DNA of 64,000 nucleotides, taken from Polytrichum commune (taxonomy: Eukaryota > Streptophyta > Polytrichopsida > Polytrichales > Polytrichaceae). The DNA is taken from contig OX485805.1 in the NCBI GenBank assembly GCA_950295325.1, positions 14,245,501-14,309,500 on the forward strand. The letters are read 5' to 3'. Below, piece by piece: positions 1 through 64,000 of this stretch (position 1 is the stretch's first letter; every line of letters begins with the position of its first letter). The notes beneath the pieces are model-generated. The model saw nothing but the letters and a program-made list of their open reading frames with translations, was not told the origin of the DNA and searched no databases. The translations under genes were made by a program, and so were the position numbers.

Positions 1-1259
1 CTAAATCTGTAATATCCCGCAACCTTTGCAACATCCTCCTCATCTTCAAATTGCACATGCACCTAACAACATGCACACTGGTTAGTTTTCATGAAGGAAA
101 ACCCCTTAATTATGCACAATATGAAATGGATAGACAACCATAAGATAGTTGTGAAAAATTACCGTAGGTGTGCTACGAATGGGGATGAGGCTCACTCTTC
201 CATGCTTGTGCTTGTATGCCCAATTCTTGAATGTTTGGTACGGTGTTGCAGGTGTGGCAACACCACTAGGCTAGGTAGATAACAACTCAACCTCCTCCCA
301 CTCCAATTCTAACATCCCTCATCAAAGAATATTTTCTTCAATGCCAACTTCAATGCGCATTCATGGTGTCGTTTTTTAATTTCATGTACAACACAAACAA
401 TCCTTATTTTTTGTGAGTGTGGTGTTATTTTCTACGCACACCATCAATGCTAGTGGTTGCATTACAAGTAAAATAGATAAACATGGTTGAAATTTGTGTG
501 CTATAGTGAAAGCATGTCCTCAAATGCCAAGCAAAGATGCAAAGACTAGGATATGAACTTCTTGCTAAAGGTCCATCCTATCATGTTATGATGTCTACAA
601 ATAGAGTGCATTCGACATATTAGCAACATCAAACATAATTATTCTCAAATTGCGAAGTAAAAGGATGTGATATGAAAGAAAGAAATCAATTTATTTTGGT
701 TCAAAACATCACCCTTTGAATCTTTGTTGATGGGCCACCTTGACTTACTCCTTGCATTGTGTGGAAGTTTTGGAATTCATAGTGTTGACACTCAACCACC
801 TCGTTCTTAAGTCTTCCTACGGTGAAGGTAGTGAACAAGGTTTGTGATTTGGAAGTTGCGTGGGCATGTATATGTATGTAAAGGGTGAAGTGGCTCGAAC
901 ATTGAGAAGCATAGTATTCAAAAACCTTCGTTGAAATGGAAATCATGCAAAATCCTCGTGGAATTGAATAAATAAATTATAAATGAATGGCATTGACATT
1001 ATGGGAGCGATGGTGGGTGCAATTTTTGGAAGCACTAAAAAGATTGTGGACATACATGTGGAGAAGAGGTGTGTGCAACCATGCTGGCACATGCTCGTAG
1101 AGTTGTTGTAGTTCATTAAAGCGTCTATACGATCCCCACATGCCCTTGATGGAGTGCATGGCGACGACATTGGGCACTTCACCCATGATCTACACAAACA
1201 TGGCCAACTACATGTGTCACAATAAGCTGAACATCAATGAAAGATGTTGTCGTAGCACG
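1..1259. other. AT-rich intergenic stretch, no gene seen
   Basis: Only short open frames without recognisable protein similarity occur on either strand. No tandem repeat or terminal inverted repeat was noticed. Confidence 0.4.
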
Positions 1260-2891
1260 GTGGTGACGTATTCATTAAATTGATCTGATAAACGCGTAAA
1301 ACGTCACAGCCGCGCCAAGTTCGTTCCCACGAAGAACCTGCGGTCGTTCACAACACAGAGGGAGGAAATCTTTCACTAACACACACACAAGAAACACCAG
1401 AAACTAAGATAACACAAATCGGATTAAGAAATCCGGGATATTACGGAAATTATAGCAAGGAAATTTTCGGCTTCCCGGTAGTGGACCGAGGTAGGGGACA
1501 CAACACAAAGTATGGACAAGCTCCCACCCTAGAGTAGTAACAACAATAGACTCAGCGTCCCGAATCCATAGTGTAACAACTATATACACTCAATTCTAAG
1601 ATTCTTTATTACGGGTCATGACTTCCGGGATAAGGTTTCCGCGATAGAGGTAGTGGATCTGACCTGTATTTCCACTATCCGCTAGATTTTTGACCGTGTC
1701 ACAAGGACAATAATTCTGGTGTTTTAGGCTAGAATGCTCAGAGAGACTTGGTAGTTGTTCATCAGGATCTCGCCCTGTGGATTGGTTTCTCCGGGTTGTC
1801 TCCCTATCTCCACTTCCTCCTCCTAACTACTACTCCCTTAGACTGGTGTTATGATGGGGGCAGCCCTCCCTCGGGAAGGTGTCCTACTCAGGTATCCGAC
1901 ACGTGCCACCCCCTTTGACGGGAGGAAAGGTGGAGGAAGTTTTGGGTCTACAAAACCAGCCTGATCCACTCTCCGTGATGGCACAGTTTCCACTATACCA
2001 CACGCGGAAACCGAATCCTCCCTCGAGAAAGGTGGAAACGCAACATCTGCGCTCCTATCCTCACAATGGGTAGCTTGTGCTGTTGCACCGGTCACACAGG
2101 ATAGGACCCAGGGTATGCTGTTTTCCGTGACGGCGGGGCTAACATAGGGATGGGGCTACCACGCCTACCATCCTCAGTGGGAACCAAACGCCAGTCGCGG
2201 CAGGTGCATGAGTGCTCTAGACCAGTCCGTTACTGCTAATCGGTATGATCCACCTCAGGTCACGGCAAGCAGAAGGCGTAAACCACAACTCTCCCCTTAC
2301 TATTGGACATGTCTATCCACTGCTGCTCATTGTCGGTCCCTAGTTGGACGGAGTAAGTGAGGAAGAACCTACTGTGTGCGCGGAACTCCCCTTGCCCAAC
2401 AACCCCACGGTGGAGTTTTTTCCCCTTGCTCGTGCAATCCTTTCCGCCTTTCCGTGCTTAAGATTCCTCCGCCCATCACCTACTCACACGGGGGCGTTTT
2501 AACCACACGCACCTCGGGGTATTACTGACCCCCTGTTCTATCACGGAATACTAACCTAACTAACCTACACAGTGATAGGGAATGGCGGAAAACTCGGAAA
2601 CCCCAAGTACGGAAAAGAGGGACCACTTGCATTACACATGGACTTAAGACTCAATTCAAACCGAAGGTGGAGTAAAACATAAGGTCTGAATTGAACAAAA
2701 GAACACTTGCATGGTAAAATGATGAGAGAAACACCGAAGTGTTCTCCCTTTAAAACCAAACTAACACCCACATGCCATGGTTTCCATGCTGGAAATCGCG
2801 GGCCACGTGGCAGTCCTAACAATCCACCTCATTGAGAGGTCAGAACCTAAACAAAGAAAATGATAAAAGCACACAACTCAGGGCCAACTAA
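1260..2891. other. GC-richer noncoding part of a probable retroelement
   Basis: This stretch is visibly richer in G and C than its surroundings. It lies directly downstream (minus strand) of the gag-like pseudogene at 2892-4800, so it is probably the untranslated or terminal part of the same element. I found no open frame of meaningful length and no second copy in the window that would let me call a long terminal repeat. Assignment to the element is inference. Confidence 0.35.
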
Positions 2892-4800
2892 TTACTTGCC
2901 CAAAACAACCCAAAATGGAATCCTAACTAAAATATACTTCCTATCATTCCGCTTCTTCAGCTTGGCTTCCTTCTTATTCTGCTTCCGCTCCTCACGGTGG
3001 TCCACTCTGTCCGTTGCCAAAGATGGAGCACGTGGTGGTGGCACTGACATCTTATGTCCATCGGGCCCAGCAATCACTCCCACGTGGTTTACCGTCTCCG
3101 CAACATCCGGCGCCAGTGGTGCGGACAGCTGGTTGTCCGGCGGAAATCCCGGAACAAGTTGTGCAAGCGGCGGCGGATCCCAGGCAACCATCTGGAAGGC
3201 CATGGTAGGGCTCGGTGGTGTTACCTCAGCCACATGGCAACCATCCAAGGTTTCCTTCTCAACGGTGGAGGAAACCGGGTTGGCATTGAGAACCACCACC
3301 TCAGTGGCGGAAATCGGCGGTGCCGTGAGCGCCGTGATGTCTTCCACTTGGTCCACCTCTTCTCCATTTTGGTTTCCACCTCCTACCGCGGCACCCTGAA
3401 TTTCCACCACATCATGAGGGGTCAAATCGGAGTAGTTCTATGAGGTCTTCTCTTCTTCTGATGACTCTACCGTGGTGGGAAACAACTCCGTGTAGCTAGC
3501 AATGAGCGCCTTCATTGCTTTCAAAGCTGCGTCCATCTTACTTCCTTGATCCATGATGAAGGTAACTATCTTCGACCCGGAAACGTGGCGCGTATTCTTT
3601 AATTCCGCGTCGAACATCTTGGCCTTCCACCACACATTCCCCGGGATATCCACCATGTCACTCACCTTTTGCACTGTGAGGGTGGTATCCTTCACCTACT
3701 TTAGGAGCGTCTCTCGCTTTGCCTTCAACTTCCGCACTTGCTCCGTGGTCTTCCGATTTTCCGCAGTAAGGTGGTCCATCTTCCGCTCCAGCTCCCGCAA
3801 CCGGCGCGGATCTTGGATGGCCTCTTGTATTGCGGCAACCAAACTCTCCCGCGGAGGGTTGCCCACCAATTCCCCTACTTGTTGTATTTGCAGCTCATAC
3901 TCCGCAATCCGGGACCGTACTCCCTCCAAGTCGCGGATAATGGAGTTCACCGGATTATCCTCCAAGGGGAAGGGAGAGGTTTCACCTCCTACGGGCTTGG
4001 TGGCAGACCTGGTCCGTGTCGCACGATTCTCCAACATTAGTTTCCGCTTCTTCATCACGGACCGCTCTTCGTTGCTCAACTCCACCACATCTTCCTCCTT
4101 CGAACCCTCATGGCCTATCTCCGGCTCCGAGTCGGTACTCTGGAGCTCCCGCATAAACTGATGCGATGTCCATTGGGTTTCCTCTTCGTCTGTGAGTAGG
4201 TTTCCGTATGCGTAAATGTGGAAGAGGAAAGGCCCAATGTAGGAAGGTTGGTCGCGCTTAGTGTTAGTTGCCAACTTGTGGACCAACTCCCCAATCCACC
4301 ACATTCTTCTCGGAGTATGCAAGAAGTAATGTGGTGGTAAGGGTAAGAGTGATGTTATAGGGCTTCTCCGGGCTAAAGATAGGCATTAGAAAAGCTAACA
4401 TCATCATTTCCCTCTCGTTTTTACAATCATTCACAAAGTAGCTATACTTGGGGTCCAACCTCTGGGGAAATTTGTCCATGGTACAATAATCTCTCTTAGT
4501 GGCCATACCTTCCCCTCTCTGCTTGAACCCGTAAATCCTACTCCACAATTCCGCATTCCACCTATCCGGTCGGCCGCGGATGGTGGAAGCGTAAACTTGG
4601 TCCACCTCCCCAGTGACCAACTCCCTCACCATCTCCTCACAGCGTACACTCCAAGATTTTTCCCATAACCCGAGGCAGCCCATGCGCCTCAAGTCTGCCT
4701 CCAACTCATTGCTTTCTTCTCGACCAATGGGGGTGACCACGTGCACCTTGCGGAAGGCTACCGGCTTGTCCGCGATCCTCTTCCGGGTTTGGATCGCCAT
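2892..4800 (-). pseudogene. Decayed gag-like repeat protein (636-codon frame with three lesions)
   Basis: A minus-strand reading frame runs from an ATG at 4800 to a stop near 2892, about 636 codons. It is broken by one frameshift near 4300, where the phrase EKNVVDWG continues in the next frame as ELVHKLATNTKRD. Two in-frame TAG codons follow, at 3696-3698 and 3438-3440. The N-terminal ~170 residues are globular, with motifs RGRPDRWNAELWSRIYGF and LDPKYSYFVNDCKNERE. Then come an acidic segment, a coiled-coil region around RRLRELERKMDHLTAENRKT, and a proline-rich low-complexity tail ending in basic residues. The layout resembles gag-type or plant-mobile-domain-like proteins carried by repeats, but I cannot name the family. 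Both stops are TAG, as expected if CAG codons in methylated CHG context were deaminated. No protease or polymerase was found nearby, so autonomy is unlikely. Confidence 0.55.
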
Positions 4801-7081
4801 GGTGGTTGCGGCCCGCTGTCGCCTGTGCGGTCCGCTCCGCTCTAAGGTTTCCGAGTCGAAACGGAATTCCTAACACTAACTTAATTTGATGTTTTTAACT
4901 ACTTTAAGGATTTTAATTTTTCTTCTAAATTCTAAATAACCTACCTAACAATCTACCTATAAAGTACTCTACTTATTATATTTTCCTTGGTCAAACCTAT
5001 TCTTTAAACTTAAAACAAGGTTACTTAAGATTTTAAGAAATGCGGGGCTTGACAGATGTACAAAGAAAGTCACAAGAATGAAATGGCCAAAAAAATGAAT
5101 TGATGATGTTCGAAACACACATGGTTAAACACTGCATGCTTATAGGTAGGTATAACTTATGATGTTGGAGAGGTCGATCGCTAACCACACTGTTAGAGGG
5201 GTGGTCGTTGTACACATCATGGATATGATTAAATACCAATACACATGAACAAACAATAATAGAAAAAAATATGATTAAGGCAAGTGAAGTAGGAGATCCT
5301 ACAATGAGCACATCATGCATTATCTAAAATTTGGTAATTCCGAATGGATGGGGCATTATAGCATCCATACTTTGTGCAAATATCTCAAGATACCTGACGA
5401 GTTTCCATATTATCCTAATGTTGGTGTGTCTGACGTAGTTCACCACATCCTCTATAAGAGGTGGATTAATTTATACAACATTCATAATCAAGAAGAAACA
5501 ATTTTATTACAATATAATATTTTAATAGTTCTAATATTGAAAAATGTGGGCAATAGAAGTTCCATTCTATTATACTACCTTACAATTATTTTCCCGATTG
5601 GATGGTCAATTTTGCACAGACACCAACAAAGCCACGTGAATGACCACAAGAGATACATTGTTTGGAAACCCGTTGGGAATGATGTTGTTTAATTCCTGCT
5701 CACAAGTAGTCACGACATGTAAATACGAGAAATTTTATAAATAATAATCCAAAATGTGGTATGTGAAATTTTGCATTGAATGATAAAGAAAGTACCTTGA
5801 ATAAAGTCTTATACATCCCCCAACTGCATGCAATAATAGCAATGGTGTCACTTTGTTCGAGACGAGCCAAAATGACAATGTCACAAAACTTGGCCTTAGT
5901 GGTGTAGTACCAAGGACAAAAATATTTATCAAGTGCACATGTTTGTCACATTTCATATGTGGTAGCCATGTCGTGGCACTCAAACAATCTGAACCTCAAC
6001 AATCTATCATCAATAAAGAGGCAATTATACATTGACCTCTAAAGCTAGTAAAAAATATGGTCCCTTTACTGGAAGTGCCTCACCATTGGCTACGTGTGCA
6101 AGAATCTCCGCCTTTGAATCTTCTCCCTCAAACTTTGCAAATGGCATGCCCTTTGTCATGTAAGAGCTTCAAAAAGACTTTGCAAAACTAAAGAGATAAT
6201 ATAAAACATTTATTATATGATAGAAAAAAAAACATCATAATCGAAAATATACATTGCAATATGATTACATTGTGCATTGAGTACAAAGGATGTTAAGTAT
6301 TACGCAACACCATAGCAACAATGGTGTTTTCATGATGCATCCAAGGAGTAGCAACAATGTGTCTCATAACCTCGTTGTATGTTACAAAATAAAGAGTTTG
6401 ACTAGAGCATGAATAGAAAATGAGAAGGAATCTAGAAATACCAACCTACCATAAATCATGGTACAAAATGGAAGTCATGTACCACAAAATTACAAATTTA
6501 TAAATACTAAAAAACGGAATTATAAATAATTTTGTACACATACATGATTACATTTATAATTGAATAATTGAATAATTTGTGGTATTTATAATTACCATAA
6601 TTACAAAATGGAAATCATGTACATGTTCGCCGCGATTCCAATGGCAGGGGGAATCAATAACGAGTTTGTAGTAGAAACTATCCATCAAGGTTGAACTTGA
6701 CCTATATTCGTATACGAAGCCCAATGCGACACATGCTTCACTTGGACATCAGACATAACTCCATCAGTGTGCTCCCGATGCAGGCCGTCTTGTTCTAGAT
6801 CCTTGTAAATTCTCTTCATGAAACCCAATAAATATACACGCAAAATAAATGAATTGATAGTCTTGCATCTATAAAATTGACACTTGTGAACCCTTTGAAT
6901 GGTCCACCACTCTGCGGGATCACTTTTAGTTAGAATGTTAGCATTAAAAGTTAGAATTGATAGGGAATTTAGGAAAAATTAGTTCATTTAGCATTTAGCC
7001 TAGAAGAAGGAAGGTCAAAATGAAACTAAGTAGCGCTAGAAGATAGCAAAGTAGAAAAAATATGCTAGCTAGTAAAAACAA
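4801..7081. other. Intergenic, no gene recognised
   Basis: Several open frames of 60-125 codons are present, for example at 5315-5692 on the plus strand. They show no domain, no splice context and no codon pattern that would separate them from chance. Base composition is AT-rich. Confidence 0.4.
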
Positions 7082-7216
7082 CTAGCTATTAAGCAAATAT
7101 TAGTAGATGCTAGCTATTAAGCAAATGTTAGTAGATGCTAGCTAGGCAAATATTATTAGATGCTAGCTATTAAGCAAATGTTAGTAAATGCTAGCTAAGC
7201 AAATGTTAGTTTATTA
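7082..7216. repeat. Tandem repeat, five units of 25-28 bp
   Basis: Five head-to-tail units, each starting CTAGCTA, begin at 7082, 7110, 7138, 7163 and 7191. Three are 28 bp (7082, 7110, 7163), the unit at 7138 is 25 bp, and the last fades out at about 26 bp. The consensus is CTAGCTATTAAGCAAATGTT followed by AGTAGATG. Units differ at only a few positions. Confidence 0.85.
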
Positions 7217-7734
7217 GTTAGTGTGAGGCACACAAGACTATTAGAGGTGTTTTGCGTAAGAAGACAAAATCGGCTTGAACACTTTTTGAGAAAAAAAAAA
7301 AAAACAAGGGGGTTACTTGCCCTCTTACTCTCTTGCCAACTCGATGGCGAAAAATTAGAAAGATTTCTAGGTTCCCCGTCGGAGCCATCTCGGCGAGAGG
7401 GTGGCAACCTCAACCGGGAAAACCCTCGAGCCAAAATTTCGGGAAAGAGTTTGAAAAATGGATCCGGTGGAGGAGGGGTCCAACCCTTTTGTGAGAGGGT
7501 TTAAAAACCCTTCCTTCCACCTTATAGGTCTTTCTCTTCCTCTAATGCTTGGGCGAAGCCCTATTTCAATGTAGTTAGGAAAAAATCCTTTAGCATGCAT
7601 TCTCAATGGCCTAAAAGAAAGGCTTGAGAACCTCCTCTACTCTCTCTCCTAGTTAGAATGTGTGTTTATTAACATACCAACAAAATTATTCCTTCTTTTG
7701 TAGAGGTAGGTTGGATGGTAGAATTTTGAGTGGA

Positions 7735-8480
7735 GGCATTGTAGACCTCATCTGCCAATGCCCTGAAAGCTTAGTTCAGAAGCTAGAACAAGATACTTAT
7801 CATTTTTCTCTTAGAGAGATTTCCTATAGCTATCCATAGTCGTTTCCCATTTGCGATTTGGTTAAGATGACAATTAGTTATGAATTTTCAAAGATGGAGT
7901 AGAAAAACTGGGTGGTCTTGTGGGTAGCGGCTGCTGGATCAGACCTGCGAGCCCAATAGGAATTTTAATTCTAAGAAGTTATATTTTTCCCAAGTAGAAC
8001 TTTTGTGTAGCTTTCCAAAATGGCTTAGAAAATTTATTCGAGCATAATTTGAATTAGATATGAATTGTGCAAGATGGGACACATAGTTTGAAAACTTTTG
8101 GTTGACTGCTGCATTACAGAGGACCTGCTGGGTTCACTTCGGCTTACCTTTCTAATCACATATTTTTATCAAATACGTCTTTTTAATATCTCTCCAGGGT
8201 CATATAGAACGTTTGATTTGACTAAGATTTGAATTAGATATGAATTGTTCAAGGTGAGATACATAGTTTAAGTCTTCTTGATTGACTGTTGTGTTACAAG
8301 GAGTCTGCTGAATTTTTATTAGCTTATCCTGCTGATGTCATAATTTTTCTAGTTAGAGCTTGTTCATAGCTTTCCAATGGTATAAGGAAAGCCTATATCC
8401 AAGAAGTAAGGAATGTGCTATGAATTTTTGAAGTTAGAAGGTAGATAGGTGGGTTGGAAGGGTCGGTTGAATCGACCTCA
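7735..8480. repeat. Degenerate satellite-like tandem array, period 180 bp
   Basis: Landmarks recur at exactly 180-bp steps. The phrase ATTAG(A/T)TATGAATT begins at 7873, 8053 and 8233, and its worn counterpart is near 8413. GA(C/T)CTGC recurs at 7942, 8122 and about 8302, and the CTTTCC-type motif at about 7830, 8011, 8190 and 8370. About four units are visible and they have diverged clearly. No coding potential runs through the units. The constant period with heavy substitution and few indels suggests an old array. Confidence 0.7.
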
Positions 8481-11400
8481 CACTTCCAACCCTCATAACT
8501 TTTGTAATTCTTATCCGATTTAAGTGATTTTTAGATCATTGGAAAGATAATTAGGTGCACTAAGTATAAATATTATGCTTAGGATTAAATTTCAGTGCAG
8601 AATAAATACTTTATATTTTAATTGTTAACTAAGGTACGCTTACTACCAAACTAGTTACAAAGAAGAGGCAAGGTCGACGCTCGAGAAGTGGAGCAAGGAA
8701 GGAGGTAGCGGCTCGGCCTCCATCGAGCCCAAATCAACCGAGGAGAATTGAGGTAAATTTACTAACGCTAGCCTTTCATTTAGGGTTGGAGGGAGCGCGG
8801 CTAAGGTACGCATCTCTAAACCCACTCACCTATCTCGTAAGGTCAAATGGCTTGATCACTTGACCGCCAAGGAAATACCCAACTCCATTGTTTTCGGGGC
8901 CCTTGGTATGTTTTGTAGTAGTAGCTTCATTTATTAGCAAGTTTCGTGTGTGGTAAGTCGGATTAATCACCGACATAACCACTCTTAATGTTGTTGGTAG
9001 AAAGGTGGGATTAATGACCCGCGAATCCATTATTATGTTGTTGGCTCCATAAATTGGGAGTAATGGCCCCAATTTATGAAGATTGTGCAACAGGTTGAAC
9101 CTACAGGTCGTCCGTCACCCTGGTCCCATTAAGTTGCATTTCGTGGTCTATCCAGTGTAAACACATTTAACAATCAAAACATACAAAATAAATCGTGAAC
9201 CCTTGTTGGCAAGAGACCCGAATCGGAAACTTAACTCGGTAGAGTGATACCACCCTTCGAATCATTGATGTTCGAATGGGTTTGAGATGTCACGCAACCT
9301 TCAAAGGACCTGCACGAGGCCTTAGAAGGTTCCGAGGTAAGAGGTGCACGAACCAGGTAAGGGGTGATGCCTAATATGTGAATGTAGTGAAGTAGGAGGT
9401 GCAAACAAAAGTAAGTAATTAAGAAGGAATTTGTGTGAAGGGTGGGACTTAGGCCAAGTTCCCCCGCTTAGAAAACTAAATAGAACTAAGTAAAGAAATA
9501 GGAAGAATTGAATGGTCCATCAAATTGTCGTTATTCCGTTCATTGAGCTAGGGTGGTATGAGTCACACCTGGTTGGTGTGTATCAAAACCATCCTAATTC
9601 ACAAATTAGGATTGTCTTGGTTTCAAGGCTGGTGCGTCTGCGCGTAGAATAGGTTATAGGTTAAGGTTAGAACTAGATATGAAATTGGTTAGTGGAGTTT
9701 AAAGCCACACTAGTAAAAAACTAAGGCCCAACCTCCGGAGGTACTACGACGCATATTTAATCTCTCTTAAAAATCTAACTACTCACGTTATACACCTATC
9801 ATCCGGGTTCGGCTTGGGCGCCTGCAAGTGGCTTGTGTGATACTTTTAGGGCTTGTGTGATACTTTTAGGCTCCCTTGAAAGGGGGTGGCCCAAAAGTAC
9901 CACAATATTTGACAATGAAAACAACAAACTTTGCACCCTTCAAACTATCATTTGTCCCACACGTAATGACAACCATAAACATTGGTGTGACGGGTGGAAA
10001 GTGTAGTGGAGCCCAAATTGTTGCCATCAATATGATATCAATTTGTAGAAAGTATTGCATTTGGAGAAGAAAACAAGTGTTGAAAAAAATTATTTTTGGA
10101 CATGATGTTTAAAAAATAGTCTCTCTCTCTCTCTCTCTCTATAGTTAGTTCTTACCATGCCTTGGATGAACAGATTGGGTAGAAAAACATAACCCTAATG
10201 AACTAAATGTTCTAGGGCATAGAAGCTTCTTTTACCTAATTGATAATAGCCGTGGATCTTACACTAAAGATCTACAGACAGGAGCATTTACCTAATCACA
10301 TATGAGGTAAGAGGAAGCATGAGAGCCTCCTTTCGAAGGTTAAACCACTTATGTTGTTTACCTTAAGTAACTTCTTGGTTTAGGGTAAACTAGTGGAGAT
10401 TGGTGGAAGGTGTACATTGCTTACCTCAATAGTGTACCACTAGAAGCTCAAATGGCCAAGGAAAAGGTAGAATACTTGATTGTTCTAAGCATTCTTTGAT
10501 ACAAACCATATGATTTTACTGTTCATATTTGTGTGACATAGATAACAATTGGGTTATGCTAATATTCACCTCGTGTACGTGACTAATCCTCATTTTGTGT
10601 TGGTTGGTTGCATGAGCACAGGTGAGGCAGACCCTTCACATTTTCAACGGCAATCCTAGGTTTTGTATCTTATCTTCATGCAAAAGTATTATGTGTACAA
10701 TGCTTACTGTGAAGCATTTTTTACTTGTGAATGATACTTGAAGCTTGTATATACTTGAGTTTGGTATACACAGACTTGACTGAGAGACATATACCTCTTT
10801 GACCATGTAATAGTATGTATCGGACATATCATACATTGCATTAGTTTACTTAGGAGCAATATGGCTTACAACCTTAGTAGTTTGAATACTCAAAGGTGTT
10901 AGTAAAAGTTTTAGACAAATACCAAGCGGAAATAGTTGTAAATATTTAGAAGTAACTTTGCAATGTTTTGGCCAAGAGGGATGGTCCCACCCACCCTCCC
11001 GGGATTTGGAAGGTTTATTAGATATGCTATGGAATGATTTGGCCTTTGAACAAAAGGATGTTAAAAGAGGGAACTATGCTTGAAGGTAAGCATAGATCTG
11101 CTCAAGCAATGCCCAGCTCTCTCTCGTTGAGGCCCATATAGGGTCTTGTGGAATCCTTAGGAACAATTTCTTGCTTTAGTTCAAAAGAGGAATTATGGTA
11201 GGTGTTACTTGCAAGAACAATAGTTTAATCATGTTTTCTCTTTATGTTATTAAGGTCAACTTGTTTAAATCAAACACAAAAACAATGAAAACATGTAACC
11301 TTGAGAGGTAGGTGGTTGAATGCAGATCCACCATGTGATGGAATTTAATAGTATTTTTATATGTCTATTAAAAGACACACACACACATGCATAACATAAA

Positions 11401-12599
11401 TTGAAATGTGTGATTGAAATATGCCCACTATTGTACACAAAATAATTAACAATATTGAGTGGACATACATGACCGCACAATGAACACATGATACTCTACT
11501 TTGACACATGGGGGCGCACTATACTAAACACATTTGAATATATATGAGTGCACAAAAGGGTTATTGATTTGAACATGTACTACCCATACATATGCTAAAC
11601 ATTTTATAACTCATATTTATGTACATGTATGGAGGACTTAAATATATATATATATAACATTTGGACTTGTATGGTTGTGTCAATGGACTTTATAGCATAA
11701 GTTTCTTATAGTGGTTTGTGTTGGTATCAAAAAGGAGCCAACAACAAGTAGGGATATGGTTTTAATCACCATTTGATGGTATACTTAGAGAAAATAATTG
11801 CATTAGCTTTTATGACATGTATTGCAAAATTGGATGCTTATATCTTACATCTAGGCGATGAAAAGACTTAAACGACTTTATCAATAAATATTGGGGTTTT
11901 GCATTATACATGGGATAAGGATTAGTTGTTATTCAAAAGTATATAAGTACACTCATGTTATTGACTATATATAATTGTATATTTTATATGTAAACATTTT
12001 TCATTTATATTTTGAGCATTGAAATCTTACATTTATTGCTTAATTTTGCAAAACAAATAATTGTATATAGGGGGTTTTATAGTATGTTTGAAATGCATGT
12101 GACTCTTGTGGCAATGAAAGGTGCACCCCTTTGGCTTTGACAAAGAATTGGACAAACAAACGAGGTCCAAAACTTGGCACAGCCTAAGAAATTCGATTTC
12201 ATTTTGCTAATTATCCTTTGTTTGTTGCAGATTCATAAACACATGATTTATTGGTGGAGAGAGAAAATGCAATTGAGAATTAAGCCACGGAGGAGCAAAC
12301 GACAAAAAAACTCAAATTGCGATGTAAGGGAGCACTTGCACACTAATCTTGGCGCTTGTGACCATTGAATATTCCAAAGGTATCAATAGACTTCAACACA
12401 TGTATTGCCTTGTGTGTGATATCCAACACGAGGAGGCCGAACACCTTCAATGTTAAGTACGACAAAACTCAACGTAATAAGATGACCTCCACATCTCTCT
12501 TAACACTATCCCAAATGGACCATCTATGTATAGCTTTGTTAACACCCATACGCATGCTTCTGCCCTAAGCAACACCATGATATCAAATCGGCTCAAGGA
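8481..12599. other. Intergenic, no gene; small simple repeats
   Basis: No coding region is supported. A 20-bp unit is duplicated in tandem at 9830-9849 and 9850-9869. A CT microsatellite lies at 10121-10140 and a TA run near 11645. The rest is AT-rich with only short open frames. Confidence 0.4.
9830..9869. repeat. Perfect 20-bp tandem duplication
   Basis: GGCTTGTGTGATACTTTTAG occurs twice head to tail with no mismatch. Confidence 0.9.
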
Positions 12600-13196
12600 C
12601 ATCGGTTAGTTGTCTGAAAGGCATAATAGTAACAACATTAGTGGCACAACATATGCCCAACCATCATTGTCGTTTTCTCTCTTGTGATGACCATCCACGA
12701 GACAAGTCGTTGATATGAACCCTTTGATGAATGGACCCCACCAATGGGTTCTCATCAATATTGGTGTTGGATGTGTACAACTTGAAGAAATCAATCACAC
12801 CGTCCAACACATTTTGTTGTGCGTCCGACTCCTTCACACAACGGGTGGAGTTTCCAGTATTGGCAGTGGAGATGGTTGAGTTGGCAGTGGTTCATGAACC
12901 GGGACCCCGCACACATTAATCATGGAAATCATGTTGGCAATGGGCGTGGTCACATCTTCATTGTCAAGGATAGAATGAGATTCTTCCAATGACTCTAGGC
13001 CAACTGAAAATTAAACCCAAGGTGAGGCAATGGGTTGAGATGATCCATTGTCATCCATGTTGATAGGCTCGAATTTGAGATAAAAGAAAATGTGCGATTG
13101 GAATATGGGGGAGAGTTGTGCCATTCCAGGCTTCATATGCCCATCTAGCTTAACACATGGAATGTAGTGTTGGAAAATAAACAAATTGTCACTCAA
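12600..13196 (-). pseudogene. Decayed reading frame of unknown repeat-derived protein
   Basis: On the minus strand a frame from 13196 reads through one TAA just after the phrase SSQPIASPWV. It continues for roughly 60 more codons with coding-like text (LDNEDVTTPIANMISMINV and a proline-rich PLPTQPSPLPILETPP) before a TGA. A further stretch (GVIDFFKLYTSNTNIDENPL) follows in another frame. This pattern of long sense runs joined by single lesions is typical of a degraded gene rather than chance. I do not recognise the family. It is probably part of a transposon, which is inference from context. Confidence 0.35.
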
Positions 13197-16100
13197 TGCA
13201 CATTTTTGAATTGTGAATTTTTGAATACGAGAATGAAGATCAAAATGTTTATGAATGCAACGTGGTTGCTTGATGTGGATGGGAAAAACAACCTACAGGA
13301 TGAGATGTTGGCACATTTACCTCAACATAAAGTTTGTAATGGCATGGGCAAAACGATGGGTCAACCACCTATATTTATGCGCACATCATGGAATCATAAT
13401 TGTACTGCTTACCTTAGTGCTATAAAATTCAACCATGCAAAATCCATCAAACATGTTTGGGAGGTCAATGGTTGTCTTCAATGTTTGGAAAATTTTGGAT
13501 ATAATTGAACGCTAATTTTTTATAAACACATTAATTAAATGCCAATCTATAATCAATTGTCAAACCGCTTAGTTTAATACACACAATAATATGATAAGCA
13601 CCAAATTAAAGCAAAAGACACTCATGGCTACCTATCCACATTCTATTGCCATGCTTAGTAATAATAGTTACAATTGCTTAATCGTAATTTGGAGCAACAA
13701 GGCTGAGTAACCAACTGGCAAGTGCCACATTGCCTCCTTATATACCGTAATCTTTTGAGTGTGTTGGTACTAAATGCCTATTGACTAACCAATCAAGCCA
13801 TTGCCACTAATGGTAGCAAAAAGCTAGGCCAATGAGCCTAAAACATGGTTAAAGAACAAGCCAAAATGAAACAATGGCCCCGTCAAAGTGGTTTCTTGAA
13901 GTTTGGGCAACCATCCAAAATCCCGACAGACAACCTATGTGCACATCAATCTCAATGGACCGAATGCACATATAGGAGTGGATATTTTTATACTAGGGTA
14001 CTTGAGGAAGATAACATCCAATGCACATGTTGGAAACCAAGAAATGTGTGCCACACCATCCCATGCACAAAAGTGTGAAATTTTCCCTTGAAATCGCATG
14101 ATTTCATGCTCGGTCCTTTAGAGGTCAAGGTTAATCATGGCAAGGTCACTCTCCTTACTTGTACACCTAGATGTGTCTGGCATACAACAAGGCTTGTAGT
14201 TTAGAATGGAAACCATCAGACATTTGTCATGATGAGATTGGACTATGGGGCTACAAAACAACAACACCCAAATAATAAAATTAAAAACATCAAAATAATT
14301 CCTAGTTCAACAATGAACATAATTGGGAGGGTCATAAATGTGTGTGAGGATGGATTCGATGGCCACAATATGGCCACATACCTAAGTTACCCAATACCAC
14401 CTATTAGAAATTGAATGACTCACTTAACCAAATAAATAAAATAAAATTATGTTTAATGTAATAACATGCTTAGTCAGTTGCAATGATGTGAGTAAAGCCA
14501 TGGTCCAACACCAAAAATACACGTGCTATAATTAGATTGAATTATGTGCTCATGATATATACATAATTGGGAGGATCTATATGATCATTTTCTTTTTAAA
14601 AGGAAACATTTATTTTCACCTCTAAGTAAATTTGCATGTCGAGTCCAATTTTGAAACTTTGAAGTGACAACCTTCATGGTTTACATTTGCCACCCATGTC
14701 GGATGATTCATGTGCCAACCAAGAATCGGACATGTTTGTAAAGGTGGAAGTGCCTACAATACGGGTACAAACCTTAGTCTAGAAGCATATCAATAATACA
14801 TCAACAACAAACACATGGTACAAAACCGATTCCTTAACCCCCTTACTTCCCAAGCAACCATCTTATGGTTGATGGATCATTTCCGCCCTACAATAACCCC
14901 TCCTACCTCATTCATCCACAATCAAGAATACAATGAATATCAAGCCAACAAGGATATTTACCCATATACACATAATTTGTGCAATTTGAAGATGATGAGA
15001 ATGTGTATAAAAATGTTGAAAAGGTGAAGTGGTTATATTTTCGTTCTATTGGGAGCTCATGTGAGGGTGTTCACTCCCATCAATAATTGCCACTCCAATG
15101 CAAAATCTGCATAAACATGAATGATGTTAATTTTGATAGATGTGGAATATTTCATGATGTCTTGTAATATTTTCTTCCTGCTCACATCAACCGTCCGATT
15201 TAACTTAAAGACACTCTTTAAATTTGAAGGAATTCTTTGCAACCATGTAGCTAGAAATATGGGACCATTTAGATACCCCAATTCAAGGTGGCTAGAGCAT
15301 TATGGTTTGTAGATTTTGGCCCAGGAATTTATAGAGGTGCTCAACTATTTGGTTCTTTCCATCTAGTGAATCACACAAGTATTCCGCTCAATTTCTAGGT
15401 GAATTGAATTGGTGAAAGATTCTTTATGGAAAGGGGGGGGGGTGGGGAGATAAAATATGGCTATTTCATGTTCACCCCTTTCATATTTGTATTGTTATAC
15501 GTTAAAAAAACATACAATGTTTCATACCCTATCTTATCCCCTACAAATAGCTCATCTCCCATGTTTCGGGATCCAATGGATATATCCCATTTTGACCCCA
15601 AAACTTGTCCATGAAAATCCCACAAACAATATTGAGTGAAATGCACTCAAAACAACCCTTTCATAGTCTTGCGAAGTCGGGGTTACGTTTAGACGCGAAC
15701 AAACTAACGTTCACTAATTAGTTGAGTGCTTTTGACAATGTCACCTATGTAGTGCAAAAGAAGAGAGAAATGAGCAAAGATGTGTTAACATCAACACAAA
15801 AGAAGCTCGTTAACCGCTCGGCTACTTCAAAATGTGCATTATGAGGGCTGACCAAGATGATTGTAACTAGGAATAACGATAAGAAGGAAAACAACAATGA
15901 GTTTATATTGGTGAGGAGGAAGAAATGAAGAGGGAGGGTCAAGTGAAAAACACCAAATATTATACTATATATTTTATCTAATTTTACGTTTACTGTCCTA
16001 CTTGGATGGTTTCGGATCTAAGAATTGAATACTTAAATATTTTCAATTTTTTTTGTAATGAACTTGAAATTGATTATTTTTTGAAATTCTTTCACTAAAT

Positions 16101-17157
16101 TTTATTAGTATGAAAATATACTTTCTGGTATTTTGTATTTTATGAAATTATATAAATTCCGTTGAAGCCGTCTTGGTAGGATGGTATTAAAGATAAGATA
16201 CATGAGGTATTCAATAACGATAGATTGGATGGAGGTAAAAGTTTATCGATGTTTGTGTTTGTCACGTGCAACGAAACAAGTTGTGTCATGTTAGTGGAAT
16301 AAGTCAATGAATGGCTCCCGGGATTCCAACAGTGAGAACAGTTAGTTAAGGAATCATCAAAGAGAGGGAATTATTATATACGAGTATACCTCTCAGTCAT
16401 CCAACATAAAAGCCTTCAAACAATATGCAACCCAAGGTTATTTTCACAATTAATGTTGACATCATAAATAGTTTTAAAGACCTTGAGTTAACCTATTCGA
16501 GGTCATTTGAGATGAATCAACAATCAACCATTCAAGTTTTGATGTTGGTTGAGAGGTACAGTCATATACAATAATTAGTTCTCTCCCATAACCATCCAAT
16601 CCAAAAGTATATTAATGCAATATTGACTGAGTTGGGGGGTGTGAACTTTCCCACCGACCATTCACCACTTTGTAAAGACATTGTCTGTACTCCGCTCGGA
16701 TGTAACTTCATGGAAGCTTCACAACATCCATGTTCAAGATTGTGCTTTAAACCCTAAAAGATTTTAGAATGTTCGTACCTATGTTTTATATTGTTAGGTT
16801 TCATGAGATTTTGCATGTTGGCTACACAATGGTAGAGTATCACTTGGTTTTTTCATTTTGTTTCATCCAACAACTTTTAAATTGGCGATACATTATAATT
16901 TTTCCTGAAAATTTTGAAGTTAGGTCAGAAAGGGGAGGACTAAGATAGCATATGTGTTGGCAACAACAAAGGTATGTACGTGGCAATTGATGCACAATTG
17001 ACAATGACCTACCAAACCATGTTCCACCATTGATTTGTTTTGCTCTTTCTTTTTCAATTTTGGTTCTCAAGGAAGAGAAAACCACCACATTGTAATTTTT
17101 GGTGAAATTTTATAGTTATTCATCTCAAACTTTGGTTTTACATGTTAAGGGGAGCTA
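13197..17157. other. Intergenic, no gene recognised
   Basis: Short open frames only. A G-run occurs near 15430. No domain, tandem array or paired inverted repeats were noticed. Confidence 0.4.
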
Positions 17158-17412
17158 GCAAGGGTTGCGACACTAGTGGCTGAGTATATTTCTGAATGTG
17201 TGAAGCTAGCTGAAATACCTACGGTACTCATATTGAGAAGTGTGGAAGATGAGAGAGTTTTTAGCATGTAGCATATGTGTCAAAAACACTCTCAAAAACA
17301 TGTTGACCAACCATATGGAGTGTTCAGTGAAGTTGTTTGCTCAAAAACTCTACACATTGTAGAACTTCCCATATTAAGATGTCATAGTTGACTAGAAGTT
17401 GGAAACACTAGG
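17158..17412. repeat. Dispersed repeat, copy 1 (partner at 29866-30115)
   Basis: About 250 bp aligns in the same orientation with 29866-30115. Shared phrases include GAATGTGTGAAGCTAGCT, GGAGTGTTCAGTGAAGTTGT and ACTAGAAGTTGGAAAC. By eye the copies are about 80% identical with small indels. The second copy directly follows the decayed hAT-like transposase gene, so the repeat may be the 3' end of that element family. Confidence 0.7.
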
Positions 17413-17743
17413 CGTATTCCCTTCGACCCAGTAGCCAACCTAAATCCATAAGAAGTGGTATATGACCAACTCGCATACAAAGCTCACACATTGTCTTGCA
17501 ATCAGGGTTAGTTCTTTTTAACCAAATGGAAGGGACAGCTCAGGCAGTGGATGAGCATTCAAGGTACATAACAGAATCAACATGTACACAAAATTTGATT
17601 GCACAAAATCTGCTCACAAAGGTTGATCATCGATTATGTCATTGCAAGAAACAGGGCACCCTATCAACGATTCTATCCATTCCAGAAGCACATGTTGCAG
17701 ATTTGAAAAAAAGTAACAACCTTATGCTAAAAGTATGTGCACT

Positions 17744-17873
17744 CATAACATTATTCAGATCCATAACAGTATTCTGCGGGACTGACAGTATTCCAGGGAA
17801 TATTCTAGGGAATATATTCCCTGGAATACTGTCAGTCCCGCAGAACACTATTATGGATCTGAATAATGTTATG
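17744..17873. ncRNA. Long near-perfect hairpin, candidate small-RNA precursor or foldback element
   Basis: The left arm (17744-17805, 62 nt) and right arm (17810-17873, 64 nt) are inverted complements around a 4-nt loop at 17806-17809. Only two mismatched positions and one 2-nt bulge near the loop break the pairing. As read on the plus strand the mismatches are C/A and A/C. In a minus-strand transcript both become G-U wobble pairs, so the minus-strand RNA would fold without a true mismatch. The arms contain the phrase TTCTGCGGGACTGACAG. The structure has the size of a plant microRNA or young siRNA hairpin, but also fits a small foldback insertion. No expression evidence is available. Confidence 0.45.
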
Positions 17874-17884
17874 CTCCACAGCAG

Positions 17885-17912
17885 TACACTAAATATGATA
17901 TTTAGTGTGACT
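17885..17912. repeat. Solo CACTA-like terminal palindrome
   Basis: The palindromic phrase ACACTAAATATGATATTTAG followed by TGT matches the terminal sequence of the 22666-23043 element. No second end was found at a plausible distance, so this is a fragment. Confidence 0.5.
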
Positions 17913-18587
17913 TACTATTTGAAATTACACAATGATAGAAACAAATAGCACCGTTGGCAAGCTGCCCTTGTTCTGTCTTGCATGACTCCTCCGAGCTCAT
18001 CAGGACCTTTTAATGCTTAGCAGCTGCTGCTGATCAGTAACCTCCAAGGTAGAATCCATAAAAGAGAATTTCCATCATCCCTGTCTGGTCACGTGGATCA
18101 CATATATTTGTTAGGCTTCTTAATAACGAGTGTTAGAAACTCTGGTCTACTCAAATCAAATGGTTGTGCTTGTACTATTGCTTATAATTTTAATAGAACA
18201 GTGGACATTACAAGACACGTCTACCATTTCCATTTCCTTATTAGTCCGGTGAAACGAAATCCCGCAAACAGCAGACACAAAATTACCACACCTACTTGTC
18301 AGACGGTCAATTTTTAGTGTACCACAGCATACTCAATAACCATCCAACGAACGAATTCACAGAACACGTTGTGTTTTACATTATTGGAATGCTTGATTCG
18401 AACTGATAACCTAAAAGCAACGTATGGCAGTCTACATACGGGAAACTTTTCACGCATAACACATGCAAATGTATAGAGGGTTCATTGTTACACTCTGCCT
18501 GTTCGTTACTTCCTCATAAAGTAAGGACAAATGTGAAGGGAAGAAAATAAGGTGGGTAGGTAAGTAACCTGCGGTACAACATGGCCT

Positions 18588-20362
18588 TCACTTGGGCACT
18601 TCAAGACTGAGCTTCAGACCTTGCTGCAAGACATCTTCACAAGTGGCGAGTGTCTTTGCTGTCACCGGAAACTTCTCACCATTAATAGTGAACTCTAGAC
18701 TGATCTCCCTACCTTGTTTCAAAATCTCATCAAAACAGGAGACCATCGTGGATGTCATGACAAGCTTAGTAGAAAACCCCTCTTCAAATTTTGGCACTAA
18801 GATCACCGTGGTAGAGTCAGAAACGCTCAATTCCCATCGTTGCTCAGTTATTTCGTTCAGTGCAGAAACGATCGGTGGTGTAAATCGAAGGTTTGAAGCA
18901 CGTTGGGGGTTGGAGGGGTGTCCATTCACAACCACATTCTGTTGTTCCGTAAGGTTGATCGACTCGTCCATGGGTCGATCAGCAGGAGGTGTGGTTGGTA
19001 CATTCGAACCCAGAACTACTCCCAGTTCCTCAGGCGGTGGAGAAGTGATAGGAGGCAATGCCAAGGGAATTGGAACTCTAGTTTCCAGGTATGTCGTTAC
19101 AGGTCCTGTGTGCGTGGTGTAATCTGTACTTAACCTGTCACGGCATTCTAGACCCGGAAGTGCTCCGGTAGCTGGTAACTCAGAGCCTGCCATACGGTCT
19201 GTAGAGATTACAACATCAGCATGTTAAATTGTTAAAAAGTACCCCAGAGTAGCAACTATTTGTAGCACCGGATTGGAAGCTTCTATAACATTTCTAAAAA
19301 GCACTATTTTGGAGCTGCTTTCATACATAAGCATTTTGAAGAGTACAAAGTCTAAGAAATTTTATAAATATTTGTGGAATGCAACCAAAAACCCAGGGGG
19401 TCTGGATGGTAATGCTTCATTTACATAACAATGAATACCTCCTCTCAATGGCTTATTTCTTTCTAAGCATGTTGCTCCTCTTTGCGAAATAAAAAAATCA
19501 TCAATTCATTAGAATCATCAGAAGTGATTTAGAAAGAGCTGTTGTAAAGAGGAAGTACCTTGCAGATCTCCTTGAAGCTGGTGGGAAGTCGTTCCAGCTT
19601 GGCCGATGCCGGAGCAGTCTCCAAACCCAAAATAGGAATCAAGCTCTGAGATATCGAAGTCGCTAATGCCCTCTGGCGTGCGATTATTCTGCACGACACC
19701 ATCATCGGGCGCTCCTGACGACACGGAGTTCTCGACTGAAAATGCACCACAGCTATAGGGTTGAATTTCAGGTACACTTTCGATCCGCCGCTTCCGCCGC
19801 GCCTTCCAGCTTGCAGACGATGGAGAAGCAGAAGCTTCCAGAAACCCCTCCGCCTTCTCTTTCACCCATTCTTCCTTCCTTTTGTCATCTTCAAAAGAAC
19901 CAAGGGGCGGAAGGAGTGGTCCGAGCAGAGTTTTCAATGTATTCTCCTTGGCAGCCTCTAACCTATCGTAATAGAAGCATGCAATCAAATACACATCTGC
20001 AGCTTCTTCAGCAAGATCATACTGACCGAGGTTTAGCTGCTTCGAATTCTGTTTCAGTCGTACCTCAAACTTCACATGCTCAGGTCCACACATGTGGCGA
20101 GACTTTCTCTTACAGGGTTGTCTGTGTACACCTTGGTAAGACTGGTAACCTGCATCGTCCAATTCACTTATCGACCTTTTCCGTTTCCTTGTAGATAATA
20201 TTCTGTGCGTGGCTAAAATCTCATGGTGCTTGCTAACGGGCTTACAGATGAGAGTGTCACCATGCTCTGTACTGAAGCTAGTATAACGTGCTGGTGGCAA
20301 CCATTCGAGGTTGTCAAGATGTTCAAAACTAGGTAAGTCGGGTAAGTCGGTTAGATGCTGGC
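18588..20362 (-). CDS. Divergent AP2-like domain protein, two exons visible, 5' end unresolved
   Basis: Two minus-strand exons join in frame. The upstream one runs from 20362 (after a TTCAG acceptor) to 19559 (before GTACTT). The last one runs from 19198 (after CTCTACAG) to the TGA at 18588. Exon 1 carries basic RKRKRS and then a region resembling an AP2/ERF domain: YQGVHRQPCKRKS, FEVRLKQ, LNLGQYDLAEEAADVYLIA. Its AEEAA block and LG turn match the family, while the usual tryptophans are missing and a loop is inserted. A second basic stretch (WKARRKRRIES) follows. Exon 2 ends in three related segments (ALNEITEQRWELSV, CFDEILKQGREISLEF, CEDVLQQGLKLSLEV). If the AP2 reading is right, the product is a nuclear DNA-binding protein. 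No ATG fits upstream: the frame meets a TAG just before a good donor at about 20498, so the first exon is missing from this model. The gene could be partial or decayed at its start. Confidence 0.55.
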
Positions 20363-21495
20363 CTGAACAAGAAAAATCCGGTGCTAAATTCTTTAATTGA
20401 TTCTCAATTGATAAATATATCCCTAGATTTAGCAATTGAGAATCTATTAAGGAATCGAACCCGAACCTTTCCTTTGGCAGGCAACTAATGTTCTTACCTG
20501 TCACGACCTACGCAGGGATGTTACACACAGCGGCAAAAGTAGCAGCGGCAAGAGCTTGACAACTGATCAGAGCAAGGATCCAGCCAAGCCTCTGCCAAAT
20601 GGAGGGAGGCTTGGCTGAACGACACACAATCTCCGGCGTCTACGTGTTCAGGAAACTCTTGTTGGCTTGTGCAAAGGAAATGGTGTGAATGATTGTCTGA
20701 AGAAACCCCCTCTGCTTTAGGTCTCTTGATGGTGGTGGAGGACGAGGAGGGAACGGAGTGGGAAGCCTAGAGAGAATCCTACGATCTTAGGAGGGACATG
20801 AACAGCGAGCTACGTTGATTTTTCACAAAGTTTCTTCGCATCGCTCGTGCCAAACATCGTTCAACCAGGTCTGCCTGCTCTCTTATGTGACGTAGACATC
20901 TCAAATACTAGAGCGAGGGCCTGTTCATACGGGTCCCATGTCCCAAGTCACGTGAGCTCAACTCGTGCAATCTTAGCCGTTCAGAGCATGGAAGTTGGGA
21001 CTTAGCACTTCACACAGGGTCACAAGTATGACATGGATGCATACATGGCAACATTTTTTGGAGGTGGTGGCTCGGGTTTAGGTTTTCTAGTGTCTTTGGG
21101 CACTTTGGAAAGGAAGTGGATTTATTTGAGGTAAAGAAGATGTAACTTGAGAGCTTTGATAATTCTAGGGCATATTTGAGAGCAAGAGCTCTTATTTGTG
21201 GTAAATAAAATTTGACTTGTGTGATTTGAGAGTCTAAAAAACCCATTTGACACCTCGAGAGCATTTTTGAGTTGAAATGGACCTTATTTGAGTGGATTAG
21301 AGTAAAAGCACAAAGTTTGAAGGCAAGAGGGTTCGTTGGAGATTGAAAGGGTCTTATTCAAATGCATTGAATTGCAAGGGGATGTATTTGAATATGACTT
21401 GAGTGTTTGAGGACTTCTTCGAGGGCATTGAACGTATTTGGAGCTTGAAATGATCTTACTTGGGTCATTTGAGTGTTCCAACGTTTACTTAAGAG
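20363..21495. other. Upstream region of the AP2-like gene; no further gene
   Basis: A candidate donor (CGTGACAG followed by GTAAGAAC on the minus strand) lies at about 20498, so part of this stretch may be intron and 5' exon. No start codon could be connected to it. Beyond 21000 the sequence turns into the degenerate repeat region. Confidence 0.35.
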
Positions 21496-21720
21496 ATAGG
21501 CTAATCGTTTGAATTCAAGATGAACATACTTGAGTGTTTTGAGGGATTTAAGTGTTGGAAAGGAGATGTGAGGAATAAGCTACACATATGGACGCAAGAG
21601 AAGCATACTTGAGTGTTTTGGGTGATTTGAGTATTGGAAAACACGTTTGAGGGATAAGGCTAATCATTTGAGATCAAAAGGAACATAATTTAAGAGTCTA
21701 AAATGCATTTTCAAAGAAGG
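21496..21720. repeat. Degenerate tandem repeat, period about 80 bp
   Basis: The phrase CATACTTGAGTGTTTTG recurs near 21524 and 21605, with a worn third copy near 21684. Related TTTGAG-rich text extends back to about 21050, giving a loosely periodic, purine-rich region just before the copia gag remnant. Confidence 0.55.
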
Positions 21721-21805
21721 ACGACTCATTTAAGAGCATTGGGGCCTCATTTGCAAATTTTGAGCGTACATACCCATTCTTTGAGGCATATTTTAAGAGC
21801 GAAAG

Positions 21806-22058
21806 AGCCAAAGTCATGAACAAGTCCCACGGAGAGAAATTTAGCCTTTGGAAGTTCAAAATAGAGATGGTTTTAGCTTTCATGGACCTTTGGGTTATTG
21901 TGGACGGATCCAAGAAGGTTCCACATTCCAATGCAGATCCCAAAGTGTTGAAGGAGTACCAAAGGTGCATCAAGAAGGCCATGTCCATCATCAGCCTCAA
22001 CTTGGCAACCAAGCAAGTTACGTACGTCAAAAGTTGTAAAGGACCCACGGAGGCATGA
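21806..22058 (+). pseudogene. Ty1/copia gag N-terminal fragment
   Basis: About 80 codons read as the start of a copia-type gag polyprotein: FSLWKFKIEMVLAFMDLW, then IVDGSKK, then SNADPKVLKEYQRCIKKAMS and a SCKGPTEA phrase. The W-K-F-K-M-like and ADPK...EY motifs are typical of this family. The frame stops directly after PTEA, where an intact gag would continue, and no pol follows. This is a truncated remnant. Confidence 0.75.
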
Positions 22059-22665
22059 GAAACAATAAGGTTAGAATAAGAGCACAACGTTGGTCCGAGA
22101 GGGATAAAAGTTATTTCACATTGTTTGTATGAACCAAAGAAGAGAAGAAAAACAATAAAATGCAAAGCAAGGGGAGCATGAGACCATCTCAAATCAAGCA
22201 TTGTTCATATGCTTTTGTGTATGTGTTCTTGCTTGTGCATTCCCATCTCTAGTCCTATTGGCTTCCAATACATTTCATTTTAAAAGATAGTGATGCTCCA
22301 AAGTGATCTTGAAACTCTTAGAAGGTCACTAAGACTTGAAGAAGGAACCAATTTGTTTGCTCATGGATGTTGCTTATTGTAAAAAACAACCCTCTTAAAA
22401 AATATGGGCAACACCCAAACCAAACACGCTTTACACAAGTTAAAACAACCACAGATTTGCATACAATAACATTGCCCAAGTTATGTAATTTTAACATAGA
22501 GTTGGTACCTTGTTCTTCTTCATGTGTGCAATGAAAAATCTAAATTTGACAGGTTATATGACCACACGACGTGCCTATGTGATGTATTCTCTATGTTTAT
22601 AACATTTCCTTTAAAAAAATTTTATGGGTTCCATCCAATTTCTTTCAAAATGAAAATCAAATCAA
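22059..22665. other. Intergenic, no gene recognised
   Basis: No coding or repeat feature beyond general AT-richness was seen between the gag remnant and the following transposon. Confidence 0.4.
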
Positions 22666-23043
22666 TACACTAAATATGATATTTAGTGTCACCAATTCTA
22701 ATTGTCTTGCTCAATACTAATTGTAAATTGCAGTGTAGTGTCACCAACACCACATTTTAACCCAACAGTATTTGTCATTCCCTATAAGTTTTTGGGGGGA
22801 TTATAGACTAATAGTGTTGCAATTATTATCACTTACCCAATGTTTTTTCATCCAAATTCCAATCATCCATGACAATATTTCATCACGAGTTGCTGACAAG
22901 AGAAGGTAGGGTTTTGGCCAGTGGATGAACTCATCCATCATCCATGACAATATTTGTTCACTTATCAATAAGAAGTGTCATCCAAAAAATTACCATAGTG
23001 AGATAAAATGCCATATGGTGCTAAATATCATATTTAGTGTAGT
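22666..23043. mobile_element. CACTA-like non-autonomous element, 378 bp, complete copy
   Basis: Both ends carry the same palindromic sequence in inverted orientation: TACACTAAATATGATATTTAG on the left and CTAAATATCATATTTAGTGT followed by AGT on the right. Read inward from the right end it starts ACTACACTAAATATGA, close to the CACTA superfamily terminus. Related copies lie at 54439-54738, 55496-55897 and 34985-35190, sharing internal phrases such as AAACCCTACCTTCTCTTGTC. It has no coding capacity and would depend on a transposase in trans. Confidence 0.7.
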
Positions 23044-25857
23044 TGCCCCAGCTTGAGAAAATAATTGATATGTAAGTAACTAGGCTAAGTCCAATTTTAG
23101 AATTATAACATGTTGAATTCAATCATAGGATTTTTTTATAGGCTTGTATCAGATGATTCACCGATAGAATATGTAGAGTTCATTATCATAACATTATAGC
23201 AACTGTTATAAACATATGGCCATTATTCAACATCAAATTGTGTAGATTTGACATCAAGGAATTATTAATTTTTATCATATTTTAATGGCATAACATTCAA
23301 GTAATCATAAACGATTCACATATATGAATGAAAGCATGTTAAAGATGACCAAAAAATGTTCCATTATCCTAAAACCATAGTTTCCTTGATCGAACACCTA
23401 AAAATAATAGTGAAGTGTTGTTTAAATTGAACTTTTTATTATGGTACCTCCTATTGTTGTCTTAAGTCTAAACATGTAGAACACCAAGATCATTTTTTCA
23501 AAACTTATCAAGAAAGTAATGCTAAATAGAGAGGCTTAATATGGTTGAACATATATTTCACAACCTTACCAATTTGAAGGGTTTTTTTTTTCTTCATATT
23601 CCTTATTTGAATTATAAGCTAGAGATCATCGTCAATATTTTTGTACAAAATCATCAATACATTCTAATTTATTGTATTCTTAACTATTATTTGATAATAC
23701 TTGTTCAATATCACCAATTGCAAACCACTTACAACATTGTCTAAAATACATAGACTTAGATAGATAGATAGATAGATATGTCAACAAGAAATGTTTGGCT
23801 TTGCAAACCAATATGTATTCTACATGTTTATAATTTTTTTTAAGAATCCAAGCTAATACATAGTATCGAATCACTTTCACTTAAACCTATGCAAAGATCA
23901 AGAGTTCTTCATTTATTGTGCTTGCACCTATCTCCCATTAACTTTAGGTGCATTAGAAATGTATTGACGGATTCCCCCATGGAATTGAAGCAATCAAAAA
24001 CTTCAAAGTTTGAAAATATGTCTAGATTTACTTAAATATAGGTTACTTCAAACATCCAACAATTAAATGTACTCAAATTTTGTTGACATGAAGTGTTTTT
24101 TCTTCGTATGTCTTTGTAATGTAGTTGGTTTTCACATACAAGCGGTCAATCACAAAACATGTTGTTTATAGTAGGTTGAATTACCCTCAACCAAAAGGGT
24201 GGTATGAAGATTTCAACCTCATTGTAATCCACCCAAGGTCAAGATAGGGTTAATAAAGGCGGGCACCCACAACTACAAACGATCCAACAATACCATCCCA
24301 GCTATTGGCTATTGAAATTAAACATGCAACACACAACAATGCACGTGATAAGCAATACTTAGACCTAACCATCATACATGTACTATGTGTCAATAGACAA
24401 GCATGATTCTTCACCCCCTAATGAAAAATGTAGAATACAAATGTTAATGTTGGTAATTAAAAACTTATCGCAACATGTAACTCCAAATGGTAACCCACAC
24501 TAATTATACAAAACAATGTAATTGTGTTCACATATTGCCACAACAAACAAACGAAGAAAACTATCCAAAAGAAACACACAAAATATTATCCACTCATATA
24601 AGCCTTTAGAATTGTGGGATGATGCACCAAGTAGTGAATTTTATTGTGCATACATAACGCTTAATTATCACAAGAGCGTATCTTTCCCACTCTCACATAG
24701 TATAGTGCAACATTTCGGATTGCAAATGGACATCATATAGTATCGTCAATTAATACTTTACAAAGTTCGATATAACAGCTAATGGATTAAAGATAGAACA
24801 AAAGCATAAGCATAGCAATTTGACATTGGTCACATAATGACACACATAAGAATATTAGTGGTACCTCATTGTTACATAGGTCCCAATGGATGTAGTCTTC
24901 GACACTAAAATTTCTCACACAATTCTCCAATTTCATATTCAATATAGAAATGCTTTACTCTGCTCTCTTTTAAAATTACTAAAGTATCCCATGTCCACCA
25001 TAATTGAAAGAGGATGGAAAACCCTAGGTTGAATAATATCATGCCCAAGTTTGATTCTATGAATACCAAATATTGTAACTTATGTGAGAGCGTGGGACAC
25101 ACGACTAGTCCCCTTTAGGTGAACCGGCCAAAAATTGTACACCTCGTATTTTAATCTTGAAAAATCGAACCAAGAAGCATCTAGAACAATCGGTACAATT
25201 GAGAAGTCAAAAAATCTTAAGAAACGTAACCTACCCATACTTTCCAAATGTATGTGTTAGAGCACCTCCACTCATGGAGGAAGGCCCAAATATGTATATC
25301 ATGGTTTATAGGGCCCGCTCCTAACATGGGGTTGGAATGCTCAAAGAGAAGACCACTCCCAATGCGTCCCCACCTTCCATACAACCATCGCCACTAAATA
25401 AAAGGCCGTTATGTATCATATTACAACCGATTCTCCCTGGGGCCCACCTTTAAACATGCCTCCTACCTATCCAATGGTGAGCTGGACCCAAAACTTAACT
25501 TTGATGTTCATCCAAATATTGAATGAATTCACCCCAATACACACATACATCCATCGTGCATATTATGCAATCGTTTTTTCGCACTCTACATACTATATTA
25601 GGTAAGAAAATGGAGTTGGGTTACATCATGTTAAGAAACTTATGTGTTTTTAATGTTGGGCATTTGTTAAATTTTGATCACCACATAGTTGTGCAAATAT
25701 GGATGAAGGTATTTTTTTCATTTGGATAGGATGTCATATTGAACTTTATCAATAAATAATCTACGCCATTTGTAGATGATGGATTTGCCTCTTGGTAAGC
25801 ACTAATTTCCATTTTCTACACATAAATGAGTTGTATTTTGAACTAATCAACCTTAAA
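23044..25857. other. Intergenic, no gene recognised
   Basis: A GATA microsatellite lies near 23757-23777. The phrase TTAGAGCACCTCCACTC at about 25257 looks like the end of a Tourist/Harbinger element but no partner end was found. Otherwise AT-rich with short open frames. Confidence 0.35.
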
Positions 25858-26165
25858 TTAATAAATACCAAACGCCTCCACAAACACATCTTCAACACTC
25901 CTCCCCAACTCGTTGAGATCTAAAACTTGATGATGAACATAAATGAACTTCATAACATTTGACCTAATTTGTCCCAATTTACTCTCAAAAGATCGAACCA
26001 ACCGTAACACACAATGCGAAGGTTTCTTCTGCTCATAATACACACTAATGGATGCGCAAAAAGGCTCATTCCTAATCTTCAAAGTTCACAGCCTTTATCC
26101 CATTGTGACTAATGTGTAAGACACTCCTACAAAGTTGTGCCTCCTCAATATAGTACCCATCCAGC
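25858..26165 (-). pseudogene. Myb/SANT-like fragment, probably from a PIF/Harbinger second ORF
   Basis: On the minus strand an open frame from 26082 to 25858 contains VRSFESKLGQIRSNVMKF and VLDLNELGRSVEDVFVEA. Just upstream, in degraded frames, text such as YIEEAQLCRSVLHISHNGIKAV can be read. The order, a helix with EEaqLCrsv followed by R-S-(F/L)-ES(K/R) and N-G/E-x-G-x-S-x-ED, is that of the Myb/SANT-like or NAM-associated proteins that accompany PIF/Harbinger transposases. No transposase ORF is nearby. The frame is broken between the two segments, so it is a remnant. Confidence 0.45.
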
Positions 26166-28157
26166 TTTCTTTACTTTGGCTAAATGTAGCTAATTTTACA
26201 CCTAAATGGTAAGCAACTCAAATTGCAAATGGAAAAAAGGGAGAATCAAAGGGTTGTAGCCAATCGAAGATTAGTAATGGGGGCATGGGAGCTGACCCAC
26301 GACCATAGCCATCCCCTGTCACTGAGGCGGTGTGAATGAAGGGTGTGGTTTTGTGGGCAGACCACATTCAAGCCATTTATTCACAACGTCCTATCCTACG
26401 GTTTATGAAATATTTCGGGCAGCTCAAAAAATTTTATGACAAATGAAATTTCAACACATGAAAAATCAATGTTTGCAAGATGAAGGGGTTGATTGTTCAT
26501 CCGGTTGTACAAGAGCATTTGTGTGAGATTTTGAAGGTTCCCAAAGTTCCTAATGGAGTTCCGTGGAGGTAGGGGTTCCATTCCCCCCGTTGGCATCATC
26601 TCTTCCACAAGTCCTTTTAATGAAGGATTGAGTTTGAAAATTTTCATCCTAGATTCATAAGTGGATGGAGGTGGAGACTTCATCCAACATGAAGTTTTTC
26701 AAGCTCTACCCGAGGGGAAGAGAAGCCAAAAGCTAGGGCAACACAATAACTTTTAGATCTCTTTGATCGCAATCAACGGCCGAGATCTTCCCAACGCGCA
26801 AGTTGATGGTAGGGCATTCACAACGCCTCAGTGACGTGGATAGCCACCACGTGGCTCATGCAAATATTGGATGGCAACCACCTAGACCCTCACCTTGTGT
26901 GGGGGTAGACAAGTGGTGATTTTGGTGGAGGGGTTTGTGACGTCTCCTACCTCCTACTTGTCATTGTAATCTTTTCATCTCCCACTAGGGTTCCCAATTT
27001 GATGTTGCTAGTTGCATAAACTCATGTCAACATTAATTTCGCCTCTTTGTTCCTAGATGGTTGTTGGTTTCGCCATGTCCCTTGTAGGTTTGCATGTGAT
27101 TCATTGAAATTGCAATTGAGATTTGGATTAGGCATTCAAGCTCGAAGGATCATGCCAACATTGAAGGTTTTTCAATGGGTGGCATGTTGTTGCCTAGGTT
27201 TTTGGTGTTGGAGCCTCCCACATTTACCACTCTCCTTTGAAATTGTGATTGTTGCAACATCCACAAGGCTAGATCATCCAATTACAAATCTTGTGACCTT
27301 GAATTTGGTTGCAAAGCCATACCCAACTACTTAGTGCAAGGTTTCAATCCCGTTCATCACATTACAACTACCAGTTAGGGTTTAGGTTATCATTCAACAA
27401 TTGGGATTTTGTTGTACTTGGAGTCTAGTGTGTGGAGCAATGCAAGTGTATTGGGCATGTTTGTGCTTCAACTTTGAGCCTAGAGCCTTAAATCAACTAT
27501 GAGAATGGTGGTGATTTGCAAGTGAGGTCTTTCAAATTTGTGAGGTGTTCTTTGGAGTTTTTTCCAAATTAAAAGAAAAACTTTGAATCGCAATATGTTT
27601 AAATGTGAGACCTTGCATTTTTTGGACTTTTGAGGGTGAAGCAATATATGAGATTTCACCTTAGCTTTAGCTTGCAAGATTCTTGTTTGCAACTTTCTAG
27701 TGAAGGTGCTCAAAGCCTTTGAAATTTCATCTGGGTTTATTTTTGCAAGTTAATTGAGTCTTATTTGTTTGCAACTTGCACCTTTGCATTGTAAGGACAT
27801 GTGTTGCATTTTTGGATTTTTTTTGTGTGTATTGCCCACATTAAAGGTTATAGGGAGTATTTTTCCCACCCTCACTATGTAATTTTAAACTTTGGCCGGA
27901 TCTGGGTAGTCTTTTGGTTGTTTGTGATATCGGTGTTCTTGTTGTTGTAGCATCATGGCTTCCCCCTGGCTCCACCCAATAACTTTAAGTTTAGAAGTTT
28001 TTGGGGCCCCCGTGACTATGAGTATGAGGTTGGAACCCTTTCACCTTGCCTAGTCTATCTTCACAATCCTCATGTTATGTTCAAATTGTGGATGACACCA
28101 CAAATTTGTTGAGATCAATCAATAAGGACAAATAAAAAGTGTCCCCCATGTTAGTTG
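26166..28157. other. Intergenic, no gene recognised
   Basis: Open frames of 77-95 codons (for example 27047-27334 plus) have no recognisable domain. No repeat structure was delimited. Confidence 0.4.
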
Positions 28158-29850
28158 ACAAGGGAAAAAGAAAGTAAGAATATGATGCCAACCACCAATT
28201 TAAGGAAACATGGGTTGTTGTGCACCCTTGGCAAAGAATCTCCTTGGTTTAGATGGGGCAACTATTTGCCTGATGAAATGCAAACCTTGTAGTCACATAG
28301 AGGGCAAGGATAAGTTCTTGCAACCAAAGATTGACAATCTTTAGAAGCATGTTGGTCATAGGATGGCTTTGGTTGATGGGAATGGGTTGAAGTAGGGTGA
28401 CCATTACATGAAAACAAATTGCAAGCATGCAAAAAATGAGAGATTGCAAGTTGGGAGTATGGGTGATCAATGTCTTAAACTGGCTCCACCACCATGAAGC
28501 ACGATATGATAAGAGAAAATGAGTTCAATTCACCACATTTTTGCTTTTGATGGATGAGGGGAAATTATTGTAAGACTATGAGGCTCTAAAGAAATTGTTT
28601 GATGTAATAATAAAACTCATAATTTGTCCCAAAAACATTTGATTAATTAATGAATCCATATGGGGGATGGCAGAAGCTCTTTGAGAGGGTGGTTCAAAGG
28701 GAGACCATGTCTTTTGTTGAGGCAAAAACCTTTGTTGCAATCAGAGCTGATGAAGATGACATTGTTGTCATCCAATCGTGGTTGAGCTTGCATGCCTATA
28801 TGGTGAAGGATTGAAAGAGAGTGCCATTCCTCATCTCCCTCTAGCGTGTGGTAGATGGTGATAAGTTTGGTAATATAATGTGTGTGATTTGAGGGCTTGT
28901 GCAATTTAGGGGACCATGTATGATCGTGCCTTTGCCCATAAATTGGTATGCTTTGGTGTAGATGGTGTGAATGTATTCGAGGGCCGTTGCACTATGTGGC
29001 CACACAATTGAGAGAGAACTATGCCCCATTCATGGTGGGCATCCATTGTTGTGCACATCAAGTGACCTCGCGACTGTCACTTTGTCCACCTTCCCCATTA
29101 ATTGCCAAGATTTAGCAGTTTCTCCATCTTTGTATTATTTCTTTGATGGTTCCCCCAATAGGGCATCACTTTCCTTGTACTCATGTTTGAGTGTGTGCAT
29201 GTTGTTATCAAATTTGCACAAGCTTGGAATATATATGTTTGTGATTTACTTTGTGATGTGAAGGTTTGTCAAGTTGATCTATGGCAAATGTACATGGACC
29301 CTTACACTTGTTGAACTGGCTAAGAGTTTCAACAATTCAATGAGCTTTCGGATGCCACAAGTGACATTGTTGCCACTACCTAGATCCCCAACTTGAACAA
29401 TTTGGAGAATACAACATGTCATACAAGATCAATGGGCATACGCATATGATGCATGCTAGGTATGATGTTCATCCAACCAAGTACCTCCACTCACCCCTAC
29501 TTATCATTTCTATGTCATAAGGGAGGTAAAACACCAATGCTTCATGGCCATTGAAGGATTGTACAAAAAGTTGGAGTTTAGTTCCCCAAAACAATATTTC
29601 TTCACATCTCTTGGATTATGTTACCCTCAATTTTGGCTTTGCAAAACTTAGGAGACCACATTCTTAACCGGCTTGCATACTATTAAGGTTATACTCCAAG
29701 GCTCAAACATTTCGTGAGAACGAACTCTTTGAACCAACACTATTAGATGGGGACCTCGTAGATTCACAAGCCTTATTCTATAGAGTGACCATGATCGATA
29801 ACGGTCAATGGGTATGTGAATTGCCAATTGTTGAGAATCCATTGGGGAAA
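28158..29850 (+). pseudogene. Decayed hAT-like transposase gene
   Basis: The plus strand carries a long series of sense fragments in the same order, joined by frameshifts and stops. They are KRKYDANHQFKETW and a worn zinc-finger-like region (28158-28450), then DEGKLL and DYEALKKLFDV (about 28550-28600), then WGMAEAL (28659-28680). Next come VQRETMSFVEAKTFVAIRA and SWLSLHAYMVKD (28692-28815), a segment reading RVVDGDKFGNI (about 28845), AQAWNIYVCDLL and CDVKVCQVDLWQMYMDPY (about 29217-29310), and finally ELFEPTLLDGDLVDSQALFYR (about 29720). The order (zinc finger, core with SW-x-S-x-H, C-terminal helices) fits the hAT or zinc-finger-MYM type transposase-like proteins common as plant repeats. 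At least ten lesions are visible, so it is dead. Family assignment is from general knowledge of such repeats. Confidence 0.5.
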
Positions 29851-29865
29851 CTTTGGAGGAGGTTG

Positions 29866-30115
29866 TAGGGTAGCACCCTGGTGGCTAAATGTATCTATGA
29901 ATGTGTGAAGCTAGCTAAAATAACTATGATATTCATATTGGGAAGTGTGAAATATGAGGGAGTTTTCAATATTGTAGCATATGTGAAAAACAAACACAAA
30001 AATTGTTGACCAACCACTTGGAGTGTTCAGTGAAGTTGTATACTCAAAAATTCCACACATTGTAGAAGTTCCCATATCAAGATGCCATAGCTAACTAGAA
30101 GTTGGAAACTAAGAG
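29866..30115. repeat. Dispersed repeat, copy 2 (partner at 17158-17412)
   Basis: Same-orientation copy of the 17158-17412 sequence, starting shortly after the last hAT-like coding fragment. It ends just before the possible hAT-type element at 30153. Confidence 0.7.
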
Positions 30116-30152
30116 AGGTCATTATGGAGAAAAGATGTGACACTTGAATTGT

Positions 30153-30907
30153 TGTAGGCCTTGGACAGTTGGCCAACTAGCATCATCTAGCTAAATTATC
30201 TGGGGCCTTATTTGTCACTTAAATTTAGCTAGCTAGGATCACCAAACCAAGGATTCTTACTTAGCTTTAGCTACCTAATTTTTCCGGAACTCTCAGTTTC
30301 ACTCAGTTTTTACTATATAAAAAGTTGTGTGACATGCATGATCATTCTAAACCAAAGGGAAATCCATTTAAACGAAACCAAACAATATATATTTGGTTGT
30401 ATTGCTCTTGGTTGGTTTTGTATTTTCATGTTATTGCACAAGGAAATTGAAAGGCTTAAAATCAACATGTATAGTCAACTTCCTCACTTTCGACTATGGT
30501 GATAGATCACCATTTTCTTCTTTATTTTCATTATCATGGTAATCGTCAATGTCATCTAGCAATTCAAGATGAGATGGACTCAAGGTGTTCCAAATCGGAG
30601 ATTCCGCAACATTTGTTGGATTATTAGGAATTAGGATCATATTTAGTTTCAAAAAACATCTATGTTTCAACGAGTTGGGGTATGAGAGACAATTGTTTGG
30701 GTGCAATGACATCATCCGTTCCACCGAGATTACACATAGGTTCCAGCTAGCTATTATCTAACTTCAATTAGCCAACTTTCCTCACCTAGATTATGACACT
30801 TAGTTTTAGCTATCTATTCTTTTGAGGCACTTAATTCTTGTGTAACTTTAGCTAGTTGGAGTTTTTAGCTAGCTAAATAGTTGCCCATTTAGTAGTTGTC
30901 CAAGGTC
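30153..30907. mobile_element. Possible hAT-type non-autonomous element, 755 bp
   Basis: The 8-bp sequence TGAATTGT flanks the interval on both sides (30145-30152 and 30908-30915), which is the target-duplication size of hAT elements. Inside, the left end has GGCCTTGGACAG and the right end, read inverted, GACCTTGGACAA, giving a short inverted repeat a few bases from the left flank. The interior is rich in TTAGCTAGCTAAAT-like motifs near both ends, as expected for subterminal repeats. The left end carries four extra bases before the match, so the exact border is uncertain. Confidence 0.4.
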
Positions 30908-30915
30908 TGAATTGT

Positions 30916-31978
30916 GTCACACTTATTGCTTATGGTTTAACTAGTCTCAATTTGTTGCTCATGCTTTAGGTTTTTTTTTATCACTTATAAATGTGGTTTA
31001 GTGTTGTTGTGGAAACATAGCTTCAATAGTCACATAATTATGACATGCAACTCAAAGAGTAATATGTGTCGCTCAATAGATCTTTCATATGAGGTCAAAC
31101 ATATGCTTCATTATAAGTGTTCAATAACTAGCTTGTAGGAGCTTGGAGGAACTTGGAGGATGAATGTTGAGGAGGGACTTCAACAATCCCCCTTTGTGGA
31201 AATTGGAAGTCCAAGCTTGGCTTTTTGGGGCTTTGATTCAATACATGAGCATTATATAACTCATGGCACTCTTATCATTTATTAGTAATAGAATAGGAAG
31301 TTAATTGTGTATAACTCCAATTGCAACTTGGAGGCTAAATATGTTGGATTTGGATTTGAATTTTGAATTGTCTCTTTGGAGTTTGCAATTAGATAAATGA
31401 CATGGTAGGGAGTTGACATGTTTTGGCATGTGCACAAGAAGACATGGGGTGCAATTTATTCAACCCAATAAGGTCCAATAATAGAGTAGTTGGTTCTCGT
31501 GGGAAAGGAGGAGTTGTAGCTGCCAAATTTTTATCATGTTTTATTCATTTAGTTTGTGCAAGTTTGTTTGGTTTCTTCTCATGTGATTTGTTTTATGTGC
31601 ATATCCATTGTGTGCTACAAATGGACAGGGTGTTTGTGACTGGGGTTTGATATCCCATGCATTTTTGACATGTTATAATTGAGTGATGAGTTTTGAAACT
31701 TTAGTATTGGTTGTTGATGTTAAAATTATTCCCTAATATAGAACAAATTACCCATGTTTCATATTTGTTAAACATCATGATAGCCATTCGTAACAACAAA
31801 ATATATGCAAAAGAGGCTAGGTAGCTTCATTATGTTCATGTTTGTTACCAAATCTTCAAAACCAATATTTGTGAAATCGGCATCTCCTTATGTTGAGTTT
31901 GATTAAATTTCGTGGCATCTTGGCCACACTAGAGGATTAAGTTGTTGCACCATGGCCCTCACCTATTTTCCATATGGA
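30916..31978. other. Intergenic, no gene recognised
   Basis: AT-rich, with one open frame of 75 codons at 31423-31650 that shows no domain. Confidence 0.4.
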
Positions 31979-33615
31979 CAGTGACAAACAAAATTGAGTA
32001 CTCAACTGAGAACTTCAATTTTGGCAAGCAATCTCTGGCGATTGAAATTTGATATCATTGAAGTAATTAAGCAAAGTATATGTACAAAGTAGTCTTCTAC
32101 ATGTGTGTAAAAAGAAAAATGTAAAAAAATAATTAGGGTTTTTGACAATAGCCATGTCAAAGCGGCTAGGGTTCACAAACTTAGTTTCGTTTGGAGCCAC
32201 CAGCCGAACTTCAATTTTCATTTGCATATTGAATTGTGGTCAATTTTGTTAGATCATTAGTGCATTGTGAAGCTCTGCAATTGGAGATTGTGTAGTAGTG
32301 AGGATTCATGCAATTGCTTTTGTATGCCTTATTCATTTGCGTCGCAAAAGCTCCAAGTGTTGGAGCAACTTCGGAATGGCAATTCAACATGAAAAATTGC
32401 GGATGCAATTGGGATGAGTCAATCTTGGGTAGTTAGGCTTAGAAAAGAGATCACGGGGGAGCTTTATCGGCAAAAAGGAGGGCGCCCAAGACACCTTGCT
32501 ACAAGAGAGAGGCGGATATGTGTCACCTTTCTTACATAAGGGCGTTTGGGAGTTGCATCAAAGGTGTCAACAGAGATAAAAATGAATCAGGTTAAAATAT
32601 GTTTGATGTAATTGTGAGACGTGTTTTGCGATGGGAAAGTTTTGCTACACATGTGCACGGGTGAGGTTTGCTAACATGTATGCAAATTGGACCGTTCATG
32701 ATTGGAGACGTGTTATTTTCAGTGATGAGACAAATATAAACATGTTCAATTCTTATGGTAGGTCATGGTGTTGGATAACATATGGAGAGCATGTACAACC
32801 GCAACATGTCCAACAAATAGTGAAACATGGTGGTGGACATATCATGATTTGGGGTTATATGACAAGTGTTGGACTTGGAGCTTGGCATAGAATTGAAGAT
32901 ATAATGGATCAACACGTGTACAATTTATTTTGAAAAATTTCTTGTGGTTTATAATCAAGCATTATAATTTGGTATTAAGCAATGTTGTGTTTCAACATGA
33001 TAATGATCCAAAACACGCAAGTAAGAGGGGTGCAAGAATGGCTGAAATTGCAGCCATTCCAACTTCTCCAGTGGCGTGCTCAATCACCATATTTGAATCC
33101 CATGGAGCATTTTTGGGTTTTTCTCAAACGGCATTTGAATGAATTTTCTACACCTCCACGAGGAATTGAAGAATTGTGGGAGCGTGTGTGCATTGTTTCT
33201 TTTAATTTCAGTGAAGAGGATTGTATGGCACTATATGAGAGTATGCTGCGAAGGATTGTTGTTGTATTGGTTGCTAAAGGCTATAATTGGACTAATTATT
33301 GAAGTTCAAAGAAGTAGATTGAACAATATTGAGTGCTTGTACATGGTTGATGATTGTAAATTGTAGGAGATTATCTACTTTTCAATATGATCTATAATTG
33401 TGCATACATATATACACACATAGCTTTATTTATTTTTGAACTCATTTTTTAGCTTTGCAAAAAAAATCTACATTGTCTGTAATGGCTTGTCAAAGTTGGC
33501 TTCTTCAACAAAGTACTCAGTTTCGTTCAACATTATACAAAAAAAATCTACATTGTCTGTAATGGCTTGTCGAAGTTGGCTTCTTCAACAAAGTGCTCAG
33601 TTTCGTTCATCATTA
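31979..33615 (+). mobile_element. Tc1-like DNA transposon, 1637 bp, inactive
   Basis: The left end (31979-32050) and the inverted right end (33544-33615) align without gaps over 72 bp at roughly 60% identity by eye. The left end begins CAGTGACAAACAAAATTGAG, a CAGT start typical of Tc1. The bases after the right end are TA, the Tc1 target site, while the left flank reads GA, a likely mutated TA. The total length matches the usual 1.6 kb. The interior holds a transposase pseudogene in the plus direction. Tc1-type elements are common in animals and fungi. Plant members of the superfamily are usually mariner-like with a DD39D triad, so this is unusual for a plant. Confidence 0.8.
32339..33302 (+). 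pseudogene. Tc1-type transposase, DD34E triad, broken
   Basis: N-terminal helix-turn-helix text reads LQVLEQLRNGNST, stop, KIADAIGMSQSWVVRLRKEI, then GRPRHLATRERRI, as in Tc1 paired-like domains. The catalytic core follows with ANWTVHDWRRVIFSDETNIN. The first aspartate is at 32724-32726, the second in QHDNDPKHASK at 32999-33001, and the glutamate in SPYLNPMEHFW at 33105-33107. Allowing for one extra base between the last two, 34 residues separate them, which defines DD34E. The C-terminus ends KGYNWTNY at 33302. Lesions include in-frame stops in the N-terminal third, a frameshift near 32930 and the one between D2 and E. All three catalytic residues survive as codons. The protein cannot be made intact. 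Confidence 0.85.
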
Positions 33616-33617
33616 TA
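33458..33617. repeat. Tandem duplication of the Tc1 right terminal repeat, 2 x 80 bp
   Basis: Copies 33458-33537 and 33538-33617 match at 77 of 80 positions, far more than the ~60% between left and right ends of the element. Each copy spans the whole right terminal inverted repeat plus the TA, so the element has two right ends in a row. The duplication must be much younger than the divergence of the two termini. Confidence 0.9.
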
Positions 33618-34000
33618 CTTTAAGGTGTTTGGGGTCATTGTGGCAAATAAGTATCCATTTCACTCACCGCAATGACTTTCTTTAAAATATTGAACCCACC
33701 AAAAATATTCCTAGGGTATCATAAGGTTTTAGCTAACCAATAAGGTATCATGTCACCATGCATCACATCCCAAAAAGTTGTTCACATAGAAAAAATTCAA
33801 AATTCCTAGAGACTTCCTAGGGTATGTCCTACCAACCACATCGAGTATCATGGTTTATGGGAAATGGAAATTCTCAATAAGGTTATGTTCCCACGACCTT
33901 CCTAGAATATCTCTATGTTTTAGTACATAAACCATATATAAAAAACCGAGTATCATGCTTGTTTAGAATAAGGTGATATCCGACAACATGATATACCTAC

Positions 34001-34124
34001 TGTAAGGTGACTTGAAATATTGATGGATGATTGAATATTCTAACCACATGTGCCAATGAGATTGTAAGGCAACTAGAAATATTGATGGATGGTTGAATAT
34101 TCTAACCACATGTGCCAGTGTGCT
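34001..34124. repeat. Tandem duplication, 2 x 62 bp
   Basis: Units at 34001-34062 and 34063-34124 share TGTAAGG, GAAATATTGATGGATG and TGAATATTCTAACCACATGT with few differences. Confidence 0.85.
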
Positions 34125-34173
34125 AGTAAAGGATGATCAAAGCTATACAACTCCTGGTTGAAGATGGATGGAT

Positions 34174-34487
34174 TGGAGTTAGACAACTCCACATTTAGTG
34201 CATTGGAATCAACACATTTCATATTGAGATTATGTGCACATGAGTTAGACAGCTCTCGATGAGGTGCATTGGAGTTAGACCACTCCAAAATTGGAAAGAT
34301 AAACTCTGAATGAATATATAGATCTAGTTGGAATTGGACAGTTCCAACTAGAAGAATGATTGAATGAACCAAGTTGGAATTAGACAGTTCCAACTAGAAT
34401 AAAGGATGGATGAATCAAGTTGGAATTAAATAGTTCCAACTAAAAGGAAGGATGGATGAATCCAATTGGAATTAGATAGTTCCAATT
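34174..34487. repeat. Array of short hairpins; four spaced exactly 46 bp
   Basis: Perfect 8-nt inverted arms around 8-nt loops start at 34326, 34372, 34418 and 34464. The first three are AGTTGGAA...TTCCAACT and the fourth AATTGGAA...TTCCAATT. Related shorter hairpins precede them: TGGAGTTAGACAACTCCA at 34174 and TGGAGTTAGACCACTCCA at 34270. Loops are variants of TTAGACAG. In the fourth unit both arms changed together so pairing is kept. Function unknown. Confidence 0.75.
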
Positions 34488-34984
34488 GGAAGAATGAGGT
34501 TGAGTTGAAAGATGGAAGAAGGTTCTAGAAGAACCAAAGATAGAAGATTCATAATAGAACTAACAGATAGAGCTATGAATAGAATACTTTTACTATATGT
34601 GAAAATAAAAAGTAAAAGTAATGTCGTTGGCATGAAAGGAAGCTCGGGGGAGGAGAGGGCATCTTTTTTTGTCTCTCTCCTATGGACGGGTGGTTGAGCT
34701 TAGACTAAGACCTACTTGATCTACGATTGTAATTTGACGTTACAAGGAAAATAAACCGAGTTCTTCAACTCATCGTTTTGATTGATAAGTGTTAGTGTGA
34801 AAGTTGGTGACAAACTTGTGAGAGGTTTGTTACACCTACCCATGACCTTCCCATGGTATATCTTACCTATCACCATATGTAAGTAGCATAAGGTTACATG
34901 GACTGTCACGCTAACTTAATTGTAGTTCATCCGCTTTTGGTATATTCTGTATACTAACATTCATAAAATATAAATTTTGTTATA

Positions 34985-35190
34985 AATGATTGAAATTTGG
35001 ATGAAAAATCACTTAGCAAGTGACAGTGATTGCAACATTGTAGATCTATAATTATTATTTTACAAGGAATGACAAATAATGTTAGGTTCACATTTAGTGT
35101 TGGTGGGCACTACACAGGCGGTTTACAATTAGTGTTGACCAAGACAAAGAGAGTTGGTGACACTAAATACAATATTTGTGTAGCTACCCG
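34985..35190. mobile_element. Fragment of the 378-bp CACTA-like family, upstream of SGT1
   Basis: This aligns with the reverse complement of the 3' half of 22666-23043 (shared ATTGAAATTTGGATGAAAAA, TGACAAATAATGTTAGG-like text, and the end GACACTAAATACAATATTTG). The 5' half is missing. It ends about 310 bp before the SGT1 start codon, so it lies in the promoter or 5' UTR region. Confidence 0.6.
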
Positions 35191-35499
35191 GAACATTCAC
35201 AAGATATCTCCTCTCGGCGTCCGGGTATCAAATGCCGGGTATGGTGTCCCCGGAAACGCTGTCGGTAGAACCCAGCTACAAAAACCGTCAGTCGGTGTTG
35301 GCCGACTACAGACACACAGAGCGCCGAAGCTCCAACCAAAACAATTTAGGGCACCAGAACGAAACACACACAAATCAGAGTAATCTCACAACACAGACAC
35401 ATACACACGCGCAGACGCAGACAGACACACGAGATCGTTCAGTTGGGGAGTTGGGAAGTTCGTTGACAGGCAGACAAACTTGTGAAGATGAGGTTGGAG

Positions 35500-38400
35500 A
35501 TGGCCGAAGATCTGGAGAAGAAGGGCCACCAGGCCTTTGTGGACGAGGATTTCGAGGAGGCTGTCAATCTCTACACGGAGGCCCTTTCCTTGGAGCCTCA
35601 GAATGCCGCTGTCCTCAGTAGCCGTGCTGCGGCTCACACCAAACTCGAGAACTACACTGGTACCAGATTTGCTGCCTTGTGATCGTCGTGTAGGGTGAAT
35701 TTTCGGTTTTGGTTCTGTCGGAAATTTTAGGGTTAAGTGGATTAGTTTGCGGGTTGAGTGTGGGTGTTGTTTTGAGGTTGAGTGTGCTCTGATTTTCCAT
35801 TCGGGGGTGGATCTTGACAGCTTTTGGAGGTTGGGTTATGTTTGATTTTGGTCAACGTGGAAGAGGGCTTGTTGAGTTTTTGTCGAAAAAGTTGAACTGT
35901 AAAGGGCTGGTGATTACACTGTCCATGATTCGAGGTCGTGCACATTCAAAACCTAAATTTGGTCGGATTAAGAGAAATGTCTGCTCTGATCCCATGTTTA
36001 CTATGCTGAGGAGGCTGGAGGCTTGGGTTTAAATCTTGAACTATGTCTGAATGGGTCAAAGTGGAAGAGAAATTGTTAGGTTTTTATCGAGGAACTTGAA
36101 TCGTAATGTGTTGATTATTACACTGTCCATGTGTCGAGTTCGTGCACATCCAAAACCTAAAATGGCTCGTATCAAGAGAAATGTCTGCTCCGATTCCATG
36201 ATCACTATGCTGAGGAGGTTGGAAGAATGGGGGTTAAACCTTGGGTTAAGTTTGAACTGGTCAAGGTGAAGAGCATTTGTCAGGTTTTATGGCGAGGAAG
36301 TTGAGCTTGAAATGGCTGGTTATTAGTGTCCGTGTGTCGAATTTGTGCACATCCAAAACCTAAATTGGATTTGATCGCGATAAACGTTAACTCTGATTCC
36401 ATGTTCACTATGCTGAGGAGGCTTGGGTTATCTCTGAATTTGTTGGGTTCTTTTGGGGGAAGTTGATGTTCAAAGTTGAAGTTCAAGGGCTGGTTACTAC
36501 ACTGTCCATGTATCGAGTTTGTGCAAATCTACACCTAAAAAGGGCTTGGATCAAGAGAAATGTCTGCTCTGATTCCTTGTTCACTATGCTGAGGAGGTTA
36601 GAAGTTTGGGTTTAACCCATGGGTTATCTCTGAATTGGTCAAGGTGAAGATATTTTGTTTGGTTATATGTCGAGGAAGTTGAGCTTGAAATGGCTGGTTA
36701 TAATGTGTCCCACAAATGGTATTAGTGCCAATCCGAAATCTAAATTGGCTTGGTTTAGAGGAGAGGGTGTGGATTGAGAGAAAAATTTACCTCTGATTCC
36801 ATGGTCACTACATTGAAGGTTAACTTCCACAAATTTGCACAATCCATGGCTCATGATCATTGTGCCAAGAGAGTGATCAGATGGATATGTGTTGGCATGT
36901 TATCAATTTTGAATGCTAACAGTGGATTGCCGCAATCAGCATCTGTAAAGTCATTCCAACAAAAAGCCCGTTTGGGTGAAAAGAACCTTGGCTAACTTCT
37001 TAATCTCTGTCTTTCCACCGCTAAATCTCCGTTACAATGAAATCCAAATTGGTGCTCTTACAGCTGGCCTTAAGGTCACATGGTGTTTGATTTAAGGTTA
37101 GAAAGCACCTGAGCTAATTAACTAGAAAAGGTCATGGAGATATGCAATTGTAAGTGGATTCATCCTAGTGCAACAGACAGTCTTCCAATATCTACACAAT
37201 AAGGTTGTTGACATTCAGCTTAATCCTTGAGAAGCCTACACGGAGTTGAATCATACTTTCGATAAGCAAGCATCTCTTGCATAATCCCTTACTGCTGTAT
37301 TTCCACATGATTTGTGCTTGAAATGAAAGTTGTCATGATCACAAGGAGTTAATACAAAGCTTTAAGAATGTACAGTAAATTCAAACAAAGTATATCTTCC
37401 TTCCTGAACTCCGGATATCTTACATTAGCTCATTCTTGATATCTATGTGTGCATGGCGAGAAGTCATGGAAACTTGTCCAAGACTTCTAGAGGTTAGCAG
37501 GGGATTTCTTTTGTGATTTATGTGCTGTAATTTATAGCAAGAATGATGACCCAGTCATGTTCAATACTTGTTTTACAGATGCTGTTGCTGATGCAAGCAA
37601 AGCCATTGAGTTGAATCCAAAGGCATCCAAGGCTTATCTGCGGAAAGGGTAAGCATCACTGTTACCAAATTTCAATTATCCTCCAAGCTGCTCATATTGC
37701 CCCGCTTCTAAAATCTTGTCACCTGTCAGTTGGTATGTGATGCCAACACATGGCGTGTTGTTCTTCTGGTCATTTTCTGAGTTTCAGAATGGCTAATTTT
37801 ATTGCAAACAGGTTGTAGGTATGGAGAGTTTTTGAATTGGCATATGCATCTTGATAAACAGAGAAAGTAAGCAAGTAATTGACGAGGAGCCCCTATTGTA
37901 TTTGAACAGAATGGCTTGCTTTTACCTGGAAGAATATCAAACAGCAAAGGCGGCCTTCGAGGCAGGGCAATCTTTGGACCCAAAGGCTTCTGGATTCAAG
38001 ATGTGGATTAACAAGTGTGATGCCAAACTGAGGGGTACTATTCATCACCCAAGGAGTTGTTATGAAGATTTTGATCCATTCAGGGAATGAAAGAAATAGT
38101 CTATTTAAATGGGTGGCCTGAACATGAATCCCATTGGAACTCTGGGGTCAAACTACCTAAGGTCGGAATATCGCAGTGCTCGGATTGGTGACCTTACTAG
38201 CACTTGATTTTCTGGTGCACCTTACCACCTATTGTCCACCCAATCATAGTAGGGATATTGGGCTGAACTGAATAGTTTTACCAACCATGTGGAAACCTAG
38301 AGGCTTGCCCTTGGGGGAGATTAGGTGTGGGCCGTCTTGTTTGCTCCCGTTCAAGGTGTTCCAACTTTGAAAGGAGGCAGTAGTCTTTGGGGCCCCTCTA

Positions 38401-41017
38401 TATCCTGGGACGCCTATGTTGGGATTACATGTAGAGTTAGACCAACTCGACAATGAAGGAACATCAGAAGGTAGATGGGCGTTATTCGGTTACTTATCTG
38501 AATTGGGCACTTATGTTTGTATGGTGGGTGGTTAGGAATGGATTTAAGAACAGACACCAAAATAACAAGTTTAAAAAAAAGATTGGACTACGTGTTTAAA
38601 TTTGGTTAACCATTCTAGGCTGAATAGTCAACATAATACATGGGTGGGGGGGCTGTGTGGCCTTCTTATGGCTAACTGTTAGTGGACTTGATGACTATAG
38701 CAATTTAAGATTTGGTTCAAAACTTTCTGGGATTGGACCTGGCTTTTTCAGATTCATTTGTGGTTGCACAGAAATTTCAATCTCGCGAATCCAAGTAGTA
38801 TTAGGTAGCAAACAACAAAATGCAGCCAAATAAGGCCCATCTACCCTAATTCATGCTTGTGGCAACATCAGAGTCATCTCTTCTAGTATTTGTCAATGTA
38901 AGTTTCTCACATTAGTTGTCCTCTTTGGTTTGCAGAAGAGAACGGTAAGGCTGGTGAACAAGCTGTTCCAGTATCTTCTCCAACTTCTTCTGGAAATGAA
39001 GATGAGGTGCCCACTCCAATGGAGACAGTGGCAGAAGCCAAAAGTTCTAAAGATGTGCCTTCAGAGAAAGAACCAGCTTCAGTTGCTGTGCCTGCACCTG
39101 CATCATCATATGCTGTACCAGCACCTCCACCTAAATTTAGGTAATTAGAAACTGGTGACGTCATGTTTAAGCTTCTGGGATTTTCTCTGGATGCATCTAA
39201 TTGTCTTATATCCTAAATGTGTTTCTTGGGTGATCATAACCGGTGTGAGGAGGAATCTCAATGATGTGGTGCCTTTCTAGTGGCAATGAAAGAGGATGAT
39301 TAGTACCCATAGCCAGACCCCCTCACAATTGGGGTACTAAAAAGCAAAAGAATGATATGAAATCTTAATTTCTCTCTTAGCTCAATTCTCACGCCAATTA
39401 TGGTCTTGATGGATGTGAAGTTTTGTATAATCCAGGAACAAGAGTTAGTCAGCAGTCTTTGATAAGTTAAGTTTTGTTGTTTGCAGGCATGAATGGTATC
39501 AGACTCTTACCCATCTGGTGGTTAGCATCTTTGCAAAGGGCATCAAGGAAGAGGATTTGAAAGTGGATTTTGGAGAGCAGATTGTAAGTTTTGTCTTCCG
39601 TTACATTTTTGATCCAGTGACAAGCTTGATTATCAACTGTGGCAGTCTTTGAGGCAAAAACAATGGAGATTAGTCATGAGAGTCCTTACATTAGCTGCTT
39701 GATATTTCACAGTGCAGTTTATGAACACATGATATGAGAGCAAAATAAGTCTGTGCAAAACTTCTCTGTTGCAAAGTCTGATGTGTACAATTTGAAAATG
39801 CTCCAGCTGAGTGTGATCATCAACTGTGGTGATGAAGAGCCATTTGCTTTCCAGCTTCGGTTGTTCGGAAAGGTGATGTGCAGCCTTATATATGTCTTTA
39901 TTTATTTTCAATGATGTATTCCAGTTTGTGATTAGGTAGCAGAGTAAGATTTTCGTTTGTTATCTGTAAATGGAGTTGATTCTGGTATGATAACTAACCA
40001 ACTGCAGAACTGACAATACAGGTGGTACCAGCTCAATGCAGATATACTTTGTTGAGAACAAAGGTAGAGATCAGGCTCACCAAAGCTGAAAGCATGCAGT
40101 GGAAGCAACTTGAGTATGACCCCAAGCTGCAGCAGACAGTGAGAACTGTGGTTGTCCCGACAGGTTCCAGAACTGAATGCTTTTCTTGGAGATTCTGCAT
40201 TCTTTTGCAGTGAAACTTCTGGTGTTTCAGTATCATATGTATGTAGTATAAAAATGGAGTATGGAGTGTCAGTAGTATATATAGATGTATCTGCCTGTGT
40301 CTGTAATATATATGTAGTATGATGTTTCAGTAGTATGTGTATGTACGTCAGTAGTCACACTAAGAGATTGGGTGGCTGGGATTGGCAGAGGAGGATAAGG
40401 TGAAGTACCCATCATCCAGCAAAAAACCTGCTAAGGATTGGGACAAGCTGGAGGCAGAAGTGAAGAAAGAAGTGGGTTCTTAACCTCAAACTCACTATAG
40501 CTTGTAGATCTTGGAATTATAGTCATTTGAGTAGTGTTGTTATTTTCTTCCCTGTAGGGTGAGGGTTGGTGGCGGTGTTGTATCTTCTCACCAGATACCA
40601 AACTGTTGAATTCTATTTACTAACTGGCCAGCTAACATTCATGCTCTCATCATTTGCAGGAGAAGGATGAAAAATTAGAAGGGGATGCAGCTCTCAACAA
40701 GCTGTTCCGTGAAATATACTCAAATGCTGACGAGGACACTAGGCGTGCGATGAATAAGTCATTTGTAAGTGCCCCTTTTCAATTTGTAACTTAACTGGAT
40801 TAAGGATATGTGAAGAGCTGCATGAGGATATTCTGCATTGTTAGTACTTCAATATTCAGAATGGGTTTAATTTTTAAGGTTGTCAATTCTCTCCCATGAA
40901 CTGTGGCAGGTGGAATCAAATGGGACTGTGCTTTCTACAAACTGGAAGGATGTGGGCAAAAAAAAAATTGAAGGAAGTGCCCCAACGGGTATGGAGATGA
41001 AGAAGTGGGAGCTATGA
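35500..41017 (+). CDS. SGT1: SGT1 co-chaperone, 10 exons
   Basis: SGT1 links HSP90 to client proteins and SCF ubiquitin ligases, and in plants it stabilises immune receptors together with RAR1. Exons: 35500-35659, 37579-37648, 37910-38034, 38936-39140, 39487-39583, 39807-39872, 40022-40163, 40389-40471, 40660-40764, 40910-41017. All introns are GT-AG and phases join in frame, giving 386 residues, a little longer than typical plant SGT1. Domains in order: three TPRs (about residues 2-105; [48 protein letters not shown]), an acidic/proline-rich linker (about 119-183), a CS domain (about 184-275; [30 protein letters not shown]), and an SGS domain (about 300-386; [37 protein letters not shown], ending MEMKKWEL). 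An in-frame ATG at 35488 would add four residues. I chose 35500 because MAEDLE fits the family start. Intron 1 is long and repetitive. Confidence 0.95.
35825..36780 (+). repeat. Five ~200-bp tandem repeats filling SGT1 intron 1
   Basis: The landmark ACACTGTCCATG...CGAG...GTGCACAT recurs near 35918, 36122, 36325, 36501 and 36705, giving steps of about 204, 203, 176 and 204 bp. Each unit also carries AGAGAAATGTCTGCTCTGAT-like text and ACTATGCTGAGGAGG, although the last unit is more worn. The 176-bp step reflects a deletion of ~27 bp. Open frames of about 72 codons occur inside two units only because the units are related. They are intronic. Confidence 0.85.
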
Positions 41018-41869
41018 AGAAACAGACACTATGGAATTGTGAAACTGGATTTGGATTTTTGACACTCAAGGTTAGAAATCAAGTACTGACTGACAGAGAT
41101 GTGTGAATTCTGAAAGAAACAACAGCATGGGCAGCAAGTGAACTTTGGTGATGTTGTGTGGACACTTTTAAAAGTATTGTAGAGTTAGGCTTGTAATGCA
41201 CCACTATTTGAACAGGATACAGAATAATCATATAGTACAAGGTTTGTGGAATTGAAGGTGTAGCAACAAGAGCATGGTTAGTGGCAAAGATTTTGTGAGT
41301 GTCTAGCTTGACGGACACAGACTTTTGGTCCAATGTACCTTGTACATGTTTCATGTTTTTGTATGAGCATCTGGACTCTTTTCACGGTTATTCGTGAAGT
41401 ATATACCATAGGTTGTGTGAGCAATGGCTGATGTTTTGCATTGGTCTAAGTTTACAAATGCAATAATCATCGCAGAGCTGTGTTTTATGGCCCTGGCTTC
41501 ATGGGAGCACCCCTTACAAATGATGCATAATTACATGCAATCTTATTTAAAAATCATTGTTTTGTGTTCTGTATCAAATGAAATTGCTGAATTCCATAAA
41601 TGGTATACAGTATGCTAAGAAGGATATTTATTGTCTGATTATATTCAATGTTGTTACCACCCTACTCTGCTCAACATTTATTTTAAAAATTTCAATTCCT
41701 TGACAATTAGTGTTAGACATAAATGTGCCACTACCTGCCCTATTGTCACCTCCCTTCTTGTGAAGCATGGATTTCATTGGACTTGCAATTTTTTCATATC
41801 CTCACTAACACTAAATTCAAACATGTAACTTCCACATATTACCATAGTTGATAGTTAATGTTTGAGTTT
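41018..41869 (+). other. SGT1 3' UTR region and downstream spacer
   Basis: The first few hundred bases after the SGT1 stop probably form its 3' UTR. I cannot place the polyadenylation site with confidence. From about 41700 scattered CACTA-like phrases (TTAGTGTTAGAC, AACACTAAAT) appear. Confidence 0.4.
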
Positions 41870-41961
41870 ACATTTAGTGTTACTTTCATAAGGTTATTGA
41901 CATTTTGTGTATGCGTTTGTATTTAGTGTATCAAACACTAAATATCCTTTTTAGTGTAGTG
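41870..41961. mobile_element. CACTA-like terminal fragment
   Basis: GTATTTAGTGTATCAAACAC followed by TAAATATCC and TTTTTAGTGTAGTG ends in TAGTG, the inverted form of a CACTA terminus. It is very similar to the fragment at 46503-46580. A left end could not be fixed; related text starts near 41700. Confidence 0.5.
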
Positions 41962-42049
41962 GTCTCTACATGGGAAATTTGTTGGCGATGTAATGATATG
42001 AAATGAAAATGATTTTAAAGGCCAAGAATTCAAATGGCTTTTGGGACTA

Positions 42050-43260
42050 GAAGCACATCAAGATGGTGTCAAAAAGGCTACTTCCCTAGAGTAATATAGT
42101 GCAGTGGCCTTAGGAATATAAGCGCTAATATCAACTTGACGGTCCAGTTGGAAGAAAGACTTTGAGACTACCTGGTACTACATTCTGAAATAGGAAACCT
42201 CAAACATACTAAAGTTCTCCTTGATATGGTGAGGGAACCAAATTATAGAAGGTTAAATTTGTCCTGTCTCATGTGTGTTAAAGAAGGTTAATTTTCCCAC
42301 CAGGTGTTGGTGATTTGCAGCATTGGTGAGGGGAGTTCCTATGTAGGCAGTAATTTTTAAACCTACATGCATGGGAGTCTTTGCAGGGTTGCATTCCACC
42401 ATGCCACATTCTTTAAGAAGTCAAGTTGTGCTTATCCCCCGTGTCATGATGATGGTGCCTTCCTTGATGTAAAAGTACTCTAGACATGCTAATGAATGGT
42501 AGATGACACTCAAATCTTGCATCTTGCGGAAGTCAAACCCATAAACAGGAGACGCATGGGCGAACCCCTACATCTTGCATCTTGACTTGAATGTTTGCCC
42601 CAGTTCGGTTGATTTTTTTGGTGTGGTCACCTGGCAGATATATGTCATCAACATATACAGCAGAAGTAACAAATCAATCAGCCCGTCATCTTTGGCAAAA
42701 TACAGTAAGTAATAGGCTTTGGATGTCTCAAATCCCTCAAAATTGTATATAGTCATCTCTCTGTCTTCATGCCAACAATGAGGGGATTGATTTGCTCCAC
42801 AAAGTGCTATGTCAAGAAGAGAGACTAGCTCTTCAAGCCCAACCTCCCCAAATCCCCAGAGTTGTTCAACGAACACTTTCTCCTGGGTTTTGTTGTTCAG
42901 GAGCGGTATAATTACTTCCAAATGAAAAATGAGCGAGCGACTATGTCGCGCAATTGCTGTAAGAACTCAAGCAGAATCACACTTCTCTACAGGGGCAAAT
43001 GTCTCATTGTAGTCCTGTCTGGCTTGTTGAAAGCCCCAGACTAACAAATCAGCCTTGTGACATGCTACTGCTCCGTCAACAGGGGTTTTTGTTTTGAATT
43101 ACCAATTGGTGGTTGTGGTACTTTTTTCCTGGCGGGAGTGTGGGCCACTAATGTCCAGGTGCAATTCTTTATAAACTCCATCTCTTTTTGCAATGACTTC
43201 ACTCCATCGTATGAACTTGGATGCTTCTGTGTAAGTGTTCGGTACCTTCAGAGAAGCTAA
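42050..43260 (-). pseudogene. Ty1/copia pol remnant (reverse transcriptase and RNase H region)
   Basis: Reading the minus strand downward from about 43220: EVKSLQKEMEFIKNCTWTLV, then FQQARQDYNETFAPVEK (about 43040-42970), then QLWGFGEVGLEELVSLLDI and GANQSPHCWHED, then FAKDDGL. The catalytic YVDD is encoded at 42655-42644, one frame away from the longest open frame. LLKECGMVECNPAKTPM follows near 42420-42370. This order is that of copia reverse transcriptase. Several frameshifts and stops make it dead. Copia-like integrase was not recognised, although unclear open frames continue to about 43700. Confidence 0.8.
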
Positions 43261-45857
43261 CAACATGATAGTCATTCATAAAGTGTTGCTGACAATTACC
43301 TTGCCTCCCGAGTTTGCATGTCGTGAATGGGTATGATGGCCCTAACAGGCCCATTGAAGTTGGTTTGGTGTTGCTCCAACCAGCAACTGAGTTAGCCGGT
43401 GAAGAAGTTGTTGGGTGATCACTATGGGCATCCAGCAGGCTACTCCTTCCCGAGTTGGTGACTTTGTGTCCTTTGTGGTTTGTCCTTTGACTTGAATTTG
43501 ACAACAACCCCTTTGGTGGCAACAACTCTTTTGTCCATGAAATCTGTAATGGAGCTTCTTTCATTCGCATCTATTCCTGTTGGAACTCTACTCTTGGTGG
43601 AAATCTCTCTCTCCACAAGAAATTGGCGTTGGGATACGATCCCTGTCAATTGCAAATCACATATACATCGTCTGCTTGAAAAGCGTGATCTTTGTGAAAT
43701 CAATCGGATTTGTCAAGATGCATGACGATGCTTTCAATGAGGTACTGAAACTTATACACAAATTACCAACATCAAGTGCATTTGAGCATGAAGGAATTTC
43801 AAGAGTAGAGTTCCAAGAATGTAATTAGTACATGGTGACTATGGATGCTCATGGACAACACTATGAGATTTGTTGTAACAATTTTTTTTACAGGATGGTT
43901 ATCCTTTTTTGATACTAGATGGAAGATGCATTCTAATGTCACCTTGATTCTCATAATTATGATACTAGTTGTTGTTTTGATACAATGTATCTTGATGTTT
44001 TGAAGCTGCAATCCATGCTTGTCACAAAGACTTGCATTTTCCTTTGGTAAGATTAAAGTAAGATCAAGGCAAGTTGATCATAGCACATGATGACACATGA
44101 CTATAGTGTGAAACTTACAACCGTTCTTAAATCATGTTTATGGATGTTTTTTTCTTGTCATATATACTACAAGCCTATACATCATACAACCCTTAATATT
44201 GTGGGCTTGAGAATTGTTTTATCTGATTATTGGTTGCAAATTGCAACATTGTCAATTGTAAGTTTCAAAATCCAATTTGACATGCAATTTGAGGTTTGGG
44301 AGGTTAGAGTGAAATTTTTTTTTTATAATAATTTTGAATGATTGCACATGCCCTCTCCATTTGTGCTAACTTGTATTGAGCCTAGTCTAATGGTTGACAT
44401 ATGTTAAGCGCGAAAATTCCAATCTCATCGTCATTGCATGTGTCTTTTTGACGCCCTTTCAAAAATACAAGCCTTGCCACACACCACTCAAATGTAGACT
44501 TGGCCTGACTTATAAGAAGTGTGACCGCACCAAAAGGACCACAAAGTACCTCACCTACATATTGACCTCAAATAATCATTAGATAGACTTGCCACCAACA
44601 ATTCATTTGTGCATTACTTAATAATTCAAATCACAAAAGGATCCTTAGGTTGCACTTGGTCCATGTCTTTGGTACAAAACACCGATCATCAAGAAATATA
44701 GCGTGAAGACATGGCACATGATGAGCATGTGAAAGAATTGCAAAATTTCAAAAATTGGAGTTGAGATGCAAAACTTATAGGTCCAGGTCAAAGTGAAGAT
44801 TATTTCACTCTTTGAATGATCATAGAGGCGTGCGAAGAAGGTTGTCCATGATTTAAGCACATGTTCCAATCCCGTTGTGACACATATCTTTTGATAAATG
44901 TTTCCATGATTTGATTGTGCAATGAGGTGCAATGATTTTGATTTGGGGTGGTGTAACTTGCAATGAATACATGCTAGTCTATGATATGTCCAATAAGCTT
45001 ATTTTGGTCCTACTTGACATTCAAGTTGGTTCCAAAATAAATTCATTACTTACTGAGGATATCAATCTATCTATCTATTTATTTATGTTTCATGAACTTA
45101 TGAACTTATGAGTGATTAATTGACCTATAAACTAAAAAGGAAGAAGAAAAAGATAAAGAAAAAAGCCATGTTATGAGCCTCAAGTTGTTGTACGGGGATG
45201 TTTAGATTTACTTGTTACATTTTAAGCTTGAAATGCCAAAAGTGCCTCCCATCTAAAATGAACTTACCTATCAAATACATTCTATTCCATCGGAACATAT
45301 GTATGTGAAAGAAATGTAAGGAGATTTGGGTTCGTATACATGAGCTAGATTCAAATACATGCCATGTATCACGATCATCACAAATAATCACATTTGTCTT
45401 ATTTCTTCGTTGTAGTAGCTTGTATTAAATATAAGTCTAATCACACAAACCAAATAAATTTGAACTTTAATACTTGTCAAGTGGTTGTACAAACTACCAC
45501 GTAGGCCTTGGAGTGTGCCCACCGAGCTAATTTTCTTGCTAACAAATTTTAAGTACGTACAAATTTTTTATACATGTGTATTTTTGGTGCGTGATCCACA
45601 TCTAACCACACACCCATCAGATATAAATGTCCAATCAAGATAGATGACCAAATTATGCCCATTTACCTTATCATAACATTACTCAACATTAGGCATGCTC
45701 ACCCTATCATAACATTATATTATGTTATCTTTTCTAAAACAATGACATCTACTAATTTTGTCCCATATTTATCATGAGTGGAACAAGATATTTGGATCTC
45801 TACCTTATGACTAAGAATAGCCTACTAGGGAGTGTTAGGGCCAACACATCAAACTAA
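43261..45857. other. Intergenic, possibly further copia debris near 43.3-43.7 kb
   Basis: Overlapping open frames of about 80-120 codons at 43200-43830 show no recognisable domain. From 43.85 to 45.85 kb only AT-rich sequence with short frames is present. Confidence 0.35.
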
Positions 45858-46313
45858 GGGCCGGTTTACACTATGGACCATGAAGTTGGACCACGGCTCT
45901 GCAAGGCAGCTGATTGGCTATTGAAGTTCTCCTGGGACAACTTCGGTTTACTGTACACTAAGGAAAAAATGAAAAAATGGCAGAGGGACCATGGAGGTCG
46001 AGGTCCCCAAAATATAATTTTTAAGGCCTAACAAATGCATTGACATGGTCCAACGGGTTTTGCGGTGAGAGAGGCAAGAGAGGTGGTCTGGTAGGAAAAG
46101 GCAAGGGCCAATGTCAAAGAAATACCATTTTAATGAATCTACCTTTTAAGCGCCTTAATTATACCATAGCCCATGAGACATACCAACACTACCTTGCCCT
46201 ACCCCTTAAACCGGCTCACACATGTTTCACCAAACAACACGGGACATCTAGAACTCAAGAATTTGAGTGCAGATTTGTTTTCTTGGTCTACCAAATGCAA
46301 TGTTTGGAATTAT

Positions 46314-46378
46314 GGGGCTTGTAATATACCGTTGGAAAGGTCTTGAAAATACCTTTTCAACAGTATATTACACACCCC
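46314..46378. repeat. Hairpin inside the Harbinger-like element
   Basis: The 28-nt arms 46314-46341 and 46351-46378 are inverted copies (GGGGCTTGTAATATACCG versus GGGGTGTGTAATATACTG) with about five mismatches and a 9-nt loop. Confidence 0.7.
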
Positions 46379-46502
46379 GATATGCTTACAAAATGCAGTT
46401 GCAAAACAAAAAAGAAAAATCTGTAGTGGTTTAGTGACTGTAGATCAGGGTAGTCAAAAGAAGTGCAATGGGAAATCTTCTAACATTAATCATCAAATAA
46501 TT

Positions 46503-46580
46503 GAAAATTAGTGTTGAGCAAGGTAGGGTGGTAACAACATTAAATATAATCAAACACTAAATATCCTATTTAGTGTAGTG
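46503..46580. mobile_element. CACTA-like terminal fragment nested in the Harbinger-like element
   Basis: AATTAGTGTTGAGCAAGG leads to AACACTAAATATCCTATTTA and the end GTGTAGTG. It matches the right end of the 22666-23043 family (in its reverse orientation) and the 41870-41961 fragment. Confidence 0.55.
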
Positions 46581-46992
46581 ACAACACAAGGTACATGTCA
46601 CATGTAAATTACATTGAGCATGTACAAATTAAATTGCTCATTTTATTTTATTAAAAAAAATTTGTTGTGAGAAGATTTGCAAGCCACATCTTCGACACAT
46701 TTAACAAGAAGTGAAGACAAGTGAAGCCCAAGAGGACAAGGAATGATCAAACTTTTTTTTTTTTTTAAATTGCCCTTTTTGGGCATGTATTAAAAAAATC
46801 AGCACCTTCACTTTTTGGTGTGTGGTCGTTCCTCTTGGTCCACATTCAGTTTACACCTAGTGAGGGGCCCAACGGCTTTGTAAATCAAAATTTTAAGAAC
46901 TCGGACCATGAAATTTAGACCACGAACTCGTACCGTGGAACAAGGCATCTTCCGTGGGACGAGTTCATGGTCTATGGTGTAAACCGCCCCTA

Positions 46993-48054
46993 AGGTCATT
47001 GAATAATGTTCATGTATATCCATGCCTTTATCTTGGGGCTAAGCAAGTTATTAAGGGTGTTGTCTAGTTCTCCACAAAAATAAAAATAAAAGAAAATTGC
47101 CATGTGTCATATCCACATTGGCCAAGGCTTGTTCAATCCAACGTGGAAATTAGCGTTTGGTACTCAAAGTGTTGAACCAAACAACATCCTAGGGTATAAA
47201 TAGTGTGCCTATCCTTGCATTAGCTTTGACATGGGAAGGCGGTCCCTTTATAAGAAAAGTTCAATATATAAGGAGTGTGTGGCTACATCGGTGTTGTATG
47301 TGTTGGGATTGATCACACCAACTAGTTTTGACATCATCCGTCGACATCTTAGGTTGTAATAATGTGAAAAGTGGTGGGCCAACATCTATTTATGAACATA
47401 ATCCCAACAATTTTACGGCTGGAACCAAACAAATTTTTGGGTGTGATCGGGGCATGAGTGTCTGCATTAGCGTATGTTTCTTTTGGTGGGGATGGCTATG
47501 GGAAGCCAGCCTGGAGGAGGCTCATTGAGCCTCCTGTGTATTTTTTGATTGTCTAATAAAACATTTGGTTATCTGGAAGGTGACATGTGGCTTTGTTGGC
47601 AAATCTTGTCGCAGTTCTTCTTTGAAGGGGGGGGGGGCTTAATTAATAGAGATGCCAATAAGTAATGCAAGAATATGGTTATGGGTTAGGTATTACAATA
47701 TGAATTATATCACATATGGAACACAAGGATAAGCTAAGCCACTATGACGTGGCATGTATACCTGCCCAGAAGTAAAGCCCGGTTAGTTACCGGACCTTGC
47801 AATCGTGGTTAGCTACCCCCCACCGTGGCCTCATTCTGAATGTCACGGTGCGTTTTATTCCAACTTGAGCATCGGATGGTGAACTTGTTGTTGCTGCAGA
47901 AAGTATGCATTTGTGGGTCGCCATAGTTTTTGCAAAAATCATCTCCTGCGTCTGTTGCACACATCTCGGTCGTTGAGAAAAAAAGGGATTGTGCACATTC
48001 ACTGATTCAAACAGCAGGGGGGGGGTGGGGAGCTGATTTTGGGTGGGAGGAAGG
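46993..48054. other. Upstream region of the UPF0235 gene, no gene seen
   Basis: No coding region. G-runs occur near 47627 and 48017. The last few hundred bases presumably hold the promoter and 5' UTR of the next gene, but no core promoter motif stands out. Confidence 0.4.
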
Positions 48055-50558
48055 ATGCCGAAGCGCACCACCCACACGTACTCCAGCGAGGATGCGGCAC
48101 CTGATGGCCCCGAATCTGAGCTTTTTGTTTACTACTGCAAGCACTGCGGTGCCCACGTCTTGATCACGGGTGAGGTTTTGGTGTAATTTGTGTGAAGTCT
48201 TGGAAGAATCTGGGTGCTTAGGGCATACATTGTTTCATATTCAGTGGTGGGTTGAAATTTATGTTTTGCAGTTGCATTAGCTGGGCACAGAGGATATGTA
48301 AATTTGGGAGTTCTGGGGGTTTTGCTATACTATACAAGCGTAGATAGGCAGCTTCCACCTCGATTCTTCGACCTCAGAAAGCTTCAGATTCTGAAAAATC
48401 CGGAGCTCAGGGTTCATGTATTTCCTGCAACAAGGACAACGACTTCATTCTTTCGAGAGCTTGAATGTTGAGTAGTGTATGGAGTGATGACATCCTGAAA
48501 CCACATAATGGCGAAGATTTGGGAAGAAGAAGTGCATGTAGATGTGGGACACCGGAGTACTTTTGTGTACTTGGGTTAATTAGGTCATTTAGGGTTTCTA
48601 CCTTTGGGATAACATTATTCTGTGATGAGATGCTAAAAAGGATCTCGTTGCAGATACTCAGCTGCAGAAAATGCCAAAGAGGAAAACCGATAGAGCATAT
48701 GTACTAGATCGTACTAAGCATCTTACCCGCCTAAATGTTGTTGAAGCTGGCAAACAACTTCTGAAGAGGTATTTGAAGTTCACTGCCCTCTTTTGTTCTC
48801 CTCAACCTGTGAGGCTCTTCCTTCACATCATAATTTTCTAGGTTATCAAGTCGATCGGTTTTGGGGAGAAAACTTAGCATATTTTTGTCCAGGTCTGTCA
48901 TCACGGTGGCCATACATACCTATTATGATTTAGGGTCCAACACATCAAGTCTGGAATAATGTTCATCAACTGAAACATGTGGCAAGTAGAATTCAGCCTT
49001 TCAGGTGTCTCAAGCTTGTGGGATGCTGCTTTTTAATTTTTTTTGCAGAGGGGAGGGAAAAGTGGAAAAGCAATACCGCATGAAATGTGGTGGCTGTGGA
49101 TTATTTGTATGTTATCGCTGTGAAGAAGACTTGGAAGCAGCCCTTTACCTTTATGTGACAGACGGTGCTCTAAGTTCTGTTGCTGCAGAAACCAATCCTC
49201 AGGTTACCAGATACTCAACCTTTTCTATAGGAAAAAAAGGTCCCATCTGCTCTTTGTGGGTTCATAGGTAAACTTGTTACTACCATGGAATCTATTTATT
49301 TTGATGATGCCAATCAGGATAGTGGACTTGGTGCTCACTCTACAAGAATGTTCTGTGTTTTTGTATGTATGCAGGATGCACCTGTGCCCCCTTGCATATC
49401 ACAGATAGACAGTGGCTTAGTCCAGGTTGCAATTGAAGTTGAAGATCGTGCGCAACGGTCAGCAATCACTCGTATGTCTAGTGTCGATTTAACATTTGTT
49501 GCTTCAAGATGATTTCAGAAACAAGATGCATGCATTTAGGCAGTCATCATAACACAGTTTTAACAGTTGTATCATTCTCTGACTGATACCTGTAATACAG
49601 AAGCTCTCATGAAGCCTGAACCTGTCTTGCTAGGTGTGAATGCGGATGATGTCCGTGTAACTGTGGCGGCACCAGCAGCACGCGGTGAAGCAAATAATGA
49701 GCTTCTTGAGTACATGGGGAAGGTGAGATGCTGTGAATATCTTTCAGTTGAGATTAAAATGAAAAATGGTTCTAATAAAGGGAGGATGCAAAGTTTGGCC
49801 TGTGAAGTGGCTGTGATTCACTGTTCTAGTGAGCAGAGTTGCAGTGTAAAGGATTCGTCTTCTCAATGTGTCAAGGTTGTGTATATATTTCTGTGATGCT
49901 CTGCCATCACTATACACAGATATTGCCAACTTTGAAGCATGTCTTGGGAGATGAAAGCACTAGGTATAACAAGCACTGTAAGGTGCTCTATGGTTCATCT
50001 TTGGTGATGCCAGACTATAAATTCCACATGAGATTTGAGTAGGTCTCAACCAATGTTAGGCTGACATGTTGCAGAATGGTAAGAATGATTATCATTAAAA
50101 GCTGAAGCAGGAAGCACTCTATGGTAATCAAGCTTTTGTGGAATGCATGACATGTTTGATGGCAACTGACTTGAATTTGTTGCAGGTGCTGGGATTAAGG
50201 TTGACGCAGATGACTTTACAACGGGGCTGGAATAACAAATCCAAGCTCCTTGTGGTGAGCCTCCACTTGCCATCTGGCCTTCTGTCATTGCAATAACCAT
50301 GTTCTCATCTTAATCAAGGTTCCCTAGTTTTCTTTGTACAAATTGAATATCTGTTTAAACTTAATAAGTTGCTGTGTTTCTAGAGTCAAGTATAATGAAG
50401 ATTTGAAATTGTGGAAGGTAAGTGTTTGAATAATCATGTCAAATTTTTTCATCTGGACATAGCATGGTCTTGATGTTTTTGTTCCTTTTGCTAACCAGGT
50501 GGAGGACCTTACTGTACGAGAAGTATATGAAAAACTTCTCGCAGCTGTGCAGCCTTGA
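48055..50558 (+). CDS. STEEP1-like/UPF0235 (DUF167) fusion protein, 7 exons
   Basis: This matches the plant protein known as UPF0235 protein At5g63440. Exons: 48055-48169, 48654-48768, 49049-49202, 49375-49471, 49634-49722, 50186-50254, 50499-50558; all GT-AG, phases consistent, 232 residues. The N-terminal part (about 1-115) resembles STEEP1 (human CXorf56, a STING trafficking factor). It begins [18 protein letters not shown] and carries cysteine pairs in YYCKHCG (C28, C31) and [13 protein letters not shown] that look metal-binding. The C-terminal part (about 125-232) is the DUF167/YggU fold: [36 protein letters not shown] and [16 protein letters not shown]. Molecular function of the fusion is not established. 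The start is fixed by the conserved [11 protein letters not shown]. Sequence conservation is very high, unlike the surroundings, so the gene is surely functional. Confidence 0.95.
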
Positions 50559-53500
50559 GGTACTGATTGAGCAACTCCTGTTTCAAGTTTCAGGGAAAAC
50601 TTGGACTTTCTAAACAGCAATGTTGCTAACTTTCAGTCCTACAAAGGAGTTTGAGAACTGTCCGAGTAGTGAGATTTTAATCTCTCTTTAGGTTTAAAAG
50701 GTAGAGTTTTGAGATATTTTTGTTGAACATTGAATACAGGTGTTTCGATTTGGTCTAAATATTTAGTTTCAATATTTCTTTCTAATATGATGGGAGGAAT
50801 CTCTGCCTCATTTCCTCTTTGCATAATTGACACATGAGATACTTGTTGCTCCTCTTACCGGCATCAGTCTATTGGGGCACATAACAAAGTTCCAAGCACC
50901 AAGCACGAAGTGAGTTAGATACAAAATATCAGTGGGAGAAGTTGAGCATATTTTCGTATTATGAGATGTGTACTATTTGTTCCAGATACAAAACAACTCC
51001 AGTTCAGAATTTTGACAAGATGCACTTTAAAATGCAGAAAGTAGTCTAGTACTATATGTAATTCATACTAGCTACAAGATTAGATAAAGAGCCTTCAGGG
51101 CTAACAAGTATAATGATAAGAGTGTGGTGAAGTTCAGTCTATAATGATGAAACAAAACTATACAGATGCTGCTTCTGACCACAATGTGACTTTTACACAA
51201 TGCTATACACAATGCTACTTCTGACCACCATAACATAAACCAGGGTTGTACACATAGTGACTTTTGAGGTCGTGCTAATGAAGGATACCTTAATTGACCA
51301 CACTCAAAAAGCATTATCTTATTCTACATGCTGATAATGGTTGAACTAATGACCTTGATTGTAGAATCCCAAATGACAATGGTGTACTTTCAGTCCCATT
51401 AGCCTTGTCGACTTCCTGGACTTTAAGTCAATTTCATTTCATTTCAATGGATGATCTGATGGTCATTTCAAAATCATGTCAAATCCAAAAAGCGCAAGCG
51501 TGATTAATACTTATCTGATCTTGTTGAAGCTGTGAATCTGGTCCATGAAGATGATTGGCTTGGACACGACCCTGATTCCAGCTCTTCATTCTCTACTACA
51601 TTGCAATACATTTTTATAAGGTATAGTTTATCCATACACAAGTGGTTCCCCTTGTATCTGATCACATTGGGAACCCCTATAAGCACTGTTTTTAACTTCT
51701 TTCCACAGTAATTCCTTGCTGGGTACTAATACTGTATAGGGCTCCACATGTCTAAAGTATGTGGAGGATTCTACACAATAAAATGAAAATGAATAAAATA
51801 AACATTGAGGTTTTGTTTGCTTCAACGTGAATGGGTGGCCATTCTCGCTTACCTTGATCATGTTTGACCAAGCATCACTATAGGTACTTCCGTCCTTTTG
51901 GGAGGTGCTCAGCATAATAGGAGGATTCCGCACACTTTAAAAGTTCCCACTAAACCTTTGGGACATTCACACTCACGTGGTGGTAAAGTTCTCATTGATG
52001 CTTGTTGTTGATAAGGGATTTTGTTTCATAACACTTATTGAGGGGATAATAGTAAAAACGTGCCCCTATAGGGTGGTTGCTAATTTAATCCAATCTAAGC
52101 TCAATAGACTTATACGGGGTTTATGAATGTGATTTAAGGAGGGGTTTTTTGGGGGGGGGGGGTTAAAGATAGAATAATTGGTCATTGTTTTCACCCTTCC
52201 CCTTGGTAGGTGTTGTGAGCATTCACATGTTGATGAGGAGTCATCATAAGGGTTAGTTTATTAGCCCTAGCACAACTCCTGCCCAAAGAAGTAGTGTGTT
52301 GTTACCACGATTAGTTGAACTAATGTGGTGTGTGTAAGGAAGGTATGTGGACCTTATGTGGTCGCTTTCCTTGATTGGACACCCATATTTGAGTGGTATA
52401 AGGGAAGGTTTGTACTTCAACAACATACACCAAAAAGACACGTGTTACGATGAGTTTGGAGTATGTGCTCCAAATATGGACTACACTCTAGGTTCAAAAG
52501 TGAACATCATCGGGAGGGCTTGTGTGATTGCTTTAAGACAAAGAAGAATCTTCACTTTGACCTCTTGTCGCTTTTGCATTGCAACTTCGATTTTGACATT
52601 TGAATTGACAACCTTTACCTTACTTTATTAACCTTGGCATAATGAGCCCCCACCCAATGTTGTGGAGGTATGTACTAGTGTTGTATTGGTATATCGGTCT
52701 AGCCCAATGTATAAGCATCTCGGGGAGGTCACTCCCTTTTATATTAATGCATACACGTGCGCTCATGACTTATTTATTTGGGGGCTATTTACCTTGCAAA
52801 AAAAATTATAAGGTATGGTATTTCTCAAAATAAAGGTAATTGTTTGTATTTTAATACACCCTATCAATCTTTATAATTTTTTGGGGGAATCGTTTAAAAA
52901 TACCCTATTTTACCTATACTGCCAAAGCAAATTGGAAAGAATATTACAATTCAAACAACCTGCTAAAATTTTCCCTCCCGGCACGTAGGTAAAAGAACAT
53001 TAACTCCACATTGAATACGTTGGTTCGGTAACATTCAAGCCAGCTAGCCTGCGAAGTCATCCATCCAAGCTTTTTATACAGAAAATTACCTATTTTCATT
53101 CACTAGCACAGACCCTACCCTAGACCCGCTACCCCTAGTATGTTTCCACGCTATTTTACATGTATTGACTAGATAAAAAGAGGCCATTATATGTGATAAT
53201 ATTTTACATGTCAACATGTTTCACTTTTTTCAAACCCCTATATTATATCTACGTTTTTTGCAAAATTGATCTACAATGAATATATTAGACCTTTTTTTTT
53301 TTTTGCACGTTGTTTCTATGATTTTTGCTAGTGACCTCCCCGATATAAGCACTGGTCTATAGTAATGGTATGTGAGAACATCCTAGTCTGGTATGTGTAA
53401 ACCTAATGCCTTGCCAAGGTACATTGCTTTGTAATACTTGGGTCCATAACATACCTAGCGTAGTATGTCCACAAAAATACTTGGGTTGAAACCATTATTG

Positions 53501-54438
53501 CAGATGACATTTCTTGAGAATTGCCTATGTAGGAGTATTTAAGGTTTGACAACCTATGATAAATAAGAAAAAAGGTTGCGGTGATTAAGTGCTCTTTCTT
53601 AGGGAGCGACATTAGTTGGATGTGTCTGTAGGTGCACAAACTATTGGTTATTGTAATGAAGATGCAAGTGGGCATGATCACATGAATCAACTTTGGATTG
53701 AGCGCAATAGCTGAAGTAATTAATTGAAAGGTCATAGCCGTACCTATACCTTGAGTTAGGTACATAATCCCCCAATATTGGGTGAGAGAATCTTAATACC
53801 ATTACCAAACTTATATTTAGTCTCAATAAATTAATACTCATTCCTTGCCTATATCACACCCAACCTTTCTAATGCAATACAATTACCATACCCATCCGAT
53901 CAATTTTTGGAACTCTTCATACCATGACCACTCTGGTATACCATAATTGTGATACGAGTACAACACTAGTAAGTACTCACTCACCCTAAGATCTTCATCA
54001 TGAGGAGATGAGATGTTGAGGTACGAATGACGACCACCATAACTACCGCATGCTCCCGAACCATATACCTAGGTACTAAATTAGTGGAAGTTAGAGTGAA
54101 GGAATATTGGTCCAATGATACACTAATAAATATACAAGAAGAAGAAGAACTCTGGTCTCCGGAGCAGGCTGGAGTGAATATAGAGTGTTTGTTCCTAGAA
54201 CATCCTAGGCCACGCCCTAACTAATTCTAATTGAAACAACACCCAATAATTATTTACATGATAAGATATTATTGATATGGGTAAATTAGGTATATCCACA
54301 ATCCACACTATTTTGAACATTTACTACAACAATATAGGAATACAATAACTATTTTTTCTATTGTGGTTGCTATATGGATGAATAGACAAAGTTATGAGTT
54401 TTTTTTAATAAATATAATAATTTGGTTTTGATCCAAGG
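50559..54438. other. Intergenic, no gene recognised
   Basis: The first ~200 bases are probably the 3' UTR of the UPF0235 gene. G- and T-runs occur near 52147 and 53290. Open frames up to 120 codons show no domain. Confidence 0.4.
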
Positions 54439-54738
54439 TACACTAAATATGATATCTAGTGTCATATGGTATTTAATGCCACTATGGTAAATTTTTAAAT
54501 AACACTTCTTATGATTAAGTTTACAAATACTGTCATGGATGATGGATGGATTCATCCATTGGCCAAAACCCTACCTTCTCTTGTCAGCAACTTGTGATGA
54601 AATATTGTCATGGATGACTGAAATTTGGATGGAAAATCACTTAGTAAGTGATAGTAATTGCAACACTGTAAATCTATAATCCCTAGAAATATTACAAGGT
54701 TTGATAAATAATGTTGGGTTAAAATTTAGTGTTGGTCA
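54439..54738. mobile_element. CACTA-like non-autonomous element, 3'-truncated copy
   Basis: Inverted relative to 22666-23043. It begins TACACTAAATATGATATCTA and shares GTCATGGATGATGGATG, AAACCCTACCTTCTCTTGTC and ATAATGTTGGGTTAAAAT. Similarity ends near 54738, about 65 bp before the expected second terminus. Confidence 0.7.
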
Positions 54739-55495
54739 AAGTGTTGGTGTTCATTTGAGGACAGTTTTGGAAGTTGTTTGTGGTGGAAAAAGTGTGGGTC
54801 TAGGAAGGGATTTGAGTAGCTTGAGGTAAGTGGTTTCAAACTTTTGTAGTATATTCTTATAATGTGTAATTTAGTTTCTTTTTGTTTCTACCATGGCCAA
54901 GCCAATCATGCATACCAGTAATCCGTGTGGACCACAAAAATAGACCAAAACAATGATAGGGTTGGTTTAAGGGTGAGTTTCCATGTCCACCCTTGACCCT
55001 CTAGATTCTAGATAATAGTGGGTAACATGCATTTTCATGAAGATAACAAAAGCAAGCAACCAACCAACCACATTGTGGTTGCCCACTAGAATGTGGAGGG
55101 CCATAGCCATGGGCCACTAGCCTTCCATGCACCCACTAAACACTTAAAATAACAATGGCTATTTGGCACATACAATCCTATCCACCATATTTCATCTAAA
55201 GACTAGTATGTGAGCAACATACATGGAAACCCACCCTAAGCACTCTCCATTCATATTTGCAATTAGGTTGCCTTCATGTATAAATTGCCTCTTTACCCAT
55301 GCAATCTTACCTTGGATTAAAATCAAATCACAATAACTCATAACTTTATTCATTCAACCATATAGCAACCATAATAGAACCATATTTCTTGTAGTTTGTC
55401 ACCAACGTAAGAAATATTCACTAAAAGAGTGTGGGATGTCAATAATTTAGTGTGGGTCAAGTCTACCTAATTGCACATAAGCATGAGTCTAGCAA
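54739..55495. other. Intergenic between two CACTA-like copies
   Basis: No coding region. One TTTAGTGTGGGTCAAG phrase near 55447 may belong to the flanking element family. Confidence 0.4.
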
Positions 55496-55897
55496 CTACA
55501 ATAAATATCGTTTTTGGTATCACATTTTCTATTTGTCTTTCTCAATACCAATAGTAAACCTCCCGTGTAGTTTCACCAACACTAAATGTAAACCTAACAT
55601 TATTTGTCATCCCTTGTAAAACATTTGGGCATTATACATTTACAATGTTGTAATTACTGTCACTTACTAAGTGGCTTTTCATCCAAACCTCAATGATCTA
55701 CGACAACATATCATCACATAATTGTTTAAGGATGCAAAAAATATCAAACTTTGTTTTGATAAATTGACATAGGTTTCATCCAAATTTCAATCACCCACGA
55801 CAATACTCGTAAACTTGTTCACAAGAAACATTCTTAGAAAAGCTACCACAATGACATAAAATACCATATGAGGACACTAAATGCAATATTTCACGTT
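55496..55897. mobile_element. CACTA-like non-autonomous element, third related copy
   Basis: Same orientation as 22666-23043. It starts near CTACAATAAATATC and ends GGACACTAAATGCAATATTT. Shared interior includes AATACCAATAGTAAACCTCC-like, CATTATTTGTCATCCCTTG and CACTTACTAAGTGGCTTTTC text. It is more diverged and about 400 bp long, with extra sequence in the middle. Confidence 0.6.
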
Positions 55898-56556
55898 TTT
55901 TTCACACCACGCAGGTGGTGACGGTGGAGGCGAGGGCACTAATCCACTTGTGGTGAGTGCCTGCCAATGGGGAGAACCGCTTCACACACGAGCCAAGAGC
56001 CGTGACCATGAAAATAGTGAGAGCCCAAGAGAAAGCATCCAAAGGCCATCCCAAGACACTTTCAAATCATGTAGTGTGGTCACAGATCCTCAAGTGTAGT
56101 GTGAAGTCATATGTGACCGGACCCTCAACCAAATGCTATTTCAATGAATTTCTATTCATGTGGGTCCTCATAGATGATACAATAGAATAAATCAACGGTT
56201 GTGAGCGTTCGGAGTGCCATGGTCTCCCGCTTTTGTGTTAGGCCTACCTCCAAAAGGTGGTTTTTGAAAATAATCCAAGTGACCACGAAACATGATCCAT
56301 TCGATGCCATGTACGAATCCATGTAGACATTACATCCATCTTGCATTCACTTACTCCGTCGGTCCCTCAAGCGTAGTGTGAAGCGAACTTGGACCAGCTC
56401 CGCCTTTTCCACCAATGAGAGTGCCTGAAGTGTAATGGTCACGGGCTCTCAGTCTTGTGTGTGAAGTGGCCTTGAGTTTGAGAAATTATTGGCTGAAGTT
56501 CAAGACGTTGAGAGAATTACGGATCATTTCAGAGGAATCTATGGAATCCATCTCAC

Positions 56557-56800
56557 ATTAATAAAGAAAACCCCAAAAGACCACAACACATGACCAGTTA
56601 AACTTGGAAACACTGGGATCTTGACTGATATGGGGGCCACACCAGAGCGTCCAATCAGGGCCCATCCAACCTGACCAGTGCCCCCCCCCCCCCGGGTGAT
56701 CGGGCAGATTTTTGGGCACAGTCGGTCGAGATCCTATTGTTTGCAAGTCCAACCAGTTACATGTTGACATCCATAGGGGATTTTATATATTAATTTGAGG
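56557..56800. repeat. Foldback of ~70-80 bp inverted arms around a C-run
   Basis: The sequence near 56557-56635 (ATTAATAAAG...CATGACCAGTTAAACTTGG) is an inverted copy of 56715-56795 (CCAACCAGTTACATGTTGAC ... TATTAAT), with moderate divergence. The spacer holds a run of about 15 C at 56683-56697. The right arm recurs in direct orientation at about 58045-58240, and pieces recur inverted near 56985-57055, so this is a local cluster of one repeat family. Confidence 0.55.
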
Positions 56801-57448
56801 TATATTCCCTAAATTCCTCTAAAGTGATAAGCAATTCCCCTAAAGTCTTGAACTTCAACCGGTTATTCCTCAAACTCAACCGGTTCTCCCCGATCATACC
56901 CCCCCCCCCTTCCCTTCCCCTGCGAAACTGGGACCGCCCATCCAAGGCAGATGGACCAACGTCCCAAAGAGCCCCGACTGACTAGATGCAGGGCGGGACC
57001 CCCGACTGGACCCCCCGGTGTGGCTGCCATATGATTATGCCCAAAAATCTTCCCGGAGCCGGGTGTGTGCATGCAGCCAAGCAGGCCATTCATCATCAGC
57101 AGGCGGCTTCTGACAAAATACACGCCCTGTGCAGTGGCCTGGCCCCCGGGGCCTATGGAAGCGCAGTGATTGGGCAAAGGCACAGTGACAGACAAACCTC
57201 GGATCCCACATAAAACAATTAATAGGGTTAGTAGCATCTGGGTGCCGTGAAATGAATCCACGACAGTGACCGATCGATTGCAAGCAAGTGTGAGGGAGGG
57301 AGGGAGGGAATTATTTGTATATACTACAAAGCGTACCTCCCTCCCATTTATCCAACATGAAACCCCCTGAAATAGTATGCGGCCTCGAGGTTACTTGTTT
57401 TTTGAATAGTCGATTTGACATTGGAATCAGTTTGAAAAAAAGACCCTG
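56801..57448. other. GC-rich patch with repeat debris, no supported gene
   Basis: Bases 56870-57260 are visibly GC-rich, with runs of C and GGGAGGGAGG-type repeats. Overlapping open frames on both strands (up to 132 codons) have no domain and reflect composition. Confidence 0.4.
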
Positions 57449-58013
57449 GACGACACCGTTTATGGTATTTAAGTTAGTCTCACGTGCACTATTGGCAAGG
57501 GTATTAAACTAGATGCCTAGGGGTTTCAAAAGTGTCACGCTTGTCGATTAATTGTCCATGTGATTCAAATCATCGACATAAGGAACTTCTTTACGTGCAA
57601 AATGGGTCTATTATGACATTTAGAATAGCACATTTGGATGCTTTCGATGAGAGTCTTGTGGTTTTGTATGCAAGGGGAAGATATTTGTGAGTGTACTAAT
57701 GGCAAGTGTTGTGTGTTTACATTTTAGTATACAAGAGGAAGGTATTTGTTGAGCACACACTAATGGCAAGCATCTCTTGTGTACACTTTAGTCAACTTGT
57801 AGACCGACGTGTAACATATATAGGCTTGCACCTCGTAACACGATTTAAAACATGCTCATGCCAAGATATTAGTAAACACACTTGAATGCCGAGTGTCATG
57901 AGGTGACACTTATGGTGAAGCTGTTAATCATTAGTGTAACCTAGCATATGCCTCAAAATAGGGTAAGTGACACTATTACGCATATGACACTAAATACCAT
58001 AAACAGTGTAGTG
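57449..58013. mobile_element. CACTA-like family B, 565 bp, copy 1
   Basis: The left end GACGACACCGTTTATGG and the right end, inverted CACTACACTGTTTATGG, are terminal inverted repeats. The whole element aligns with the reverse complement of 59145-59691, sharing GCACTTTAGTCAACT-like, ATGCTCATGCCAAGATATTA and CATGAGGTGACACTTATGG text, at roughly 75% identity. The TAGTG/CACTA terminus and frequent GTGTCAC motifs fit a non-autonomous CACTA element. Confidence 0.75.
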
Positions 58014-58044
58014 TGTACTCGAGGTCAATTGACATGAATCAGCA

Positions 58045-58240
58045 CAGTGTCCGGGGTGATTTTTGGGCATAATCGGTTGAGATCCTAGTGTTCCCAAGTC
58101 CAACCGGTTACATGTTGACATCTTTGGGTTTTTCTTTATTGAAGTGGAGGTATATTCTTTGAATTCCTCTAAAATGATGGATAATTCTTCTGAATTCTTG
58201 AACTTCAACATGTTTTTTTTTCTCAAGCTCCACTATTTCA
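58045..58240. repeat. Direct copy of the 56700-56890 repeat
   Basis: Shared phrases include GATTTTTGGGCATAATCGGT, CCAACCGGTTACATGTTGAC and GAGGTATATTC(T/C). Identity is roughly 70-75% by eye. Confidence 0.6.
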
Positions 58241-58814
58241 TCTATAACTAACGGTTGGTTCTTCCCATTCCTTGGAATTGGCAACAAACCTATGGGAGGG
58301 GGGGGGAGGGGTCAAGATTTATTTATTTTATTTATTTATTTTTTGAAAATTGAAAATGTTGGATGGATGAGAGGTACGCTCGTATGTGATAATTCCCTCT
58401 CTCAAGTGAGGCCACACACACTTGAAACCGGATGTTTTGAAACTTGAAATCACACTACATGTGCAAATGAGCCGCCATTTTTGTTAGTTTAGTGACACCC
58501 CACCTCAAAGTTTATTAATGTACATAAAAATCAACATCTAAGACTGAATGCTGCATTTTTATTGGCTCCCAAAATGATGGACTGTGTTTTTCCTCATCAT
58601 TTTTTAAGAGTTGACAATCTGGTGGGGAGGCAAACCCCCATTCCTAGCTACGATTTCAATGAAAAATCACATTTTCGTTTAGCTCCCGGAATCCTAGGAA
58701 GGTGATATCAGTGGAGAAAATCGACAGTTTCACAGCATGTGTGCCTCCCCCCTTCAACATGGAGGGAAGGAGACCAGCTTGAAAAGTGCAATAACTTACA
58801 AAGCAGGGTGGCTG

Positions 58815-60310
58815 ATCAGAAAGCAGGGTGAGAGATTCATCATGGCCTTGGGCTCCTCCTCCTCTTGAATCCTCATCATGCTGCTGGTGTGGCTGATCTC
58901 TGATCTGGATCTTTATCTTTATCTGTACTTGGCATGTGAATTCATCTCTGAGAATCAATAAATTAACTTGGGGAGTGGTGGTGGTGGCAGCAGAGTGGAC
59001 TGATCCAGACGGATGCGATCAATTTCATCACAGGCTTAGGCTCCTCATCATGTAATTGTTGCAAGGATGTGGACGGTATCTCTGATCCGGCTCTTTATGC
59101 GTGTGTGAATTCATCTCTCAGAAAGCTAATGAATTCGGGGAGTACTGTACTCCGTTTATGGTATTTAGTGTCACATGCGTAATAGTGTCACTTATGCTAT
59201 TTTGAGGCGTATGCTAGGTTACATTGATGATAAAGAACTTCACCATAAGTGTCACCTCATGATACTTGACATTCAAGTGCGCTTATTAATATCTTGGCAT
59301 GAGCATGTTCAATAGTGTTATGAGGTGCATGACTATGTTACACAATGGCCTACGAGTTGACTAAAGTGCACACAAATTACACTTGCCATTACTATGCTTG
59401 AGAATATCTTCCTCTTGCATACTAAAATGTAAACACATGATACTTGCCATTAGTACGCTCAAAATATCTTCCTCTTGCATACTAGAACACAAGACTCTCA
59501 ACTAATGTATCCCAATGTGCTACTCTAGATGTCATAATGTAGATACTTTTTCCACTAAAACAAGTTGCTTACGTTGACGAATGGAATCGCATTGGCAATT
59601 AACGGGCATGACACTTTGAGACCTCTAGGCACCTAGTTTAGGCCTTTCGCAAATAGTGTGTGTGACACTAAATACCATAAACGGTGTAGTGGTGGTGACA
59701 GCGTGACTGATCCAGACAGGCGAGATCAATTTCATCACGGGCTTAGGCTACTCGTCATATGCAATTGTTGCAATGGTGTGGACGATATCTTTGATCTGGG
59801 TCTCTGCATTATTACAGGCGTGCGAATCCGTCCCTGAAAGTTAATGAATTCGTGGAGTGAGTAGTGGTGGTGGCAGGGCGACTTATTAATCAGATGGGCG
59901 ATGAGAATCACAGCTTTGGGCTCCTGAGTCCTCGCCATGGAATTGTTGTGGGTGAGATCTCTGTGCTCGCTGGGTCTGGGTGTTGTGTGAATACTATCTT
60001 ACAAGCGTGACAAATCATCCACTGTTTGGGACATGTGGCCTGCTACCGACGTGGGATCCTGTAAGTGGCCGGGACCGGTTTTGTTGGTGTGCGGTGTCTG
60101 GGAGCGTGGAAATTGGAGGAATAAGCTTAACAACAAGAGTGGTGGTGTTGCAGGCAGAGTGCCGGGCGGATGAGATGGGGTGGTGTGAAAGATTTGAGGA
60201 GATTCACGGCCTTGGGCTCAAGCCTCCTCACACCATGTTGAAGTTGACGGTCTCTGTTACTGTGGGTCTTGACCCACTCTTGGTTAGTAAGGACTACGGT
60301 GAAATTCATG
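58815..60310. repeat. Degenerate tandem array, ~150-190 bp units, split by a transposon
   Basis: Units recur at about 58815-58985, 58998-59144, 59695-59870, 59870-60000 and 60140-60310. Recurrent phrases are GACTGATCCAGAC, GATCAATTTCATCAC, GGCTTAGGCTCCTC, ATCTCTGATC and GAATTCATCTCT. The 547-bp element at 59145-59691 sits between the second and third units. The third unit continues with TGGTGGTGACAG, as in the other units. Confidence 0.65.
59145..59691. mobile_element. CACTA-like family B, 547 bp, copy 2
   Basis: The left end is CTGTACTCCGTTTATGG. The right end, inverted, is CACTACACCGTTTATGG. It is flanked by GTA (59142-59144) and GTG (59692-59694), close to a 3-bp target duplication as made by CACTA elements. 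It is inserted inside the tandem array and is the inverted counterpart of 57449-58013. It has no coding capacity. Confidence 0.75.
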
Positions 60311-61428
60311 CGTGACAGTAACTTACCATAACCCACCCGCTTTCCACGACATGTGCCTGCTGCCGACGTGGGAAACCGGCAGTGCTGCTCGCCGCGGAGT
60401 GGCATTTTTGTTGGTATGTCTGGACCCAGAATAATAATAATAATGATAATATTTATTATTATTATAATGGTTGGCGCGATCGAGTCGGTCCGTCGTCGCA
60501 GTCTATCCGCTCCCGGATTGAAGGCCCCGCAGGTCAAGGGCATCCAAGTGGGAATATGCCTTCGCGGCCGGGGAGGGAAAGGAGCTATGATAATAAGTTA
60601 CGCAGTTTTGTAGCAGCGGGAAGAAGGTTGCTGCAGGCTTGAGTCAGTGAGTTTGGGGGGGGGGGGGGGGGGGGGGACTCATCAGTTAAGCTTATTGACA
60701 AGTTTAGTGTGGGGGAGATGAAACTGACTGGTGGGATGGAGGAAGCAGGGTGCCATCGCGGCTGCCAAGTGGCGCCGGTGACAAGCGGACAAGCGTCTGT
60801 TGGGAGATGCACACATGCAACCTCCGCCTGCTGACCTGCAAGAACACGCCCTGTACGGGAGCAGGAGATTGGGCTCTGCTTCCTTTCCCTTCCCTTCCCT
60901 GTCCCCTCCCTTTCCTCTTCCCTTTTGGACCGTCGTGCCTGCCATTGCCTCACGTCTCGTTTTGCCACAAGCAGCAAGCAACTTACACTGTTGGGCTAGG
61001 CTAAGTCACCGTAACACTACAGTTGGAGGGTTTCTTTCCTTTCTTTTGTTCCTTCTCCCTACACAACTCTCTCTCGGTCGGTGAAGAAGAGAAGAGAGCT
61101 CGGAGGAGAGGAGAGGAGAGGTTGGGAAGGGTTAAGGTCAAGGTTAAGGAGGTAGAAGGGAAGGAAGGAGAAGGTCGGGAAAGGAGGTTGTTTGTTGGAT
61201 GTTGGACGTTTTGAGAGCGGGGTTGGGGTTGGTTTGATTTGAGCGGTGGAGGAATGGTGTGGAGGAGGGGGGAGGGAGAAACAGAAAGAAAGCCAGAAAG
61301 TGTGACTGTGAGGGTTAGGAGAACCGGCGTGTGGGCGGTTGTGTGAGAGGGGGGAGGAGGAGTTGTCTTTCTTGACGTAGTGCCAATCGGTGACGTTCGT
61401 CGTCGGAGGTAGTAGGGAGGGAGGGGAG
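60311..61428 (+). other. GC-rich upstream region and purine-rich 5' UTR of the acidic-protein gene
   Basis: An ATA/ATT microsatellite lies at about 60430-60470 and a run of about 20 G near 60655-60676. From about 61080 to 61430 the plus strand is dominated by GA and GGA runs, as often seen in plant 5' leaders next to GC-rich single-exon genes. Overlapping open frames on the minus strand (60585-60981) are judged to be compositional. Confidence 0.4.
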
Positions 61429-62040
61429 ATGGCAGGGGCGGTGGAGCACGACGCGGGTTACGGGATTGAAGAGGAGGAGGTACACCAGCACGTCGACATC
61501 GACGACGTTGAGCGTCATCTACCGAAGGCCGTCACGGCGCCGACGACGGAGGTCGCCCCCACGGGCGATGTGAGCAGCGAGCTTGCCCCTGAGGGCGACA
61601 ACAACGAGGAGACGCAGGTGGCGAAGAAGCCGCGAACGGAGAAGAAGGCCGCGAACGGAGTCGGGACGGAGGCGGACGAGGCCCACGAGAAGGGTGCGGT
61701 GCCTGCCGTGGCGGGTGGGATAGACAACCCCATTAACTTGACGGAGAAGGCGGACGACGATGAGGACAGCGTTGAGGAAGGCAATGAGGAAGAGCAGGAG
61801 TTTGAGATGAACGGCAAAGATAGCAACGAAGACGACGACGAAGTGACCGCCGCTGCGGGTGTGGAGGACGACGAGGACGACGAAGAAGCCACTCCGGTGG
61901 TTGAGAAGAGCACCAAGGACGGACCCGAGGGCGTTGGTTTGAGGACTCTTCTGCAGGAGGGCGACACCAAGTCGTCCGCTCCGCTTCTTAACCATGCTGA
62001 CCTCGGCGACGCCACCCACATGTTGAACGGAGCCAAGTAG
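61429..62040 (+). CDS. Acidic, low-complexity protein of 203 residues, function unknown
   Basis: A single uninterrupted frame runs from the ATG at 61429 to the TAG at 62038-62040. The N-terminus begins MAGAVEHDAGYGIEEEEVHQ. A short basic cluster KKPRTEKK, possibly a nuclear localisation signal, follows near residue 67. The middle is dominated by Asp and Glu runs (DDDEDSVEEGNEEEQEFE, VEDDEDDEEA). The C-terminus is less biased and ends NHADLGDATHMLNGAK. GC-rich third positions and the open frame stand out from the AT-rich surroundings. I recognise no family. An acidic nuclear or histone-binding role would be a guess from composition only. The antisense strand is also open here because of the same composition. 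The start at 61429 was chosen because it is the first ATG of the frame. Confidence 0.6.
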   Translation: MAGAVEHDAGYGIEEEEVHQHVDIDDVERHLPKAVTAPTTEVAPTGDVSSELAPEGDNNEETQVAKKPRTEKKAANGVGTEADEAHEKGAVPAVAGGIDNPINLTEKADDDEDSVEEGNEEEQEFEMNGKDSNEDDDEVTAAAGVEDDEDDEEATPVVEKSTKDGPEGVGLRTLLQEGDTKSSAPLLNHADLGDATHMLNGAK

Positions 62041-62869
62041 AAGAAGAGGACAATTTGTGGTGATGATTTTGATATCCTCGTCGTCTTAAAACAACATTGT
62101 CTAGAGAGAGAGCGAGTAGCCCGAAATGATGGCTCTCATGCAGGATGCGTGCAATAGACCCTCTTCTTTTTCTTTGTATAACACAAGAACAACACTTTTT
62201 TTTTCATAAGTCAAATGCTCATGACCCGGGTTTCTGTTTCCACTTGCTACCACCGCTTGCTTCTTGCAAAGAAAACCATCACGAAACCTAACGACTTGTG
62301 AATGTATAGGTGTGCATAAATGTGTTTCTTGTGCCATAGCCACAGCGGTTGCCGCTTTCTTCCTTTCTTTCCTTCCTATCTTTGTTAGTTATTTTGTTGT
62401 TTGTCTGGAAGGGGAAGAAGATTTTCTGTTTGCTACTTCTTGTGCATGCTGATGCCCATCTTGTTGCACGCTCTTGCAATTTTTTCTGTCGATGATTGTA
62501 ACCGATGCTTAATAACTGCTCTCATTAATGCTTAGCCCCGCCGATTTCTCGAGTCTCTGACCTGACGAAGATGATGGTGATGTTCTTCATCCTGGTTCTA
62601 AGCTTCCGACAGCGTATTTGCGCTTTCGGCACACACCCCAGTACCGATTTTCCGAAGTTTGTGTCCTCCAAGTCAGTGGTCACCCTTACAATGGCAGTCT
62701 AAGTGCATGAATGGCTAAACTTGAACTCTTTCCCGATCGAAACTTGGAACTCACAGATTTTCTGTGGAAAAGAGTGTTTTCGCATGTTGGGCCAGGCCCT
62801 TGTTGTCGGTGTTGTAAGCAAGTAAGTATCCATAGGAAGGCGTTCCAAGTCTCCAACATCATGTTGGTC
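62041..62869. other. 3' region of the acidic-protein gene, no further gene
   Basis: Probably contains the 3' UTR of the preceding gene. No other coding region is supported. Confidence 0.4.
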
Positions 62870-63400
62870 TGTACAACCTCCGATGTAGCTATTTCGAATT
62901 CGGTGCCCACCATCTTTTTTAACTGTCTCGAAAGCTGAGTTTTTCTTAGTTGAGTTGACGACTGCTTTTCACCCAAGTGACTTGGAAAATTATAGTCGCT
63001 CATCACGTGCCATTTTCCAACAAGGGGATCACTTCTCTCGTGTATTTTTTTAGTTCTTTCTTGTTCGCTTTCTCTTAATGTCATTCCCTATGCTTCCTGT
63101 CTCCAGTTTGACCAGTTTGGGGAAACATGAAGTTGCTGCTTTGTGTCTGGTGTGATGTTTTCGTTCTCCGATGTAGCTATCCCGAAGTCGGGACTCGGTG
63201 CCAATATTTTTACCGTCTTGTTTTTATCTTCACAAAAGTGCTTTTCTGCAGTGTAAGTTGCAACTTCACAGTTTCGCTCAAATTAATTTCCGACAAGGGA
63301 TCAGTTCTCTCCTCTTTTTAAAAAAAATTTCTTTCTTGTTTGCATCATTCTGCATTGTCCTATGTTTCGTGTCTCCAGTTTGACCCATTTGTGGAAATAT
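62870..63400. repeat. Degenerate tandem duplication, ~270-290 bp units
   Basis: Phrases occurring twice in order are CTCCGATGTAGCTAT (62878 and 63168), CAAGG(G)GATCA(C/G)TTCTCTC (about 63022 and 63294), and GTCTCCAGTTTGACC (about 63101 and 63374). The two halves have diverged by substitution and small indels. Confidence 0.7.
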
Positions 63401-64000
63401 GGAAATCTTTCATGTGTCTGTTGCATTTGCGGTCATGCCCACCTCAAAATGTCAAAGCTTGCTATTTTGAGCCGCACGATAAAGTGCACAATATCTTATT
63501 AAATGGATTTCTTGTATGAAAACACTCTATGGCAGGCTGCTTTCACCAAGTTCTCTAAATTTAAAGGAACGTTTTCACCCTGTGCCTGCATTCCTTTGTC
63601 TGGACAATTTATTTCCAGACAGACCAACATGTTTCTGGAGGAATATGGTCACTGCAGTTATAATCGTCTTTTTAAATGTTTGAGCACAGATATTACTACT
63701 ATATTGAAGGGGAGGCCACACACGTTCGAAAGTGCCAGTTTCAAATTGGAGTTTGGTAAGCCAAGGTAAAAGAACTTTGGCCTTAATGTGTGCCGAACTT
63801 CGAGGAGCTGGGTTTCAAGGTTTGGTCCCTCTTTTTTTGAATAAAATCGTCCATTTCCAACTCCGATCGGGAACGGAGGTTTTAAGCCTTGCAAACAGTG
63901 TGTATGTTTGACAAATTTCATTTGACATTCAACTTCAAATCGAAAGTGTCACGTGACATTTTCAAAAATACAAAATGAATGTCAATTGATTTCAATTTAA
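63401..64000. other. End of window, no gene recognised
   Basis: Open frames of fewer than 90 codons only, with no domain. Confidence 0.4.

Follow-up and report, generated by a model that had tools for sequence, protein, structure and literature searches.

The window, a stretch of 64,000 nucleotides, contains what is very probably a dead member of a multi-copy family of Tc1 (DD34E) cut-and-paste transposons resident in a moss-like nuclear genome, a reading drawn from sequence comparison to which we give a probability of about 0.94. The anatomy of the element, its catalytic triad, its copy number, its preference for TA and its decay were all observed directly. Elements of this kind have been known in mosses since 2014, and the find is a sound observation and no surprise. 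With it, the moss Tc1 elements, described earlier in P. patens, reach a probable second moss line that has more families than the two of P. patens, and the variety of families and of their ages within a single genome is the part worth following.

Anatomy of the window copy

The family to which the element belongs is here called family A, and the features of the window copy are collected in Table 1. The copy opens with CAGTGACAAAC from position 31979, its left CAGT intact, and closes with GTTCATCATTA at 33615, followed by TA. Both termini and a TA at the right border had been claimed by a first, sequence-only reading, which placed the element at 31979-33615; these coordinates proved right to the base, and the TA was found at 33616-33617. 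The left border is GA (31977-31978), not TA. The right terminus departs from the family form GTTCGTCACTG by three changes, all of them transitions, with ACTG decayed to ATTA. The same reading called the length of 1.6 kb typical; the copy measures 1637 bp and the family majority sequence 1,588 bp. An 80-bp duplication of the right end was not mentioned in that reading. It is because of this tandem duplication at 33458-33617 that the window copy is longer than its relatives (1547-1596 bp in 14 of the 15 other two-ended copies, 1308 bp in the remaining one). Since both tandem units carry the same decayed terminus, the duplication postdates the decay of the terminus. Among the 49 matches listed in the search of the genome with the window DNA, only the window copy itself aligns to the end of the query (base 1642).

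Table 1. Coordinates, within the window, of the family A copy and its parts
Feature	Position	Strand	Basis
Tc1-type (DD34E) transposon, decayed copy of family A	31979..33615	+	83-87% DNA identity to the 19 next-best genome matches
Left terminal inverted repeat, best-conserved 24 bases CAGTGACAAACAAAATTGAGTACT	31979..32002	+	family majority form CAGTGACGAACAAAATTGAGTACT
Remains of transposase gene, four readable pieces	32261..33302	+	tblastn with the L022 open frame; in-frame stops, at least one frameshift
Helix-turn-helix DNA-binding stretch of transposase	32393..32539	+	weak HTH_29 / HTH_23 matches, below cut-off in the window copy
First catalytic D codon, GAT	32724..32726	+	alignment to L022 D169
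Second catalytic D codon, GAT	32999..33001	+	alignment to L022 D261
Catalytic E codon, GAG	33105..33107	+	alignment to L022 E296
80-bp tandem duplication of right end, two units, 96% identical	33458..33617	.	repeat and sequence comparison; last 160 bases
Right terminal inverted repeat, outer tandem unit	33592..33615	-	decayed; reverse complement of family right end CAGTGACGAACGAAACTGAGTACT
TA target-site dinucleotide, right border	33616..33617	.	read from sequence; 10 of 16 two-ended copies have TA in register at both borders

The transposase gene is broken. The protein search match to it contains one TGA and two TAA codons, and in the window copy 103 nt lie between the second catalytic D and the E, enough for 34 codons with one base left over, which places one frameshift between them. 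Three catalytic codons, with 34 residues from the second D to the E once one frameshift is allowed, had been claimed earlier, and the codons beginning at 32724, 32999 and 33105 bear this out. None of the four window transposase pieces scanned reached a Pfam cut-off, and membership of the window copy rests on its alignment to better-kept relatives. One of these, L022, is open and matches HTH_Tnp_Tc3_2 (47.7 bits; cut-off 31.5) and DDE_3 (29.8 bits; cut-off 28.6), with HTH_23 just under its cut-off. The first two of these domains were both found at E 0.01 or better in all five A1 members.

The triad was followed in the 23 rows for which family A is the best reference, four duplicates of other rows having been dropped; a few of these rows belong to an A-like group, E. 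The first D is present in every row; 21 rows keep the second D and 19 keep the E. The second D is missed in the row of locus L019 and in that of the window copy, where the miss is an artefact of an out-of-frame join, another piece reading QHDND. In the four rows that lack the E, the third residue is K, K, S or Q, and in none is it D. A spacing of 34 from the second D and an E as third residue are found in the reference proteins of families A, B, C, D, F and G, the family D protein having G in place of the second D.

Family A in the genome

The genome searched comprises 408 Mb in 64 contigs, seven of them of 42-78 Mb, and the window lies inside a contig of 59 Mb. Searching it with the window DNA gave at least 49 matched pieces, spread over all seven large contigs (C1 to C7); this number is a lower bound, as 40 of 154 first-look candidates were scored. 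Of the 19 next-best matches, 17 span most of the window element. A protein search of the same genome gave at least 151 matches (150 of 749 candidates scored). The 26-base terminus together with its TA, allowing up to three mismatches, occurs 45 times on the forward and 50 times on the reverse strand of the genome, 95 in all, against none on either strand for the reversed-pattern control. A chance resemblance was rejected on this count.

Twenty loci were cut out, and both ends could be found in 16 of them (up to four mismatches), with one end only in L007, L010, L016 and L019. Ten of these 16 copies have TA in register at both borders, and 15 have it at the right one. The majority ends, CAGTGACGAAC on the left and GTTCGTCACTG on the right, form a 5'-CAGT...ACTG-3' inverted repeat and agree over their first 24 bases save in two places. 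The 16 copies differ from the majority sequence by a mean K2P of 0.067 and from each other by a mean of 0.119 (range 0.094-0.151). Changes of C to T and G to A exceed the reverse changes in all 16, an excess which we infer to be the usual trace of methylated, silenced DNA. Facing termini like those of family A also occur at much closer spacing, 229 bp apart at C2:20738570-20738798 and 395 bp apart at C3:27706032-27706426; these are probably short non-autonomous (MITE-like) derivatives.

How the element moved can be proposed from what is known biochemically of Tc1, Sleeping Beauty and Mos1. In an active family, a DDE transposase would bind the inverted ends through its helix-turn-helix domains, excise the element and join it into a TA, duplicating the TA in the process. 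After insertion, the window copy decayed, mostly by C-to-T and G-to-A changes, and its gene was broken; the left TA became GA or disappeared by some other route, and the right end was duplicated in tandem later. Searches of the genome with the flanks found no empty site, giving partial matches only (216 and 213 of 300 bases for the left flank, 77 of 300 for the right).

The flanks are themselves repeats, with 82-83% copies of 31679-31894 on C1 and C2 and an 87% copy of 33616-33692 on C2. Tandem repeats lie further to the right in the window, at 34326-34497 (unit 46 bp, 3.8 copies) and 35850-36423 (unit 204 bp, 2.8 copies). Pfam assigned no family to the 10 window frames scanned, out of 26 of at least 130 aa, and Rfam gave nothing at gathering thresholds. 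In PHROGs the matches were all weak, the families hit being annotated as DNA binding protein, DNA invertase or unknown. The same assembly has a plastid contig, C8, which carries psaA and psaB. The best matches of its psaB are the chains 8htu_B, 6l35_B and 7ksq_B (1701-1705 bits), the next scoring 1667 and the others 1630 and below; 6L35 and 7KSQ are described as P. patens structures in the cited parts of PMC7884438 and PMC11629750. This makes the host a moss or a close neighbour of the mosses, and a set of seven chromosomes would be in keeping with the Polytrichaceae.

Related families and their origin

Six further groups, B to G, were drawn from 27 further loci; since score and open frame had guided the choice of these, they give no census of ages. 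Four of the groups have ends of the same pattern as those of family A. In family B, of about 1.63 kb, the ends resemble CAGTGACTGCCAAAACTGAGTACA; family C, of about 1.59 kb, has CAGTGACTTCAAGAAATGAGTC; the ends of family D resemble CAGTGACTCCAAAAACCGAGTC and those of the A-like group E, with variants, CAGTTACGAACAAAATTGAGTACA. Family B has 48% and family C 43% of residues in common with family A. The six copies of family C compared (L037, L038, L045, L046, L047 and L054) have near-identical ends and a pairwise K2P of 0.020-0.026 over their inner part; family C is therefore very young and represents a recent burst. The K2P range of 0.035-0.254 for family B is unreliable, because cutting at fixed inner positions probably put two of the five members out of alignment, and the age figures for family D, from four copies only, are likewise unreliable.

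Lineage F/G (F, L058-L060; G, L061-L063) stands further off, two F proteins having 24-25% of their residues in common with family A, and has the same 34-residue spacing and E. All three F loci have open frames. The inverted arms of L058 are at least 57 nt long and 98% complementary, and reach the edge of the fetched piece; this locus is perhaps a young insertion with long inverted repeats. At C2:69924840-69927183, an F/G-like transposase has a family C element within about 600 bases of it. The matches at C1:37826948-37833321 are repeated on contig C59 (4407-10780) with equal scores and a constant offset, and C59 is probably a redundant or alternative-haplotype contig.

A FastTree tree of 58 rows was built, from which rows with at least 60 unread residues or at most 200 letters were excluded; the window copy, L002 and L044 each enter it twice. 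The outside sequences were Sleeping Beauty (the one animal sequence), one piece of Mos1 and seven of 18 prokaryotic-type loci. Families A to E fall together with locus L050, split from Sleeping Beauty, Mos1, the prokaryotic-type rows and F/G with a local support of 0.959. Other joins are poorly supported, that of A-E with Sleeping Beauty at a local support of 0.590 and the placement of F/G beside six prokaryotic-type rows at 0.317. With so few outside sequences, the tree carries no weight on the question of origin. The 18 prokaryotic-type loci came from a search with A1, which gave only 17 loci in viral contigs and one in prokaryote genomes, at 23-36% identity, which are putatively IS630-like. 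No relative was confirmed when the viral contigs were searched with B, C and Sleeping Beauty or with F/G.

Plant Tc1/mariner elements are mostly of the DD39D kind, according to the cited part of PMC7325037, and the window element could in principle be such a plant mariner (PlantMar) misread through its frameshift. This is highly improbable, however, given the 34-residue spacing and the E in the reference proteins, the CAGT of the family terminus and the closeness of Sleeping Beauty among solved proteins: a profile of five transposases of this genome (A, B, C and two F) matched Sleeping Beauty best, at 1e-69, and the Mos1 mariner at 2.3e-8. Spacing and third residue led us to reject a DD39D mariner, and the E of the window copy and of 19 of the 23 rows, with D in none, to reject a DD34D mariner. 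The earlier assignment to Tc1 DD34E rather than to the plant mariners thus stands, on the spacing, the E and both ends, but it is not news, DD34E elements of a moss having been published in 2014 (PMC4054914, as far as cited here). That the element is contaminating or mis-assembled non-plant DNA is scarcely credible; nothing was found in favour of this idea, and we rejected it in view of the 59-Mb contig around the window and the copies on all seven large contigs.

Horizontal movement is frequent among Tc1/mariner elements, and the sequence-only reading offered a horizontal origin as a hypothesis. Family A might have entered the moss lineage recently in this way, with a fungus or an arthropod as a conceivable donor. 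In a published tree, P. patens elements lie nearest fungal ones, and a fungal source was proposed for the two P. patens elements PpTc1 and PpTc2 (PMC7466625, in the part cited), and the related family C is very young. A recent entry of family A nevertheless seems unlikely, since the pairwise divergence of its 16 copies shows that it is not young. The ends of families B, C, D and E are built like its own, and A to E form one group in the tree, although with one animal sequence there the split would also be compatible with several related arrivals.

Related families of differing age in one genome suggest that the elements have long been resident and did not come in a single recent arrival. On a tentative reading, to which we give somewhat less than an even chance, the Tc1 DD34E elements would be long-term residents of mosses, one lineage having given rise within the moss line to at least five families (A to E) with related ends and separate bursts, that of A old and that of C very recent, beside a second plant-resident lineage, F/G. 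If true, long residence would take the place of the view that one or two elements came in recently from fungi. That one DD34E lineage shows both an old burst and a young one in the same genome makes the question of horizontal versus vertical inheritance in mosses directly testable.

Comparison with known Tc1 and mariner elements

Sleeping Beauty, a fish Tc1 element, is the closest solved structure and is also DD34E; it has 39% identity to family B where the two align, and its host is an animal. The Mos1 mariner (DD34D) and the DD39D plant mariners belong to the same superfamily as the window family and share its TA target, but have D as the third residue where the window family has E, and the profile match to Mos1 is some 60 orders of magnitude weaker than that to Sleeping Beauty. 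The DD39D PlantMar elements are confined to monocots, dicots and a few oomycetes in the cited account of Dupeyron and co-workers (2020, PMC7325037).

Among the papers listed for Tc1 in bryophytes, mosses and land plants, none deals, by its title and the opening of its abstract, with Tc1 families in a second moss. In the sections cited here, Liu and Yang (2014, PMC4054914) describe PpTc1 (85 copies, 1,584 bp) and PpTc2 (22 copies, 1,709 bp) in P. patens, both DD34E with CAGT ends and TA, and Tc1-like DD34E sequences, mostly fragments, in nine angiosperm databases. RNA of both elements was seen by Vendrell-Mir and co-workers (2020, PMC7466625), that of PpTc1 possibly being gene read-through; in the cited part of their study, Marchantia, Arabidopsis and rice yielded nothing similar. 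A MITE survey across 207 plant genomes has also been published (PMC12550479).

By its published description, as cited, PpTc1 is like family A in being a DD34E element with CAGT...ACTG ends, a TA target and a length of about 1.58 kb, in many copies in a moss. It differs in that its 75 full-length copies average 96.3% identity and transcripts have been reported, family A being older. PpTc2 shares DD34E and CAGT ends with family A, but is 1,709 bp long and is placed in the Tc3 clade of PMC4054914. PpTc1 and PpTc2 are given there as having 26% of residues in common, much as family A and lineage F do here (24-25%), and one might guess, from these numbers only, at a link between PpTc2 and lineage F.
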